From Rhodanobacteraceae bacterium (GTDB lineage: Bacteria > Pseudomonadota > Gammaproteobacteria > Xanthomonadales > Rhodanobacteraceae): a stretch of DNA of 64,000 nt. The notes under the pieces are model-generated. The model worked only from the letters and a program-made list of their open reading frames with translations, ran no database searches and was not told the origin of the DNA. Position 1 is the stretch's first letter; each line of letters begins with the position of its first letter. Below are positions 1 through 64,000 of the stretch, one piece after another. A program made the translations under genes and the position numbers. Where the stretch lies: NCBI GenBank assembly GCA_016790075.1, contig JAEUPP010000024.1:124001-188000 (forward strand). Reading direction: 5' to 3'.

Positions 1-458
1 ACGAGGCGCAGGATCGCGTCGGCCTGCGCCTGCTGCTGGAGCTGGCCGAACGCGATGATGCGCAGGTCGAATTCGCCGCGAATGTACTCAGTCGCGGCTT
101 CGGCCAGTTGCCGCCGCAACCGGAGCTCGCGCTGCACTGGCAGCGCCGCGCGGCCGAACTCGGTGCCGACGCCGCCATCGACGCGCAACTGACCGACACC
201 ACCGCTGCGCCAGCACAGATCTGGGCCTGGCACGCCTGGCGCATCTGGCTCAACGCACACGGCTGTTATGTCGACTCGGTCCGTGCAGAAGATGCGCTGC
301 TCGCGGCGGATCTGCGTGCACTGGAGCAGCTCGGCACGCGCCTGTCGGCCCCGGAACGGCTGGAGGCAGGACGCCTCTATCTGCAGCGCAGGCAGACGTT
401 CGGCGACCGGGCTCGCGCGATACGCCATTGCGACACGCAGGCGCTGATGCAGCACTGA
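1..458 (+). CDS. C-terminal part of an unknown protein
   Basis: The reading frame is open from base 3 to the TGA at 456-458, so the window holds only the 3' end of a gene that starts upstream. The visible 151 residues are rich in Ala, Leu, Arg and Glu and alternate helical pieces (LLLELAERDD, LHWQRRAAELGAD). This is the look of a tetratricopeptide or Sel1-type helical repeat protein, but no complete repeat can be delimited. No signal peptide or catalytic motif is visible in this part. The next gene starts about 100 bases downstream on the same strand. The function is unknown. Confidence 0.7.
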   Translation, partial: EAQDRVGLRLLLELAERDDAQVEFAANVLSRGFGQLPPQPELALHWQRRAAELGADAAIDAQLTDTTAAPAQIWAWHAWRIWLNAHGCYVDSVRAEDALLAADLRALEQLGTRLSAPERLEAGRLYLQRRQTFGDRARAIRHCDTQALMQH

Positions 459-562
459 GGCTGCTCTTTCAGTCCCGGCGGCCAGCACGGACCAGCGGCT
501 GGACGGTTTGCGGCACTCCTGGCTTGGGGCATCATTGCGGCGCCTTTGCTGTCGAGCTGCCC

Positions 563-1579
563 ATGAATCTTGCGCCGCCACCCCCGCTGTCCCTGCCCGT
601 CGATCCGCATGCGATGGTCGTGAACTGTGTGGCGTACTCGACCGAGACCGGCCAACGCCTGCGCGACATCACGATTGCCGAAATCAGCGAAGTGCTCAAG
701 GACAGCAGCAACTTCGTCTGGGTCGGTCTGCATGAGCCCGACGAAAGCCTGCTCGAACGGCTGCAGGAAGAGTTCGACCTGCATGAACTCGCGATCGAGG
801 ACGCGCATGCGGCCCATCAGCGCCCCAAGATCGAGGTCTACGGCGATTCGCTGTTCATCGTTGTGCACACCGCGCAGGCCGTCGCCGGCAAGATCGAGTT
901 CGGCGAAACCCATATCTTTCTTGGCCGCAACTACCTGGTCACGGTGCGCCACGGCGCCTCGTTGTCCTACCAGCCGGCGCGGCGCAGCTGTGAACAGACG
1001 CCTGAACTGCTCGCGCTGGGGCCCAGCTACGGCCTCTACGCAGTACTCGACTTCATCGTTGACAACTTCATGCCGATAGTGCGCGAGTTCCGCAGCGAAC
1101 TGCAGGAGCTGGAGAAGGACATCTTCGAAGACACCTTCAAGCGCGACACTATTCGCAACCTGTATGAGTTGAAAAAGGAACTTGTCACGTTACGGCTCGC
1201 GGTGGCGCCGCTGCAGGACATTCTCAATCAGCTCATGCGCTTTCATCCGAGCCTGATCCGCGACGACGTGCGCCTCTACTTCCGCGACGTATCCGACCAT
1301 GCGGCACGCATCAACGAGGCCACCGACACCATGCGCGAGATGCTGACCGCCGCCATGAGCGTGAACATGTCGCTGGTGACGGTCGCGCAGAACGAAGTGG
1401 TCAAGCGGCTCGCCGGCTGGGCCGCGCTGCTCGCCGCCCCTACCCTGCTCGCCAGCTGGTACGGCATGAACTTCAAGAACATGCCCGAGCTGGACGGCGG
1501 TTATCACTACTTCATCGGCGCGACCATTGCGATCATCTGCGGCCTGTTCCTGGTGTTGCGTCGCGCGAAGTGGCTTTGA
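563..1579 (+). CDS. corA: CorA-family magnesium/cobalt transporter
   Basis: Inner-membrane channel-type divalent cation transporter (Mg2+, possibly Co2+/Ni2+). The 338-residue protein has the long acidic cytoplasmic funnel domain, then two C-terminal membrane helices. The family signature Gly-Met-Asn is at residues 301-303 in the context WYGMNFKNMPEL, and the last segment (FIGATIAIICGLFLVL) is the second helix. ATG 563 was chosen because the residues before it are low-complexity and family members begin close to this point; ATG 614 (MVVNCVAY) is an alternative. The stop overlaps the remnant that follows. Family assignment is firm; ion preference cannot be read from sequence. Confidence 0.93.
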   Translation: MNLAPPPPLSLPVDPHAMVVNCVAYSTETGQRLRDITIAEISEVLKDSSNFVWVGLHEPDESLLERLQEEFDLHELAIEDAHAAHQRPKIEVYGDSLFIVVHTAQAVAGKIEFGETHIFLGRNYLVTVRHGASLSYQPARRSCEQTPELLALGPSYGLYAVLDFIVDNFMPIVREFRSELQELEKDIFEDTFKRDTIRNLYELKKELVTLRLAVAPLQDILNQLMRFHPSLIRDDVRLYFRDVSDHAARINEATDTMREMLTAAMSVNMSLVTVAQNEVVKRLAGWAALLAAPTLLASWYGMNFKNMPELDGGYHYFIGATIAIICGLFLVLRRAKWL

Positions 1580-1890
1580 CTGGGCTTGCGCCGACGCCAA
1601 GGCCATACGAGCTTCTCATCGAAATTCCTGCGGACGCTCCTCAGCTCGTGCTGCCGTTCTCGCACCCGCAACCTTCGGACGTGCGCGACTACAGCGTGGA
1701 ATTCGAACTGCCGGATGGGCGCACGCCGCGTTTGATCATCGGCTGCCAGCAGCGGGCAGCCTGCTCTCGTTCGGCCTGTCTGCTGCTGTGCTGCCCGAAG
1801 GCCGCTATCACGCGCGCCTGATCGCCATCGGCAACGACGGCAGTCGGCGCGAGGACCAGGAGCATCACTTCGTGTTGCGGCGGTCAGCGG
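1580..1890 (+). pseudogene. Frameshifted 3' remnant of an unknown gene
   Basis: Directly after corA, two overlapping frames join into one plausible protein tail. The first reads PYELLIEIPADAPQLVLPF and continues to RTPRLIIG near 1743. The frame one base back continues with LPAAGSLLSFGLSAAVLPEG and then ARLIAIGNDGS, ending near EHHFVLRR. Inserting one C in the run at about 1743 (atcggc-c-tgcc) restores a continuous reading frame. No start codon or N-terminal part is present. The beta-strand-rich tail is reminiscent of the C-terminal domains of anti-sigma or zinc-finger-HC2-type proteins of xanthomonads, but that is only an impression. Its end runs into the 3' end of lgt on the opposite strand. 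Confidence 0.55.
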
Positions 1891-2749
1891 CTTGTGCTGG
1901 GACAACCGGCAATGGCTGGCGCTGCGACGCCAGCAGCAGGCCTATGCCGAGCAGAACCAGCGGCAGCGACAGCAGCTGCCCCATGGTGACCCAGCCAAAG
2001 GCCAGATAACCGAGCTGGGCATCCGGTTCGCGTACGAACTCGACGGCACAGCGAAACACACCGTAGAGCAGCGCAAACAGTCCCGACACGGCATAGCGAC
2101 GCCGCGGCTTTGCCGAGAACAGCCAGAGCACCACGAACAGCAGCAGCCCTTCCAGCGCCATTTCATACAGCTGCGACGGATGGCGCGCCTCGTGGTTCAA
2201 CAGTCCGGCGCGGTACAGCGCTAGGAGTTCCTCATGGCTCTTGTTCAGATGATCAAGCGTGCGCGGAAAGATCACGCCCCAGGCAGCATCGGTTTTCTGC
2301 CCCCATAGCTCAGCGCCGATGAAGTTGCCGAGGCGGCCGAAGCCCAGGCCTATCGGCACCAGCGGTGCGACGAAGTCCATGGTGTGAAAGAAATGTACGG
2401 CATGCCGGCGCGACCAGTACAGGCACGCCGCGAGCACCCCGAGCAGTCCGCCATGGAAGGACATGCCGCCTTCCCAGACCCGCAGCAGCGCGACCGGATC
2501 GGCGAGGATCTGGTCAAAGCCGTAGAACAGCATGTAGCCGAGCCGCCCGCCGACGATGACGCCGATCATGGCGTAGAAGATCAGATCCGAGTACTGCTCG
2601 TAACTGACCGGCAGCCGCCCCTGCGCTAGCCTGCGCTTGCCCAGCCACCAGGCAAACAGGCCACCCAGCACGTACATGAGCCCATACCAGTGAATCGAGA
2701 CCGGCCCCAGCGTCAGCGCGATCGGATTGATGTCATGGAAGTAGGGCAT
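1865..2749 (-). CDS. lgt: Prolipoprotein diacylglyceryl transferase
   Basis: Integral inner-membrane enzyme that transfers diacylglycerol from phosphatidylglycerol to the lipobox cysteine of prolipoproteins, the first step of lipoprotein maturation. The 294-residue product has the family hallmarks: HGG at 99-101 within SFHGGLLGV, and [13 protein letters not shown] (Arg139, Asn142, Glu147), plus about seven hydrophobic segments. The open frame extends 77 codons further upstream, but those residues are not Lgt-like; ATG 2749 ([12 protein letters not shown]) matches the normal start. It faces the preceding remnant tail to tail. Identification is secure. Confidence 0.96.
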
Positions 2750-2925
2750 GGGTAGTCCGGCGGCGAGCAAGCCGCGATTCTTGGACAGATGCCCGGCGGC
2801 GTCCAGTCGTCCGCCGAGCGAGCGGGTCTGCGATCGGCTCGCTGAGAAGGCGGGAAAGCGTGACCCGCACGATCCTATGCCGCGCGCGGCCACGGTACAG
2901 TGAGCGGCCTTGCCGGACATACCCG

Positions 2926-4380
2926 ATGAAGACCATTGCAGCACTCGTTCTTTTGCTCTGCAGCGCTTGGGCTGCAGCAATCGAGTTCACGCCAGCCGCA
3001 ACGAACGACGACATCGACAATCCGCACAAGGGCTACATGCTCTGGGGCACGACCTGGGCGCAGGGCGGCGCGGACAATTACTACGGCGCCAGCATCTATC
3101 ACGTCTACGTGCCCTGGCGCGAACTCGAGACCGCCGACCAGGTATTCGACTGGGCCGGCTTCGAGCAGCGCCATCTTCAGCCCATACTCGCGGATGACCC
3201 GAAAGCCACCTTCGTACTGCGGCCAGTCGCCGACTATCCGGACAGCGTCGGCACCGGGCTGTCGTTCTACTACACCGGCGGCCAGCCCGAGCGCGACTAT
3301 CCGCTGTTCCTCGAACAGCCGCCGCTGAACATCGCCGGATTCGACTATGTGAGCTGCAACGGCGATGGTCCGGGCCGCACCCCCGACTGGAACGCCGCAG
3401 CGTTCGCGACTCAGGCCGTGCAGCTCGTGCAGGCTCTGGCGCAGCGCTACGATGCGGACCCGCGCGTCACCGCCATCCAGGTCGGCCTGCTCGGTCTATG
3501 GGGCGAATGGCACCAAAGCGGCTGCGACGCGAACGGACCGGGCAATGCGATCAAGATCGCCGTGCGCGATGCCTACCAGCAGGCCTTTTCGACCGCGCGG
3601 CTGCAGACACGTTATGCCCGCAATCCCGATGTCGTCGGCACCGACTTCGCCTTCCACGAAGACTATTTCCCTTCGTTCACGGCGAACTGCATCTACGGAT
3701 TCCCCTTGTGTGATGTCAGCGGCGACTGGAGCCTGGAATACGGTCTGGCCAACATCGTGCCAGCGGCGAGGCAGAACTGGCGCCGCAACCCGGTCTCAGG
3801 TGAAAGCCCACTGGCCAGTCAGCAGGACACCTGGACCAGCGATACCGACGACGTAATCACGGTACTGAACAACTACCACTTCAGTTTTCTGGGGCCAGCC
3901 GGCAAGCACGCACAGCCGGGCTTCGCGGCGCCACTCGCCCGTATCAAGCGCGCGCTGGGCTACGACTTCAGCGTCAATCGCTTTGTGCTCGGCGATCCGA
4001 TAACCCAGGGCACATCGCTGCCCTGGCGGCTGGAACTGGCCAATCGCGGCAGCGCGCCGGCCTATCACGCGACGCAAGTCCGGCTCGAATTGCTCGACGC
4101 CGGCAACGCCGTACGGGCAACCACCCCGCTAGCGGTCACGCTGGATACGGCCGAGCCGGGAACATCCAGCACCTGGCGTGGACGCCTGCACTGGAGCGGT
4201 CTGGCGGCCGGCAGCTATACCCTGCGCCTCGTCGTTGCCGATGCGGTTGCGGGCCGACCCGGCATCGTGCTGCAGAACATGCCCCGCGACGCGGCGGCTG
4301 CAGGCGTGCGGCTGGGCAGCATCACGCTCGCGGCGGTTGTCGGCGACCGCATCCATGCCGACAGCTTCAGCCTGTTCTGA
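2926..4380 (+). CDS. Secreted DUF4832/DUF4874-like protein, glycosidase-fold suspected
   Basis: 484-residue exported protein. A signal peptide ([18 protein letters not shown]) precedes a mature part beginning with [14 protein letters not shown], the opening typical of DUF4874/DUF4832 proteins, which are thought to carry a TIM-barrel-like glycoside-hydrolase fold. Further barrel-like strands are [12 protein letters not shown] and [14 protein letters not shown], whose acidic residue lies where barrel enzymes often place catalytic acids. A beta-sandwich region follows (about residues 340-470, [17 protein letters not shown]). The protein ends in [12 protein letters not shown], a tail shared with two other secreted proteins in this window. 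Substrate and activity are unknown. ATG 2926 is chosen because it gives the signal peptide; the frame is open further upstream. Confidence 0.75.
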
Positions 4381-4416
4381 ATCAACTCGTTCTGAATCCA
4401 TTCGTCGTGAACCGCA

Positions 4417-5622
4417 TCAGGCCGGCAGTACGCGACAGATATAACCCTTGAGGTAGTCCGTCTCCGCGATCGCCGGATGCACCGGGTGATCGGGCGCCTG
4501 CTGCAACTGTTCGAGCACCTGCACCTGGCGGTCGAGGTGTCTTGCGGCCTGCTGCACGCTGTCGAGCAGTGCTGCGCGCGGCATATGGTAGGAGCACGAA
4601 CAGGTCACGAGTATGCCGTCGCGTGACAGCACCTGCATGCCCATCTCGTTGAGGCGGCGATAGGCGATGCGTCCTTCGGCAAAATCCTTCTTGCGCTTGA
4701 CGAACGCCGGTGGATCGAGAATCACGACGTCGAACCGTTCACGCAGCTCGCGCAGCCGCTTGAGTTCATCGAAGGCGTCGGCCTTGACCGCGGTCACACG
4801 ATCAGCAAAGCCGTTGCGCTCGATATTGCGCCGTATCGCCTCGACCGCGTGTGCCGACACATCGACGCAGACCACTTCGCGTGCGCCCATGGACGCGGCA
4901 CGCAGCCCCCAGCCGCCGAGGTAACTGCAAATATCGAGTACGCGCTTGCCCGCCACATAACGCGCCAGGCGATCGCGATTGGCCTGCTGGTCGTAGAACC
5001 AGCCGGTCTTCTGGCCGCCGATCACATCACACTCGAACTCGACACCGCCCTCGCGCACCACGACCGGCGCATCGAGCGCGCCATAACCGATGTCGGCATA
5101 GTTCGGCAGCTGCTCCATGCTGCGAATAGCTGCGTCGTTCTTCCAGATCAGTGCACGCGGCTTCACGACCTTGACCACCGCCTCGGAGATCTCGTCCTTG
5201 AGTCTTTCCATTCCGGCCGTCGTGGTCTGGCCTACGACAACGTCGCCGAAACGATCCAGCGTCAGTCCTGGCAATCCATCGGATTCGCCATAGACCAGGC
5301 GATAGTAAGGCTGGTCGAACAGGCGCTCACGCAGGCTCAGCGCCACGTTGAGCCGGTGCACGAACAGCGAACGGTCCAGCGCATGATCGAGCCCGCGCGC
5401 AACCAGCCGCGCGCAGATCAACGAGTTCGGATTGACATAGCCGACGCCGAGCGGCTTGCCGGCGTGGTCGACAACGATGCAGATCTCACCGGCAGCGAAC
5501 CCGGTCAGCGGCGTGCGCTTGACGTCGACCTCGTTGGAAAACACCCACAGATGGCCCGCACGCAGCCGCGCGTCTTCACCGCGCTTGAGATAGAGAGCAG
5601 GATATTCGACGGCGTCGGACAT
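4417..5622 (-). CDS. rlmI: 23S rRNA m5C methyltransferase RlmI-type
   Basis: 401-residue class I SAM-dependent methyltransferase that in E. coli methylates C1962 of 23S rRNA. An N-terminal PUA domain (about 1-80, containing GHLWVFSNEVD) is followed by an EEHEE-like insertion and the Rossmann methyltransferase domain. The SAM-binding strand is VLDICSYLGGWGLRA, the DPPAF motif follows, and the catalytic-cysteine region is CSCSYHM near the C-terminus. The length matches E. coli RlmI (about 396). It converges with the preceding secreted protein gene and is followed upstream by dgkA on the same strand with only 43 bases between them. Confidence 0.92.
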   Translation of the reverse strand: MSDAVEYPALYLKRGEDARLRAGHLWVFSNEVDVKRTPLTGFAAGEICIVVDHAGKPLGVGYVNPNSLICARLVARGLDHALDRSLFVHRLNVALSLRERLFDQPYYRLVYGESDGLPGLTLDRFGDVVVGQTTTAGMERLKDEISEAVVKVVKPRALIWKNDAAIRSMEQLPNYADIGYGALDAPVVVREGGVEFECDVIGGQKTGWFYDQQANRDRLARYVAGKRVLDICSYLGGWGLRAASMGAREVVCVDVSAHAVEAIRRNIERNGFADRVTAVKADAFDELKRLRELRERFDVVILDPPAFVKRKKDFAEGRIAYRRLNEMGMQVLSRDGILVTCSCSYHMPRAALLDSVQQAARHLDRQVQVLEQLQQAPDHPVHPAIAETDYLKGYICRVLPA

Positions 5623-5665
5623 AGTTTACTTGTTGCTCTTTCCAGAAATGACAGGGCGCATGCAC

Positions 5666-6043
5666 TCAGACAGGCAGCCAGCGCGCAGTGAGAACCAGCC
5701 CCCAGCACAGGATCACGTTGAGCATGAGCAGGAATACGGCGGCGGAGCCCATGTCCTTGGCTCGCCCGGCGAGCACATGAAATTCGGGGCTGGCCTTGTC
5801 GACAATGGCCTCGACTGCAGAATTGAGCAGTTCCGCTGACAGCACGAGGATGAGGCTGCCCACCAGCAGCGCCTTCTCGATAGGGCCGCGGCCCAGCCAG
5901 GCTCCCAGCGGCGCAAAAATGAGGAACAGATAGACCTCGAGCCGGAACGAGGCCTCGTAGGCATAACCCGCCTTGAGACCCTGCCAGGACCAGCGCAGGG
6001 CCTTGAGGATCTGTCGGGGACCGCGCGGTTCGGTGCTGGGCAT
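5666..6043 (-). CDS. dgkA: Diacylglycerol kinase
   Basis: 125-residue, three-helix inner-membrane kinase that phosphorylates diacylglycerol to phosphatidic acid, recycling lipid left over from membrane-derived glycan or lipid A modification. The N-terminal amphipathic start (RQILKALRWSWQGL) is followed by EASFRLEVY and the signature ELLNSAVEAIVDKASPE, then GRAKDMGSAAV. The longer open frame was trimmed to ATG 6043 (MPSTEPRG), which gives the normal family length of about 122. It is divergent from cstA; a 22-base perfect palindrome lies between them. Confidence 0.95.
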   Translation of the reverse strand: MPSTEPRGPRQILKALRWSWQGLKAGYAYEASFRLEVYLFLIFAPLGAWLGRGPIEKALLVGSLILVLSAELLNSAVEAIVDKASPEFHVLAGRAKDMGSAAVFLLMLNVILCWGLVLTARWLPV

Positions 6044-6092
6044 GGTCGTGGCGTGGCTGGCCGGCGCAAGGGCCGCGTAGTATGCCAGAGCC

Positions 6093-6114
6093 GCGGCAAA
6101 CGGCCGTTTGCCGC
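6093..6114. promoter_or_regulatory. Perfect 22-bp palindrome in the dgkA-cstA intergenic region
   Basis: The 22 bases consist of gcggcaaacgg followed immediately by its exact inverse complement, with no loop. The site lies 50 bases upstream of the dgkA start and 80 bases upstream of the cstA start, in a divergent promoter region. An uninterrupted, loop-free palindrome of this kind fits an operator for a dimeric regulator better than a terminator. No known binding consensus is claimed. Confidence 0.5.
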
Positions 6115-6193
6115 TGTCGCCGCAATCATGTGCTTGACCCGCGCCGCAATCGCGCCGACGCTTCGGCGCTTCGCGCACGCGACGAGGACATCC

Positions 6194-8275
6194 ATGGCAA
6201 GGGCAACGACGAACAACACGCTACTGGGCAAACTCGGCTGGCTCGCCTTCGCCGTGGCCGGCGCGGCCTGCCTGGGCGTCGTCGCCCTGAAACGCGGCGA
6301 ACCGGTCAACGCGATCTGGCTGGTGGCTGCCGCAGTGGCCGTGCTGACGATTGCTTATCGCTTCTACAGCCGCTTTCTCGCCGATACAGCGCTGCAGCTC
6401 GATTCCGGCCGCGCGACGCCGGCGCTGCGGCGCAACGACGGCCTCGACTTCGTGCCGACGAATCGCTGGGTGCTCTACGGCCATCACTTTGCCGCGATTG
6501 CCGGTGCCGGCCCGCTGGTCGGCCCCGTGCTCGCCGCACAGATGGGCTACCTGCCCGGCACCCTGTGGATACTCGCCGGTGTCGTGTTCGCCGGCGCGAT
6601 GCAGGACATGATCATCCTGTTCTGCTCCACGCGCCGGGACGGCCGTTCGCTGGGCGAAATGATGCGCGCGGAACTCGGCAATACGGCAGGCACCATCGCC
6701 CTGCTGGGCATACTCGCCATCATGATCATCCTGCTTGCGGTACTCGCACTGGTCGTGGTCAAGGCACTCGCGGAAAGCCCCTGGGGCACGTTTACCGTAG
6801 CGGCGACCATCCCGATCGCGATCTTCATGGGTGTCTACATGCGCTGGCTGCGGCCGGGACGCATACTTGAAGCCTCACTGATCGGCCTCGTGCTGCTGTT
6901 CGCGTCGATCTGGGCCGGCGGCCACGTCGCCGCCGATCCGCAATGGGCCAAGGCGTTCACGCTGGATGGGCGCCAGCTGTCCTGGCTCCTGATCGGTTAT
7001 GGCTTCGTCGCGTCCGTGCTGCCGGTCTGGTTCCTGCTCGCACCGCGTGACTATCTGTCGACTTTCCTCAAGATCGGCACCATCGTCGTTCTCGCGCTAG
7101 CTATCTTCATCGCCCAGCCCGACCTGCAGATGCCAGCCGTGACACGCTTCATCGATGGCAGCGGCCCGGTCTGGTCGGGCAATCTGTTCCCGTTCCTGTT
7201 CGTCACGATTGCCTGCGGCGCCGTATCGGGCTTCCACGCGCTGGTCTCCTCCGGCACCACGCCCAAGATGGTCGCCAACGAAGCCGACATCCGCATGATC
7301 GGCTACGGCGGCATGCTGATGGAGGCGTTCGTCGCGATCATGGCCCTGGTCGCCGCAACGGCGCTGCAGCCGGGCATCTATTTCGCGATGAACAGCCCCG
7401 CGGCCGTGCTCGGCGGCAGCGTCGAGGCCGCGGCACAGGCGATCAGCCAATGGGGTTTCGTCGTCACACCCGAAATGCTGACCCAGACCGCACGCGACAT
7501 CGGCGAAACGACGATTCTCTCGCGCACCGGCGGTGCGCCGACGCTGGCCGTCGGCATGGCCCAGATCCTCAATGAGGTGATTTCCGGCGAAGGCATGATG
7601 GCGTTCTGGTACCACTACGCCATCCTGTTCGAAGCGCTGTTCATCCTGACGACGATAGACGCCGGCACTCGCGTCGGCCGCTTCATGATCCAGGACCTGC
7701 TCGGCAACGTGCACGCACCGCTGCGCCATACGGAATCCTGGGCCGGCAACCTGTTCGCGACCGGGCTTTGCGTCGCCGGCTGGGGCTGGTTCCTGTACCA
7801 GGGAGTGGTCGATCCCCTGGGCGGCATCAACACGTTATGGCCGCTGTTTGGCATCGCCAATCAGATGCTCGCCGCCATGGCGCTGATCTTCGCCTGCACC
7901 GTGCTGATCAAGATGAAGCGCGACCGTTATGTCTGGGTTGCGGCCGTACCGACCACCTGGCTGGTGATCTGCACGCTGAGCGCGAGCTGGCTCAAGCTAT
8001 TCAGCGAGAACCCCAAGATCGGCTTTATCGCCAACGCGCAGCGCTTTGCCGACGCGGCAGCACGCGGTGAACTCCTCGCGCCCGCCAAGAGCCTGGAACA
8101 GATGCAACGCATTGCCTTCAACAACTACCTCAACGCCGGACTCTGCACGCTGTTTGCCTGCATCGTGCTGGTCATACTGTTCTTCGGTCTGCGCGCCGCC
8201 TTTGCAGCGCGGCGCACCAGTACGGCGACGGCGCTGGAAACACCCTACGTCGCCGCCGCCTCGATAAGCGCCTGA
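6194..8275 (+). CDS. cstA: CstA-family pyruvate/carbon-starvation transporter
   Basis: 693-residue polytopic inner-membrane protein. CstA proteins take up pyruvate and have been linked to peptide use under carbon starvation. The conserved block GHHFAAIAGAGPLVGPVLAAQ sits near residue 95, followed by GFHALVSSGTTPKM and ILTTIDAGTRVGRFM, all diagnostic of the family, plus well over ten hydrophobic helices. ATG 6194 (MARATTNNTLLGKL) is preferred over the longer open frame because the upstream codons overlap the divergent intergenic region. The YbdD-type gene follows 11 bases downstream, the usual CstA-YbdD arrangement. Confidence 0.95.
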   Translation: MARATTNNTLLGKLGWLAFAVAGAACLGVVALKRGEPVNAIWLVAAAVAVLTIAYRFYSRFLADTALQLDSGRATPALRRNDGLDFVPTNRWVLYGHHFAAIAGAGPLVGPVLAAQMGYLPGTLWILAGVVFAGAMQDMIILFCSTRRDGRSLGEMMRAELGNTAGTIALLGILAIMIILLAVLALVVVKALAESPWGTFTVAATIPIAIFMGVYMRWLRPGRILEASLIGLVLLFASIWAGGHVAADPQWAKAFTLDGRQLSWLLIGYGFVASVLPVWFLLAPRDYLSTFLKIGTIVVLALAIFIAQPDLQMPAVTRFIDGSGPVWSGNLFPFLFVTIACGAVSGFHALVSSGTTPKMVANEADIRMIGYGGMLMEAFVAIMALVAATALQPGIYFAMNSPAAVLGGSVEAAAQAISQWGFVVTPEMLTQTARDIGETTILSRTGGAPTLAVGMAQILNEVISGEGMMAFWYHYAILFEALFILTTIDAGTRVGRFMIQDLLGNVHAPLRHTESWAGNLFATGLCVAGWGWFLYQGVVDPLGGINTLWPLFGIANQMLAAMALIFACTVLIKMKRDRYVWVAAVPTTWLVICTLSASWLKLFSENPKIGFIANAQRFADAAARGELLAPAKSLEQMQRIAFNNYLNAGLCTLFACIVLVILFFGLRAAFAARRTSTATALETPYVAAASISA

Positions 8276-8286
8276 ACGAGATTGCG

Positions 8287-8493
8287 ATGCCCCCCACTAC
8301 GATCACCGTGTTGCGGGCGTGCTGGCGCCAGCTCTGCGAAACCGCAAGGCTGGCCGTCGGCGTACCCGACTACGGCAGCTACCTCAGGCATCAGCGTGAG
8401 CGCCATCCGGACGCCGAACCGCTGAGCTACGAGGCATTCTTCGCCGACCGCCTCGCCGCGCGCTATGCGCGCGGCCGTTCGCGCTGCTGCTAG
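8287..8493 (+). CDS. ybdD: YbdD/YjiX-family small protein
   Basis: 68-residue cytosolic protein of the DUF466 (YbdD/YjiX) family. It shows the core GVPDYGSYLRHQRERHPD and the downstream SYEAFFADRLAARY. It directly follows cstA with 11 bases between, and in enterobacteria the equivalent partner is needed for BtsT/CstA-mediated pyruvate uptake. The short C-terminus ends in Arg-Cys-Cys. The function in this organism is inferred from context. Confidence 0.9.
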   Translation: MPPTTITVLRACWRQLCETARLAVGVPDYGSYLRHQRERHPDAEPLSYEAFFADRLAARYARGRSRCC

Positions 8494-8636
8494 CCCGCAT
8501 TTCTTACCCCCGTCCGTAGCGAGGCCGTAACCGGTCGGACTCGCCCCGCTCCAGCCGTGTCAAGCCATACAGACGGTTTCCAGCGCGGCAGATGCACGGG
8601 ATAATCCGCGCCCGCCCGTCCTGGAACCGACACCTG

Positions 8637-11480
8637 ATGCACTTCACTCCCGGTCAACGCTGGATTTCCAATGCCGAACCCGAGCTAGGACTAGGCACCA
8701 TCTTGCGCATCGAGGGGCGCAGTATCCAGGTGCTGTTCGCAAAATCCGGCGTACTGCGCCACTACGCGGCGCATGCGGCGCCGCTGGTCCGGGCCGAATT
8801 CCGCGTCGGCCAGAAGGTCAGCGGCAAGGGCGAGCAGTTCACCGTAGAACGCGTCGAGACGCATCAGGGACTGCTGCACTACCACGGCAGCGGGCATGCC
8901 CTGGTTGAAGGCGAGCTCGACGATGTGCAAAGCCTTTCGCAGGCCGATGAACGATTGCTCTCAGGGCGACTGGATCGCCCCGACCGCTTCGATTTCCGCC
9001 TGGAAGCACTGAACCGCCGTGCCGGTGCGCGCCGCAGCATCGATTTCGGTCTGGGTGCAGCGCGAATTGCGCTGGTGCCGCACCAGCTGCGTGTCGCGCA
9101 GATCGGTGCTAGCCGCCGCCCGGTGCGTGCGCTGCTGGCGGACGAAGTCGGCCTGGGCAAGACCATCGAGGCCGGCATGATCCTCGCCCGCCTGCTCGCA
9201 GCCGGTCGCGTCGAACGTGTGCTCGTGCTACTGCCCGAACCGCTGGTCTACCAGTGGTTCGTCGAATTGCTGCGGCGCTTTAACTTGCAATTCTCCATTT
9301 TTGACGAGGAGCGCTGCGCTGCGATCGAACTCGCCGGCGATGCACGCAACCCGTTCGAGGACGAGCAGCTCGTCATCACCGATCTCGCCTTCCTTGCCGG
9401 CGACCGCCGCCGCGCCGAGCAAGCCGTCGCTGCGGGCTGGGATCTGCTCGTCGTCGACGAGGCGCATCATCTGGCCTGGACGCCGCAGGCGGCGAGCCGC
9501 GAATACGCCCTGGTCGAAACCCTGGCCGCGGCAACCCCAGGCGTGATCCTGCTGACCGCTACGCCGGAGCAGTTGGGCCGCACTGGCCATTTCGCCCGCC
9601 TGCGCCTGCTCGACCCGGCGCGCTATCACGATCTCGAACGCTATACCGCCGAAGCCGAAGGTTATCTCTCACTTTCCCAGATCGCGGCCAAGCTAGGCGA
9701 CGGCGCGCCGCTGACGGCGGCCGAGCAGGAGGAACTCGCTCTGCGCCTTGGCGACGATGCGTCCAGCCAGGCATTGCTTGAGCGCCTGGCCACGGACGCG
9801 AGCGTGACCAGCGCCCTGCTGGACGCGCTGATCGACCGCCACGGCACGGGCCGTGTGATGTTCCGCAACCGCCGCGCCGTCGTCGGCGGCTTTCCCAAGC
9901 GCGTTCCGCGCATCGAAGTGATAGACGGCGTGGAACTCGCCGACGACCAGCGCCAGCGTCTCCTGACCGAGTTCCTGTCGGATATCCAGCAACCGCCGTC
10001 GCAGCACGAATACGACTACACCGCCGACCCGCGCCTGCCCTGGCTGATCGGCGTGCTGGAAAAACATCCGCGCGACAAATTCCTGCTGATCTGCCGCAGC
10101 CAGGCCAAGGTGCTCGCTCTCGAAGAAGCTGTGCGTACGCGCAGCGGCATCAACCTCGCGCGCTTCCACGAAGGCCTGTCCATCGTGCATCGCGACCGCA
10201 ACGCGGCGTATTTCGCCGACCCGGAAGGCGCACGCCTGCTGATCTGCTCCGAAATCGGCTCGGAAGGCCGCAACTTCCAGTTCGCGCACCATCTGATTCT
10301 CTGGGACGTGCCGCTGGATCCGGACCTGCTGGAGCAGCGTATCGGCCGCCTCGATCGCATCGGCCAGCAGCACGACATCCAGTTGCATGCCGTCGCGTTC
10401 AGCGGCAGTGCGCAGCATGTGCTGCTGCGCTGGTACCAGGAAGGCCTCGACGCACTGCGTACCAGTCCGGCCGACGGGCGCGAACTCTACAAACGCTTCG
10501 GCGCCGACCTCGCCGAACGCGCCGCCACCCATGCGCTAGAAGGCACCGATCCCGATCAGGAGCTGGACTCCCTGATCGCCGAGACTCGCGCCACCCACGA
10601 AGAGCTCTCACGGCTGGTACATGCCGGGCGCGACCGTCTGCTGGAACTCGCCAGCAGCCGCGAAGCGCGCGAAGAAACACTGCGCGAGGCGCTGCTGGCG
10701 GCCGACGCGGATCTCGATACCGAAGATTTCATCCTGCGCCTGTTCGAGCAGTTCGGCATCGAACACGAGGAAACGGGGCCACGCACCTGGGTGCTCGATC
10801 CCGAATACGTCAGCACCGAAGGCCTGGCCGGACTGAAGGACGGGCCACAGCAGGTCACCTTCGACCGGGCCACAGCGCTGGCACGCGAGGAACTGCCCTT
10901 GCTGCGCAACGACCACCCACTGGTGATCGGTGCGCTGGACCTGCTGCTGGAAGGCGAACAGGGCAATGCCGCGTTTCTTGTCGACGACGCACTGCCACCG
11001 CGCACCGTGTTGCTCGAGGCGGTCTACGTGCTGGAGTGCGTCGCGCAGCGCAGCCTCGGCATCGATCGCTTCCTGCCGCCGCTGCCGCTGCGCGTCGTGG
11101 TCGATACCAAGCTGCAGGCACGCGACTACAAGCCGAATCCGGTCTCGCTGAAGAAAGCCGCCGACCGCGCAGTCGATTTCAACCGCTACCGCAAATTCAT
11201 CGCCCAGCTCGTGCCGCCCATGCTCGAACGCTGCGAAACCGCAGCGCGTGAAGCAGCGGCGCGCGCGATCAGCTCAGCCTCGACCAAGGCCGATGCGGCA
11301 CTGGGTGCGGACATCGCACGCCTGCAAGCCTTGCGCAGCGTCAACCCGGCCGTGCGCGGCGAGGAAATCGACGCCTTGGCCGAGGAGCGCGCAGCCATCG
11401 CCGAGGCACTGCCACGCGCGCGGCCACGCCTGGACGCCGTGCGCTTTGTCTGCAGCCAGGATTTCCTGAGCCTGCGCTGA
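8637..11480 (+). CDS. rapA: RNA polymerase-associated ATPase RapA
   Basis: 947-residue Swi2/Snf2-type ATPase that binds RNA polymerase core and recycles stalled or post-termination complexes. The start HFTPGQRWISNAEPELGLGT aligns with E. coli RapA. The Walker A region is LLADEVGLGKTIEAGM, the DEAH box is VVDEAHHL, and motif VI is QRIGRLDRIGQ. The C-terminus SVNPAVRGEEIDAL also matches the family. ATG 8637 was chosen over the in-frame ATG at 8592 because it reproduces the family N-terminus. The 143-base gap upstream shows no other gene. Confidence 0.96.
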   Translation: MHFTPGQRWISNAEPELGLGTILRIEGRSIQVLFAKSGVLRHYAAHAAPLVRAEFRVGQKVSGKGEQFTVERVETHQGLLHYHGSGHALVEGELDDVQSLSQADERLLSGRLDRPDRFDFRLEALNRRAGARRSIDFGLGAARIALVPHQLRVAQIGASRRPVRALLADEVGLGKTIEAGMILARLLAAGRVERVLVLLPEPLVYQWFVELLRRFNLQFSIFDEERCAAIELAGDARNPFEDEQLVITDLAFLAGDRRRAEQAVAAGWDLLVVDEAHHLAWTPQAASREYALVETLAAATPGVILLTATPEQLGRTGHFARLRLLDPARYHDLERYTAEAEGYLSLSQIAAKLGDGAPLTAAEQEELALRLGDDASSQALLERLATDASVTSALLDALIDRHGTGRVMFRNRRAVVGGFPKRVPRIEVIDGVELADDQRQRLLTEFLSDIQQPPSQHEYDYTADPRLPWLIGVLEKHPRDKFLLICRSQAKVLALEEAVRTRSGINLARFHEGLSIVHRDRNAAYFADPEGARLLICSEIGSEGRNFQFAHHLILWDVPLDPDLLEQRIGRLDRIGQQHDIQLHAVAFSGSAQHVLLRWYQEGLDALRTSPADGRELYKRFGADLAERAATHALEGTDPDQELDSLIAETRATHEELSRLVHAGRDRLLELASSREAREETLREALLAADADLDTEDFILRLFEQFGIEHEETGPRTWVLDPEYVSTEGLAGLKDGPQQVTFDRATALAREELPLLRNDHPLVIGALDLLLEGEQGNAAFLVDDALPPRTVLLEAVYVLECVAQRSLGIDRFLPPLPLRVVVDTKLQARDYKPNPVSLKKAADRAVDFNRYRKFIAQLVPPMLERCETAAREAAARAISSASTKADAALGADIARLQALRSVNPAVRGEEIDALAEERAAIAEALPRARPRLDAVRFVCSQDFLSLR

Positions 11481-12045
11481 TCCCAGCTGCCGCCGGCCGG
11501 CTCCCACGCGCCGGCGCAGGCCAGGAAATTGCGCGAACCGGCCACGACCTGGGCGAGTAACCAAGGCGACGCTGTCGCATTTGGTCCACCTGCCGCCACA
11601 GCAAGTCGATGAAATGCCGCCGGATCGCGCAGGCGTCTATCTCGCAGTCGGGCAGCGCCTTACGCAGCTCGACTCGCAACCGCCCCAGGCGAAGACGAAT
11701 TGCGCGGCTGCGCCCTGGTCATGCGGGCAGCGAGTTACATACGACGTGATCGGTGGCAGGATGCGCGGCGCAACGACAACGAAGCACTGACTGCAAGCGG
11801 CAAAACAGCTTGATAAATCGCGCCACCTGGTTTTAGCAAAAGACACTTTGTCATTTGTGAAACAGACGGATTCGTTGCCGAATGTGAAAAATGCGAGACG
11901 CTGCAACGCAACGCGGCAGTTTCGCACCCGGTTGCGGCGTGCCGCTGAATCCCTCTACCCCCCGGAATGCGGCACGCCCGGGACACCGCGCCATGGACCG
12001 CTCATCCGCGGCGCGGTGTCCGCCTGATCGGATATCCCTTGCCCT
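11481..12045. other. 565-base gap without a confident gene
   Basis: The first 220 bases still look coding. On the reverse strand a start-less frame reads VELRKALPDCEIDACAIRR and then HFIDLLWRQVDQM, followed by a frame change to ATASPWLLAQVVAGSRNFLA. This could be a decayed gene, but no family was recognised. From about 11800 to 11900 the sequence becomes AT-richer. The last 65 bases hold the hairpin described separately. No intact ORF with a start, ribosome site and plausible composition was found. Confidence 0.4.
11981..12021. terminator. 12-bp stem hairpin downstream of the methyltransferase gene
   Basis: ggacaccgcgcc at 11981-11992 pairs exactly with ggcgcggtgtcc at 12010-12021, leaving a 17-base loop. 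It lies 25 bases beyond the stop of the reverse-strand gene ending at 12046, so it is a likely terminator for that operon. No long T run follows. Confidence 0.55.
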
Positions 12046-12648
12046 CTAATCCGCGGCGGCTTCCATCGCCGTGATCCACGGTGCCTGGCGCGGCCCTACC
12101 CAGCCCATGGAGCCGACCGACATCAGACCCGCTTCGGCGAACGTCTGCCGGTACCAGCGCGGCGTGCGGCGGTGGAAGCCGTCGAGATCGCCGACCAGCT
12201 TGTCACGCGTCGTATAGACCTCGATGTAAGCCAGCCCTTCGAGCAGATCGACTATGCCATTCAGCCCGCGCCGCAGTTCCGATGCGCGCACGTAGTGCAG
12301 CACGTCGGCACAGACAATGAGGTCAAAACGCGTTTCAAAGCGCAACTGTTCGAGCTGACCGAACGTCGCCTGCCGCAGGTTGCGTGTACGCCCCCAGCGC
12401 GATACGGCGTATTCGCTGGGATCCAGGCCCAGGTAATGAGCCTGCGGCCGCAGCGCATGCAGCGGTGCCTGCCAGGCACCTTCGCCGCAGCCAACATCCA
12501 GCACGTTACGTATTGGGCGACCAAGGTAGTACTCGGCCATGGCGACCGCCATGGCGACCTTGCGCGCCAGCACATCACGCGAGATCACCCGATGCTCGCT
12601 GTCGCGGTACCACTTGTCGAAATAAGCACGATCGTAGACCTTGCTCAT
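12046..12648 (-). CDS. Class I SAM-dependent methyltransferase, substrate unknown
   Basis: 200-residue protein with a Rossmann methyltransferase core. Motif I is VLDVGCGEGAWQAPL, the second acidic strand is YLGLDPSEYAV, and motif IV is FDLIVCADVLHYV. The N-terminal region YDRAYFDKWYRDSEHRV is a typical lid helix of small-molecule methyltransferases. There is no signal peptide or extra domain. The start ATG overlaps the stop of the upstream YjbR-like gene by four bases, so the two are probably translationally coupled. The substrate cannot be predicted. Confidence 0.88.
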   Translation of the reverse strand: MSKVYDRAYFDKWYRDSEHRVISRDVLARKVAMAVAMAEYYLGRPIRNVLDVGCGEGAWQAPLHALRPQAHYLGLDPSEYAVSRWGRTRNLRQATFGQLEQLRFETRFDLIVCADVLHYVRASELRRGLNGIVDLLEGLAYIEVYTTRDKLVGDLDGFHRRTPRWYRQTFAEAGLMSVGSMGWVGPRQAPWITAMEAAAD

Positions 12649-13013
12649 GACGCCGGCCCGCCGAGCTCGCGCCGCGCCTTGGGTGGCAGCTTGTCGACGA
12701 CCAGCTCGTAGGAGCGGCGCAGAAAGGCCTCGAGCTCCCCCGGTGCAAGGCGTTCGGGTTCGGTCAGCGTGATCCAGAACGCGCGCGCCATATAAGGCGC
12801 CGGCATAAAGCCGGGCTGTTCGGCCAATTCAAAAAATCGATCAGCATCGACCTTGAACGATACGCGGCCGCGCTCTACGCCCAAGGTGCAATAGACCGCG
12901 AACATCTTGCCAGCCACGTTGTATACCAGATCGACCTCCCACTTCAGCGCGGTGCTCACCCCAGGCCATTGCGCGCAAATCGCATCCAGCTGTGCTGACT
13001 CCAAGCTCGTCAT
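12645..13013 (-). CDS. MmcQ/YjbR-family protein
   Basis: 122-residue protein of the MmcQ/YjbR fold (CyaY-like, often annotated as DNA-binding). The expected features are the N-terminal helix, then ALKWEVDLVYNVAGKMFAVY, the strand RVSFKVDADRF, and the final FWITLTEPERL with the helix SYELVVDKLP. No catalytic role is established for the family. It overlaps the downstream methyltransferase gene by four bases and lies 6 bases from the L,D-transpeptidase gene upstream, so the three form a tight reverse-strand operon. Confidence 0.88.
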   Translation of the reverse strand: MTSLESAQLDAICAQWPGVSTALKWEVDLVYNVAGKMFAVYCTLGVERGRVSFKVDADRFFELAEQPGFMPAPYMARAFWITLTEPERLAPGELEAFLRRSYELVVDKLPPKARRELGGPAS

Positions 13014-13019
13014 CTGACC

Positions 13020-13775
13020 TCACCCCTCGATGTGGTAGCGCCGGTTGCGCACATCCACGCGCGGCGGCCTGCGGGTACGCTCGAAGGCATCGTACCCGGG
13101 CTTGAGCTCGGACCAGAAATCGAACCAGGCTGAATGGCGTTCCGCAGCAAGCGCCGCATCGTCGAGCCGGAATGGAAAAGCGTGCACCTGGAAGGCCGGC
13201 TGGCCTGCCCGCAGCGCCGCATCAACCAGCGTATAGATCTCTTCGATCGCCGCGTCCCCCATCGCATAGCAACCGATGGAAACGCAATTGCCGTGCACCA
13301 TGAGGAAGTCGCCGGTATAGCCCTGTGCCCGCTCGTAGGCATTCGGATAGCCCAGGTTGAACGCCAGATGGTAGCGGCTGGCCGGATTGAGCTGGCCGCG
13401 CGCCACGCGGTAGAAGCCTTCGGGCGCCTGATTGTCACCCTGCCGGCGTTTGGGGCCCAGCTCACCGGAATAGCGGCAGATCGGATAAGTACGGAACAGG
13501 CGATAGCCGCCGTCACTGCCAGCCATCCACAACTCAAGTTCGTTTTCGCGCTTGAAGATGCGCACGAATACCGCAGCACCGAGCTCCAGTCCCAGCGGAC
13601 GCAGATCGCGCTGCAATGCGGGAGTCACGCGCTGAGCCGCATCGCTGGCGCGGGTCGCGGCATGGGCGTCAATGGCGGTCATCAGGCGGCGCCCAGCCAG
13701 TGGTTCAACGGCGAGCCCTGCCAGCAGCAACATACCAGCCAGAAACAGCACAAACGGTCCACGCAACATGTCCAT
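13020..13775 (-). CDS. YafK-like L,D-transpeptidase-fold protein
   Basis: 251-residue protein with an N-terminal membrane anchor or signal segment (FVLFLAGMLLLAGLA) and a YkuD-type catalytic domain. The active-site signature is HGNCVSIGCY, with His161 and Cys169. The surrounding sequence (FKRENELELWM, GDNQAPEGFYRVARGQLNP, NLGYPNAYERAQGYTG) is characteristic of the YafK/DpaA branch, which acts on peptidoglycan-attached lipoprotein links rather than forming crosslinks. It acts in the periplasm. It probably heads the operon with the YjbR-like and methyltransferase genes. Confidence 0.87.
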   Translation of the reverse strand: MDMLRGPFVLFLAGMLLLAGLAVEPLAGRRLMTAIDAHAATRASDAAQRVTPALQRDLRPLGLELGAAVFVRIFKRENELELWMAGSDGGYRLFRTYPICRYSGELGPKRRQGDNQAPEGFYRVARGQLNPASRYHLAFNLGYPNAYERAQGYTGDFLMVHGNCVSIGCYAMGDAAIEEIYTLVDAALRAGQPAFQVHAFPFRLDDAALAAERHSAWFDFWSELKPGYDAFERTRRPPRVDVRNRRYHIEG

Positions 13776-13803
13776 ATCCGGCTAAATGGCGACGCAAGTG
13801 TAT

Positions 13804-16659
13804 CTAGGCAGCGCCCTCTGCGGGGTCAAACGAACTGGCCAGCGCCACCCGATTGCGCCCTTCATCCTTGGCACGGTAAAGCGCCGCATCAGCCTGTGCG
13901 AGCAACGTTTCGGCCGCTCCTGATCCCTCAGGCACCAATGCTGCTGCGCCGATGGAGATCGTCACATCACAAGCCTCAGCGACAGCGAGGCACAACCGCT
14001 TGCCAAGCTCACCCGCTGCGGCGAGGTCGCAATGCGGCACGACCAGACAGAACTCCTCGCCGCCAAAACGCGCAACCAGTGTGTTCTCGCGCACCCCACG
14101 CAGCAGCGCCGCGGCAACACAACGCAGGGCGTTGTCGCCCGCAAGATGGCCATGTGCATCGTTATAGGCCTTGAAGCGATCGACATCGGCCAGCAGCACC
14201 GCAACCGGACGACGTGTACACGCGGCTGCGTCGAGCACACTGGCGAGGAAGGCATCGAAACGCCGCCGGTTGGCCACGCCAGTCAGTCCGTCGCGCTCGG
14301 CCAGGTCGCGTAGCGTCATGTTCGCCTGCTCGAGTTCGGCCGTATGTGCACGTACCAGAGCCTGCAACTGCTGGTTGCGCACATCCAGCCGGTGAATGCG
14401 GGCGCGCAAACCCAGGCTCAGCACGAAGGCAGCGGCCATAATCGCCAACAGCGCCAACAGCAATTGCACTCCAGCGCGCTGATACCAGCGCGGCACTACG
14501 CGCAGATCCAGTACCTGAGGCGCAAACTCCTGCCCATTGCTCGTGCGGGCACGCACCTCGAAACGGTAGTCAGCCGGGGGCAATTGCGCGTAGCTGAATT
14601 CGGCGCGCGGGCTCCAGTCGGACCAATGCTCGTCAAGACCGGCAATACGCGCCTGGAACTGTGGCGGCGCAGTCAACCGCAGATCAAGCAGTGCGACACG
14701 GAACAGCAGAGATCCCGCGCCGTAGTCGACTTCGGCCCGGCCACTCAGCGGCAGCGCGCGGCTCACCCCATCGCGCTGCTGCAGCTCCAGCGAATGCAGG
14801 CGCAGCCTGGCTTCCTGCGGGCGTTCTTCCCGCACCGCCGCGGCATCGTAGTGCAGCAGCTGGCTACCGCTGCCAACAAGGACGTCGCCGTCCGGCAGCA
14901 CGGCCAAGGCTGCGATCGCGCCCGAACCGCGGTCTAGTGAATCAACCCGCCGCCACTGGCGCCCTGCGTCACGCTGGTAGACGCTACGATAGCTGAACGC
15001 CCAGCCCCCACCATTGACGCCCTCGCTCAGGCTTACTACTTCCTTGGGCTGCAGCAGGGCCGCAAGCCCATCGAGTGGATCAGCGACAAACTGCGCGCCG
15101 TCCCAGCGAAACAGGCCGAGCTCGGTGCTCACATACAGCACGCCACCGAGTTCACTGACGGTGGCCGGCCCCTGCTCGCCGACACTGATCTGCTCCGTAA
15201 AACGCTCGATACGCGGCGGCTGGGCCGGATCGGCGGATATCTGCACTCGCATCAGGCCGCGATCTTCACTGCCCAGCCAGGCGGCATCTGCCGCGCTATC
15301 GACGATGCTGAGCACGCGCGCCTGCAGCTCGGTATGTGGCGCGGCAAGCTGCCAGCCGCCGGCTTCGCGCCGCAGCAGGCCAAAACCACTTTCCGTCCCG
15401 ACCCAGGCCCGCGCCGGATCGAAGCGCGAGCGCAGAAGCAGACGTGGATACAGATCGTCCGGACCAATTCGCGTTCCATCGTTGCGCTTCAAGCTATAAC
15501 TATCCGCAAGCAGACTGGCCTCGCCATCCGGCAAACGGCTCCAGGCTTCGCCTTCGTAGTTCTGATCGGCGACGAACGCTTGCGCTGCGCCGTGATCACC
15601 CCAGGGTGCCCTGAGCACGCCCATCGCCGACATCAACCATAGTTCACCGCGGTCGTACTGCATTTCGTGCACACCGCCGCGAATACCGTCGTCCGTACCG
15701 TAGGCACTCCAGGCCACCGGCCAGGGCAACCGCACGACACCTCCGTCATCAGCAACGAGCACCGCTCCATCCTGGTCAACGACGACGTCGGTCTGGAACG
15801 TCGTGCCGAGGTTGATGCGGCGCAGCGCGGCCGTATTCACGTTGACCACACGCAGTACGCCGTCATCACCTGCGTACGCGACATGCTCGGCATCGAGCAC
15901 GGCACCGTCATTGAAATGACGAGTATCACCGTCACCCAGCAAGGGCTTGACCCTGCCGTTCTCCAGTATGACCAGCCGTGGGGTCTGGTCGTGTACCAAC
16001 AGGCGCCGATCATCCAAGGACAACAAGGCAAACGCCGGCTCCGTGGCAAATTCGGCGCCCCCGGGGATCAGCTCAAAGGTTTCCCCCACACGACGCTTCA
16101 ACCCTTCACCACGCCAGTTAACGACCAGCTCGCCCGCATGTTCGACTATGCCGCCGAAACGGTTGGGCGCATGCCAGATACCAAGACGCCGCCCCCCGGC
16201 ATCAACCTCGAACAACCAGCGCAGGGCACGGAAGTACATGCTGTCGCCGTGTTCGACGATATCCCAGATATCGACGAAACCCTGCGCCCCGACATCAGCG
16301 GCAAAAGCGGCGGAATAGTCGACAAGGCGATCGCGACCCTCGGTGGTGCGTTCGATACGTCCGAAACAGTCCGTTGCACCGAACCATAACCGGCCATGGC
16401 TATCGCGCCGCAACGCGCGTACCACGCCGGGTCGCGGCAGCGCGATCGACTCCCAGCGCACGCCGTCAAAGCGCAGAACCGCGTTGTCCGCCCCGACATA
16501 GAGCAGACCATCACTGCTGCGCGCTACCGCGAAATACTGCGGAAAAACATCGATGTCCGGCGTAAACCTTGTCAGCAGCGGCGTGGCGGCCCAGAGTGTC
16601 GTGGCGCAAAGCCAGAACACCGCCGCTGCGAAAGCACGACTCGCCACACCTGGCCGCAT
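13804..16659 (-). CDS. Periplasmic-propeller sensor diguanylate cyclase
   Basis: 951-residue membrane protein. A signal peptide (MRPGVASRAFAAAVFWL...) leads into two-component-regulator propeller blades (LYVGADNAVLRFDG, GRLWFGATDCFGRIER, LYVSTELGLFRWDG), then a Y_Y_Y-like beta domain (YSYAQLPPADYRFEVRARTS in spirit, about 680-760). One membrane helix (VQLLLALLAIMAAAFVLSL), a coiled coil and a GGDEF domain follow. The catalytic motif is GGEEF at 866-870 in ARFGGEEFCLVV, so cyclic-di-GMP synthesis is expected. The product inhibition I-site position reads RENT instead of RxxD, suggesting relaxed feedback control. The longer open frame was trimmed to ATG 16659. It probably senses an extracytoplasmic ligand. 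Confidence 0.9.
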   Translation of the reverse strand: MRPGVASRAFAAAVFWLCATTLWAATPLLTRFTPDIDVFPQYFAVARSSDGLLYVGADNAVLRFDGVRWESIALPRPGVVRALRRDSHGRLWFGATDCFGRIERTTEGRDRLVDYSAAFAADVGAQGFVDIWDIVEHGDSMYFRALRWLFEVDAGGRRLGIWHAPNRFGGIVEHAGELVVNWRGEGLKRRVGETFELIPGGAEFATEPAFALLSLDDRRLLVHDQTPRLVILENGRVKPLLGDGDTRHFNDGAVLDAEHVAYAGDDGVLRVVNVNTAALRRINLGTTFQTDVVVDQDGAVLVADDGGVVRLPWPVAWSAYGTDDGIRGGVHEMQYDRGELWLMSAMGVLRAPWGDHGAAQAFVADQNYEGEAWSRLPDGEASLLADSYSLKRNDGTRIGPDDLYPRLLLRSRFDPARAWVGTESGFGLLRREAGGWQLAAPHTELQARVLSIVDSAADAAWLGSEDRGLMRVQISADPAQPPRIERFTEQISVGEQGPATVSELGGVLYVSTELGLFRWDGAQFVADPLDGLAALLQPKEVVSLSEGVNGGGWAFSYRSVYQRDAGRQWRRVDSLDRGSGAIAALAVLPDGDVLVGSGSQLLHYDAAAVREERPQEARLRLHSLELQQRDGVSRALPLSGRAEVDYGAGSLLFRVALLDLRLTAPPQFQARIAGLDEHWSDWSPRAEFSYAQLPPADYRFEVRARTSNGQEFAPQVLDLRVVPRWYQRAGVQLLLALLAIMAAAFVLSLGLRARIHRLDVRNQQLQALVRAHTAELEQANMTLRDLAERDGLTGVANRRRFDAFLASVLDAAACTRRPVAVLLADVDRFKAYNDAHGHLAGDNALRCVAAALLRGVRENTLVARFGGEEFCLVVPHCDLAAAGELGKRLCLAVAEACDVTISIGAAALVPEGSGAAETLLAQADAALYRAKDEGRNRVALASSFDPAEGAA

Positions 16660-17108
16660 CGAAGCTCCCCCGACACCCCTTGCCGGGCATCGTAGCAACC
16701 TCAGCGAAACCTTGCGTGCCTTCATTCTGTGCCCTTCGGCGTGTCCTTGCGCGCCTCGCATGCCATGTCCTTAGCCCGCAACTCCGAAATCGGCACAGCC
16801 AAAACGCAACGATCAAACGGCAAAAGCAAGGCGAAAAGCACCAACAGAAGCAACAAAGAAGCAAAGAAGCAAGGCCACCCATAACTTCGCGGCCACCCAA
16901 AAGCAAGGCCACCCACAACTCGGAGCTTTCTGATGCCCGGCCCGGGCGTTTTCGCAGACGCCCGGGAAATCGCGTGCAGCGGACGTCAGCCGTCGCGACT
17001 CATCCGCTGCCGCTGACTACGGACATCGCGCGGGAACAGCCTTCCCGGCGGCAGTCAATCATTTCGCCGCAGGCGCAGAGCCGCGGCTTTCGAGCCACGA
17101 CGCGGCGA
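16660..17108. other. 449-base intergenic region with A-rich low-complexity tract
   Basis: Bases about 16795-16880 are a purine-rich tract made of variations on aagca and agcaac. A 14-16 base unit (gcaaggccaccca) then occurs twice, at about 16868 and 16902, with a shorter ggccaccca copy between them. A perfect-stem hairpin sits at 16941-16966. Reverse-strand ORFs across the tract are leucine/phenylalanine-rich consequences of its composition and are not called as genes. Confidence 0.5.
16941..16966. terminator. 9-bp stem hairpin downstream of the SUMF1-like gene
   Basis: cccgggcgt at 16941-16949 pairs exactly with acgcccggg at 16958-16966 around an 8-base loop. It lies about 140 bases beyond the stop of the reverse-strand gene at 17109, in a region with no other gene. 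A transcription end for that gene is the simplest reading. Confidence 0.4.
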
Positions 17109-19022
17109 TCAAAGATCCCGCGCAACGCGAAACCCGACGCGCCCGCTGCGTGTCGTCGTCAGCGCCGAGAGACGGTAGGCCGAACGCACGTGGTCCGGGT
17201 CGGAGCCCCAGGAGCCGCCGCGTACGACATGTCGCTCGCAGCCGGGATTGACCCAGGCACGGCTGTCGCGCGGCGCACGCAGATAGGTGTCATGCCAGCA
17301 GTCCTCTACCCATTCCGATACGTTGCCGTCGAGGTCGTGAAAACCCAGCGAATTCGCCGGGAAGGTGCGCACGGGCGCCGGCCCCCAGTAGTTGTCTGCA
17401 TAACGCGCGAATCCCTTGCGCCAGGTGCGGTGAGCCGGCGAGCGATCACCGGCACCGGTAAAATTGCCAATCGTGCGCGTCGGATCATTGTCGCCCCAGG
17501 GAAAGCGCGTGGCCAGGCCCGCTCGCAACGCGTATTCGTATTCGGCCTCGGACGGCAAGCGGTATTTCTTGCCGGTGCGCTGGGTGAGCCAGGCGAGATA
17601 GGCATTCGCATCTTCCCAGCTCACGTGCACGACCGGCAGGTTGTCGGCGGCGCGCTTGCCGCTGTAGTCGTCCTGCCAGGTAACACCGCGGCCATCGACC
17701 ATGCGCCCGGAATTCTCTTCGTATACGCTGGACGCGCCCTCGACTTCGGCACTGGTGCGATAGCCGCTCGCACGCACGAACTCGCGAAACTCACCGACCG
17801 ACACCTCGCTGCGCCCGAGCGCAAAGCCGCTGTCGATCACCACCTCCCGCTGTGGGCCTTCGGCATTGCGATGCCCTTTCTCGCTCTCAGGTGAGCCCAT
17901 AAGGAACTTGCCGGTCGGTACGACCAGCACAGCCGGCGCCGTGCCGGCGCGGTCGAGGAAAGGATCATTGATGAGCTGACCCGGCCGCAGACTGGCGTAG
18001 AGTCGTGCATTGCGCAGCCGGTCCTGAAATTCATCCACGCCGGGCAGATCGGCGCTAATGGCTTGTGCCTGCTGCGCCAGCCGCTCAGCCAGGTCAGCGT
18101 TGCCCGAATCAAGCGCGGACTGTGCCTGCGCAAGCACCGTTTCCGCACGCTGCCGGCGCACGCCCTCGGTGCGAGTGCGTATGTCCAGCAGTTGCTGCGA
18201 GCCCGGCGCTATGGTCGCCGCTTGTGCGAGAACCACATCGGCTGCCGCGAAATCGTCCTTGGCCACCGCGGCCAGCGCGCGCTCAAGCACGCCGCGCTGG
18301 ATCTGCTCCAACCCCTGCCGCGCCAGTTCATTGCCGGGATCGAGTTCTCGCACACGGCGATAAACGTCTAGCGCACTCGCCCCCGCAGGTTCCAGGCCCT
18401 TGCCTTGCTTGAGCAGCTCGGCTGCCTCGGCCAGCAATGGTTCCACCTGGCGCGCGAGCTTGATCCGTCCGCGCAGTTCGGCGAAGCGGGCCGCTTCATG
18501 CGGCACCTTGTCCAGGCCCACCAGAATACGCTCGGCCTCGCCGATATCGCCCGTACCAATTGCCGTGGCTATGTCGGCCAGCAGACGGTCGTGCACGGCC
18601 GCCAATCCATCGCGCGCGCGGCGGTTGCTCCTGTCCTCGTCCAGCACCTTGCGATACAGCACCAGCGCATTGTCCTCCGCCGGATCGAACAGGCGTCCTG
18701 CGGCCAGCGCCTGGTCCGCTAGCGCAAGCTGCTCGGTGATGCGCGCGGTGGCCGGTGCTTCCGGCTCGGCCGGTGCTTCCGGCGGCGGCTCACCGGCCAA
18801 TTCGCGTGGAGGACCGAACTCAATGACGGCCGGAGGGTTCGCGCGTACATCAATGGGCGGTGGCGCCACGGTTGCACGCACCGGCAAACCGGCCGGGCGC
18901 TGGCCCGGCGAGACGTGGATTACCTCGGGGAAAAACCGGTAGACCAGCGCAAATCCCAGCAGTGCGATACCGGCAGCTCCACCCCAGGTAGTCTGCTTGC
19001 GGACGTTTTCGGAACCAGCCAT
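17109..19022 (-). CDS. Membrane-anchored SUMF1-like (FGE-sulfatase domain) protein
   Basis: 637-residue protein. One N-terminal membrane helix (GGAAGIALLGFALVYRFF) is followed by a proline-rich linker, a helical tetratricopeptide-like middle (about 90-330), and a C-terminal formylglycine-generating-enzyme-like domain (about 345-637). That domain carries MGSPESEKGH, VSWEDANAYLAWLTQRTG, YRLPSEAEYEYALRAG and LDGNVSEWVEDCW. The position that holds the two catalytic cysteines in true FGE reads VVRGGSWGSDPDHVRSAYR, without cysteine, so sulfatase maturation is unlikely. Such domains often act as binding or structural modules. The role is unknown; it lies divergent from rnd. Confidence 0.85.
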   Translation of the reverse strand: MAGSENVRKQTTWGGAAGIALLGFALVYRFFPEVIHVSPGQRPAGLPVRATVAPPPIDVRANPPAVIEFGPPRELAGEPPPEAPAEPEAPATARITEQLALADQALAAGRLFDPAEDNALVLYRKVLDEDRSNRRARDGLAAVHDRLLADIATAIGTGDIGEAERILVGLDKVPHEAARFAELRGRIKLARQVEPLLAEAAELLKQGKGLEPAGASALDVYRRVRELDPGNELARQGLEQIQRGVLERALAAVAKDDFAAADVVLAQAATIAPGSQQLLDIRTRTEGVRRQRAETVLAQAQSALDSGNADLAERLAQQAQAISADLPGVDEFQDRLRNARLYASLRPGQLINDPFLDRAGTAPAVLVVPTGKFLMGSPESEKGHRNAEGPQREVVIDSGFALGRSEVSVGEFREFVRASGYRTSAEVEGASSVYEENSGRMVDGRGVTWQDDYSGKRAADNLPVVHVSWEDANAYLAWLTQRTGKKYRLPSEAEYEYALRAGLATRFPWGDNDPTRTIGNFTGAGDRSPAHRTWRKGFARYADNYWGPAPVRTFPANSLGFHDLDGNVSEWVEDCWHDTYLRAPRDSRAWVNPGCERHVVRGGSWGSDPDHVRSAYRLSALTTTRSGRVGFRVARDL

Positions 19023-19105
19023 GCGCTCGGCGAATGTGACAGCAAGGGCAACTGACCTTAGGCTAACCCGTTCTGCCTGACAACCGCGTGCGTGGCACGC
19101 CCTGA

Positions 19106-20203
19106 ATGGAGTCCTGCGTGCACCATTGGATAACGCAGCCTGAAACTACCGCCGCACTCGTTGCGCGTCACCCCACCAGCCGCCTGATTGGACTCGACAC
19201 CGAGTTCATGCGCGTCGACAGCTTTTACCCTCGCCTGGCCCTGGTGCAGATCAACCTGGATACGGAAATCGCCCTGCTCGACCCGTTGGCGCTCAATGGC
19301 GTCGCGGCGCTGGCTCCGCTGCTCGCCGATCCCGGCACTACCTGCGTCATGCATAGTGCCAGCGAAGACCTGGAAGCGTTGGCCGAGGCGGTACCCGAAG
19401 GCTTAGGCCATCTGTTCGACACCCAGATCGCCGCGGCCATGACCGGATTCGGCGCAGGCCTCAGTTATCAGAAGCTGGTCGCCGCCATCACCGGCATCGA
19501 CCTGCCCAAGGCCGAAACGCGTTCGGACTGGCTGCGCCGCCCGCTGAGTGCCGAGCAGCTGGACTATGCCGCCCAGGACGTAGTCCATCTGCCTGCACTG
19601 CATGCGGAACTGGCCGCGCGTCTGGAACAGCGCGGCCGCAGCGGCTGGCTGATAGAAGATTGCCAGCGCCTGCTGCAGAAAGCCCGCAGCCGCGACGGCG
19701 ACCCACAGCCCCAGCGCAGCTTCAAGAGCGCCGCAGACTGGCCGCGTGCACGCCAGGCGCTGCTGCGCCGTGTGCTGCTGTGGCGCGAAGCTACAGCTCG
19801 CCGCATCGACAAGCCGCGCCCCTGGCTACTCGACGATGCACACATTATAAATTTAGTAACAAATCCACCAAGCGACATCGACGAGCTGTTCCAGCGCGCC
19901 AAGGGACTGCGCGCACTGCGCGGAGCGCAGCGCGATGAACTGCTGGACGTGCTTATGGCACCACTCGCACCCGAGGAACTGGATTTCGCGCCGGTGTTTC
20001 CGCTGCCGACGCCCGCACAGAAGCGCACGATCGCTGCGATGAAAGAGTCGGTGGTCGCCATCGCGGCCGAACTTGATCTCCCCGAAGGACTGCTCTGCGC
20101 CCGCCGTCATCTTGAGGCGCTGGTCTTCGATGGCGTCTGGCCCGAAGCCCTGGAGGGCTGGCGCAAGCCGCTGCTGTTCAGCGCGTTGTCGAACAAACTA
20201 TAA
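19106..20203 (+). CDS. rnd: Ribonuclease D
   Basis: 365-residue 3'-5' exoribonuclease for tRNA and stable RNA 3'-end trimming. The DEDD-y exonuclease residues are visible: Asp31 and Glu33 in GLDTEF, Asp88 in HSASEDLEAL, and Tyr154 with Asp158 in YAAQDVVHL. An HRDC domain follows (RRVLLWREATARRIDKPRPWL), then the C-terminal helical part. The length agrees with E. coli RNase D (375). A short, strikingly AT-rich stretch encodes HIINLVTN at about 19840-19865. The strong hairpin at 20361 probably ends the transcript. Confidence 0.95.
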   Translation: MESCVHHWITQPETTAALVARHPTSRLIGLDTEFMRVDSFYPRLALVQINLDTEIALLDPLALNGVAALAPLLADPGTTCVMHSASEDLEALAEAVPEGLGHLFDTQIAAAMTGFGAGLSYQKLVAAITGIDLPKAETRSDWLRRPLSAEQLDYAAQDVVHLPALHAELAARLEQRGRSGWLIEDCQRLLQKARSRDGDPQPQRSFKSAADWPRARQALLRRVLLWREATARRIDKPRPWLLDDAHIINLVTNPPSDIDELFQRAKGLRALRGAQRDELLDVLMAPLAPEELDFAPVFPLPTPAQKRTIAAMKESVVAIAAELDLPEGLLCARRHLEALVFDGVWPEALEGWRKPLLFSALSNKL

Positions 20204-20559
20204 GCGTCAAAAAAACAGAAACCCCGGGCGGTGCCAAATTATCGACCCAGGGACTTTGCGACTGAACCCGAATGCGTTCTTTTCAGCGTTAGCAAATGCG
20301 GTTTCAAGTTCCGGTGGTTTATTGCCGGACAAACAATGCCTGCGCTTGCGTCACGAGACCAGCCGAGGGGCGCAATTCCCCTCGGCTGATTTGGCTTTGT
20401 GCTGCCGCCAAGACAGGGACACAACACCGCATGGACAACTCGTCACGCGCCGGCCTGCGCTTCCGACGTCAAGCAAGGCAGCGGCAAGCTACCGCTGACA
20501 CCCAGATCAGCAGTCCACCAAACAAATGCCGGCGTACGAGCCCACTCCACTTCGACCAG
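20204..20559. other. 356-base convergent intergenic region
   Basis: It separates rnd from the reverse-strand M4-type peptidase gene. The only structured element seen is the hairpin at 20361-20387. The rest is of mixed composition with no ORF that has both a start signal and codon use like its neighbours. Confidence 0.5.
20361..20387. terminator. 10-bp stem bidirectional terminator
   Basis: agccgagggg at 20361-20370 pairs exactly with cccctcggct at 20378-20387 around the loop cgcaatt. It is followed on the plus strand by gatttggctttgt, a weak T-rich tail. It sits between two convergent genes and could serve both. Confidence 0.7.
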
Positions 20560-23160
20560 TCAAGGACTCTTTAGAAGGAGTGCAAAACTGGAGACCGAAT
20601 GACCTCCCAGTTGTGACGATTTCATTCCAGAAATGGAGCAACCGAGCACAGATCCTGTGGACTGCTGATCGACATACGGACGAATACTCGTCGCCCACGT
20701 CTGTTCGTTATCACTAGACAAGTTCGTGTCACGAATTTTGCCACCACATGCCACCAGGGCATAGCCAGAAGCAGACGGCTCCCTCAATGAAACAGTGCCT
20801 GACGCAAAGTACGAATCTGTACTTGACCCACCTTTAGTAATGTAGTTGCTCGTAAACGTCACCGGCACCGTAACCCCAGGCAAGCTGACACTCTGTTTCA
20901 GACCGACGGCATAGGCGGTAACTGATCCAGCAGCAGCAGACGCCCCAACTGTCGAAGATCCCACCACCCAGACATTTTCGACAGGCAACGACATGTAGGC
21001 GAGCCTCGGAGGAGTGGGGCCAGCATCGACTTTGATGCCTCCACCTACCAGAACGTAGCCGGGCGGCAAGGTAGCGGAGCTGTATGTGCCGGGCGCGGCT
21101 GTCTTCTTGACGGTAATCAAGTTCTGCCGCAGCTGAGCCGGCGTCATACCACTGACCTTGAGACCAATAGCCCATGCACGCGCGTACGTAGGCGGACTGG
21201 GCAACGGTGACGCCGCGCCGGATGTTGAGACCACCCAGGCACTGTAGTCATCTTTTGGGTAGGCCGCGGCAACGTACGAGCCTTCCCGGTAGTTCGCCGC
21301 ACGAGTCGACATCCCTTCTACACCGCCACCGACGACCACGTAGTCGGCAGGCACGGCAAGCTCGAAAGTCGAATTCGGGGTGAATGCGACGTCTCTTGTC
21401 TCGAACACGGCTGTGTTAACCCTGCCGCTGGAGTCCACACTTTCTGCCACCTTCGCGAACAGGCCACCACAGTAAGCGCCAACAGCAGCAAAAGCTCTAG
21501 CCACATCAGTTTCCGGGTACGAATGGAACCACGCCGCATGCTGAAAAGCGCACGCGGTATTGTTGTATGCGCGCTTCTGATTCCCGGATATAAATGTATT
21601 TAGCCTACTGCTGGTAAGTAAACGGTTTGCTATTGCAAAAGAAAACAACTCAAAAACCATTTTCGTATTCCAGCCCGGCGTTTTGGCCAATAAGCAGGAT
21701 GCCTTGTTGACCGGACCAGATGAGTAATGAGCATCTGTTGCGTTTGTAACATCGTTAATGTCATCGTAAGAGTCGCCGTCACGCGGCGGGTCACACATGT
21801 CCCTGAAATGACCATTGCTGTTTTTTCTGAGCTCATCACCTACGATAAAATCGTTTTTCACAGACCAAGCGCTGTTCTTGCTTTTCCAGAAATACTCGGA
21901 CGCTTCGCCGGAAAGATCAGCAAACGACTCCTCGACCCCACCAGACGCCCCGATATACATGACACCAGACCCGAGAATCCACCTTGCAAAGAAGGCATGC
22001 CCGATTTCATGGCCGAGTGTGTCCGCACCCATTTCCGGATAATTGTCAGCATCGCCCATGCCGAGCGTGACAACACCAACGGTGGGATCAAATGCAGCTA
22101 TTGCACCAGTCCTGATGGTATTCACAGCTACCAACAGCTGCGTACTCCACGGCGAAGCCATATACGCCTTGAACATGTCAATCGCGTTCTGCGCAAAATA
22201 CATAGCATCATTGGTCACCCCGAAACCACCGTTGAGGCTGAGGTCAATGTTATTTGGGCAAGTAAAACTTACCGAAGGTGACCCCGGCGTGTTCCCCTTG
22301 TAGTCATACGCTATCGTTACCCGAACATCCGGATTCTCTAAATAGCATCTCGAGCTTGAAGTGGAGTCCTTGTAAATGGGCAGGTAATCATAGCCACTGG
22401 TAGCTCCCCACGTGTATTTCCCTGTTTTCAGATTGCCACCGGGACCAGTACCTTTAACCGGAACACCGCTCAAATTTCTTGTGTCATCCCATTTGAGCAG
22501 CTGAGCACCGGAGAACTCATCAACAATCACCACCGCACTGACAACCTTGTTCTGGCTGGCGTAGTCAATTCTCAGTCTTACATACTGGGCCAAGCGGGCT
22601 CTGCTGCTGTCGTCAACAAAGACGATTCGCGTTTTCTCCGTCACCTCAACAAAGGTGCTTGCCGGTCGCACCCCATGCACCAACTCTTCTGCCCTGGCTA
22701 TGACCGCGTCACCAGCGTAAGGCCCTTGCGCAATGGTCGGAATGTCCGACTTGATGCCGGATACGACGTTTCCCATTACCCTGTTGAAGCTTCCGATATT
22801 TACCTGGGATGGCCAGGTAATCCAATGGTCCTGTACGGAAAATAGTATGTCTGCGCCATAAACCGGCATACCGTAGTACTTCTGCTGGTATGAATAAGTT
22901 GAGGCCTTGCCTTTTAATCGCTCACTCTGTGCCTCAAGACTCCAAGTTGATTGCTCGTCGACTGCTGGAGCGATTCGCAGATTGTTTAGTTGCCAGCCGG
23001 TAATCGTAGGCTGCCCACCGTTGAACCCGGTTCGGTTTGCGTTCAAAGTAGTGATGTCAGCCCGGGACAGATCCGTTTGAACCGCCGCGTTAACGTCAGC
23101 GATGCCAGCGATACCAGTAGCCAGGTAAAGAAGAATTTTTGTGCTTGAGCTGAATTTCAT
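20560..23160 (-). CDS. Secreted M4-type (thermolysin-like) metallopeptidase with three C-terminal repeats
   Basis: 866-residue exported zinc protease. After the signal peptide (about 1-25) comes an FTP/PepSY-like propeptide (25-230). The catalytic domain follows with His384-Glu385 and His388 in LGHEIGHAF, the third ligand Glu411 in GGVEESFADLSGE, and the M4 general histidine His478 in AHYSSGPVNKA. The C-terminal 270 residues hold three copies of a beta-rich unit marked by ADYVVVGGGVEG, PGYVLVGGGIKV and SGYALVACGGKI. These may be binding or anchoring domains. The gene is noticeably AT-richer than its neighbours and is bordered by gene-poor DNA, which suggests horizontal acquisition. It probably degrades extracellular protein. 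Confidence 0.9.
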   Translation of the reverse strand: MKFSSSTKILLYLATGIAGIADVNAAVQTDLSRADITTLNANRTGFNGGQPTITGWQLNNLRIAPAVDEQSTWSLEAQSERLKGKASTYSYQQKYYGMPVYGADILFSVQDHWITWPSQVNIGSFNRVMGNVVSGIKSDIPTIAQGPYAGDAVIARAEELVHGVRPASTFVEVTEKTRIVFVDDSSRARLAQYVRLRIDYASQNKVVSAVVIVDEFSGAQLLKWDDTRNLSGVPVKGTGPGGNLKTGKYTWGATSGYDYLPIYKDSTSSSRCYLENPDVRVTIAYDYKGNTPGSPSVSFTCPNNIDLSLNGGFGVTNDAMYFAQNAIDMFKAYMASPWSTQLLVAVNTIRTGAIAAFDPTVGVVTLGMGDADNYPEMGADTLGHEIGHAFFARWILGSGVMYIGASGGVEESFADLSGEASEYFWKSKNSAWSVKNDFIVGDELRKNSNGHFRDMCDPPRDGDSYDDINDVTNATDAHYSSGPVNKASCLLAKTPGWNTKMVFELFSFAIANRLLTSSRLNTFISGNQKRAYNNTACAFQHAAWFHSYPETDVARAFAAVGAYCGGLFAKVAESVDSSGRVNTAVFETRDVAFTPNSTFELAVPADYVVVGGGVEGMSTRAANYREGSYVAAAYPKDDYSAWVVSTSGAASPLPSPPTYARAWAIGLKVSGMTPAQLRQNLITVKKTAAPGTYSSATLPPGYVLVGGGIKVDAGPTPPRLAYMSLPVENVWVVGSSTVGASAAAGSVTAYAVGLKQSVSLPGVTVPVTFTSNYITKGGSSTDSYFASGTVSLREPSASGYALVACGGKIRDTNLSSDNEQTWATSIRPYVDQQSTGSVLGCSISGMKSSQLGGHSVSSFALLLKSP

Positions 23161-23894
23161 GTCAACACCATTTTTGTGTGCAAGTTGATTTTTCTGTCTC
23201 TTTGAACAGAGACACTTTCGACAGGCGCGCGGTGGTCCGACAACGAGCGCTTTCTCAAGCGGTTATCTGAGATGAAGGTCCGATCGACAGTCGCTTTGCT
23301 CCTGCCATGCGCCCGTCATCGGTACTTGCTGCTCACTGATCATGTGCTAGGCGGACGCTTGCTCACCCTCCTCAGGAGACCGCTGGACTCGATGGAATGG
23401 CGCGTCGGTTTATGGCTTCGGCAATTGGCGCTGGTGGCTCCGGACAGGCAACCAATGCCGACAGGCGCCGGCCTTTCCTATCAACGAGCATGGTTGCTGC
23501 CCCACGAGGCATAGAGCTCGTTTCTTTGCTCGTCCCATGCTCAGCCAACCGGCTTCAAACTTGGGCTTTGCTGCCTAGTTCGCTCGACTTCTTCATCACA
23601 AGATTCACTTCAGAGAATCTCGCAATGGCGGCGCTGTCGGGATCAGTCTCTTCTGTTGCAGATTGTAAATTTGCGCCTGCGGAACACACTTCTTTAGACG
23701 TGCCTGTTGCTCAGCGGGCATTGGCGGCTGGGCGAGCTCGCCATAGGGCCTCGCTTTCTATGTCTCGTTGGTCCGTTGACTCCAGGCAAGTGTTCGGGAG
23801 CGATAGAAACCGAGACCAGACCCGGCGACAGGCTCGGCGTTATTCCGTTGCAATGCTTGACACGCTGCCCACGCTTCCGTTCAACTCGGCACCC
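23161..23894. other. 734-base gap, no confident gene
   Basis: It lies between the start of the M4-type peptidase gene and the threonine leader. Close to the peptidase start an imperfect palindrome (gtctct-ttgaac-agagac, about 23197-23214) could be a regulatory site. Short ORFs at 23272-23514 and the long frame entering the leader peptide lack convincing composition or family matches. The peptidase promoter and, further right, the threonine operon promoter must lie here, but no clear -35/-10 pair was identified. Confidence 0.45.
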
Positions 23895-24020
23895 ATGCGC
23901 TCACCGAACCGCCATCACCCGATCAGCACGCCCGCTTCTGCGGCGTCCTACGGCATTGGCTCCGGTACGACGATTACAACGACGACCACTAGCGTGGTGC
24001 GGCGAGTCGTGCGCGAATAA
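23895..24020 (+). CDS. thrL: Threonine operon leader peptide
   Basis: 41-codon ORF ending 89 bases before thrA. Its C-terminal half reads GSGTTITTTTTSVV, with seven Thr codons and one Ile codon in eight consecutive positions. This is the hallmark of a leader whose translation reports threonyl- and isoleucyl-tRNA charging. The E. coli counterpart has the same kind of Thr/Ile run. The frame is open far upstream; ATG 23895 is the nearest ATG giving a short peptide, and its exact start is uncertain. A GC-rich hairpin follows 18 bases after the stop, as expected for attenuation. Confidence 0.8.
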   Translation: MRSPNRHHPISTPASAASYGIGSGTTITTTTTSVVRRVVRE

Positions 24021-24037
24021 GGTTTCTTACGCAAACG

Positions 24038-24064
24038 GCCCCGCACCTCACCAGGATGCGGGGC
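24038..24064 (+). terminator. Attenuator hairpin of the threonine operon
   Basis: gccccgca at 24038-24045 pairs exactly with tgcggggc at 24057-24064 around an 11-base loop. It lies between the leader peptide stop and the thrA ribosome site (ggagg about 24100). A pronounced T run is missing, so termination strength is uncertain. Position and context support a transcription attenuator. Confidence 0.6.
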
Positions 24065-24109
24065 TGAACCCGGATTCTGAGAAGCGCGCGGGGCCTCTAC
24101 GGAGGCTCT

Positions 24110-26626
24110 ATGGGTTCGCCCGCTATTGCATTGCAGGACCACCACCCGGCTGTTTCGGCCGCGGCAGAACCACTTTCCGTCGTGGCGCACAAGTTCGGCG
24201 GATCCTCCGTCGCTGATGCCGCGCGCTATCGTCATGTGGGCGAGTTGCTGCGTGCGCGCAGCGAAACGGTGCAGGCGACCGTCGTCTCTGCGATGAAAGG
24301 AGTCACCGACGCGCTGATCGCGCTGGCGCATACCGCTGCGGACGGTGGCGACTGGCGCAAGCCGTGGCAAGGCCTGCGCGAAAAGCATCTCACCGCGGCC
24401 GATGCGTTGCTCGCGGGGGCTGCCGCGGCGACGGCGCAGTGGCTGGAGCGGGAATTCGACGAGCTCGCCCAGTTGCTGAACGCGCTGGCCGTGCTCGGCA
24501 CACCGACCCGCGAAGCACTGGAGCGCATACAGGGACTCGGCGAGGTCTATTCGGCGCGGCTGCTCAGCGAACACCTGCGCGCACTTGGCGAGGACGTAGT
24601 GATGCTCGATGCGCGCGACGTGCTCGTGGTGCATCACGGCGACCTGGGCGTCGCCGTCGACTGGCCGCAAAGCGAAGCGCGCCTGGCGCGCTGGCGTGAG
24701 GCGAATCCAGCCGCGCGTATCGTCATTACCGGCTTCGTCGCGCGCGATGCCACCAACCGCATCACCACGCTCGGCCGCAATGGCAGCGACTATTCCGGCG
24801 CCATTTTTGCTGCATTGTTCAAAGCAAAAGAATTGCATATATGGACAGATGTCGACGGCGTACTGTCCGCCGACCCGCGGCTGGTGCCTGAAGCCGTACC
24901 GCTGGCGGCGCTGTCGTATCACGAGGCCTGCGAACTCGCCTATTTCGGGGCCAAGGTCGTACACCCGCAGACCATGACCCCGGCGATCAGCCGCGGCCTG
25001 CCCATCATCATCCGCAACAGCTTCCGCCCCGACCATCCGGGCACGCGCATCGCCGCCGCGGGTGACGCCGCAGGCCCGGTCAAGGGACTGACCCTGTCGC
25101 CCGATCTGGCGCTGCTGAACCTCGAGGGCGCCGGCATGATAGGCGTACCCGGCACGGCCGAACGTGTATTCGCCGCACTGCGTGATGCGCGCGTATCGGT
25201 AGTGATGATTTCGCAGGGCTCGTCGGAGCACTCGATCTGCTGCGTAGTGCGCGATAGCGAAGCAGAGACCGCGCGGCGTGCGCTGCAGGCGGCATTCGCC
25301 CGCGAACTCGCCGACGCTCAGGTCCAGGCCGTGCAGCTGATCCACGGCATCAGCGTACTCGCCGCCGTCGGCGACCGCATGGCCGGCACGCCGGGGGTCG
25401 CGGCACGCCTGTTCGATGCGCTGGCGCGTGCGCAGGTGAATATTCGCGCGATCGCGCAAGGAGCGTCTGAACGCAATATCTCGGTCGCGATCGCCAGTGC
25501 CGATGCGGACAAGGCGCTGCGCGCCGCCCATGCGGGTTTCTGGCTGTCGGCGCAAACGATATCGCTGGGCGTCATAGGCCCAGGCAAGGTCGGTAGCGCT
25601 TTGCTGCAGCAGCTGGCCGCGGCACAGGTGCGCCTGAAGCACGATACCAATCTCGATCTGCGGCTGCGCGCCGTCGCATCGCGCAGCCGCATGTGGCTGG
25701 ACGATCTCGGCACCACGGACGACTGGCAGCGCCGTCTCGAGGAATCGACGCGGGAAGTCGATCTCGACTGCTTTACCGAACACCTGCAGGCCGCGCATCT
25801 GCCGCATACCGTCATCGTCGACTGCAGCGCGAGTTCGCGCGTGGCGGAGCGTTACGCCGGCTGGCTTGCCGCCGGCATCCATGTGATCACGCCGAACAAG
25901 CAAGCCGGCGCCGGCCCCATCGAGCGCTATCGCGCCATCCGCGAAGCCATGAGTACCAGTGGTGCACGCTTCCGCTACGAAGCCACCGTTGGCGCGGGCC
26001 TGCCCGTGGTCAGTACCTTGCGCGACCTGCTCGACACCGGCGATGACCTGGTCGCTATTGACGGCATCTTCTCGGGCACGCTCGCCTGGCTGTTCAATCG
26101 CTACGATGGTTCGGTCGCGTTCTCGGCTCTGGTGCGCGAGGCGCATGCGCTGGGTTATACCGAGCCCGATCCACGCGACGATCTGTCGGGCACCGACGTG
26201 GCGCGTAAGCTGGTCATTCTCGCCCGTGAAGCGGGCCGCGAACTGTCACTGGCTGATGTGGCGGTAGAAAGCCTGGTGCCGGCTGCATTGCGTGACGCTG
26301 CACCGGACGAATTCATGGCCCGCCTGCCTGAGCTCGATGCCAGCTTTGCCACACGCCAGACTGCAGCGGAAGCGGCTGGCAACGTGCTGCGCTACGTGGC
26401 GCGACTGGATCGGGACGGCCGCGCCAGTGTCGGCCTGGTCGAACTCAGCCGCAGCCATGCGTTCGCCCATTTGCGCGAAACCGACAACATAGTGCAATTT
26501 TCCACAAGACGCTATTGCAACAACCCGCTTGTGGTGCAGGGACCGGGCGCCGGCCCCGAAGTGACGGCAGCTGGCGTATTCGCCGATCTGCTGCGCGTAG
26601 CCGGCACGCTGGGAGCACGGATCTGA
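24110..26626 (+). CDS. thrA: Bifunctional aspartokinase / homoserine dehydrogenase
   Basis: 838-residue fusion enzyme catalysing the first and third steps from aspartate to threonine. The aspartokinase domain begins at [11 protein letters not shown] (about 27-36) and contains the conserved [11 protein letters not shown]. Two ACT-type regulatory segments follow ([40 protein letters not shown]), then the NAD(P)-binding homoserine dehydrogenase domain ([17 protein letters not shown]) with catalytic regions including [12 protein letters not shown]. The size is close to E. coli ThrA (820). A good ggagg site precedes ATG 24110. Threonine feedback is expected from the ACT segments, and attenuation from the upstream leader. 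Confidence 0.97.
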
Positions 26627-27549
26627 TGCGCGCACAGGCCACCGCGTTTGCGCCGGCTTCGGTCGGCAACATTGGCGTCGGTTTCGACATACTCGGCCAC
26701 TCGATCGCCGGCGCTGGCGACCGCGCGACGGTACGGCGCATCGCCGAGCTCGAGGTGCGCATCGACGCGATCCGCGGCAGCGCCATTGCGCTGCCGATGG
26801 AAGCGGCGGCGAATACCGCGGGCGCGGCGCTGATCGCGCTGCGGGAAGCGCTGCAGTTGCCCTACGGTTTCGCCATCGAACTCGACAAGGGCATAGCGCT
26901 GGGCTCGGGCATGGGCGGATCGGCCGCGTCCTGTGTCGCCGCACTGGTCGCCGCCAACGCTTTGCTCGACGAACCTCTGCCTGCTGCAGCGCTGTATCCG
27001 TTCGCCGTCACCGGCGAAGCCGTGGCCAGCGGCGGCCGCCATGGCGACAACGTCGGGCCCATGCTGCTCGGCGGCGTTGTACTCGCCACCGCCGAGCAGG
27101 TCGTCGCAGTGCCGGTTCCGGCAGAGTGGACTTGTGTACTGGTTCACCCGGACGCCGTGCTCGAGACGCGCCGCGCGCGCGCAGCGCTGGCCGGCGCCTA
27201 TGAACTCAAGGAATTCGTCGCGCAGAGTGCAAACCTGAGCCTGGTACTGGCCGGCTGCTGGCGCGGTGATGCCGCGCTGGTGCGCGCCGGACTGAACGAT
27301 GTGCTGGTCGAGCCGCGTCGCGCGCCGCTGATCACGGGCTTCGCCGCTGTGAAACAAGCGGCGCTCGCAGGCAACGCCCTGGGCGCCAGCATTTCCGGCG
27401 CTGGCCCTAGCGTATTCGCCTGGTTTGAATCCTCGGCCCAGGCAAGCGCAGCAGCACCAGCCATGGCAGCGGCGTTCGCCACAGCCGGGTTCACCAGCCA
27501 GACTTACATTTCGCCGGTCGCCGGGCCGGCAGCACAGGTGATTGCATGA
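26626..27549 (+). CDS. thrB: Homoserine kinase
   Basis: 307-residue GHMP-family kinase that phosphorylates homoserine. N-terminal [20 protein letters not shown] and the ATP-binding loop [16 protein letters not shown] are diagnostic; the C-terminal [14 protein letters not shown] is the third GHMP motif. The stop of thrA and this start share a base (TGATG), and the gene end overlaps thrC by four bases, giving a fully coupled operon. Confidence 0.97.
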
Positions 27550-28874
27550 ATTTCATCAGTACACGCGGCGCCGCCGCAGCTTGCGGCCTCAGCGCCGCGA
27601 TTGCAGCAGGGTTGGCCCCCGACGGCGGGCTGTATGTGCCGGATACCTTGCCGGGACTCTCAGCGCAGCAGTTCGATGGCTGCGATACCTTGCCCGCGGT
27701 GGCAACCCGCCTGCTGCAGCCTTTCTTCGACGGCGATGCACTGGCGCCGGACCTGGCCGCCATCTGTGGCGAGGCGTTTGACTTCCCGCTGCCGTTGCTG
27801 CCGCTTGCCACAGCGCGGGACAGCGTGCTCGAACTGTTCCACGGACCTACCGCCGCGTTCAAGGATTTCGGCGCGCGCTTTCTCGCCGCCTGCCTGGCCC
27901 GCCTGTATGCAGGACGCGAGCGCGCCCTGACCATCGTCGTTGCGACCTCCGGCGATACCGGTGCCGCGGTCGCAGCAGCATTCCACCGCCGGCCGGGGCT
28001 GCGCGTCGCGGTGCTGTACCCGGACGGGCGCGTATCACCGCGCCAGGCGCATCAGCTCGGCTGTTTTGGCGACAATATCCACACGTACAAAGTGCATGGT
28101 TCGTTCGACGATTGCCAGGCACTGACCAAGCGCGCACTCAACGACGCAACCTTGCAGCAGGCGATACCACTGAGCTCGGCCAACAGCATCAGCCTGGGCC
28201 GCCTGCTGCCGCAGATGAGCTACTACGCCTATGCCGCGCTGACGCACTGGCGCACGCAGGGCCGGCCGCTGAACTTCGTCATCCCCACCGGCAATCTCGG
28301 CAACGCGTTCGCGGCGATACTCGCCCGTACGCTAGGACTGCCGCTGGGGCGCATCGTGCTGGCCACCAATGCCAACGCGGTGCTGCCGCAGTTCTTCGCC
28401 GGTGCCGACTACACGCCGCGCGCCAGCATCGCCACGCTCGCCAACGCCATGGACGTGGGCGCCCCCAGCAATTTCGAGCGTCTGCGCTGGCTATATCCGG
28501 ATACAGCGCAACTGCGCCGCGAGTTCCCTGCGCAAAGCGTCGGCGACGAAGCGATACGCGAAACCATTGCACGACGTTACCGCAGCCACGGCGAAGTGTT
28601 CTGCCCGCATACGGCAACGGCGGTGAAGACCCTGGAAGACTTGCGCCATGAAGGCGTGGACGGCGACTGGTGCGTGGTGGCAACGGCACACCCGGCCAAG
28701 TTCGAGAGCGTCGTCGAACCACTGATCGGCCGCCCCCTGGAGACACCGCCCGCACTTGCGGCGCTGTTGCAGCGGCCAGCGGCGGCGCAACCACTCTCCG
28801 CCGACTACGCCGCCTTCGCGGCTGAACTGCACCGTTCGTTCCGCGCGGAAACTGTACCGCCCGCCATAACGTAG
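27546..28874 (+). CDS. thrC: Threonine synthase
   Basis: 442-residue PLP enzyme converting O-phosphohomoserine to threonine. The PLP lysine is Lys106 in [14 protein letters not shown]. Other family elements are [18 protein letters not shown] and the phosphate-binding [11 protein letters not shown]. The N-terminus (MNFISTRG) matches the E. coli-type class of about 430 residues. It is the last gene of the thr operon; no strong terminator was found in the 245 bases after it. Confidence 0.97.
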
Positions 28875-29119
28875 TCCGAAGAACCGGCATTGCAGTGGCG
28901 CCCGCACTGAAAAGTGTGAATCACACCGCATTTTTTCGCTGAATCACCACCACAAATAGGCCACATCGGCTGCTGACCACCGATGCGACATCCGCAACAA
29001 GCCCTCGAACCGGGCTCCGGTGGTTTTCCGGACCACGCCGACCCAGCAAGGACTGCTAGCCAGCCGTAGCAGCAGGAATGCTGCCGCGCAACTCACCGCG
29101 GTCCACAGGGGGCCTGCCG

Positions 29120-32100
29120 ATGAACCGATTTTTCGCCGCTGTATTCACCGCGCTTGCTGCCTTCAGTTCCAGTTGGGCTGCGGTTCCCACCCCCATACAT
29201 CAGTGGCGTTTTGATGAATTTCCCGATTGGCACAATCAACCATTTTTGACCGAAAACATCGACAGCCGCATCGAAGGCTACCTGGGCGCGACCGATCTGC
29301 AGCTGGTCAACGCAGCGAGTGCGGCGCGTGTCGCCGGACACCAGGGGCGCGCAGTCAGCCTCGATGGTATTGACGACTACCTTGCCCTGCCCGCCACAGT
29401 CGCCCAGCGCTTCGGCGGCACGTTCACACTGTCCTGCTGGCTGCGCACCAATGCCGCCGGCGGCACCAGCGCCGCGCAGAGCCCTGGCTTTGCCGGCAGC
29501 CTCGCCGATGGCACCGCCTGGGGCTGGCTCGACGCCCAGGGCCGGATCGGCGTGGCGGCGGCGGGAGCCGATCTGCGTTCATCCCGACGCGTGAACGACG
29601 AACGCTGGCATCACCTGGTCATCACACGCAATAGCGTTTCAGGCCGCGTAACACTGTACGTAGACGGCGTGCTTGAGGCGCAGGCCAACGGCACGGCCGG
29701 GCCGCTGGGTGCAACGTGGCGCGGGCTCGGCCGACTGGAAGGATCCAGCGCCGGTTTTCTGCGCGGCCGCATCGACGAGATCTCGGTTTTTGGTGTGGAG
29801 CTCGATCAGTCCGCTGTTTTCGCCCTGCGACGCAATCATGCACCCAAGGCGCGCGCGGTGACCGTGAGCGGCGGTCCGGGCACGGTGCAGACGCCCAGTG
29901 TGCTGTTCCAGGCCTTCGACCCCGATGGCGATGCGCTTCAGGTGGTTTCGCATTCGGCGCCAGGCCACGGCAGCGTCACCCATCAGGGCGATGGTTCCTT
30001 CGCATACACCAACGCTGCAACAACCGACGATGCGTTCGATGTCGTCCTAGGAGACGGCAACGGCGGCTTCGTGAAAACCACGGTGGTGGTGAACTACGCG
30101 CCTGTAGCCCCCGCCAACCCGGAGCTTCGCACTACAAATTTTACACATTTATCACTATTTCAGGCCGCCGGCTCGCCGGCATTGCTGCCGAGATCGCGGG
30201 TGCCACGTTTTATCGACATCGATGGCGACGGCGACCAGGATCTGCTGGTCGGCCATACCGGCGCGATCTGGCTATACGAGAACACAGGCAATGCCACAGC
30301 ACCGGACTTCAGCGCCGGCCGGCGCGCACAGGCCGCCGGCACCGATATCACGCCGACTGGCTCCGCCGCGATCGCCCTCGCCGACCTGAGCGGCGACGCA
30401 CGCGATGATCTTGTCGTCGCCGACGAAAGCGGGCGCCTGCGCGTGTATCCGCGGGCCGCAGGTGCAGGCGCCGTATTCAGTGCTGCACACACGGTCAAGG
30501 CCGTCGACGGCAGCGACTTCGTGATACCAGACCGGCATTTTGACGTTACCGACTGGAATGCCGACGGTCACGCTGATCTGCTCGTGGGCAGCTTCGACCG
30601 CGGCATTTCGTTGTTCCTCAATCGCGGAACCGCGTTCGATCCGCGCTTTGACCGGCAGGCAGCCATTGTGTTGACGACGCATGCCTACAACAGCTACCCG
30701 CGCGCGACCGATTTGCTCCGCACTGGCCGGCCCGCCCTGCTGCAATCACTCAATTGGGGCAGCATCACCTACTGGCCCGCGCCACTGCTGAAGCCGGCGC
30801 TGCTGGGTGGATACGCCGGCTCACTATCCTTCACCGCCAGCGACGGCAGCACGCCTAGCCTGGGCGTATTGCTCAACAGCCCTATACCCGATTTCGCCGA
30901 CCTCAATGGCGACGGCGCGCTCGATGTGGTGCTCGGCGGGCATAGCGACAACGGATACCTCTACCTGGCTTTCGGCCGCCCGGCATCCTGGAGCGGCGCG
31001 ATCGCCGCGCTCGAAGCAATCTACGATGCCCATCCCAACGACCTCGGTGCGGCGCTGACGGCCAACAACCGGCAGTTGCTCGAAGCCGTGAAGACACAAT
31101 TCCGCATCCTTGCCGAACACGTACGTACTGCGGCACCGGCAGAGGCTGAACGCCTGTTTGCCGCGCTTTCCACTCACATTGCAAAGTATCCCTTCCTGCG
31201 CATGGACGCCACGCTGGATATCTCGCGTTTCCATCTGGTGCCAGCCATTGCTAGCCAGACCCTACTGTTCCTGTCGCGGCTGCGCCCCGACACTGCAGCA
31301 AATCGCACACGTGTCACCGAGATTGCGCGCCTGTCCGGCAAGAAACGCCGTCTGTACGAGCAATACCGCCTGCTCATTGGCGATAACCAGCGCTCTCCAA
31401 CTGACACGCTGGACAGCTACGCGATCTTCATGTCGCGGGAATCCCGCGAACTGTTTCCCGATAGCCTGATCACCGTCGGCCAGCACTGCGACGACCAGTT
31501 GGGCGACAACGGCAACAGTGCGCTGGTTGACTACTTCGACGGCGGCAAGAACGTGTTCTGTAACAACTATGCCGGCTATGCCACCGATCCCTGGGCCAGT
31601 GACCTCAAATCGGCCATTACGGCATTCTTCGGCGCGACCGCCGCGACCGGCGACGCGACTGTGGAAATCTTCGCACACGAGGCCACGCATTCGCTGGACG
31701 CCTACGTGAACGGCCGCGCAAACCAGAATCTGCGGCAACGCTGGGGTCAGCTGCTGGTCGATATCGGCGGCCCCGAGGTCCGCGCCCAGGCCGCCGCGCC
31801 GAGCTGGATTTCCTGGCCGCTGACCCAGGAGCAATTCCGGGCAGCCGGCCTTTGGAATGGCGACAGCTCAACCTGGAGCGCCGCGTGGGACAGCTACTGG
31901 CAGAGCGGAGCCGGTGCCACCTGGAACCACAGCGCATTCATGCGCGGGTCCACCGGCTGGTTCCTGGTGACACCGCAGGAAACCCTGGCCACCCAAGGCA
32001 ACCAGCACTGGGTGTCCTCGCAGGGACGTTTCGTCGGCGCTGTCGACCGGTTTCGCCGCAGCACGCAACCTGGCGGTCATCCGCAGATGAAGCACAACAT

Positions 32101-32626
32101 GACCGAAGTCGTACTGTTCCTGGACATGCTCTCGGTCGGCCTCAACAAAATCCCCATGTACACAACGCATGCCGACACCCGGTTGCGACGCACGTTATGG
32201 ACACTCGGTTCGGCCTGGATCGAACGCAACGACGCCGGGCTTCCAGTCAATGTCGATATCGACTGTACCCGCTATGCGCTGGAAATCGACACCATCGGCC
32301 GGGTGACCGGTGTCAACGTCACAGGAGCGCGGCTGGCGCCTGACTCACTGCTGGTGGTTCCGGGGACAGCCGCTGACATCAACGTACTGGCCAACGACGT
32401 GAGCGTGACGGCGGCGGCGCTGGGTACTCCGGTCATCGTGTCCCCGCCGGCGCACGGCAGCGTAAGCGTGCAACCCGATGGCAGCCTGCGCTATGTGCCC
32501 GCGGCCGGCTATCGCGGCCTTGACGGATTGCACTACAGCCTGCCGGACGCGCCAGTCACCTGTTCCACCGAGGTGTCACTCAACGTGAACGTGGACCGGA
32601 TATTCGCCAACGCGTTTTCACCCTGA
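29120..32626 (+). CDS. Secreted LamG / FG-GAP / HExxH zincin multidomain protein
   Basis: 1168-residue exported protein, family not recognised as a whole. After a signal peptide (MNRFFAAVFTALAAFSSSWA) come a laminin-G-like sandwich (about 55-240; GRAVSLDGIDDYLALP, WHHLVITRNSVSGRVTLYVD) and a cadherin/Big-like domain (about 250-335). FG-GAP/VCBS repeats follow (FIDIDGDGDQDLLVG, VTDWNADGHADLLVG, FADLNGDGALDVVLG), then a helical zincin-like region with His853, Glu854 and His857 in AHEATHSLDAY and a possible third ligand Glu954 in PQETLATQGNQHW. A final Big-like domain (HGSVSVQPDGSLRYVPAAG) precedes the tail VDRIFANAFSP. Protease activity is inferred only from the metal-binding motif. Confidence 0.78.
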   Translation: MNRFFAAVFTALAAFSSSWAAVPTPIHQWRFDEFPDWHNQPFLTENIDSRIEGYLGATDLQLVNAASAARVAGHQGRAVSLDGIDDYLALPATVAQRFGGTFTLSCWLRTNAAGGTSAAQSPGFAGSLADGTAWGWLDAQGRIGVAAAGADLRSSRRVNDERWHHLVITRNSVSGRVTLYVDGVLEAQANGTAGPLGATWRGLGRLEGSSAGFLRGRIDEISVFGVELDQSAVFALRRNHAPKARAVTVSGGPGTVQTPSVLFQAFDPDGDALQVVSHSAPGHGSVTHQGDGSFAYTNAATTDDAFDVVLGDGNGGFVKTTVVVNYAPVAPANPELRTTNFTHLSLFQAAGSPALLPRSRVPRFIDIDGDGDQDLLVGHTGAIWLYENTGNATAPDFSAGRRAQAAGTDITPTGSAAIALADLSGDARDDLVVADESGRLRVYPRAAGAGAVFSAAHTVKAVDGSDFVIPDRHFDVTDWNADGHADLLVGSFDRGISLFLNRGTAFDPRFDRQAAIVLTTHAYNSYPRATDLLRTGRPALLQSLNWGSITYWPAPLLKPALLGGYAGSLSFTASDGSTPSLGVLLNSPIPDFADLNGDGALDVVLGGHSDNGYLYLAFGRPASWSGAIAALEAIYDAHPNDLGAALTANNRQLLEAVKTQFRILAEHVRTAAPAEAERLFAALSTHIAKYPFLRMDATLDISRFHLVPAIASQTLLFLSRLRPDTAANRTRVTEIARLSGKKRRLYEQYRLLIGDNQRSPTDTLDSYAIFMSRESRELFPDSLITVGQHCDDQLGDNGNSALVDYFDGGKNVFCNNYAGYATDPWASDLKSAITAFFGATAATGDATVEIFAHEATHSLDAYVNGRANQNLRQRWGQLLVDIGGPEVRAQAAAPSWISWPLTQEQFRAAGLWNGDSSTWSAAWDSYWQSGAGATWNHSAFMRGSTGWFLVTPQETLATQGNQHWVSSQGRFVGAVDRFRRSTQPGGHPQMKHNMTEVVLFLDMLSVGLNKIPMYTTHADTRLRRTLWTLGSAWIERNDAGLPVNVDIDCTRYALEIDTIGRVTGVNVTGARLAPDSLLVVPGTAADINVLANDVSVTAAALGTPVIVSPPAHGSVSVQPDGSLRYVPAAGYRGLDGLHYSLPDAPVTCSTEVSLNVNVDRIFANAFSP

Positions 32627-32844
32627 CGGCGGACCACGTAGCAAGAGCGACTTCAACCCCGTTGCCGCGCCAGATATAGCTGATGCGGCAACTGATGCGG
32701 CGCGCGGCGACGGCCGGGCTTGGCCCCCCAGGGCACAGGCCAGGCACTGGCGACTGGCAAGCCGGATTCAGTACTGCGGAAACAGCAGCAAGGCATGGAG
32801 CCCTGCTGCTGAAATTTTCCGGACAGAACCTCTCTCAGAACTCC

Positions 32845-34491
32845 TCAGGGAAGGGTCAGCGTGGCCACCGCGCTGTCATTGCCTACCTGTGCGTCGTATT
32901 GGCTGCCCGAAACCAGCAGGTTTGCCGACGTGCTGCCCGAGGGCGTGCCGCCGACGCGTAGCTGCAGCATCTCGCTACTGCCGCCGGCAGCAATCACGCC
33001 GCGGTAGGTGCAACGCGGCGCGGCCAGCGCGATATCGCATTCCCAGTTCGTACCAGCGGCTTCCAGCACTACGCCAGCAGCTGGCGGTGTAAAGGTGGCA
33101 ACCAGGCCCGAAGCCGTACCGACACCACGTGCCGGCGACGGCATCTGCAGATTGTCGATGCGCACCTGGTAGTTGACCAGTGTCGGAGCACTCGCACTTT
33201 CCACCACCGGTGTCAGGCGAGCGGCCAGATCGACGCTGCCGTAGCCGGCCATACGCCGGCCGGCAATGCCGTAGTCCTGATAGCTGTTGGTGTCGTCGAT
33301 CTGCCAGATCACACTCACGTCGCCGTCAGCGTCACTCGCAATCGCTGCATACGAGGGATTGGGGCTGCCATCGGAAATCAGCGTCTCGCCGCCGCGCGCC
33401 GTGCCGTTCGCCGCATAGCGCTGCACGTAGAGCGTATTGCCGCGGCGCTGCCAGGCTGCGGTGAACTCGCCGCTGGCACGTGCCATCGCGACGGCGGGCC
33501 TGGTCGGCTCTTCGGTCGGATAACCTTGCTTGTAGGCCAGCGTGAACTCGTTGCCGGCCGGATAGCCGTCGCTGTCGTAGCGCTGACCGACAATGCGCGA
33601 ATCGTAGCGGTTGATGTAGCTGTCCCAGACGATCACGCTGTTGCCGCCTGCATCCATGCCGATATCGGCCACACGCTGCGAACCCGTGGCTGACCAGTAG
33701 TTCACCCGCTCGGCGGCACCTCGCGCGATGCCGGTCGCATCGAAACGCCGGCGGTAGACGTCGTAGTCGGCACCGTCGCGTTTGTCATGCGTCCAGACCA
33801 CGGTGAAATTGCCGGCATCGTCGGTGGCCAGGCGCAGATTCGGCCCGAAATAGCCACTGCCCTGTGGTGCGACCACGATCTCACTGCCGAGGGCATTGCC
33901 GGCCGCGTCAAAACGCCGTGCGCGGATTTCAGCACCGCCGGCCGGATAGGCGGTCCAGGCGACTACATAACGGCCATTGGAGCTCATCGCCACAACCGCA
34001 CCACCGGCTTCGGGCACGTTCGTATCGATCTGTTGCTGCGGCCCCAGCGCAACGCCATTACGGTCGAAACGGCGCTGGTATACATGAGGTTTACTGTAAA
34101 GGTAAATTTCGTGTGCAGCCCACACCACCGTGAAATTGCCATCCGCATCGGCGGCAACGGATGGGTAAAAATAGCTGCCGGCCTGCGGAGCACTGTTGAC
34201 GGTGATCTCGCCGCCAAGCGGATTGCCGGCGCCGTCCAGGCGCCGCGCTCGCACGCCCGAGGCCGCTGGATACGGTGGATTGCTGAACCATACGGCGATG
34301 GCATTGCCATCGGCTGTCGCCGCCACATCGGCCTGCTGCTGCGCACCGGCGGTCACCTGGTGATAGCGGACCACCGGGCCTGCCGCCGCGCCGGGCGCGC
34401 TCAGTGCATGAGCGCTGCCTATGCCGGCCATGGCAAGCAGCAGGCCGGCCGCAAGCCGCGTGGAAGAGAAAGAAAGGTATTGCGTGTGCAT
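32845..34491 (-). CDS. Secreted beta-propeller-repeat protein
   Basis: 548-residue exported protein with a signal peptide (about 1-30). Seven or so repeats of about 50 residues follow, built on the pattern VAxDADGNFTVVW...RRFDAxGxALGxE (for example SVAADADGNFTVVWAAH and LATDDAGNFTVVWTHD), probably forming a propeller. After about residue 425 comes a DUF11-like beta domain (LVNYQVRIDNLQMPSPARG) with two cysteines. No catalytic motif is visible. Such proteins occur widely in Xanthomonadales without known function. It converges with the LamG-zincin gene. Confidence 0.75.
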   Translation of the reverse strand: MHTQYLSFSSTRLAAGLLLAMAGIGSAHALSAPGAAAGPVVRYHQVTAGAQQQADVAATADGNAIAVWFSNPPYPAASGVRARRLDGAGNPLGGEITVNSAPQAGSYFYPSVAADADGNFTVVWAAHEIYLYSKPHVYQRRFDRNGVALGPQQQIDTNVPEAGGAVVAMSSNGRYVVAWTAYPAGGAEIRARRFDAAGNALGSEIVVAPQGSGYFGPNLRLATDDAGNFTVVWTHDKRDGADYDVYRRRFDATGIARGAAERVNYWSATGSQRVADIGMDAGGNSVIVWDSYINRYDSRIVGQRYDSDGYPAGNEFTLAYKQGYPTEEPTRPAVAMARASGEFTAAWQRRGNTLYVQRYAANGTARGGETLISDGSPNPSYAAIASDADGDVSVIWQIDDTNSYQDYGIAGRRMAGYGSVDLAARLTPVVESASAPTLVNYQVRIDNLQMPSPARGVGTASGLVATFTPPAAGVVLEAAGTNWECDIALAAPRCTYRGVIAAGGSSEMLQLRVGGTPSGSTSANLLVSGSQYDAQVGNDSAVATLTLP

Positions 34492-34735
34492 AGTCGCTCC
34501 TAGCGATCAGACCCAGGGAGCGGCAGCGAAGGCGGGCCACACCCGCGTCCTGCTACCGCCATCGCAGTGTGCAAAGTTCGCGTTTTGCCCGGATGCCGGG
34601 CTTGTCCAGCCCGCTGTCAACGCCGCTGGACATCTTGTCCGGTGCGCGTCGCGGCTTGTGCGACCGTGTTGCGGCTGCTTAGATCACGACGTCCACAGCC
34701 CGCGCTGCAACGCCGCTGCTCACAGGAATGCCGCC

Positions 34736-35914
34736 ATGAGTACTCGTTCACCGTTTGTTATCGCCCATCGCGGCGCCTGCGCGTACCGCCCCGAACACAC
34801 ACTGGAGAGTTATGCCCTCGCGATAGAACAGGGTGCCGACGCGATAGAGCCCGATCTTGTCGTCACCCGCGACGGCGTGCTGATCTGCCGCCACGAAAAC
34901 GAAATCAGCGGCACTACCGATGTTGCTCAGCACGCGGAGTTTGCAGATCGGCGAACGTGCAAGCGCATCGACGGCGAAGAGGTCGAAGGCTGGTTCGCCG
35001 AGGATTTCACGCTGGCTGAAATCCGCCGCCTGCGCGCGCGCGAACGATTGCCCGCGCTACGCGCGGCCAGCGCAAGCTACGACGGACAGTTCGGCATCCC
35101 GACCTTGGCCGCGGTCATCGCACTCGCGGCCAGTGCATCGCGTCCCGTCGCGATCTACCCCGAAACCAAACATCCGACCTATTTCGAGTACGAAGGCCAC
35201 CATCTCGACGGCAGGCCGATAGCGCAGTCGCTGTCACGCCTGCTCGTAGCCGAGCTCGTGCGCAGCGGTTTTACGGACGCATCGCGCATCTATATCCAGT
35301 CGTTTGAGCTCGCCAACCTGATCGAACTGCGCCAGCAACTATTGCCCGCAGCTGGCATCGACGCGCGGCTCATTCAACTGCTTGGTGATATCAGTGCTGT
35401 CACGGCACAGAACGAAGCCTTCGCCCTGCCCTATGACCTGCGCTGGCATCAGGCACGAGATAACGATTTGGACGCGCGATATCCGTGCCTTCGCGAACGG
35501 TTGCCGCAGCTCGCCGCCCAGCCGATTTCATACGCTGACCTCGTCCGGCCCGATCTGCTCGCCTGGATGCACGAGCATTACGCCTATGCCGTCGCGCCGT
35601 GGAAAGACAACCTGCTGCTACGTACGCGTGATCCGGCCGGACATCTGCGCCTGACCGGTGGGACGCATCCTCTGCTCAAGCAGGCGCAGGCAGCGGGGCT
35701 ACAGGTACATACTTATACCTTGCGTGCCGAAGAAGGATTTCTTGCACACGATGAGCAAGGCATCCGTCTGAGCATGGAACGAGAGCTGCAGCGGCTACTG
35801 GATGCCGGTATCGACGGTTTCTTTATCGATTTTCCGGACCGCGGCGTTGGGTTGCGCAGCGGTGAGGGATCGAGCCCGGAAGACTACCGAAAAACAGTGA
35901 AAGGCGCGGCATGA
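34736..35914 (+). CDS. glpQ: Glycerophosphodiester phosphodiesterase
   Basis: 392-residue GDPD-family TIM-barrel enzyme that hydrolyses glycerophosphodiesters to glycerol-3-phosphate and an alcohol. The motif IAHRGACAYRPEHTLESY and the metal-binding DAIEPDLVVTRDGVLICRHE are at the N-terminus; the C-terminal half shows IYPETKHPTYFEYEG and DGFFIDFPD. The length matches the GlpQ branch. ATG 34736 is the natural start; no signal peptide is visible from it, unlike periplasmic E. coli GlpQ, so a cytoplasmic enzyme is likely. Confidence 0.92.
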   Translation: MSTRSPFVIAHRGACAYRPEHTLESYALAIEQGADAIEPDLVVTRDGVLICRHENEISGTTDVAQHAEFADRRTCKRIDGEEVEGWFAEDFTLAEIRRLRARERLPALRAASASYDGQFGIPTLAAVIALAASASRPVAIYPETKHPTYFEYEGHHLDGRPIAQSLSRLLVAELVRSGFTDASRIYIQSFELANLIELRQQLLPAAGIDARLIQLLGDISAVTAQNEAFALPYDLRWHQARDNDLDARYPCLRERLPQLAAQPISYADLVRPDLLAWMHEHYAYAVAPWKDNLLLRTRDPAGHLRLTGGTHPLLKQAQAAGLQVHTYTLRAEEGFLAHDEQGIRLSMERELQRLLDAGIDGFFIDFPDRGVGLRSGEGSSPEDYRKTVKGAA

Positions 35915-35936
35915 AAGCTCGCACCTGGCAAAGGCC

Positions 35937-35961
35937 GGCCCTCCTCGCTGCGAGGAGGGCC
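35937..35961. terminator. 11-bp stem bidirectional terminator
   Basis: ggccctcctcg at 35937-35947 pairs exactly with cgaggagggcc at 35951-35961 around a 3-base loop. It lies between the convergent glpQ-type and S9 peptidase genes, 23 bases from each stop. A bidirectional terminator is the likely role. Confidence 0.7.
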
Positions 35962-35983
35962 GCAGAGTTACCGGCTCACGCGG

Positions 35984-38104
<2,121 letters not shown>

Positions 38105-38170
38105 AAGTGATATCCGTTCGAGAAAATCCAGGCACCGCCGCAGTAAAGAACTGCGGCGGCTTCCCTGCGG

Positions 38171-40102
38171 TCAGGCGGCCTGCTGGCCCCTGATAGCGGT
38201 GCGATACAGCAGCCAGCCAGTAATGCCCAGCACGACAAGACCGGCAAACTGGCCGAGTTCCCAGCCGTGGATCGCCAGCACGTCGGCCTTGCTGCTGAGC
38301 ACGATGGGAATAGCAATAGCGATACCCATCAGCGCTTCGCCAGTGATCAGTCCTGCGGCGAACAAGGTACCCGGACGATGCACGCGATCCCGCGCTTCCT
38401 CGTCGTGCACCGGCACACCGAAACGGCGCTCGACGAAATACGACAGCACACCACCAAGGAAGATCGGAACCATCAGCTCCAGCGGCAGGTAGATGCCGAT
38501 TGCTGCGGCCAGCACCGGCACGCGGAAGTGCGACTTGCGCGCTTTGAGCCATGCATCAAATGCGATGATCGCGGCACCAATGACGGCGCCTGCGATGATC
38601 ATGTCCCAGGGCAGCTCACCGCCGAACATACCCTTGGCAACCGAAGCCATCAGCGTGGCCTGCGGCGCCTGCAGCGAGTTGGGGTGTTCTGCGGTAGCGG
38701 GGCCTATGCCGTAGGCGACAGCAAGCAGGTTCAGCACCGGCGCCATCACCAGCGCGCAGGAGAACGCACCGATTGCCAGCATCACCTGCTGCTTCCACGG
38801 CGTCGCACCGACCAGATAGCCGGCCTTCAGATCCTGCAGATTGTCGCCCCCCACGGCGGCGGCACAGCAGACCACGGCGCCGATCATGATCGCGGCCACT
38901 GCGCCTATCGGCGAATCCTTGCCCAGCAGCAACATCAGCACGACGGATGCGAACAGTATGGTCGCGATCGTAATGCCCGAAACCGGATTGTTGCTGGAGC
39001 CGACGAGACCGGCGAGATAACCGGATACGGACACGAACAGAAAGCCCGCAACCACCATGATGATGGCCATAGGTACACTGACCGCCCAGTTGCCGACGAT
39101 GGCCTGATACAGCAACAGCAGCGGCAGCACGAACAGCACCAGCGCGATCAGCATCCACTTCATAGGCAGATCGCGCTCGGTTTCGGCGACATTGGCCTGG
39201 CTACCCTTGCGTGCGGCGGCAATGCCGCTCCTGACGCCTGACAGCAGCGACTTGCGCAATGAGAACAAGGTCCAGATGCCACCGATCAGCATGGCACCGA
39301 CGCCCAGGTAACGGACGCGGGCACCACGGATCAGCCCAGCCGCATCGGCCGCCGACAGGTTGGTCAGCTGCGCCGCGAAGGTCGGATCGAAACTCTGTGC
39401 AAAGTAGTGATAAATCGGAATCGCGATGTTGTACGACAGCACGCTGCCGGAAAGCACGACAATGCCGATGTTCAGGCCGACGATATAACCTACACCAAGC
39501 AGCGCCGGTGACAGACCTGTCCCCATATAGCCCAGGTACTTGCCCATGAAGCCGGCTACCGATGCGTTATCCGGAATCAGGCGCAGACCGCTTTCGGCCA
39601 TCAGCTTGACGACGGCACCTAGCACCGCGGAAATGCCCAATATCCTGATACCCGGCCCCGGATTCTCACCGGCCTTGAGCACTTCGGCTGCTGCCTTGCC
39701 TTCGGGGAACGGCAGCGGCTCTTCGACAATCATCGAGCGGCGCAGCGGCACCGAGAACAACACGCCCAGCAGGCCACCCAGACCCGCAATGGCCAGCACC
39801 CAGGAATAGCGGAAGTCCTGCCAGTAATTGAGGATGATCAGCGCCGGAATGGTGAAGATCACACCGGCGGCTATCGACGAACCCGCCGAGGCGCCGGTCT
39901 GCACAATGTTGTTTTCGAGTATGGTGCCGCCGCCGAGCACCCGCAGCACGGCCATGGAAATCACGGCGGCCGGAATGGCCGTGGCTATGGTCAGGCCGGC
40001 GAACAGGCCCAGATAGGTATTGGCAGCGGCGAGAATCATCGCCAGCACCACGGAAAGCACAACGGCGCGGACGGTCAACTGCGGAACAGCAGGTGTACTC
40101 AT
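38171..40102 (-). CDS. OPT-family oligopeptide transporter
   Basis: 643-residue inner-membrane transporter with around fifteen hydrophobic helices. The family signatures are visible: an N-terminal LTVRAVVLSVVLAMILAAANTYLG, then NNIVQTGASAGSSIAAGVIF and FPEGKAAAEVLKAGE. Conserved glycines follow in SGSVLSYNIAIPIY and AVVCCAAAVGGDNLQDLK. OPT proteins import oligopeptides or metal-peptide complexes; substrate is not readable from sequence. It precedes the S9 peptidase gene in the same direction. Confidence 0.92.
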   Translation of the reverse strand: MSTPAVPQLTVRAVVLSVVLAMILAAANTYLGLFAGLTIATAIPAAVISMAVLRVLGGGTILENNIVQTGASAGSSIAAGVIFTIPALIILNYWQDFRYSWVLAIAGLGGLLGVLFSVPLRRSMIVEEPLPFPEGKAAAEVLKAGENPGPGIRILGISAVLGAVVKLMAESGLRLIPDNASVAGFMGKYLGYMGTGLSPALLGVGYIVGLNIGIVVLSGSVLSYNIAIPIYHYFAQSFDPTFAAQLTNLSAADAAGLIRGARVRYLGVGAMLIGGIWTLFSLRKSLLSGVRSGIAAARKGSQANVAETERDLPMKWMLIALVLFVLPLLLLYQAIVGNWAVSVPMAIIMVVAGFLFVSVSGYLAGLVGSSNNPVSGITIATILFASVVLMLLLGKDSPIGAVAAIMIGAVVCCAAAVGGDNLQDLKAGYLVGATPWKQQVMLAIGAFSCALVMAPVLNLLAVAYGIGPATAEHPNSLQAPQATLMASVAKGMFGGELPWDMIIAGAVIGAAIIAFDAWLKARKSHFRVPVLAAAIGIYLPLELMVPIFLGGVLSYFVERRFGVPVHDEEARDRVHRPGTLFAAGLITGEALMGIAIAIPIVLSSKADVLAIHGWELGQFAGLVVLGITGWLLYRTAIRGQQAA

Positions 40103-40308
40103 GCGGACTCCGGACGGTAGGACACCCGCGGGCTGGGCGGGCAGTTCCTAAGCATAACCGGGATAGGTGCAGGGCTGGATGGGTTGGCTACATAGGTTTT
40201 TCCGACCCGCCGGTCGCAACCCGTGCTGCAGCGCAGCAGCAGCGAAGGGTCCAGTGCACTGGCGACTGCGGCTTGAGCCCGTGCAGGCGCTCAGCATGTT
40301 TCGCACCG

Positions 40309-40923
40309 TCAACTGAAGGAAAAAGTGCAATAAACAAATTTCTGCATATTTCCTGACGGTGTCATGTGTGCTTCGTACTCGTGATGCTTCCGCACGAATG
40401 CAGCACCAAACTCCGCCTGCAGCCCCGCAGCGCTATAACGGCATATGGGCAGACCACTGCACTGCGTAGGCCCATCCTCGGCGAAGGTCGCCAGAATCAG
40501 ATGGCCGCCGGGTTTCAAAGCGTGCATCACCTGGCGCACATAGGCCTCGCGTGCGCTGGCCTCGGTCAGAAAATGAAACGCCGCGCGGTCGTGCCACAGC
40601 TCATACGCCTGTGCGGGAAGATCGGCATTGAGGATATCGGCTTCCTGCCAGTGGACCCGATCGCCGGGTGGGCCCAGACGCGCCCGTGCGGCAGCAAGCG
40701 CCGCGGCCGAAAGATCCAGCACCGTCAGGTTCGCGTAGCCCGCCGCTATCAATCCATCGACCAGTGTCGATGCACCGCCGCCCACATCAATGATGGGCGC
40801 CGAACGGGCGATGCCGCTGTCGCGGATCAGGCGCAACGAGGTTTCCGCAAGCGGCTGAAACCAGCTGACGCGATCCGCCGCTTTTGTCAGATAGACCTGC
40901 TGCCAATGGTGTTTGGCCTGCAT
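40309..40923 (-). CDS. Class I SAM-dependent methyltransferase
   Basis: 204-residue cytosolic methyltransferase. The N-terminus HHWQQVYLTKAADRVSWFQP is typical of a widespread small methyltransferase group. Motif I is IIDVGGGASTLVDGL, followed by LTVLDLSAAALAAAR and WHDRAAFHFL, with a late LKPGGHLILATF. No partner gene suggests a substrate; the neighbours are a divergent GST operon and the OPT transporter. The function beyond methyl transfer is unknown. Confidence 0.88.
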   Translation of the reverse strand: MQAKHHWQQVYLTKAADRVSWFQPLAETSLRLIRDSGIARSAPIIDVGGGASTLVDGLIAAGYANLTVLDLSAAALAAARARLGPPGDRVHWQEADILNADLPAQAYELWHDRAAFHFLTEASAREAYVRQVMHALKPGGHLILATFAEDGPTQCSGLPICRYSAAGLQAEFGAAFVRKHHEYEAHMTPSGNMQKFVYCTFSFS

Positions 40924-41098
40924 GGGGCCTCCCTATCAACCCGAGGACTAGAAAGCATGGCGAATTGTGCCACCCGCTGCGCAGCCGCTTGCGCAATAGG
41001 CCTTGATGTAACCAGTGACTTGAATCCGACTGCGTTTATTGCGACGGAAGCACTCAATACAGTGCGCTCACCCCCGACGGACACCAAGGAGTCCTACG

Positions 41099-41719
41099 AT
41101 GAGCCCCCCCGTTACCTTGTACTACGCGCCCGGCGCCTGCTCACTGGCCGCGCACATTCTCCTGCGCGAAACCGGCACGCCGTTCGTGCTGGAGAAGGTC
41201 GATACCACGCGCCACCTGACCGCACGCGGCGCTGATTTCTATGCAATCAACCCCAAGGGACAGGTGCCGGTAGTCGAATTCGACGGCAATGCCCGGCTGA
41301 CCGAAGGACCGGTCATTGCCCAGTTCATCGCCGACCGCGCCGGCGCTACCTCGCTGATGCCGGCTGCCGGCAGCCTGGCCCGCTACGAGGTGATGGAATG
41401 GCAGAACTACGTTACGTCCGAGCTGCACAAGTCGTTCACTCCGCTGTTCCATAGCGAACTGGATTCCGGCGCGAAACGGACTCTGGCCGGGCTCCTGCGC
41501 AAGAAACTCGTGTGGCTGGACAGCCATCTCGCTGGCCGCAGCTACCTCACCGGCGCAAGCTTTACCGCGGCCGACGCCTATCTGTTCGTCGTGCTGGGCT
41601 GGGCGAAGTATGTGCAGCTCGATCTTTCGGATCTGCCGCATCTGACCGCGTTCATCGCTCGCGTAGCAGCGCGGCCGGCAGTGCGCGACGCCTTGCAGGC
41701 CGAAGGCCTGGCCGCCTGA
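41099..41719 (+). CDS. gstA: Glutathione S-transferase, beta-like
   Basis: 206-residue enzyme. The thioredoxin-fold N-terminal domain reads LYYAPGACSLAAHILLRE, with Cys14 at the position typical of bacterial beta-class GSTs, then NPKGQVPVVEF and LTEGPVIAQFIAD. The helical C-terminal domain contains YLTGASFTAADAYLFVVLGW. ATG 41099 follows an aggag-like site (caaggagtcctacg). It is the first gene of a compact operon with a tautomerase and an NTF2-like protein, which suggests a detoxification role. Confidence 0.93.
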   Translation: MSPPVTLYYAPGACSLAAHILLRETGTPFVLEKVDTTRHLTARGADFYAINPKGQVPVVEFDGNARLTEGPVIAQFIADRAGATSLMPAAGSLARYEVMEWQNYVTSELHKSFTPLFHSELDSGAKRTLAGLLRKKLVWLDSHLAGRSYLTGASFTAADAYLFVVLGWAKYVQLDLSDLPHLTAFIARVAARPAVRDALQAEGLAA

Positions 41720-41729
41720 GGATCAAGCC

Positions 41730-41945
41730 ATGCCCTATGTGAAGATCCAGATCACGCGTGAAGGCGCGACTCGCGAACAGAAGGCGCGGCTGATCCGCGG
41801 CGCTACCGACTTGCTGGTCAATGTACTGGGCAAGGATCCCGCAACGACATTTGTGGTCATCGAGGAGATAGAAACCGATCACTGGGGCGTGGCCGGTGAA
41901 ACCGTCACCGTATTGCGTGAACGCGCAGGGCGGCCCAGGCAATGA
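41730..41945 (+). CDS. 4-oxalocrotonate tautomerase-family protein
   Basis: 71-residue small tautomerase. The catalytic N-terminal proline follows the initiator Met (MPYVKIQITREGATREQK). The family core continues with RGATDLLVNVLGKDPATTFVVIEEIE, and the end with HWGVAGETVTVLRER. These enzymes form trimers or hexamers and isomerise enol/keto acids. It is 10 bases behind the GST gene and overlaps the NTF2-like gene by four bases. Confidence 0.93.
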   Translation: MPYVKIQITREGATREQKARLIRGATDLLVNVLGKDPATTFVVIEEIETDHWGVAGETVTVLRERAGRPRQ

Positions 41946-42316
41946 GCCGTACCGACTTTTCTGCCATCCATGCGCTGCTGCAACTCTACTTCGACGGCCT
42001 TTACCATAGCGACACCCGGCGGCTGGCCCAGGTATTCCATCCCCAGGCGCTTTACGCCACAGCCGCCGGCGAAAAACCCATCATCTGGCGCCTGCAGGAA
42101 TACTTCCCGGTCGTCGATGCCCGCCCGGCACCTGCGGCCAGTCAGCAACCACGTACCGATCGCGTGCTGGCCATCGAACTGGTTGGTCCGGTAACGGCAC
42201 TGGCCAAGGTGCAGTGCTCGATAGCGCCGAAACAGTTCATTGATCTGCTGACCCTGATCTGCCTGGACGGCCGCTGGCAGATCATCTCGAAAGTTTTCCA
42301 CTTTGATACAACGTAG
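41942..42316 (+). CDS. NTF2-like protein (putative lumazine-binding family)
   Basis: 124-residue NTF2-fold protein of the lumazine-binding-2 type. It shows the N-terminal helix pair IHALLQLYFDGLYHSDTRRL, the AQVFHPQALY segment, and strands VLAIELVGPVTALAKVQCSI and WQIISKVFHF. The role is probably small-molecule binding or a minor enzymatic function. It is the last gene of the GST operon, overlapping the tautomerase gene by ATGA. Confidence 0.87.
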   Translation: MSRTDFSAIHALLQLYFDGLYHSDTRRLAQVFHPQALYATAAGEKPIIWRLQEYFPVVDARPAPAASQQPRTDRVLAIELVGPVTALAKVQCSIAPKQFIDLLTLICLDGRWQIISKVFHFDTT

Positions 42317-42320
42317 CGGC

Positions 42321-42370
42321 ACCGGCAAGCGCGCCGCGGTGGGTCTTTTCCCACCGCGGCGGGTGCCGGT
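42321..42370. terminator. Strong two-tier hairpin, probable bidirectional terminator
   Basis: The inner stem gccgcggtggg (42333-42343) pairs exactly with cccaccgcggc (42350-42360) around tctttt. An outer stem accggca (42321-42327) pairs with tgccggt (42364-42370). It ends the GST operon and lies immediately past the stop of the small reverse-strand ORF at 42370. On the plus strand a run of six T follows at about 42380. Confidence 0.75.
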
Positions 42371-42579
42371 TACCGTGCATTTTTTGTCCTGGTGCCCAAC
42401 CCCGCTTTCTTCGCCGCTACGGCTTTCTTCGGCCTTGCAGACCTGGCGGCCGTGACATTCTTCGCTGTTTTCGGCGCCTTGTGCTTGGGCAGCGGCGCGT
42501 CCCCGGTGGCGAGCAACAACGCATACAGCCCGAGCAAACAGCGCCGCCATGTTGCGGCGGCCACCGGCTCGCCCTTCAT
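42370..42579 (-). CDS. Small Lys/Ala-rich protein with signal-like N-terminus
   Basis: 69-residue ORF. The first third contains a hydrophobic stretch (CLLGLYALLLATGDA) after a positive residue pair, like a signal peptide. The rest is lysine/alanine/arginine-rich (KHKAPKTAKNVTAARSAR, PKKAVAAKKAGLG). The stop sits right at the strong hairpin that also ends the oppositely oriented GST operon, which supports transcription of this strand. No family was recognised, and composition alone could produce such an ORF, so the call is tentative. Confidence 0.45.
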   Translation of the reverse strand: MKGEPVAAATWRRCLLGLYALLLATGDAPLPKHKAPKTAKNVTAARSARPKKAVAAKKAGLGTRTKNAR

Positions 42580-42650
42580 GCTATTCCGGCAAGCACCGGC
42601 CCGCGCAGCCGGCTGGCTATACTCGCGCCATTGCCACCACCGGAATCCGC

Positions 42651-44465
42651 ATGAGCCATGCCGCCGCCGCTCCCTACGACGGGAGCGATACCTTTCTCGG
42701 TCATCCCAAGGGTGTCTATGTCTGCTTCTTCACTGAGATGTGGGAGCGGTTTTCGTTCTATGGCATGAAGGCGCTGCTGCTGCTGTATCTGCTGCAGCAT
42801 CATAAATTCGGTGACAACGTGGGCTACGACGTGATCGGCGCCTATGGTGGGCTGGTCTACTGCCTGCCGGTGATAGGCGGGCTGCTCGCCGATCGCTGGC
42901 TAGGCATGCGCAAGGCGGTAGTATTCGGTGGAATTCTGCTGGTGCTGGGCCATATCGGCATGGCCGTCGAAGGCCACGAGGCACGCATCGTTGACGGCGT
43001 CGTACAACGTGATGAAGGCGCGCTGTTTGCTTTTTACTTCTCACTCGCGCTGATCATCATGGGCGTGGGTTTCCTCAAGCCCAATATCTCGACCATAGTC
43101 GGCAAACTCTATGCACCCGACGACCCGCGCCGCGATTCGGGCTTTGCCCTGTTCTACGCCGGCATCAATCTCGGCTCGCTGCTCGCCTCGATCATCTGCG
43201 GCTACCTGGGCCAGACCCTGGGCTGGGCTTATGGCTTCGGTATCGCCGGCCTGGGCATGCTGCTGGGACTCGTTCAATTCCTCTGGGGACAGAAGTACCT
43301 GCGCGGTCACGCGGAAGCACCCGACCCGCAACGCCTGCGCGAACGCGTTGCAGGCCTGCCGCGCGAATGGCTGATCTACGCTGCCGCCAGCGCCGGGCTG
43401 CTGCCGGTAGCCGGACTGATGTGGGCGGTTGCAAACGGTGCGTTCAAGCTTGGCGAGCATGTCACGCCGGCGCTGGCGCTGATGCTGCTGATGATGCTCG
43501 GCGTACTCGTCTGGTTCGTCTGGTTCATCACCACCCGCTGCGACCGGGTGCAGCGGCACCAGATGATTGCGCTGATTTCGATGATCCTCATGTGCCTGGT
43601 CTTTTTTACGCTGTATGAGCAGACCTACGGCTCCTGGGTCACCTTTACCGACCGCCTGCTGACCAAGGATGTAGCTCCGGCGCTGGTGCAGGCGACACCC
43701 ACGCTGAACTGGAGCAGCGACTGGATCGCCAATCTGAAGCTGTTTGCACTAACCACGCCCTGGTCCATCGTGGTGCTGGTGCTGGCTCCGGGCGCATTCG
43801 TTGTCGCCGCACGCCTGTCGGAGCGCAACCCGGCCTCGCGCGCGCCGGAACGGCTGTTCGGCGCGGTAATCGTGATCACCTTGCTGCTGCTGGTGCGCGA
43901 CTGTGTCGTGCTGCCGCAGACCGCCGGTTCGCTGACCTATCTCGGCGCGCTGTTCCTGGTGCTGCTCGCGCCGCTGTTCAGCGGGCTCTGGGGCTGGCTC
44001 GACCGGCGCGGCATGGATCCGTCCAAGCCGGTGAAGTCGGCGCTGGGCCTGGTGCTTGCGGGCGCATCCTTCCTGCCCCTGCTCTGGGCCGCGCAGCTGG
44101 CGGGTGAGACCGGAGCGCAGGCCAGTGTGTGGTGGCTGGTTCTTGCTTATTTCATTCTAGAACTTGGTGAAATGTGCCTTTCTCCCGTAGGCCTTTCCGC
44201 GGTGACACAGTTGTCGGTGCCGCGTGTCGTCAGCCTCATGATGGGAACCTGGTTCCTCGCCACGGCGTTCTCGGAAACACTGGCGGCACAGTTCGGCAAG
44301 CTCGCATCGATAGAAATCCCCGAGGGCGCGGCCCTGGTCTTCGCCGATGCGGGGGCAAAATATGCGCATCTGTTCAGCGTGATGCTCTATATAGGCCTGG
44401 GCTGCGGCGTCGTGGCATTCCTGCTCGCACCGCTGCTGCGCCGGCTTATGCACGGCGTGCGCTGA
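42651..44465 (+). CDS. POT-family proton-dependent di/tripeptide transporter
   Basis: 604-residue inner-membrane symporter of the major facilitator superfamily. The POT signature FTEMWERFSFYGMKALLLLY (the ExxERFxxY motif) is near residue 25. Next come GAYGGLVYCLPVIGGLLADRW and the second signature GVGFLKPNISTIVGKLY, then FALFYAGINLGSLLA. A C-terminal ELGEMCLSPVGLS segment is also family-typical. ATG 42651 is chosen over the longer frame as it gives the normal cytosolic tail before the first helix. Its insert between helices 6 and 7 resembles Lactococcus DtpT-like transporters. Confidence 0.94.
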   Translation: MSHAAAAPYDGSDTFLGHPKGVYVCFFTEMWERFSFYGMKALLLLYLLQHHKFGDNVGYDVIGAYGGLVYCLPVIGGLLADRWLGMRKAVVFGGILLVLGHIGMAVEGHEARIVDGVVQRDEGALFAFYFSLALIIMGVGFLKPNISTIVGKLYAPDDPRRDSGFALFYAGINLGSLLASIICGYLGQTLGWAYGFGIAGLGMLLGLVQFLWGQKYLRGHAEAPDPQRLRERVAGLPREWLIYAAASAGLLPVAGLMWAVANGAFKLGEHVTPALALMLLMMLGVLVWFVWFITTRCDRVQRHQMIALISMILMCLVFFTLYEQTYGSWVTFTDRLLTKDVAPALVQATPTLNWSSDWIANLKLFALTTPWSIVVLVLAPGAFVVAARLSERNPASRAPERLFGAVIVITLLLLVRDCVVLPQTAGSLTYLGALFLVLLAPLFSGLWGWLDRRGMDPSKPVKSALGLVLAGASFLPLLWAAQLAGETGAQASVWWLVLAYFILELGEMCLSPVGLSAVTQLSVPRVVSLMMGTWFLATAFSETLAAQFGKLASIEIPEGAALVFADAGAKYAHLFSVMLYIGLGCGVVAFLLAPLLRRLMHGVR

Positions 44466-44481
44466 GCATTGCATCGTCATA

Positions 44482-44514
44482 TGGCGCCGGCCGGCACTTG
44501 CCTTGCCGGCGCCA
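44482..44514. terminator. 10-bp stem hairpin between the POT and sugar dehydrogenase genes
   Basis: tggcgccggc at 44482-44491 pairs exactly with gccggcgcca at 44505-44514 around a 13-base loop. It lies 16 bases after the POT stop and 46 before the next start, consistent with a terminator. Confidence 0.6.
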
Positions 44515-44560
44515 CAACCTACAAAAGGCGGCGCCTGCCGCGCCGCTGCCGGGAGCGATC

Positions 44561-45709
44561 ATGACCTTGTCCGCATCCATCCGACACCTGCTGTTGAACC
44601 TGCCGCTGGGTTGCGCCCTGAGTGGTGCCGTCAGCGCTGAAACGGCCTTGCCGTTCGATGTGCGTGTGGTGACCAGGCTCAACGAACCCTGGGCCCTGAC
44701 CTTCCTGCCCGACGGCCGTCTGCTGGTGACGGAGAAGAAAGGCAAGCTCAAAGTTCTGACCCAGGACGGCAAGTCCGGCGAGGTAAGCGGAGTTCCAGCG
44801 GTCGACTACGGCGGCCAGGGCGGCCTGGGCGACGTCGTGCTGCATCCCAAGTTCAGCGACAACGGCTGGGTCTATCTGAGCTACGCCGAAGCCGGCGACA
44901 GCGGCACACGCGGTGCCGCTGTCGCGCGCGCAAAGCTCGTTCTCGATGCTCAGGGCGGGGGCAAGCTCGACGGGTTTGACGTGATCTGGCGCCAGCAACC
45001 CAAGGTCACCGGCTACGGCCATTACGGTCATCGCATCGCTTTTGCCGCGGACGGCCAGCTGTTTATCAGCTCCGGCGAACGCCAGCACTTTGACCCGGCG
45101 CAGGACATGCAGGGAAATCTCGGCAAGATTGTTCGCCTCAATGACGACGGCTCGCTGCCCAAGGACAATCCCTTCGCCGCACAAGGCGGCGTCGCCGCTC
45201 AGGTCTGGAGTCTTGGCCACCGCAATCCGCTGGGCATAGCCTTCGATGGCGCGGGCAAGCTGTGGAATGTCGAAATGGGTCCCAAGGGTGGCGACGAGCT
45301 GAACCTCGTTGTGCGCGGCGCCAATTACGGCTATCCCATCGTGTCCAACGGTGATCACTACAGCGGCAAGGACATCCCGGACCATGCCACCAGACCCGAA
45401 TTTCAGGCACCGGCGGTGAGCTGGACGCCGGTCATATCCCCGGGGGGTTTCATCATCTATTCCGGCAAGCAGTTTGCCGACTGGACTGGCGACGGCCTTA
45501 TCGCCGGACTGTCGAGCAAGGCTCTGGTGCGGGTGGAGTTCAGCGGCAGCACGGCGAAAGAAGCGGCACGCTATGACATGGGCGAGCGCATACGCGAGAT
45601 CGAGCAGGGACCGGATGGTTCGCTGTGGCTACTGGAGGACGGCTCGGCCGGACGCCTGCTGCAGCTGACGCCACGAACCAACGCTGCCGCCGTCGCTCCG
45701 CATCCCTGA
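44561..45709 (+). CDS. Exported PQQ-dependent aldose sugar dehydrogenase-like protein
   Basis: 382-residue six-blade propeller enzyme of the soluble glucose dehydrogenase/YliI group. The signal peptide is about 1-27. The mature start FDVRVVTRLNEPWALTFLPDG, the GGQGGLGDVVLHPKF element and the PQQ-site histidine region YGHYGHRIAFAADG follow. Then come SLGHRNPLGIAFD, EMGPKGGDELN and SPGGFIIYSG. It would oxidise aldoses in the periplasm using PQQ and calcium; cofactor biosynthesis genes are not in this window. Confidence 0.92.
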   Translation: MTLSASIRHLLLNLPLGCALSGAVSAETALPFDVRVVTRLNEPWALTFLPDGRLLVTEKKGKLKVLTQDGKSGEVSGVPAVDYGGQGGLGDVVLHPKFSDNGWVYLSYAEAGDSGTRGAAVARAKLVLDAQGGGKLDGFDVIWRQQPKVTGYGHYGHRIAFAADGQLFISSGERQHFDPAQDMQGNLGKIVRLNDDGSLPKDNPFAAQGGVAAQVWSLGHRNPLGIAFDGAGKLWNVEMGPKGGDELNLVVRGANYGYPIVSNGDHYSGKDIPDHATRPEFQAPAVSWTPVISPGGFIIYSGKQFADWTGDGLIAGLSSKALVRVEFSGSTAKEAARYDMGERIREIEQGPDGSLWLLEDGSAGRLLQLTPRTNAAAVAPHP

Positions 45710-45718
45710 CGCCCGGTT

Positions 45719-45746
45719 CGCCGCCGCCCTGCAACGGGCGGCGGCG
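45719..45746. terminator. 11-bp stem bidirectional terminator
   Basis: cgccgccgccc at 45719-45729 pairs exactly with gggcggcggcg at 45736-45746 around tgcaac. It lies between the convergent sugar dehydrogenase and S9 peptidase genes, within 10 bases of both stops. Confidence 0.72.
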
Positions 45747-45753
45747 CTGCGCG

Positions 45754-47727
45754 TTACGGCGCCGCCTTGCTCGCGGCGCCTATGTTCGCCTCAAGGAACG
45801 CGAGCATGCGCGTATACATGTCCTCAACGTTTTTCTCGTCATAAAAGCCGTGCGCTTCCGTGCGCTGATACAGCCACTCGTGCTTCACGCCGCGCTGCTC
45901 CAACGCATTGTGCACACTTTCGCCGTGGACCGGCGGCACGCGCTTGTCCTGGCCTCCGACGATGAGCATCAGGTTGGCCTTGATCTTGTCGAGCTGGGTA
46001 ATCGGCGATTTCGCGGCGAGCTCGGCAACATCCTCGCCCATCGTGCGCTTGAGATAGTTCTCACCATAGGCCGAGTCCTGAATGTCGCCACGACTCAGCA
46101 TCAGGCGCAGGTCGTAGACCCCGGCGTTGCCAATCGCGCAGCGGTACAGATCCGGCTCCCGCACCGCCCCCATCAGCGCCGCATAGCCGCCATAGCTGCC
46201 ACCGTAGATGCAGATGCGCTTGGGGTCGGCAATGCCCTGCTCTATCGCCCACTTGGTTGCATCGGTCACGTCGTCCTGCATCACGCCGCCCCACTGCTTG
46301 TAGCCGGCCCGCACAAACCTGTCGCCATAGCCGCCGGAGCCGCGGAAATTGACCTGCAGCACTGCATAGCCGCGGCTCGCGAGCATCTGCACCTCGGCGT
46401 CATAGCCCCAGTAGTCGCGCACATCGAACGGTCCGCCGTGGACGAGGACAACCAGCGGCAGATTCTTGCCCTGCTCCTGGCCCAGTGGGCGGGTCAGATA
46501 ACCGTTCAGCTCCAGCCCATCACGCGACTTGAGCTTGATCGGCTCCATCGACGCCATCTGCTCGGGTTTGATCTTGTCGACACGCTTGAGCAACGACGAC
46601 AGCTTCTTGCTCTCGCGGTCAAACAGAAAGAACTCGCCCGGATTGACGTCGCTGTGCACCAGGACGATCGCGCGTTTGCCGTCCTTGCTGACCGAGGTTA
46701 CTTCAACCGTTTCGCCGGGGAACTGCTGCATCAGCGCCGTCATGGCTTCGATCATCGGCGTCTTCTTGTTGATGACACCAACGGCGGAGCGGCCCGGATA
46801 CGCGCGCACGCCAACGACCGTGGTGTCATCGAAATCCTTGATCAGCGCAGCCATCTCGACGTCCTTGGCCGACCAGATCGGTTTCAGCGTGCGGTCTTCG
46901 GACGACCAGGTGCACAGGCCGCCGACCTTGCCTTCCGGCTGGCATGACCAGTACACGGTCTTGTTATCGCGATCATAGGCCAGTGGTATCGCGCTGCCCG
47001 CAGCACTGCTGCCATCAAATACATTGACCCACTCATCCTCGCCCTTGCCGCGATACATCACCTGCGTGTGGTTGTTGATGTCGACGCCATAGGCGAAGTT
47101 CACATTCCCCGCGTGATCGGCCAGGAACCCCTGGGTCAGGCGCAGCGGCGAAACAAACAGCTTCTTCTTGGACCCGTCGGAAGTATCAAATTTATATACA
47201 ACGGGAGGAACTGGCTCAGCAGTGCTTTTCCACTCCCTTACATAGATCAGAATATTCTTGTCGTCATCACGCAGGTCATCGATAAGGTACCCACTCGCTC
47301 GTTCGGGTGTGACCGACTTGATATTCGATCCCACCGAATCCTTGCCGGCCCGATAGCCGAACAGGATATCGTTGCGGGTGCCGTCGGCGTTGACGAAATA
47401 GAGCTCGCCGTTGGAGACCGGCTGTTCAAGGCCGCCGATAGCCTCGCCAACCTTGTACATCAGGCGCTGCTTGCCGACCCAGGTGAACCACACGACTTCG
47501 TCCATGCGCGGGATAATGCGCGTGAGCTTCATGTCGCTCAGGTTGATGATCGCAATCGATCGGCGGTTGTCGACGACGGTGTCGGCGGCGATGTAGTCAC
47601 CATCCGGCGAAATCTTCACGCTGGAGTACTGCGTGTGGCGTGCGAAATCGGCGAGCGGAACTTCCGCGTGCGCGCCAGTGGCGCCCAGCAACAGAGCCAG
47701 GCCCGTGGCCAGGCGTTGGGTCAACAT
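45754..47727 (-). CDS. S9-family peptidase (prolyl oligopeptidase-like)
   Basis: 657-residue exported serine peptidase. The signal peptide is MLTQRLATGLALLLGATGAHA; the longer open frame upstream was discarded for this reason. A propeller domain follows (SVKISPDGDYIAADTVVDNR, VSKDGKRAIVLVHSD), then the hydrolase domain with LPLVVLVHGGPFDVRDYWGY, Ser511 in GGSYGGYAALMGA, the acid in GGQDKRVPPVHG and the histidine in EAHGFYDEKN. It is a second periplasmic oligopeptidase distinct from the one at 35984. No partner gene lies on the same strand nearby. Confidence 0.92.
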   Translation of the reverse strand: MLTQRLATGLALLLGATGAHAEVPLADFARHTQYSSVKISPDGDYIAADTVVDNRRSIAIINLSDMKLTRIIPRMDEVVWFTWVGKQRLMYKVGEAIGGLEQPVSNGELYFVNADGTRNDILFGYRAGKDSVGSNIKSVTPERASGYLIDDLRDDDKNILIYVREWKSTAEPVPPVVYKFDTSDGSKKKLFVSPLRLTQGFLADHAGNVNFAYGVDINNHTQVMYRGKGEDEWVNVFDGSSAAGSAIPLAYDRDNKTVYWSCQPEGKVGGLCTWSSEDRTLKPIWSAKDVEMAALIKDFDDTTVVGVRAYPGRSAVGVINKKTPMIEAMTALMQQFPGETVEVTSVSKDGKRAIVLVHSDVNPGEFFLFDRESKKLSSLLKRVDKIKPEQMASMEPIKLKSRDGLELNGYLTRPLGQEQGKNLPLVVLVHGGPFDVRDYWGYDAEVQMLASRGYAVLQVNFRGSGGYGDRFVRAGYKQWGGVMQDDVTDATKWAIEQGIADPKRICIYGGSYGGYAALMGAVREPDLYRCAIGNAGVYDLRLMLSRGDIQDSAYGENYLKRTMGEDVAELAAKSPITQLDKIKANLMLIVGGQDKRVPPVHGESVHNALEQRGVKHEWLYQRTEAHGFYDEKNVEDMYTRMLAFLEANIGAASKAAP

Positions 47728-47922
47728 AGCAATGCTCCTTTGACTCAGGTTTGGCAGCGGCCCCATGACCGCGCCGTTGTACGAAAACGCTGAACAAGCC
47801 CGGAGAAACCTCAGCCCACAGTCGTCAAGCGCCCGGGGCAACAAACCGCCATCAGACACAACATGGAGCAACAATCACCCTAGTCGCACGTCAAACACCG
47901 AGACAACGGACCGAAACGCAGC

Positions 47923-49356
47923 CTACCGGGCTGCTCGCCCATAGCGATCCTCCAGACGCACAATATCGTCCTCGCCGAAGTAATCGCCGCACTGCACTTC
48001 GATCAAGTGAATATCCTCTGCGGTGGGGTTTTCCAGCCGGTGCAGGGTGTCGATAGGGATATAAGTCGATTCGTTCGCATTGAGCACAAACTCACGCTCG
48101 CCGATACGCACCTTGGCCGTGCCCTTGACTACAGTCCAGTGCTCGCTGCGGCGGTGATGTTTCTGCAGGCTCAGCACATGGCCCGGCTTCACCACGAGGC
48201 GTTTGACCTTGCAGTCCGCCGCATCCTCCAGCACGGTGTAGCTGCCCCAGGGCCGATGCACGGTCTGATGGAAAGCCGCCGCCTCGTGCTTGTCGGCGCG
48301 CAGGCGATCAACGACGAGCTTGACCTGCTGGGCACGATCCTTGTCGGCGACAAGCACTGCATCGTCGGTATCGACGATGACCAGATCCTTGATGCCGACT
48401 GCAGCGACCATGCGCCGGTCGCTCTGTATGTAGCAATTGGAACTCTCGATCAGGATGGCCTGGCCACGCACGCGGTTGCCCTGCTCGTCCGACTCGGCTT
48501 CGAGCTCGCTGACCGCCTTCCACGAACCGATGTCGCTCCAGTCGAAGGTCGCCGGCACCACGGCACGACGGCCGGCCTGTTCCATCACGGCATAGTCGAT
48601 GGAAATGTCCGGCTGGGCGAGAAAGGCTTCGCGTGCGTACTCGACCGGGCTTTCGACGCTGATCGCGCTGGCCTGACAGGCCTCGGCCGCAGCCAGCACT
48701 TCCGGACAAGCCTGTGCCGCGGCGGCGAGCAACGCATCGGCACGAAAACAGAACATGCCTGAATTCCAGACGTGATCTCCCGCCGCGAGATAGGCCTCCG
48801 CCACGTCGCGCCTGGGTTTTTCCACAAAGGCAGCGACTTCGCAGCCTTCCCGGCCGGCAATGGCCTGGCCAAGGCGGATATAGCCAAACCCCGTCTCCGC
48901 ATGGGTGGGCACGATGCCGAAGGTCGCCAGCCAGCCATCCTCTGCCAGTTCGCGCGCACGCTGCACATCCGCGGCGAAACGGTCGAGCTCGCGGATCAGA
49001 TGATCGGCCGGCAGGATCAGCAGCACCGCATCCGGTGAAAGATGAGCAAGCGCGTACTGCGCCGCGAGCAGGATGGCCGGGGCCGTATTGCGTCCCGCGG
49101 GTTCGAGCAGGAAGGGCAGACGATCCAGCCGCGCATGCGGGTGCGTGGCGTATTCGTCGCGCGTCAGGAAGTAATAGTCACGCCCCGTCACCGTCAGCAC
49201 ATGGCCGTCGTCGGCCACGGCCAGTGCGCGGTCCAGTGTCTTGTACAGCAGCGACTCGCCATCGGCGAGGCGCATGAACGGCTTGGGATAGGCGCTGCGC
49301 GACACCGGCCACAGCCGCGTGCCGGCACCGCCGGAAAGGATTACGGGAATCAGCAT
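47923..49356 (-). CDS. xanB: Mannose-1-phosphate guanylyltransferase / mannose-6-phosphate isomerase
   Basis: 477-residue bifunctional enzyme making GDP-mannose. The nucleotidyltransferase domain opens with IPVILSGGAGTRLWPVSRSAYPK and carries FVEKP. The C-terminal cupin-type phosphomannose isomerase domain (about 350-477) shows HRPWGSYTVLED, KPGHVLSLQKHHRRSEHW and ESTYIPIDTLHRLENP. ATG 49356 restores the family start. It lies 47 bases downstream of rmlD, as in xanthomonad LPS/xanthan precursor clusters. Confidence 0.95.
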   Translation of the reverse strand: MLIPVILSGGAGTRLWPVSRSAYPKPFMRLADGESLLYKTLDRALAVADDGHVLTVTGRDYYFLTRDEYATHPHARLDRLPFLLEPAGRNTAPAILLAAQYALAHLSPDAVLLILPADHLIRELDRFAADVQRARELAEDGWLATFGIVPTHAETGFGYIRLGQAIAGREGCEVAAFVEKPRRDVAEAYLAAGDHVWNSGMFCFRADALLAAAAQACPEVLAAAEACQASAISVESPVEYAREAFLAQPDISIDYAVMEQAGRRAVVPATFDWSDIGSWKAVSELEAESDEQGNRVRGQAILIESSNCYIQSDRRMVAAVGIKDLVIVDTDDAVLVADKDRAQQVKLVVDRLRADKHEAAAFHQTVHRPWGSYTVLEDAADCKVKRLVVKPGHVLSLQKHHRRSEHWTVVKGTAKVRIGEREFVLNANESTYIPIDTLHRLENPTAEDIHLIEVQCGDYFGEDDIVRLEDRYGRAAR

Positions 49357-49403
49357 GAGCTTGGGTCCATCAAGACGAAAGACGCGCTGCCGCGCAAATA
49401 CCC

Positions 49404-50321
49404 TCAAACAAGTTCAGCGATGACCTCGCGCAGGCCTTGACGCCAATGCGGCAGCACCAGGTCGAAGGTGTCGCGGAGTCTGCGTGTATCGAGCACGGAG
49501 TAGCCCGGACGGCGCGCCTTGGTCGGGTAGTCTGCTGTGGCAATCGCCGCCACCTCAGGCATGCGCTCGATCAGGCCGGCTGCTTTGGCCTGCGCGAAGA
49601 TTTCGCAGGCAAATTCATGCCAGCTGCATTCGCCGGCGCTGACCAGGTGATAGTGGCCGGACCGCGCCCGGCGCGCTTCGCCCGGCAGCGGCAGCCAGCG
49701 CGCGAGCACACAGGCAGTGACCTGGGCGATCAGCCATGCCGGCGTCGGTGCGCCACGCTGGTCGGCAACAACGCTGAGCCGGTCGCGCTCGCGCGCCAGC
49801 CGCAGCATGGTGCGCAGGAAATTACTGCCACGCGCGGCATAGACCCAGGCAGTACGGAAATTCAGATACTCCGCACCGCTGGCGGCCAGGGTCTGTTCGC
49901 CCGCGAGCTTGGAACGGCCGTAGGCACCCAGGGGTGCGGTCGCATCGTCCTCGCGATAAGGCCGTTCGCCCTGGCCGTCGAACACGTAGTCGGTGGAGAA
50001 ATGCACGACCGCCGCCGCATGTGCGGCAGCCCAGGCACCGAGCAAGCCGGGTGCATCGCCATTGGCCTGCCGGGCGAGCACTTCTTCGTCCTCGGCGCGG
50101 TCAACCGCGGTGTGCGCCGCGGCATTGACGATGAGTTGCGGCGCGACCCGGTCGCAGAGCGCGCGCAGCGACTCCGCATCATGGAAATCGACCTGTTCGC
50201 AGGATTGCGCCGCCGGCAGCAGGCCGCTGCGCGTGGCCGGGACGACCTCGCCCAGAGGCGCAAGGCTGCGCTGCAGTTCGAAGCCAACCTGGCCGTTGGC
50301 GCCCAGAAGCAGGATTTTCAT
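49404..50321 (-). CDS. rfbD: dTDP-4-dehydrorhamnose reductase
   Basis: 305-residue short-chain-dehydrogenase-type enzyme (RmlD), the last step to dTDP-L-rhamnose. The NAD(P)-binding start is MKILLLGANGQVGFELQR, the active-site region is YGRSKLAGEQ, and FSTDYVFDGQGERPY is family-typical. The start at 50321 was taken because it supplies the Rossmann start. Order rmlB-A-C-D on the reverse strand with short gaps indicates one operon. Confidence 0.95.
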   Translation of the reverse strand: MKILLLGANGQVGFELQRSLAPLGEVVPATRSGLLPAAQSCEQVDFHDAESLRALCDRVAPQLIVNAAAHTAVDRAEDEEVLARQANGDAPGLLGAWAAAHAAAVVHFSTDYVFDGQGERPYREDDATAPLGAYGRSKLAGEQTLAASGAEYLNFRTAWVYAARGSNFLRTMLRLARERDRLSVVADQRGAPTPAWLIAQVTACVLARWLPLPGEARRARSGHYHLVSAGECSWHEFACEIFAQAKAAGLIERMPEVAAIATADYPTKARRPGYSVLDTRRLRDTFDLVLPHWRQGLREVIAELV

Positions 50322-50376
50322 CGGATCAACCAAGCCGGAGTTGCGGGAAGTCGGGAAAACAAGGCGCCATGCCGCA

Positions 50377-50937
50377 TCAGCCGCCGGTGTAGAGCGGCAG
50401 GCGGTCCTCTGCAATGTCCGCAAGGAACGGCGCCTTCTCGTCCTTGGCCGACAGCAGCGGCGCGCTGACCGGCCAGTCGATGGCAATGGCCGCATCGTTC
50501 CAGCGCACGCCGGCATCGGCCTTGGCGTCGTAAACGTTGGTGCACTGGTAAACGAAGGTCGCAAATTCAGACAGCACCACGAAACCGTGGGCAAAACCTT
50601 CCGGCACCCAGAAATGGCGATGGTTGTCGGCACTCAACATGACGCCGGCATAACGACCGAAAGTCGGTGAGCCGCGGCGGATGTCGACAGCGACGTCATA
50701 GACCTCGCCTTCCAGCACGCTTACGAGCTTGCCCTGCGGATTGGGCCACTGGTAGTGCAGCCCGCGCAGCACGCCGCAGGCCGAGCGCGAGACATTGGAC
50801 TGCACAAAGCGCAGGTCAAGCCCAGCCTGTTTGAATTTTTCCGCATTGTAGCTTTCGTAAAAAAATCCGCGCGAATCACCGAACACATCCGGCTCCAGGA
50901 CGACGCAACCCGGCAAGCGTGTTTCGACCACCTTCAC
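50377..50937 (-). CDS. rfbC: dTDP-4-dehydrorhamnose 3,5-epimerase
   Basis: 186-residue cupin-fold epimerase (RmlC). The catalytic histidine lies in [18 protein letters not shown], and [14 protein letters not shown] and [20 protein letters not shown] complete the family pattern. Its start overlaps the stop of rfbA by four bases, indicating translational coupling. Confidence 0.96.
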
Positions 50938-51821
50938 TGGGCCACCCCGTGTTCGGCAATCTGCAGCAGGTAGCGGCCGTAGCCGTTCTTGGCCAGCGGC
51001 CGCGCCAGCGCGCGCAGCTGATCAGAGTCGATCCAGCCATGATGGAACGCGATTTCCTCAGGACAGCAGACCTTGAGGCCCTGGCGATTTTCTATGGTCT
51101 CGATGTAGTTCGACGCTTCGACCAGTGAGTCGTGCGTGCCGGTGTCGAGCCAGGCATAACCGCGGCCCAGTTTTTCCAGCATCAGTGAACCGTCGTCGAG
51201 ATAGCAGCGGTTCAAATCCGTGATTTCGAGCTCGCCGCGTGCGGAGGGCTTGAGCTTGCGCGCGTAATCGACGGCACGGCCGTCGTAGAAATACAGACCG
51301 GTCACGGCGTAGTTCGACTTCGGCGCGACAGGTTTTTCTTCCAGCCCGACGACACGGCCCGAGGTGTCGAACTCGGCCACGCCATAACGTTCCGGATCGT
51401 GCACGTAGTAGCCGAACACCGTTGCGCCTTCGCTGCGCGCCGCTGCGCGCCGCAGCACGTCAGTGAATCCGTGGCCGTAGAAGATGTTGTCGCCAAGGAT
51501 CAGGCAGGACGGATCGGTGCCGACAAAGTCCGCACCGATCAGATAGGCCTGGGCGAGCCCATCGGGCGAGGGTTGCGCGGCGTAGCTGATCGACAGGCCC
51601 CACTGCGAGCCATCGCCGAGCAATTGCCGGAACAGCGCCTGCTCGTGCGGCGTGTTGATGATCAGCACTTCGCGTATGCCCGCAAGCATGAGCACGCTCA
51701 GCGGGTAGTAGATCATGGGCTTGTCGTAGACCGGCAGCAGCTGCTTGCTGACGACCTGGGTCAGCGGATATAGCCGCGTGCCGGAACCACCGGCGAGGAT
51801 GATGCCTTTCTTCGTCGTCAC
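50934..51821 (-). CDS. rfbA: Glucose-1-phosphate thymidylyltransferase
   Basis: 295-residue RmlA enzyme forming dTDP-glucose. The start [19 protein letters not shown] and the tract [16 protein letters not shown] are diagnostic; the dTDP-site region [14 protein letters not shown] and [13 protein letters not shown] follow. The open frame begins at TTG 51851, but GTG 51821 is preferred because it is preceded by an aggata-type ribosome site at proper distance and yields the normal family N-terminus. Confidence 0.95.
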
Positions 51822-51874
51822 GTCGAATATCCTGCGTTGCGAGGGCCGCAAAAAAACATACTGATTCGGTACAC

Positions 51875-52930
51875 TCAGGCGCCGCCCAGGCGCTCCATGC
51901 GGTAACTGCCGTCAAGCACGCGCCCACACCAGGCCTGATTGTCGAGATACCAGTCGACCGTGCGCGCGATACCGCTTTCAAAGGACTCCTGCGGCGCCCA
52001 GCCCAGCTCGCGCTGCAGCTTGCTGGAATCGATCGCGTAGCGGCGGTCGTGGCCAGGCCGGTCCTTGACGTAGGTGATGAGACTCTCGCGGCGCTTGCCG
52101 TCGCCCAGCGGCCGACGCTGATCCAATAATCCACAGATGGTTTTTACCACATGGATATTTTCCCGCTCGGCATCGCCGCCGACGTTGTAGACCTCGCCGG
52201 TGCGACCGGCTTCCAGCACGCGCTGGATCGCCCGGCAGTGGTCGCGCACATAGAGCCAGTCGCGCACGTTGCGGCCATCTCCGTAGACCGGTAGCGGCTG
52301 ACCTGCGAGTGCTTTCTGGATCATCAGCGGAATCAGTTTTTCCGGGAACTGGTAAGGCCCGTAATTGTTCGAGCAGTTCGTCGTCAGCGTCGGCAGGCCG
52401 TAAGTGTGATGGAACGCGCGCACGAGATGGTCCGAGGCTGCCTTGGAAGCCGAATACGGCGAATTGGGCGCATAGGCCGTCTCTTCAGTGAACTTGCCTA
52501 CCGGCCCCAGCGAACCGTAGACCTCGTCGGTGGAGACATGCAGAAAGCGGAATCCATCCTGGCGTTCCAGCGGCAGGCTGCGCCAGTAACCCAGCGCACG
52601 CTCCAACAGATTCAAGGTGCCGACCACGTTGGTCTGTACGAACTCAGCCGGGCCGTCGATGGAGCGGTCGACATGTGATTCCGCGGCGAAATTGACGATG
52701 GCATCGGGCCGGTGCTCGGCCAGCAGATGTTCAATCTGCCCGCGGTCGCCGATATCACCCTGCACGAACACATGATCGGGATTGCCCCTGAGCTCAGCCA
52801 GCGTATCGAGATTGCCGGCATAGGTCAGCTTGTCGAGATTGATCACGCGGAAACCGCCCTGGCCCAGCAGATCCAGTACGAAGTTACCGCCGATAAAGCC
52901 GGCACCACCAGTCACAAGCACGGTTTTCAT
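51875..52930 (-). CDS. rfbB: dTDP-glucose 4,6-dehydratase
   Basis: 351-residue extended SDR enzyme (RmlB). The NAD-binding [15 protein letters not shown], the catalytic region [12 protein letters not shown] and the YxxxK pair in [14 protein letters not shown] are all present, as is [13 protein letters not shown]. It is the first gene of the rmlBACD-xanB cluster. The 53-base gap to rfbA is AT-rich. Confidence 0.97.
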
Positions 52931-53171
52931 GCGTCAGGGTCGCTCCACAAAAAGGGACGCAGAGCCGCCGGACAGCGGCCGCAAAGCCGCAGAGGGTACC
53001 AGAAGGCCATTCCAGGCGTGCCAGCGCACTTCCGCTTGGCGGAAAACGAGAACCTGCGCCAGACACCCAGGCCGGGCCAGGCGCCGGCCCGAACCCATCG
53101 CTGCTGCCGCCTGAGGGATAACCCCCAGCCTTGCCTTGACGCTGCAGCGCGACCTGGCCGCTAATGCGCCC

Positions 53172-54446
53172 ATGAGCCCCGCGCAGAATTCCAGTAGCCG
53201 GTCCAGGATTTGGCAACTCCGCCTCCCCCGCTCCATGCCCGCGGGACTAGGAATTGCGCTGACCATGATCGCGAGCGCTGCCGGCGCGACCGAGCTGGAC
53301 CTGATCATTCCGCCCAGCCTGTCCGGTGGCGACGAGGCCGCCTACTCCGTAGCCATCGACGGTCAGCGTGTTGCTGTCGGCCTGCCGGGAGCCGGCGACG
53401 GCAGTGGCGCAGTCGTCATTTTCAACTGCAGCGCCACCGGCTGTGTGCAGGAGCAGCGGCTGGAACTCTCCCCGGCCCGCAGCGGCGCGGCCTTCGGCAG
53501 CAGCCTGGCAATCGGCGGTGATGTGTTGGCCGCAGGCCTGCCACAGCGCGACGGCGGCGCCGTGCGGCTGTATCGCCGCAGCGGCGGCGGCACCTGGTCA
53601 CTGGAGCGCGAATTCGCATCGGCGACAACGGGGGACAAGTTCGGCCTGGCCATCGCCCTGGGGTCGGGCTATGTGGCGGTTGCCGCACCCGAATCCGGCG
53701 GCGGCAACGGCCGCGTGGAACTGTATGCGGACAGTGGCGGCAGCTGGTCGCATGCACAGACACTGACGGCACCGGCCAACGGCGGCAGATTCGGCCAAGC
53801 CCTGGCCCTGAACGGCGCTACGCTGCTGGTCGGTGCGCCGTTTCTGGCTGGCGCAACACCAGGCAGCTACGCCCGCGGAAGTAGCTATGCCTACACCCTG
53901 TCCACGGGCACCTGGTCCCTGCAGGCAACGTTGCAGGCAAACGCCGCAGCCGATGGTGACCTGTTCGGCTATTCCGTTGCACTGGATGGCGATATCGCGG
54001 TTATCGGCGCCCCGCGCCGCGCCGCAACCCAAGGCCGTGGCTTCGTGTTTCAGCGCAGTGCGGCGGTATGGACACAACAGGCGGAGCTGAGCGCCGGTCG
54101 CAGCTTGCCGGGCGACTATATGGGCTGGTCCGCGGCGATCAGCGGCAGCCGCGCCGGACTTGGTGCCCCGTTCGCCAGCGAAGATCCCGGAGAAAATTGC
54201 GGCCGGTTGCAACTGTTCGACGGCCCCGGCACCTGGCGCGAAAACTCGCTGGGTGAAGTAGCCCGCCCCCAGGCCGGCGAGCTGAGCGGCTGGGCCGTAG
54301 CTGTCTCAGGCGAGCGCTGGCTGGCCGGTGCGCCCGGACGCAGCATAGGCCTGCTGCCGCACTACGGCGCGGTCTATCGCTTCGACCCGGACCAGCGCCT
54401 GTTTGCCGATGGGTTTGAAACGCCGGAGAGCCCCTGCGCGCCATAG
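53172..54446 (+). CDS. Secreted FG-GAP repeat protein
   Basis: 424-residue exported protein. An extended signal peptide (hydrophobic PAGLGIALTMIASAAG) precedes repeated FG-GAP units of about 50 residues, such as GAAFGSSLAIGGDVLAAGLP, DKFGLAIALGSGYVAVAAPE and DLFGYSVALDGDIAVIGAP. These would fold into a beta-propeller with integrin-like blades. It ends in DQRLFADGFETPESPCAP, the shared tail seen also at 4380 and 32626. An internal ATG at 53235 is a possible alternative start. The function is unknown; the context between rml and RHS genes does not help. Confidence 0.78.
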   Translation: MSPAQNSSSRSRIWQLRLPRSMPAGLGIALTMIASAAGATELDLIIPPSLSGGDEAAYSVAIDGQRVAVGLPGAGDGSGAVVIFNCSATGCVQEQRLELSPARSGAAFGSSLAIGGDVLAAGLPQRDGGAVRLYRRSGGGTWSLEREFASATTGDKFGLAIALGSGYVAVAAPESGGGNGRVELYADSGGSWSHAQTLTAPANGGRFGQALALNGATLLVGAPFLAGATPGSYARGSSYAYTLSTGTWSLQATLQANAAADGDLFGYSVALDGDIAVIGAPRRAATQGRGFVFQRSAAVWTQQAELSAGRSLPGDYMGWSAAISGSRAGLGAPFASEDPGENCGRLQLFDGPGTWRENSLGEVARPQAGELSGWAVAVSGERWLAGAPGRSIGLLPHYGAVYRFDPDQRLFADGFETPESPCAP

Positions 54447-54664
54447 GCCGCTGAACCAAGGTCCCAGCCCCGACGAGTTTCCGTCAGCCGTTGTGCTGTC
54501 TGCTCAGTGGCATCGGTCCAAGGCAACGCCAGCGCGACCGGTTGAAAAGGCCCCACACAGCGAAACCGTTGACGCCCCGCCAGCGGGTGTGCTGGCATCG
54601 CGTGGCCCGCGTCCCAGCGGCTGCTTTTTCTCTTTGTCCAGTCCTTCATCCGAGGTTGTTCACG

Positions 54665-55949
54665 GTGCGTTTTTTCGCCGCAATGGCGGCGGCTGGCCTG
54701 GTGCTGTTGCCGCCCGTGGTATCCGCGCGCTGCGGCGTGGCGGCGTGGCGGCGTGGCGGCGAATGAATCATCGGTCTATGGATACCTGAGCTGGTCGGGT
54801 TCGCGCTGTACCACACTGGAAGAAGTCGAGGCGGAGCTGCGCGGTTCGCTGATGCCGCAGGCGGTGGCGGCTACCGGCAGTGCAACCCGCAGCTACGATG
54901 CCAACGGCAATACCACCGCCAGCACGGCAACCAGCGCCTATCCGCTGATCTATGATGACGCCAACCGCCTGAGCCAGGTATCCGCCGATGGCCTGGGCAG
55001 CCGCTCCGACTACCGCTATACCTATAACGGGCTGGGCCAGCGCACGGCCAAGTCCAGCCCCACGGCCGAAACCGAAACGCTCTACGACGAAGCCGGCCTG
55101 CGCCTGAGTGATAGCCACTGGACCCTGGACTGTGGCAGCAGCGAATCGCTGACGGCAGGCGGATCCAATGCGGCCAATGCATCAAATGCAACACGTGGAT
55201 CAATAGCAACCAGCCCCTGCATCCGCCTGGCCAACGCCCGCACCGACTATATCTACCTCGACGGCCTGCCCATCGCCGTCGCCCGCTACGCCGCGGGCAG
55301 CAGCACGGCACAACTGAGTTATCTGGAAACCAACCACCTCGGCACTCCACGTATCGCCGTCGATGCCAGCACCCAGGCCATCCAATGGCGCTGGGACCTG
55401 CTGACCGCCAGCTCCGGCGACCACCTCGCCACTGTCCTGCCCGGTGGATTCCCCCTCGACCTGCGTTATCCGAGACAGTATTTCGATGCGGAGACGGGGT
55501 TGCATTACAACTACTTCCGCGATTACGACCCAGCCGTTGGACGGTATGTTGAGAGTGATCCGATTGGGTTGGCTGGTGGAAGCAACGTTTATTCCTACGT
55601 AGGCAGTGCACCATTACAGGTAGTCGACACACTCGGACTCCAGTCAAATGGCCTTGGATGCCTTGCGCTTGGCACCGCAGGTGCGGTTGTCGGAGGATTG
55701 GCATGTTCTCCAACTGGCCCATTTGCTGTTGCACGTGCGACGGGCGAAGGTGTCTTGGCTGGAGGGCTGATAGGGTGCGGCGCTGGGCTGTTAGTGCCTC
55801 AGCCGGCGGAGCCGACTTTTCCTGAGATTGCTGAATCCACTCCTGTGAAACCCTGGGAGTTGCCATATCTCGAGAAGAGAGCATATTCGAGGTTTTGCGT
55901 CGGAGAAGAAGACCCGTGCAGTCAACTGAAGGCAGCAATAAACACTTAA
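54665..55949 (+). pseudogene. Shortened RHS protein with frame-broken signal peptide
   Basis: A GTG at 54665 opens a signal peptide (RFFAAMAAAGLVLLPPVVSA), but the frame ends shortly after an 8-base tandem repeat (54732-54761). The continuation is in another frame (54753-55949): ANESSVYGYLSWSGSRCT, an RHS-type N-terminal element, joined directly to the last YD repeats. After these comes the RHS core (NHLGTPRIAVDAS, FDAETGLHYNYFRDYDPAVG, RYVESDPIGLAGGSNVYSYV). About 400 residues remain where RHS proteins usually have 1000-1500, so most repeats are deleted. A tip of about 105 residues follows DTLGL, with glycine-rich segments and no known toxin motif. One copy or four copies of the repeat would restore the frame. 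Confidence 0.7.
54732..54761. repeat. 8-bp tandem repeat, 3.75 copies
   Basis: The unit gcggcgtg occurs three times in a row and is followed by gcggcg. It lies at the junction between the signal peptide and the mature part of the RHS protein. Because 8 is not a multiple of 3, each unit gained or lost by slippage changes the reading frame. Confidence 0.85.
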
Positions 55950-55965
55950 ATTTTTGACTAAAGTT

Positions 55966-56178
55966 TAAAAAATTAGAAATATTATTTCCGACCCAAAGAG
56001 GCTCTATGATGCTCCGGGAAGGCCAGTGCGGGTGACGCTCGGAAATGACCTGTCAGGGCGGATCGCCAATATTGCTGCGATGATCTCTCTTGCTAGAAAA
56101 ATCGGCTGCGATGTTTCTGAAGAAGCAGCGGCCGCAGCATTGCTGTATGTTCCACAGCTCCCTTTGAGGTACATATAG
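55966..56178 (+). pseudogene. Start-less coding fragment behind the RHS gene
   Basis: After the stop at 55966-55968 an open frame reads SDPKRLYDAPGRPVRVTLGN and SGRIANIAAMISLARKIGCD, then VSEEAAAALLYVPQLPLRYI, ending at 56178. No ATG lies near its beginning; only internal GTG codons could start it. Its stop (TAG) shares a base with the GTG of the next ORF. Orphan tip fragments left behind RHS genes look like this, but no toxin or immunity family was recognised. Confidence 0.5.
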
Positions 56179-56507
56179 TGAAAGTAATTATTTGTTTCTC
56201 CATATTCACATCCGAGCCATCGGCGTTTGGTAGCGCCAACGGCGTAGTTGAACTGGCCGCAACTCCGGTTATTGGTGACGCGATCTGGTTTCTTAATCCA
56301 AAACCGGGCGTGAAAATGCCGACATGCGGATTTGGTGGAAGCCTGCTGGTCGAGAATCGATCGCTAGCAGCAAATGCACACGAAAGGCCCCTGCAGGTTG
56401 GCCTAAGTGACTTGAATGTCCCAACAGTTAGCGATGCGCGGGCGATAGCGGATTACTTTGAGCAAGGGTTTGGGCTGTTCGTGGACGTCTATAGCGATAG
56501 AGAGTAG
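56178..56507 (+). CDS. Unknown small protein
   Basis: 109-residue ORF starting at GTG with a gagg-like site nine bases upstream, directly joined to the preceding fragment. The sequence (VELAATPVIGDAIWFLNPKP, then ADYFEQGFGLFVDVYSDRE) is neither membrane-bound nor secreted and ends acidic. Its size, acidity and place behind an RHS gene would fit an immunity protein. No family was recognised. Confidence 0.55.
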   Translation: MKVIICFSIFTSEPSAFGSANGVVELAATPVIGDAIWFLNPKPGVKMPTCGFGGSLLVENRSLAANAHERPLQVGLSDLNVPTVSDARAIADYFEQGFGLFVDVYSDRE

Positions 56508-56818
56508 AAATCTCATGAGCTTCCAATCGCTTTCACTGTCGGTGCTGTGAACGCCCCTACTGTCTCCGCAAAATTTGGCAACAAATGTGAGTGCGGCTCA
56601 TGAATGGCATAGTCATCGGCAGCGAAATTACATTGACCTCACCAAATAGCCCTGAGGAGCGTCAATGGGCCCCATACCCAGCAGATAGTCGACACGACGC
56701 GGATGTTGCGCGATCTCATCAAGAGAGCGGAACGGATCGGCTGCTACATACCCCAGGTCTTTTACGACTGGATGTGGGTGCAGCCACCCGCTGCACCGCT
56801 TTGGCTACAGTGAGTGCC
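56508..56818. other. 311-base stretch with a short coding-like remnant
   Basis: A frame open from 56637 to 56813, with an internal ATG at 56703, reads MLRDLIKRAERIGC and then YIPQVFYDWMWVQPPAAPL. Its RAERIGC resembles the LARKIGC of the fragment at 55966. The reading could be a displaced toxin tip or chance; it stops 6 bases before the next gene. Confidence 0.35.
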
Positions 56819-57367
56819 ATGACCCGGAAAAGTATCCGCCAGTTCTTCGAGGCCATTTCCTCTGGCTCAGACGACGCAATCTCAAGCGCAATCGTTGACC
56901 TGGAGTACGACACCCCAAGTGCAGTCGGCAGTGACGTCCCCGACGCCGTCTTCGAGTGTATCGAACAGGGATGGAAAACGATCGTCAGGCGCGCGTCCGG
57001 CACATTTCCCGTCGTATTCTGGTTTTGCCATTCATACAACAAGTTCAGTGCGGCCCAGAAAGAGCGTGCGAGGACACTGCTTGTCGAGACCTACGGCTCT
57101 ATTCTCAACGATGCGACGGCACTTGAGGTTGCGGAGTGGTTCGGTACATTCGCCGACGAGACATCTCTGCGGTTTGCGGAACAGTGGCTGGATCGGTGGC
57201 CGTCGATGACCGACGCAGCCAGGTTCGATCTTGATGGATTTTTTGATGATTCTTTCGATCCGCAAAAAAACGGGAGAAATAGCGCATACAGTGAACAACT
57301 CAGCCTTCTTGAGCGGCGTTACGACACGCTTCGCCCGCGTAATCCGCTCTCGCTGCCACGTCATTGA
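56819..57367 (+). CDS. Unknown cytosolic protein, possible immunity protein
   Basis: 182-residue acidic protein. ATG 56819 (MTRKSIRQFFEAISSGSDDA) is preferred to the longer frame, whose first 76 residues cover the remnant before it. The helical sequence with DAVFECIEQGWKTIVRR, SYNKFSAAQKERARTLL and ALEVAEWFGTFADETSLRF resembles HEAT-like immunity proteins found behind polymorphic toxins, but no specific family was identified. Base composition is lower in GC than that of the flanking housekeeping genes. Confidence 0.6.
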   Translation: MTRKSIRQFFEAISSGSDDAISSAIVDLEYDTPSAVGSDVPDAVFECIEQGWKTIVRRASGTFPVVFWFCHSYNKFSAAQKERARTLLVETYGSILNDATALEVAEWFGTFADETSLRFAEQWLDRWPSMTDAARFDLDGFFDDSFDPQKNGRNSAYSEQLSLLERRYDTLRPRNPLSLPRH

Positions 57368-57611
57368 GTAGGCCGAGAGATACAGCCGCCTCAAGTATCA
57401 GATGGAATAACATACTGCCAAACGCAACCATCGAACTCTGGGGATGCCGAAACGGAACCAACGAAAATTCTATAGCTGCAGCTATAGCCAGGGCGTCACG
57501 CCGTCGTGTGATCGGAACAACAGATTACGCGAACTTCGAGGAAAATTGATTTCCGTTAATAACATTCTTTCGCGAGCCTTTTGGTAGCGGGTTTCGGGAG
57601 GTCATTTCACA
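57368..57611 (+). pseudogene. Orphan toxin-tip-like fragment
   Basis: The first 180 bases (frame ending at 57549) read NNILPNATIELWGCRNGTNE and then NSIAAAIARASRRRVIGTTDY-ANFEEN. This WGC-x-G...IGTTDY pattern resembles a putative cell-surface or toxin module often found at RHS or adhesin C-termini (similar to DUF4347-like segments). There is no proper start; the frame merely begins over the stop of the preceding gene. The last 60 bases hold the gggagg site of the next gene. Confidence 0.45.
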
Positions 57612-57941
57612 ATGACCACAAAAAATTCGGTTGAGGCTGCGTGGAAGATCTTCACGACATTGGCGACAGTATTAGCTGCAGTAGTTGCAGTTTACCTGCT
57701 ACGGCGAAGACAGATGGCTTCGAGGCCCATCAATATTTGGACCGACATCCTCCGAGTTGGGATTGGTTCTGCGGTGTTGGCCATCATCTCGTCGTTTCCG
57801 GTGTCGGCGACTGCGTTTTGGTGGAGTGCTGTACGTCTTTCTCTGGTTTCGGCCGCGGCGCTTGCTGTGATTGTGCTCCTCTACCTGAGTCAGTTGGCTT
57901 GCAGCATGAAGAAAGTCGGCACATATGAGTCACTTATCTAA
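57612..57941 (+). CDS. Small membrane protein of unknown function
   Basis: 109-residue protein with three or more hydrophobic helices: VLAAVVAVYLL, RVGIGSAVLAIISSFPVSATAFWW and SLVSAAALAVIVLLYLSQL. A good ribosome site (gggagg) lies 11-16 bases before the ATG. The position behind toxin-like fragments suggests a membrane immunity protein or a stand-alone accessory protein. The family is unknown. Confidence 0.6.
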   Translation: MTTKNSVEAAWKIFTTLATVLAAVVAVYLLRRRQMASRPINIWTDILRVGIGSAVLAIISSFPVSATAFWWSAVRLSLVSAAALAVIVLLYLSQLACSMKKVGTYESLI

Positions 57942-58093
57942 GTATGCGTTCGATATCTTCCGCTATCACCCGTCACGGCGTCGAAGTGCCTGGAACACAG
58001 AAGGATTTGGACAGTTCGTTGATCGGTACAAAAGGTTGCAGGGACAGTACTTTAGTCGTGAATGAGATAGGCATAAAAAATAGGTGGCAGGTA

Positions 58094-58501
58094 GTGACTC
58101 GGACTTTCATCCGCCATACCCTTGCGACGATTGCTTTGCTTGGAATGGGTGGCTTTGCGGCAGCCCAAAACATTCCATCAGCCGCAGTGGAAACTCACGT
58201 CGAAGACCGCGGTGATCAGCCGCCGTCACCCAGCAACGATTACGACCTAAGTACCGACCAGATTAACCAACTGCTGGAACGAGCGGAGAACGGGAACCTG
58301 AAGGCAATTAAAGAGCTCATTGCCCACTATCTGATTCATGAGCAGGACCACGAAACTGGTTTCTACTGGCTGGAACGGTTGGGTAATCTGGGCGATGTCG
58401 ATGCGCAAGATGCTGTAATTGGATATTACGAAAGCAGACGTTCGAAGCCTTCTGCCAAAGGCCACGCACGGAAACTGAGGGAGCGTTGGCGGCGGAAGTA
58501 A
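58094..58501 (+). CDS. Exported Sel1-like repeat protein
   Basis: 135-residue protein beginning at GTG 58094 with a signal peptide (TFIRHTLATIALLGMGGFAAA). The mature part carries one to two Sel1-type units (AENGNLKAIKELIAHYLIHE, FYWLERLGNLGDVDAQDAV). An in-frame ATG at 57944 would add 50 unlikely residues. Sel1-like exported proteins are frequent next to secretion effectors, where some act as immunity proteins; that role here is only contextual. Confidence 0.65.
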   Translation: MTRTFIRHTLATIALLGMGGFAAAQNIPSAAVETHVEDRGDQPPSPSNDYDLSTDQINQLLERAENGNLKAIKELIAHYLIHEQDHETGFYWLERLGNLGDVDAQDAVIGYYESRRSKPSAKGHARKLRERWRRK

Positions 58502-58559
58502 CCAAGGCGCTGTTGGCTGAGTGGACTTAGCAGCGAATGCCAACAGCCTAAGCCCTTCG

Positions 58560-59234
58560 CTATGGCAAGTCCTGCTTACGCTTACCTAACCGCAGGCTGC
58601 TGCGGAAGATCTCACCTGCCTGGTTTTCACCCCAGCCCAATTCGTTCAGTACGACAGCGACGTCAGGCGCCAGCTGCACCAGGGTATAGGGGGCGCGGCC
58701 CGGACCTGCATCGATAATCGAATAGTTCCTGATCTGACTACGACGCCAGCTGGTGGATGTGCTGATCTCCCCGTGCCAGATCGATTTTCCGGAAGAATCG
58801 AGCGTTTCTGTTGGCCGATTGCCCTCCGGCGAGCCAGAAAGCCTCCAACGGCCTTCCTCATCCGCAGAGAACGGATCGAGGTGCGGGCGGTTTTCCAATC
58901 GCGCTCGTGCCACCTGAACACTGGGCCTCGACGACACGCCCCTGTCAAGCACCCAGTCGCAGACGTGATATGGCGGTTGGCCGCCCTCGTCCTTGGTCTT
59001 GCACTCAGGCTGCCGAAAACGGTCAGGCCTGACTGCCACGACATTGAAAGTGCACAGTCTCATGCCGTCCGAATTTGTCACACGCGTGGGACGAGAGGCC
59101 CGGTAGTCGAAGGACATATCAAACTCAAGACCACAAACAGCCACATGCACGACAGGCATTGACTCACCCCGCGCATTGCAGGAGATGCCCGCAGCTACGA
59201 TCAGTGCGAACGCCACCGTTCGACAAGAATTCAT
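58560..59234 (-). CDS. Exported protein of unknown function
   Basis: 224-residue product from ATG 59234. The N-terminus NSCRTVAFALIVAAGISCNA is a signal peptide, with a cysteine at a plausible lipobox position (AGISC). The mature part contains VVHVAVCGLEFDMSFDYRAS and several paired cysteines (VAVCG, LCTFN, ECKTK, VCDWV), suggesting a disulfide-bonded periplasmic domain. No family was recognised. It converges with the Sel1-like gene and may belong to the same accessory block. Confidence 0.65.
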   Translation of the reverse strand: MNSCRTVAFALIVAAGISCNARGESMPVVHVAVCGLEFDMSFDYRASRPTRVTNSDGMRLCTFNVVAVRPDRFRQPECKTKDEGGQPPYHVCDWVLDRGVSSRPSVQVARARLENRPHLDPFSADEEGRWRLSGSPEGNRPTETLDSSGKSIWHGEISTSTSWRRSQIRNYSIIDAGPGRAPYTLVQLAPDVAVVLNELGWGENQAGEIFRSSLRLGKRKQDLP

Positions 59235-59441
59235 GCAAGAAGCCTCCGGCACTGCAGGGATTCCGGCGAAGCACCGGAAATCGGAAAGCACGAAGTTGGC
59301 GAATTTATGGCCATCCAAATGAAAGCCGCAAATCTGGGTGATCCAAAACGCAGATTGTTCCCGTGAATGGCCGGGATGTTTTCCCGCAAACTGCGCACCC
59401 ACCCACCGGCCGCCATCACACAGGCGCCACACACAAACACA

Positions 59442-60086
59442 TCAGTCCAGCAGCCGGTGCCGCGCGGCATAGCGGATCAGTTCCGCCGTATTGCGTGCTT
59501 CCAGCTTGCCGAGCACACGCGAACGGTGGTTTTCCGCAGTCTTGGTGGTGGTGCCTATGTGCTTGGCGATTTCCTTGGTCGTCATGCCTTCGACGATCAG
59601 GTGAAACACTTCGCGCTCGCGTTCGGTCAGGCTGCGGTAGGGGTCGTCCAGTTTTACCTGTGGCTGCTGCACCTGCTGGGCCAGGATCGCGGCGGCATGT
59701 GTGCCGAAATAGCCGCGGCCTGCGGCCAGCGCGCGTGTGGCGGCCAGCAGCTCGCTGCTGGCGGTGTCCTTGAGCAGAAAGCCGGCAGCGCCGGCGCGCA
59801 CCGCATGCAGCACGTATTCTTCTTCCGCGTGCATGGTCAGCACCAGCAGGCGGGTGGAATCCAGCTCCTGGGTCAGGCGGCGCACGACTTCGATGCCGTT
59901 GAGCTTGGGCATGGAAAGATCGAGCACGACCACATTGGGCCGCAGGCGCAGCGCCAGCTCCACCGCGGCCATGCCGTCGCTGGCCTGGGCCACGACCTGG
60001 CAGTCCGGGCTGGCATTGAGGATGGCGACCAGGCCTTCGCGGAGAATCGTGTGGTCGTCGGCGACAAGCACGCGCACGGGTTTCAT
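59442..60086 (-). CDS. NarL/LuxR-type response regulator
   Basis: 214-residue transcription regulator. The receiver domain has Asp10-Asp11 and the phosphoacceptor Asp56 in VVVLDLSMP, with the conserved Lys in GFLLKD. The C-terminal helix-turn-helix reads LTEREREVFHLIVEGMTTKEIA and AENHRSRVLGKLEARNTAELIRYA. The gene overlaps the histidine kinase gene by four bases, so this is its cognate regulator. Target genes are not evident. Confidence 0.94.
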   Translation of the reverse strand: MKPVRVLVADDHTILREGLVAILNASPDCQVVAQASDGMAAVELALRLRPNVVVLDLSMPKLNGIEVVRRLTQELDSTRLLVLTMHAEEEYVLHAVRAGAAGFLLKDTASSELLAATRALAAGRGYFGTHAAAILAQQVQQPQVKLDDPYRSLTEREREVFHLIVEGMTTKEIAKHIGTTTKTAENHRSRVLGKLEARNTAELIRYAARHRLLD

Positions 60087-60865
60087 GCGGATTCGCTCCG
60101 CTCGGGCAGCGGAATCGAGACCCGCACCTGAGTCCCCTCGCCGGGTTCGGAGACCAGAGCGAAGCGGCCGCCGAACAGCAGCACGCGTTCACGCATGCTG
60201 GCGATGCCGGTGCTGAGCCCTGCACCCGACCTGGCCAGCGCCTGATCGACGTCGCAGCCACAGCCGTCGTCAACCACCAGCAGGTGGATGCTGTCGCCGC
60301 GTACATCGACGCTGACGACGACCGTCTGCGCCGCCGCGTGCTTGGCGACATTGGCCAGCGCTTCCTGGGTTACGCGAAACAGCAGTGTCGCCAGCTCACT
60401 GTCGAGGTCGGCCGGTATGTCGTGGGTTTCCACGTCGATCTGAAGCCGACTGCTTTCGCCGGCGGTGCGGGCCAGCCAGCCCAGGGCCGCGGTCAGGCCG
60501 AAATCGTCGAGAACTTGTGGACGCAGCAGGCGGGACAAGGTGCGGGTCTCGCGTATGGCGACATCACACAGCCCCACCGCCTCGGCCAGCATGTGCCCGG
60601 CGCCCGGAGCGCAGGGCAGCTGATCGAGGCGATGGCGCAGGGCGGTCAGGTGCTGACCTATGCCATCGTGGAGGTCGCGCGCGAGCCGGCGGCGCTCGTC
60701 TTCCTGCACACGCCAGACGGACCGGGCGAGCTGACGGAAGCGCTGCTCGCCGCTGCGCAGTTGCAGGAACAGGCGTTCCTGTTCCGTACGCAGACGCAGC
60801 AGGGTCGAACGGATTTCGTCTTGCTGCGGGTTGGCTAGGCTTTTCTCGGGCATGGGTGAGCTCAC
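60083..60865 (-). CDS. Soluble NarX-type sensor histidine kinase
   Basis: 260-residue kinase of the HisKA_3/HATPase_c class. The phosphorylated His66 lies in RRLARDLHDGIGQHLTAL; the ATP-binding region includes VTQEALANVAKHAAAQ and GIASMRERVLLFGG. There is no membrane helix or sensory domain: only a coiled coil (RLRTEQERLFLQLRSGEQRF) precedes the core, so its input must come from another protein. It starts with GTG overlapping the TGA of the Ser/Thr kinase gene (GTGA) and overlaps the regulator gene downstream. Confidence 0.92.
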   Translation of the reverse strand: MSSPMPEKSLANPQQDEIRSTLLRLRTEQERLFLQLRSGEQRFRQLARSVWRVQEDERRRLARDLHDGIGQHLTALRHRLDQLPCAPGAGHMLAEAVGLCDVAIRETRTLSRLLRPQVLDDFGLTAALGWLARTAGESSRLQIDVETHDIPADLDSELATLLFRVTQEALANVAKHAAAQTVVVSVDVRGDSIHLLVVDDGCGCDVDQALARSGAGLSTGIASMRERVLLFGGRFALVSEPGEGTQVRVSIPLPERSESA

Positions 60866-63800
60866 GGTGTGGCCGCATCAGACAGGCGCAGTTGACGGCA
60901 CCAGGCCTGGAAGGCCGCCTGACTGCCAGCGGGGATCTCAGCCGCATAGGCCGCCGCAGCAGCCAGGCCCCGCTGCCGCGCCAGGGTACGGTCTGCAGCC
61001 GGAGCCGTACTCAGCGCAAAGCGTGCATGCAGCAGCAAGGCACGGCCATAACTGGGCAACCGTGCCAGCAGCGCGAGTGCTTCGCGGTATTCGCGCCCGG
61101 CCTGGGCCGGTTCGACCTGCAGCGCGGTCAGCGCCAGCTCCAGGCGCAGCGGCACGCTGGCGTATTTCTCCTGCAGGCTGCGCGCGCGCTTGAGAGCCGC
61201 ACTGGCTTCACCTGTGCGGCGCAGCTGCCGCAGCGCCTCGGCCTGATACAGATAAGCCGAGAACTCCAGCGCAAGGCCGTGACTGTCGCGCGCGTGTCCC
61301 GTAGCGCTTTCCGCGGCGGTGAGCGCGGCCGCCGGGTTGTCTCGCCCCAGGGCGATCTGGGCCTGCAGCAGCGCCAGCTGGGCGGCCTGCTCGCTGCCGG
61401 CGATGGCAGGTCCCTCAAGCGCCGTGGCGACGGCGGACGCCGCCTCCCAGTCGCCGAGGTCGGCCAATGCCCGGCCACGCAGCAACTGCATTTCGTTGAC
61501 GCCGCGAGAATCCTGCGCGCGCCTGAACAGATCATCCGCCTGGGCGGCGCGGTTCAATGCCCGCTCGTAATGGCCTTCCAGCCGGTCGAGCTCAGCCAGG
61601 CTGGCCAGGCTGACGGCGCGCTCTTCCGCCATCTGCTGGGTCTCGGCCGTCGACAGGCTCGCGTCCAGCGCCACGCGCGCGCGCGCGAATTCACCACGGG
61701 CGATCTGGGCCAGCGCCAGATTCTGCTGTGTACGTACCGAACCGCCGGGATCGTCCATGCCGGCATAGAGAGTCGCTGCCTGCTCCCAATAGACCTGGGC
61801 GTTGTCGAACTCACCGATCTGGTAATAGGCGAATCCGACGTTCAGCAGGCTTTCGGCGATTTCCCGGGGCACGCCCAGGCTTTGCCGGAAACTCAGCGCT
61901 TCGCGATAGGCCGCCAGGGCCTTGCGGTAATCACCCCGCTCCTCGGCGAGCACGCCGACATCGTTGGTCAGCCCTGCCAAGGCGCTGGCATCACCCAGCG
62001 GCGCAAGAATCTGCCGCGCCTGGGCCAGCGCCGCATCCGCCTGGTCGAACTGACCGCGGATCGCATGCGTGGTCGCCAGATTGCGCAGGCTCATGGCCTG
62101 ACCCCGGGTGTCGCCGAGTGCAGCGCGCAGGCGCACGGCCCGTTCCAGCTGCTCCTGGGCCGGCTCAAGCTGGCCAAGATGGCGATAGCCCAGGCCTAGC
62201 GCATTGGTCACATCAGCGCGCAGGCGGTCGTCTTCGTAGCGGTTGGCCAGCACCAGCGCGCGGACGAGATAATCGTCGACAGCCTGCTTGTGCTGTCCTT
62301 GCATGATGGCGAACTTGCCCAGACCAAACCAGGCGTCGGCATTGCGCGGATCAACCGCGACCACGCGCTGCAGGCGGCTCTGCGCCTCGTCCAGATTGCC
62401 GCTGCTGCCTTCAGCGCGGGCCAGCAGCAACTGGGTCGGCAGGTCGTCCGGCGCGAGTTTGAGGGCGCGGCGGAACTGTTCGATGGCAGTGGCCGTGTCG
62501 GCCAGCAGCAGCGCCGCATAACCCTTGGCTTCAAGTGCGGGCAGATCGTTCTGGCCGGCCAGCGAATCCAATGCGTCGCGCGCGGCAGTTTCAGCTTCGG
62601 CAGACTGGCCCAGGCGATCATTGGCGCGAAGGATAATCTGCCACAAGGTGGAATCTCGTCCGGCGGCCGCGGCCGCGGCCAGCAGCGGCGGCGGCCTTTG
62701 CGGTTTGCGCAGATCCGCCACCGCGCCAACCGCGGCCAGCACGTCGGCGCTGGGCCAGGTACCGGCTGGGCCGGACTCCCCCAGCGCCAGATGCAGCGCG
62801 GTTGCCAGTTCTGTGAGTGCCTGTGGCAGCTCGGCCTCGACGACCCAGGGCGTCGCCGTCTGCCATTCGGGCTCGTCGCGGCCCGGCAGATAACGCGCCA
62901 GACGCAACTGGATCTTGTCGCCCTCGCGCGTGAATGTGCCTTCGAGCAGCCGGCGCGCCTGCAGCGCCTCGCCGATACGCGCGCGATAACGCCGCGCCGT
63001 ACGGCTGTCATAACCGAGCTCGCTCAAACCACGTTCGGCGCGTACGGCATCGTTGAGCAGGGCGCTGTTGCCGGCATGGCGCAGGACCAGGTAGTTCCAG
63101 ATCCCGGCGGCCAGTGCGCCATCGCCGTCCCGCGGAGATTCGACGACAAAGGGCAGTGGCAGCAGATCGACCGCGGCTTGCTGCACAGCTGCCGGCGCCA
63201 CCGCAGCCGGCACTACAGGAGTTCCGGGGCCATACCACCACCAGGCCAATCCCGCACTGCCAATGAGGCCGGCTGCCAGCACGGCGACGCCCCAGCCGGG
63301 GGCCATGGCTTGCCGCGGCAGGCCGGGCAGCTTCTCCTGTTCTATCGCCTGCACGACGGCGGCGGCGCTTTGCAGACGCCGCGCCGGTTTCAACTCAAGC
63401 AGTCGCATGCAGAGCCGGACGGCAAAGGTGGGCAGCTCCGGCTTGCTCAGCGCCGGTGACGGTGGTGTGCGCACCATGCGCTGGGCCAGCATTTCCGCGG
63501 CGGTGCCGCCACGGAACGGCAAGGTGCCAGTCAGCATTTCGTAGAGCAGCAGGCCGAGCGCGTACAAGTCGCTGCGGGCATCGATGGGATCAGCACGGGC
63601 CTGTTCCGGCGACAGGTATTCCGGCGTACCTATGATCATGCCGCTTGCGGTCAAGCCGGTGCGGCCGGCCGAGCGGGCGACGCCGAAGTCCGTAATCAGT
63701 GCGTCGCCGGCCTCGTCGATCAGCACGTTGGCGGGTTTCAGATCGCGATGCACAACCTGGCGCTGATGCGCCGCCTGCAAGCCCAGGGCGAGCTGACGCG

Positions 63801-64000
63801 TAATCTGCAGCGCCTGCGCCGGCGGCAAATGCCCCTGTTCGGCCAGCAGCTCTTCGAGCGAGCGGCCGGACACGTAGTCCATGCTGATCAGCCAGGCCTG
63901 GCCATGCCGCACCAGGTCGTGAATGCGCACGACATGTGGGCTGGAAACCTGCCGCGCGAGCACCAGCTCCTGGCGGAAACGGTCGAACGCATCGTCGCGA
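60862..64000 (-). CDS. Ser/Thr protein kinase with TPR C-terminal half (partial)
   Basis: The reading frame continues past the window edge, so the N-lobe with the glycine loop and ATP-binding lysine is missing. The visible part starts in the kinase (DDAFDRFRQELVLARQVSSP), with HRDLKPANVLID, TDFGVAR and GTPEYLSPEQARADPIDARS, all intact. A single membrane helix (WGVAVLAAGLIGSAGLAWWW) follows, then a periplasmic domain and at least ten TPR-like repeats (ADAWFGLGKFAIMQGQHKQA, LRNLATTHAIRGQFDQADAAL). It is coupled to the histidine kinase. It probably transduces an extracytoplasmic signal. Confidence 0.93.
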   Translation of the reverse strand, partial: RDDAFDRFRQELVLARQVSSPHVVRIHDLVRHGQAWLISMDYVSGRSLEELLAEQGHLPPAQALQITRQLALGLQAAHQRQVVHRDLKPANVLIDEAGDALITDFGVARSAGRTGLTASGMIIGTPEYLSPEQARADPIDARSDLYALGLLLYEMLTGTLPFRGGTAAEMLAQRMVRTPPSPALSKPELPTFAVRLCMRLLELKPARRLQSAAAVVQAIEQEKLPGLPRQAMAPGWGVAVLAAGLIGSAGLAWWWYGPGTPVVPAAVAPAAVQQAAVDLLPLPFVVESPRDGDGALAAGIWNYLVLRHAGNSALLNDAVRAERGLSELGYDSRTARRYRARIGEALQARRLLEGTFTREGDKIQLRLARYLPGRDEPEWQTATPWVVEAELPQALTELATALHLALGESGPAGTWPSADVLAAVGAVADLRKPQRPPPLLAAAAAAGRDSTLWQIILRANDRLGQSAEAETAARDALDSLAGQNDLPALEAKGYAALLLADTATAIEQFRRALKLAPDDLPTQLLLARAEGSSGNLDEAQSRLQRVVAVDPRNADAWFGLGKFAIMQGQHKQAVDDYLVRALVLANRYEDDRLRADVTNALGLGYRHLGQLEPAQEQLERAVRLRAALGDTRGQAMSLRNLATTHAIRGQFDQADAALAQARQILAPLGDASALAGLTNDVGVLAEERGDYRKALAAYREALSFRQSLGVPREIAESLLNVGFAYYQIGEFDNAQVYWEQAATLYAGMDDPGGSVRTQQNLALAQIARGEFARARVALDASLSTAETQQMAEERAVSLASLAELDRLEGHYERALNRAAQADDLFRRAQDSRGVNEMQLLRGRALADLGDWEAASAVATALEGPAIAGSEQAAQLALLQAQIALGRDNPAAALTAAESATGHARDSHGLALEFSAYLYQAEALRQLRRTGEASAALKRARSLQEKYASVPLRLELALTALQVEPAQAGREYREALALLARLPSYGRALLLHARFALSTAPAADRTLARQRGLAAAAAYAAEIPAGSQAAFQAWCRQLRLSDAATP

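Follow-up and report, generated by a model that had tools for sequence, protein, structure and literature searches.

A C-terminal tail on unrelated exported proteins of Lysobacterales, a candidate type II secretion tag that co-occurs with PF11356-type GspC

Introduction

The type IX CTD of Bacteroidota is a C-terminal signal that is added to a Sec signal peptide and serves outer-membrane crossing; it is a folded domain of ~80 residues. Substrates of type I secretion, by comparison, have no N-terminal signal peptide. In the GlyGly-CTERM/rhombosortase and MYXO-CTERM/myxosortase systems, a short C-terminal tag is common to unrelated exported proteins, dozens of them in each genome, and both systems are tied to type II secretion (excerpts of PMC11980579 and abstracts on GlyGly-CTERM); MYXO-CTERM tags are reported to work when internal too (excerpts of PMC11980579). 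Type II substrates of A. baumannii are directed by a short motif of the InvL type together with GspN (excerpts of PMC12802150, where type IX secretion is also contrasted with type II secretion).

How the type II secretion system (T2SS) recognizes its substrates is a long-standing question, and the excerpts of PMC10128026, PMC11981180, and PMC12802150 used here give no common signal as known. Elsewhere, T2SS substrates need no tail of the kind described below, and conformational signals are favored (excerpts of PMC7949064 and PMC10128026). Some substrates in Vibrio and Dickeya depend on the PDZ domain of GspC (excerpt of PMC12369372), and recognition by this domain has been linked to the Ig-fold of VesB (V. 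cholerae) and to an Fn3 loop of PelI (D. dadantii), which may offer a likeness to the present case (excerpts of PMC12369372 and PMC7949064). Xanthomonas XpsC is reported to have a single helix at the corresponding C-terminal place (excerpts of PMC11981180).

Here we describe a short, polar to acidic C-terminal tail with two F residues that in Lysobacterales is found on unrelated proteins, numbering from dozens to about a hundred in a genome, and that co-occurs with a T2SS. We found no earlier description of this tail in the open-licence literature.

Results

Three tailed proteins in the window

The window, i.e., the whole 64-kb stretch of DNA that was analyzed, contains three plus-strand genes for exported proteins that end alike. 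A DUF4832 protein (2926..4380; Pfam PF16116, E = 6.9e-12) has its tail and stop codon at 4339..4380, with the core DRIHADSF starting at 4345; H replaces the first F, and this variant is the weakest of the window's three tails. A LamG/FG-GAP/cadherin-like protein (29120..32626; PF13385, PF13517, PF17963, and others) ends in VDRIFANAFSP and a stop (32591..32626; core DRIFANAF from 32594). The third, an FG-GAP_2 protein (53172..54446; PF14312, E = 9.8e-38), ends in DQRLFADGFETPESPCAP and a stop (54390..54446; core QRLFADGF from 54393). Signal peptides are visible by eye on all three, that of the FG-GAP_2 protein having a longer n-region. The first-pass annotation had described a shared tail on three secreted proteins without a common fold, and each element of that description is confirmed: the window sequence has all three tails ending at a stop codon, and Pfam assigns the proteins to DUF4832, to LamG plus FG-GAP plus cadherin/Ig-like, and to FG-GAP_2, respectively.

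The expression [DQ].[ILV][FH].[DN].F has three matches when the window is translated in six frames, all three within 17 codons of a stop, compared with means of 0.095 matches, and 0.045 near a stop, in residue shuffles of the window. Since the expression was written after the three tails had been seen, this count alone is no independent evidence; the motif was therefore tested genome-wide, and the genome-wide counts do constitute independent evidence. Two further window proteins, an M4-type peptidase (20560-23160, minus strand) and an unknown protein (32845-34491, minus strand), have signal peptides by eye and lack the tail, so the tag is not present on every exported protein. A piece of an RHS-repeat-like protein (by eye; 54753-55949, plus strand) lies immediately downstream of the FG-GAP gene.

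The motif in the genome of origin

The genome from which the window derives (5.62 Mb, 83 contigs) was searched with two degenerate DNA patterns, neither of which demanded a stop codon. The first, encoding F-x-[DN]-x-F with a next codon that starts with RA, gave 74 matches against 10 for its reversed control; the second, with D two residues upstream and nothing demanded after the second F, gave 80 against 4. Together they mark 111 distinct places, and a stop follows within 15 codons at 76 of these; among the others, the distance to the stop is 16 to 20 codons in none, 21 to 60 codons in 11, and more than 60 codons in 20, while 4 have no stop inside the fetched stretch. Both F residues and the [DN] were imposed by the patterns but C-terminal position was not, and the motif is concentrated at C termini (76 of 111) rather than at random positions, as an end-of-protein signal had been expected to be.

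The 76 tails follow the consensus D-x-[ILV]-F-x-[DN]-G-F-[EQ] plus 0 to 8 residues. Of these, 67 have D two residues before [ILV], 47 have G as the turn residue, and 57 have E or Q directly behind the second F. One to nine residues follow the last F, an upper limit set partly by the 15-codon cut, and 54 of the 76 tails stop after one or two. The coding 24-mers are different in all 76 cases, with both synonymous codons used at conserved positions, and the tail is therefore not a copied DNA element. Mean column identity among the tailed proteins is 6%, and they match 72 Pfam families (E ≤ 0.001), the 25 most frequent of which include RCC1 repeats, beta-helices, and sortilin-type propellers as well as subtilases, GH18, LPMO_10, zinc carboxypeptidase, and phospholipase C. 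The tail itself has no model among these 25 of 72 Pfam families, nor among the 25 most frequent of the 63 NCBIfam families matched by the 76 tailed proteins at E ≤ 0.1.

In a few proteins (L151, L167, L206, L217, and L226) the motif is internal or just behind the signal peptide, and C-terminal placement thus has exceptions. Two of these, L226 (G000:C63:101067) and L167 (G000:C12:61130), have it shortly after the signal peptide, i.e., N-terminal instead of C-terminal. Tailed genes may also be grouped: three tailed paralogous genes stand in tandem at L231:3467-8445, and three tailed genes lie within 7 kb at L194:10169-16553 in G000:C42, ending in IFANGFQ twice and in IFANNFGL once.

Signal peptides and tailless homologues

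A crude signal-peptide rule was positive in 70 of the 76 tailed frames, with weak scores in six of the 70 (L158, L164, L166, L193, L204, and L218, of which L204 runs off its stretch). By eye, two of the six negative frames are pieces at contig edges, two are very short, and one is probably a fragment; in the sixth, a signal is visible but is preceded by a long N-terminal stretch. A similar rule was positive in 53 of 59 tailed versus 177 of 396 other frames in stretches of the same genome and in 82 of 109 versus 199 of 475 at other loci; the background of the crude rule is high, and the contrast is therefore supportive rather than decisive. At the named loci, which hold 123 tails, 72 of the 89 complete tailed frames have a signal in the first 80 codons. 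Within the limits of so permissive a rule, the earlier statement that tailed proteins carry signal peptides extends to the whole genome, and no convincing cytoplasmic protein was seen among the 76 frames.

One tailed protein is a phospholipase C (Pfam) with a twin-arginine-type N terminus by eye, which suits a system exporting folded proteins. Homologues of this protein are present in 10 of 50 genomes searched. In both genomes of the window's genus, the tail (LFADGFDGAA and LFTDGFEQAA) comes after the end common to the family, whereas the 10 homologues in eight tail-poor genomes are untailed and end about where the tail would start. The tail is thus absent from homologues in tail-poor genomes (2 of 2 tailed versus 0 of 10), a comparison based on one genus, as no homologue was present in the remaining tail-rich genomes searched. 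This arrangement suggests that the tail is an add-on to the protein.

Distribution across bacteria

A search of 121 Lysobacterales genomes with D-x-x-F-x-[DN]-G-F gave 0 to 113 matches per genome, against 0 to 3 for controls; these figures are pattern counts, C-terminal placement having been verified in the window's own genome and in fetched subsets. In the family of the window, four genomes of three genera have 46 to 113 matches and 15 genomes of nine other genera have 0 to 2. With a slightly stricter pattern, 271 Gammaproteobacteria of other orders gave 0 to 2 matches each, 25 of the 271 having any.

A strict stop-anchored pattern, applied over public genomes, matched at least 120 stretches. 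Among the 80 matches listed, 53 bear titles that name Lysobacterales, one of its families or genera, or Marinicella (assigned to Lysobacterales by NCBI), and 22 have broader labels (Gammaproteobacteria, Proteobacteria, or Pseudomonadota). Three more (L038, L087, and L101) have real-looking tails and are recorded as Alcanivoracaceae, two of these tails coming after DIGADE/DIGAFE-type ends; the tail may therefore not be strictly confined to Lysobacterales, and either these three are mislabelled or the tail extends past the order. The remaining two of the 80, L065 and L077, were rejected as chance matches, with only 28 and 4 codons open upstream.

The tail is nearly restricted to one order, Lysobacterales. 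The first-pass annotation had suggested a signal of Xanthomonadales; this needs correcting in that the tail is present in Marinicella and further Lysobacterales families but missing from most of the genomes sampled in the Xanthomonas family. Variant tails are also found: the frames read in genus g21 of family f10 mostly end in I-F-x-D-R-F-E-stop and those of family f7 in F-A-D-S-F-E-stop, and most of them bear a signal peptide. Some g21 and f7 genomes with R or S at the fixed-G position were consequently under-counted by the fixed-G pattern. The tail observation is real, clade-wide, and much larger than the window alone could show.

Co-occurrence with type II secretion

GspC was scored as present in the 121 Lysobacterales genomes when PF11356 matched at E ≤ 1e-8. 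Genomes with at least 10 tail matches have it in 42 of 45 cases (3 without), compared with 28 of 76 genomes with fewer than 10 matches (48 without; Fisher p = 2.3e-10). The separation is complete in the window's family, in which all four tail-rich genomes and none of the 15 tail-poor genomes have a PF11356 protein. Among the three exceptions, i.e., tail-rich genomes without PF11356, G048 and G118 have canonical GspG (defined as >160 bits) and the G059 assembly is 77% complete.

Canonical GspG was found in all 27 tail-rich genomes tested (out of 45) and in 5 of 27 other genomes (G023, G029, G044, G064, and G117). Fetched matches were C-terminal tails (≤20 codons from a stop) in 6 of 6 cases in G117, 3 of 4 in G064, and 1 of 1 in G029, and G044 has one R-type tail; the sole pattern match in G023 is internal. 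As a correlate of the tail, GspG alone is slightly inferior to GspC, given that G023 is tailless despite its canonical GspG.

The association was also examined on a single-gene, midpoint-rooted RpoB tree of 75 of 80 genomes that we picked from the 121, with a motif check on the rpoB frames; the window's own genome, G004, G038, and G041 (no rpoB match) and G114 (in pieces) are left out of it. A dependent model of tail and GspC beat independence under three settings, with likelihood ratios of 17.3, 18.1, and 12.5 (4 d.f.; p = 0.0017, 0.0012, and 0.014, respectively), and dependent evolution of the tail and PF11356-type GspC is favored. A transporter that co-occurs with the tail, for which the first-pass annotation had no candidate, can now be named as a T2SS with PF11356-type GspC.

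The correspondence is imperfect in both directions. All six fetched matches of G063 are C-terminal tails, yet PF11356 is absent from this genome and its GspG is a lower-scoring one, which counts against the link; G097 (4 matches) and G054 (3 matches) are also without PF11356. Conversely, G061 and G082 have at most one tail match despite holding both PF11356 and canonical GspG. When 13 of the 14 PF11356 genomes with fewer than three matches were re-searched with the stop-anchored pattern, nine had 1 to 6 matches and four (G061, G082, G099, and G104) had none. Several GspC-positive genomes that had seemed poor in tails have the R- or S-type variants, FxDRFE-stop or FADSFE-stop. Comparison genomes without PF11356 gave 0 to 2 stop-anchored matches, as did controls, so counts of 1 or 2 are not above background and the frames must be read.

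Next to tailed genes at loci L031-L246, genes identified by eye as those of an ECF sigma factor and a Ser/Thr kinase are found repeatedly, with a kinase in 16, a sigma factor in 14, and both in 10, e.g., L153:4961-8139, L060:3421-6930, and L071:3096-6491. A similar kinase is encoded in the window at 60862-63963 (minus strand), ~6.4 kb from the FG-GAP gene. Near the gspG operon of G028 (L272), short frames repeat the peptide IHCRKRSLE, in what looks like a regularly spaced DNA repeat.

GspC and its PDZ domain

From the 70 genomes with PF11356, 24 strong GspC sequences were fetched, of which L319 was left out for its wrong frame; the other 23 all match both T2SSC and PDZ_2, confirming the PDZ domain. 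A profile of these 23 proteins finds the solved structures of OutC, PulC, and the GspC of 2i4s. Five lower-scoring GspC-like proteins gave no PDZ match at E ≤ 1. Four of them, with a charged, helix-like end by eye, come from tail-rich genomes that also hold the PDZ type and are therefore uninformative on tail-poor genomes. The fifth, from the tailless G023, ends soon after the homology region (by eye); it is a 155-residue protein (L335:1267-1731) that belongs to the T2SS with canonical GspG in that genome, a system that we take to be Xcs-like.

Discussion

Interpretation of the tail

Several lines of evidence favor a sorting or secretion signal, one of the readings offered by the first-pass annotation: the tail is C-terminal, is carried by unrelated proteins with signal peptides, and occurs with a T2SS. 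The explanation that we prefer, and to which we give slightly more credence than doubt, is that the tail serves as a short linear targeting tag for the T2SS of Lysobacterales, possibly read by the PDZ domain of GspC. A tailed protein would pass the inner membrane through Sec or Tat, fold in the periplasm, and then need its tail for type II export. The identity of the receptor is more speculative; that it may be the PDZ domain of GspC is a guess from the pattern of occurrence. PDZ ligands need a free carboxylate, and up to 8 residues after the last motif residue would be unusual. The fuller proposition, that a C-terminal peptide of ~10 residues docks on the GspC PDZ domain and would be the first linear, portable T2SS signal, is possible but seems to us rather doubtful. 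The tail's true partner could be a different gene that is inherited along with this T2SS.

The main rival is anchoring after type II export, in which the tail would be a surface-retention tag, e.g., a site of covalent or glycan attachment, instead of a signal read by the T2SS. Its action would then resemble that of GlyGly-CTERM or MYXO-CTERM tags, the proteins of which are likewise exported by the T2SS. Co-occurrence with the T2SS is expected in this case too, and NCBIfam models named for anchoring match tailed proteins at E ≤ 0.1: rhombosortase-dependent M36 (7 of 76), choice_anch_Q (6 of 76), myxosortase-dependent M36 (4 of 76), and choice_anch_D and choice_anch_J (2 of 76 each). In one small family, moreover, L127 has a hydrophobic, anchor-like end that resembles the PEP/IPTL type, where its homologue L201 has the tail and L133 has a tail variant. 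We nevertheless consider anchoring unlikely: 0 to 8 residues follow the [EQ] position in the 76 tails, with no transmembrane helix or basic end after the motif; no strongly hydrophobic 17-mer lies behind the motif in the 10 measurable matches at 21 to 60 codons; and no recurrent processing enzyme stood out in the neighbor clusters. A related alternative is that a different envelope factor, a transporter or chaperone co-inherited with the PF11356-type T2SS, reads the tail. The genuine tails of G063, a genome without PF11356, speak for such a factor, and the co-occurrence tests covered T2SS markers only. When 1279 neighboring ORFs were clustered, however, no recurrent secretion gene appeared among the clusters listed, the largest non-tail clusters being the kinase and the sigma factor and the small ones including, by eye, an RND-efflux-like protein (4 members) and an ABC ATPase (3 members). 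Given also the significant dependence on GspC on the tree, a separate factor of this kind seems quite improbable.

Two further explanations carry far less weight. As an F-containing C-terminal peptide is a plausible PDZ ligand on general grounds, the tail might serve in quality control or protein stability as a peptide recognized by periplasmic PDZ proteases of the DegP, Prc, or DegS type. Such proteases are, to our knowledge, near-universal, whereas the tail hardly occurs outside one order and is absent from close relatives, which leaves this idea very little room. A non-functional remnant or a DNA repeat spreading at gene ends would account for a tail common to many unrelated genes, but it is scarcely credible and is already disfavored by the divergence of the 76 coding sequences, by conservation of the motif across many genera, and by its scarcity in most genomes without PF11356 GspC.

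If the preferred reading of a T2SS targeting tag is true, prediction of T2SS substrates in this order would become a motif search, and the tail could provide a transferable export tag. Should it prove to be an anchor instead, it would define a new class of tags for cell-surface sorting that lack a helix. The finding that the tail goes in step with PF11356-type GspC makes the question of T2SS recognition directly testable.

Comparison with known systems

The tailed proteins have the traits of type II substrates, i.e., a Sec or Tat signal peptide (in 70 of 76 by the crude rule, with its high background) and a T2SS in the genome, and their signal peptides set them apart from type I substrates. 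The type IX CTD belongs to another phylum, and the tail differs from it in its length of ~10 residues and its link to the T2SS. The likeness to GlyGly-CTERM and MYXO-CTERM tags is closer and includes, besides size, number per genome, and the tie to type II secretion, some protein families in common (NCBIfam, E ≤ 0.1). Unlike those tags, the tail has no transmembrane helix, basic end, or glycine/serine or cysteine signature, and the neighbor clusters gave no processing enzyme for it. The anatomy of signature, helix, and basic end that marks PEP-CTERM, GlyGly-CTERM, and MYXO-CTERM was found in none of the 76 tails, nor is there a curated model of the tail among the 25 most frequent of 63 NCBIfam and of 72 Pfam families that would make it a member.

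Among signals acting on the T2SS itself, those of VesB and PelI consist of a loop or domain that is particular to one protein, whereas the tail is a linear C-terminal motif shared by many. The InvL-type motif resembles the tail in being short and differs from it in being N-terminal, next to the lipobox, and in serving lipoproteins (excerpts of PMC12802150). The tail, a member of no family tested, appears to work like a C-terminal sorting tag.
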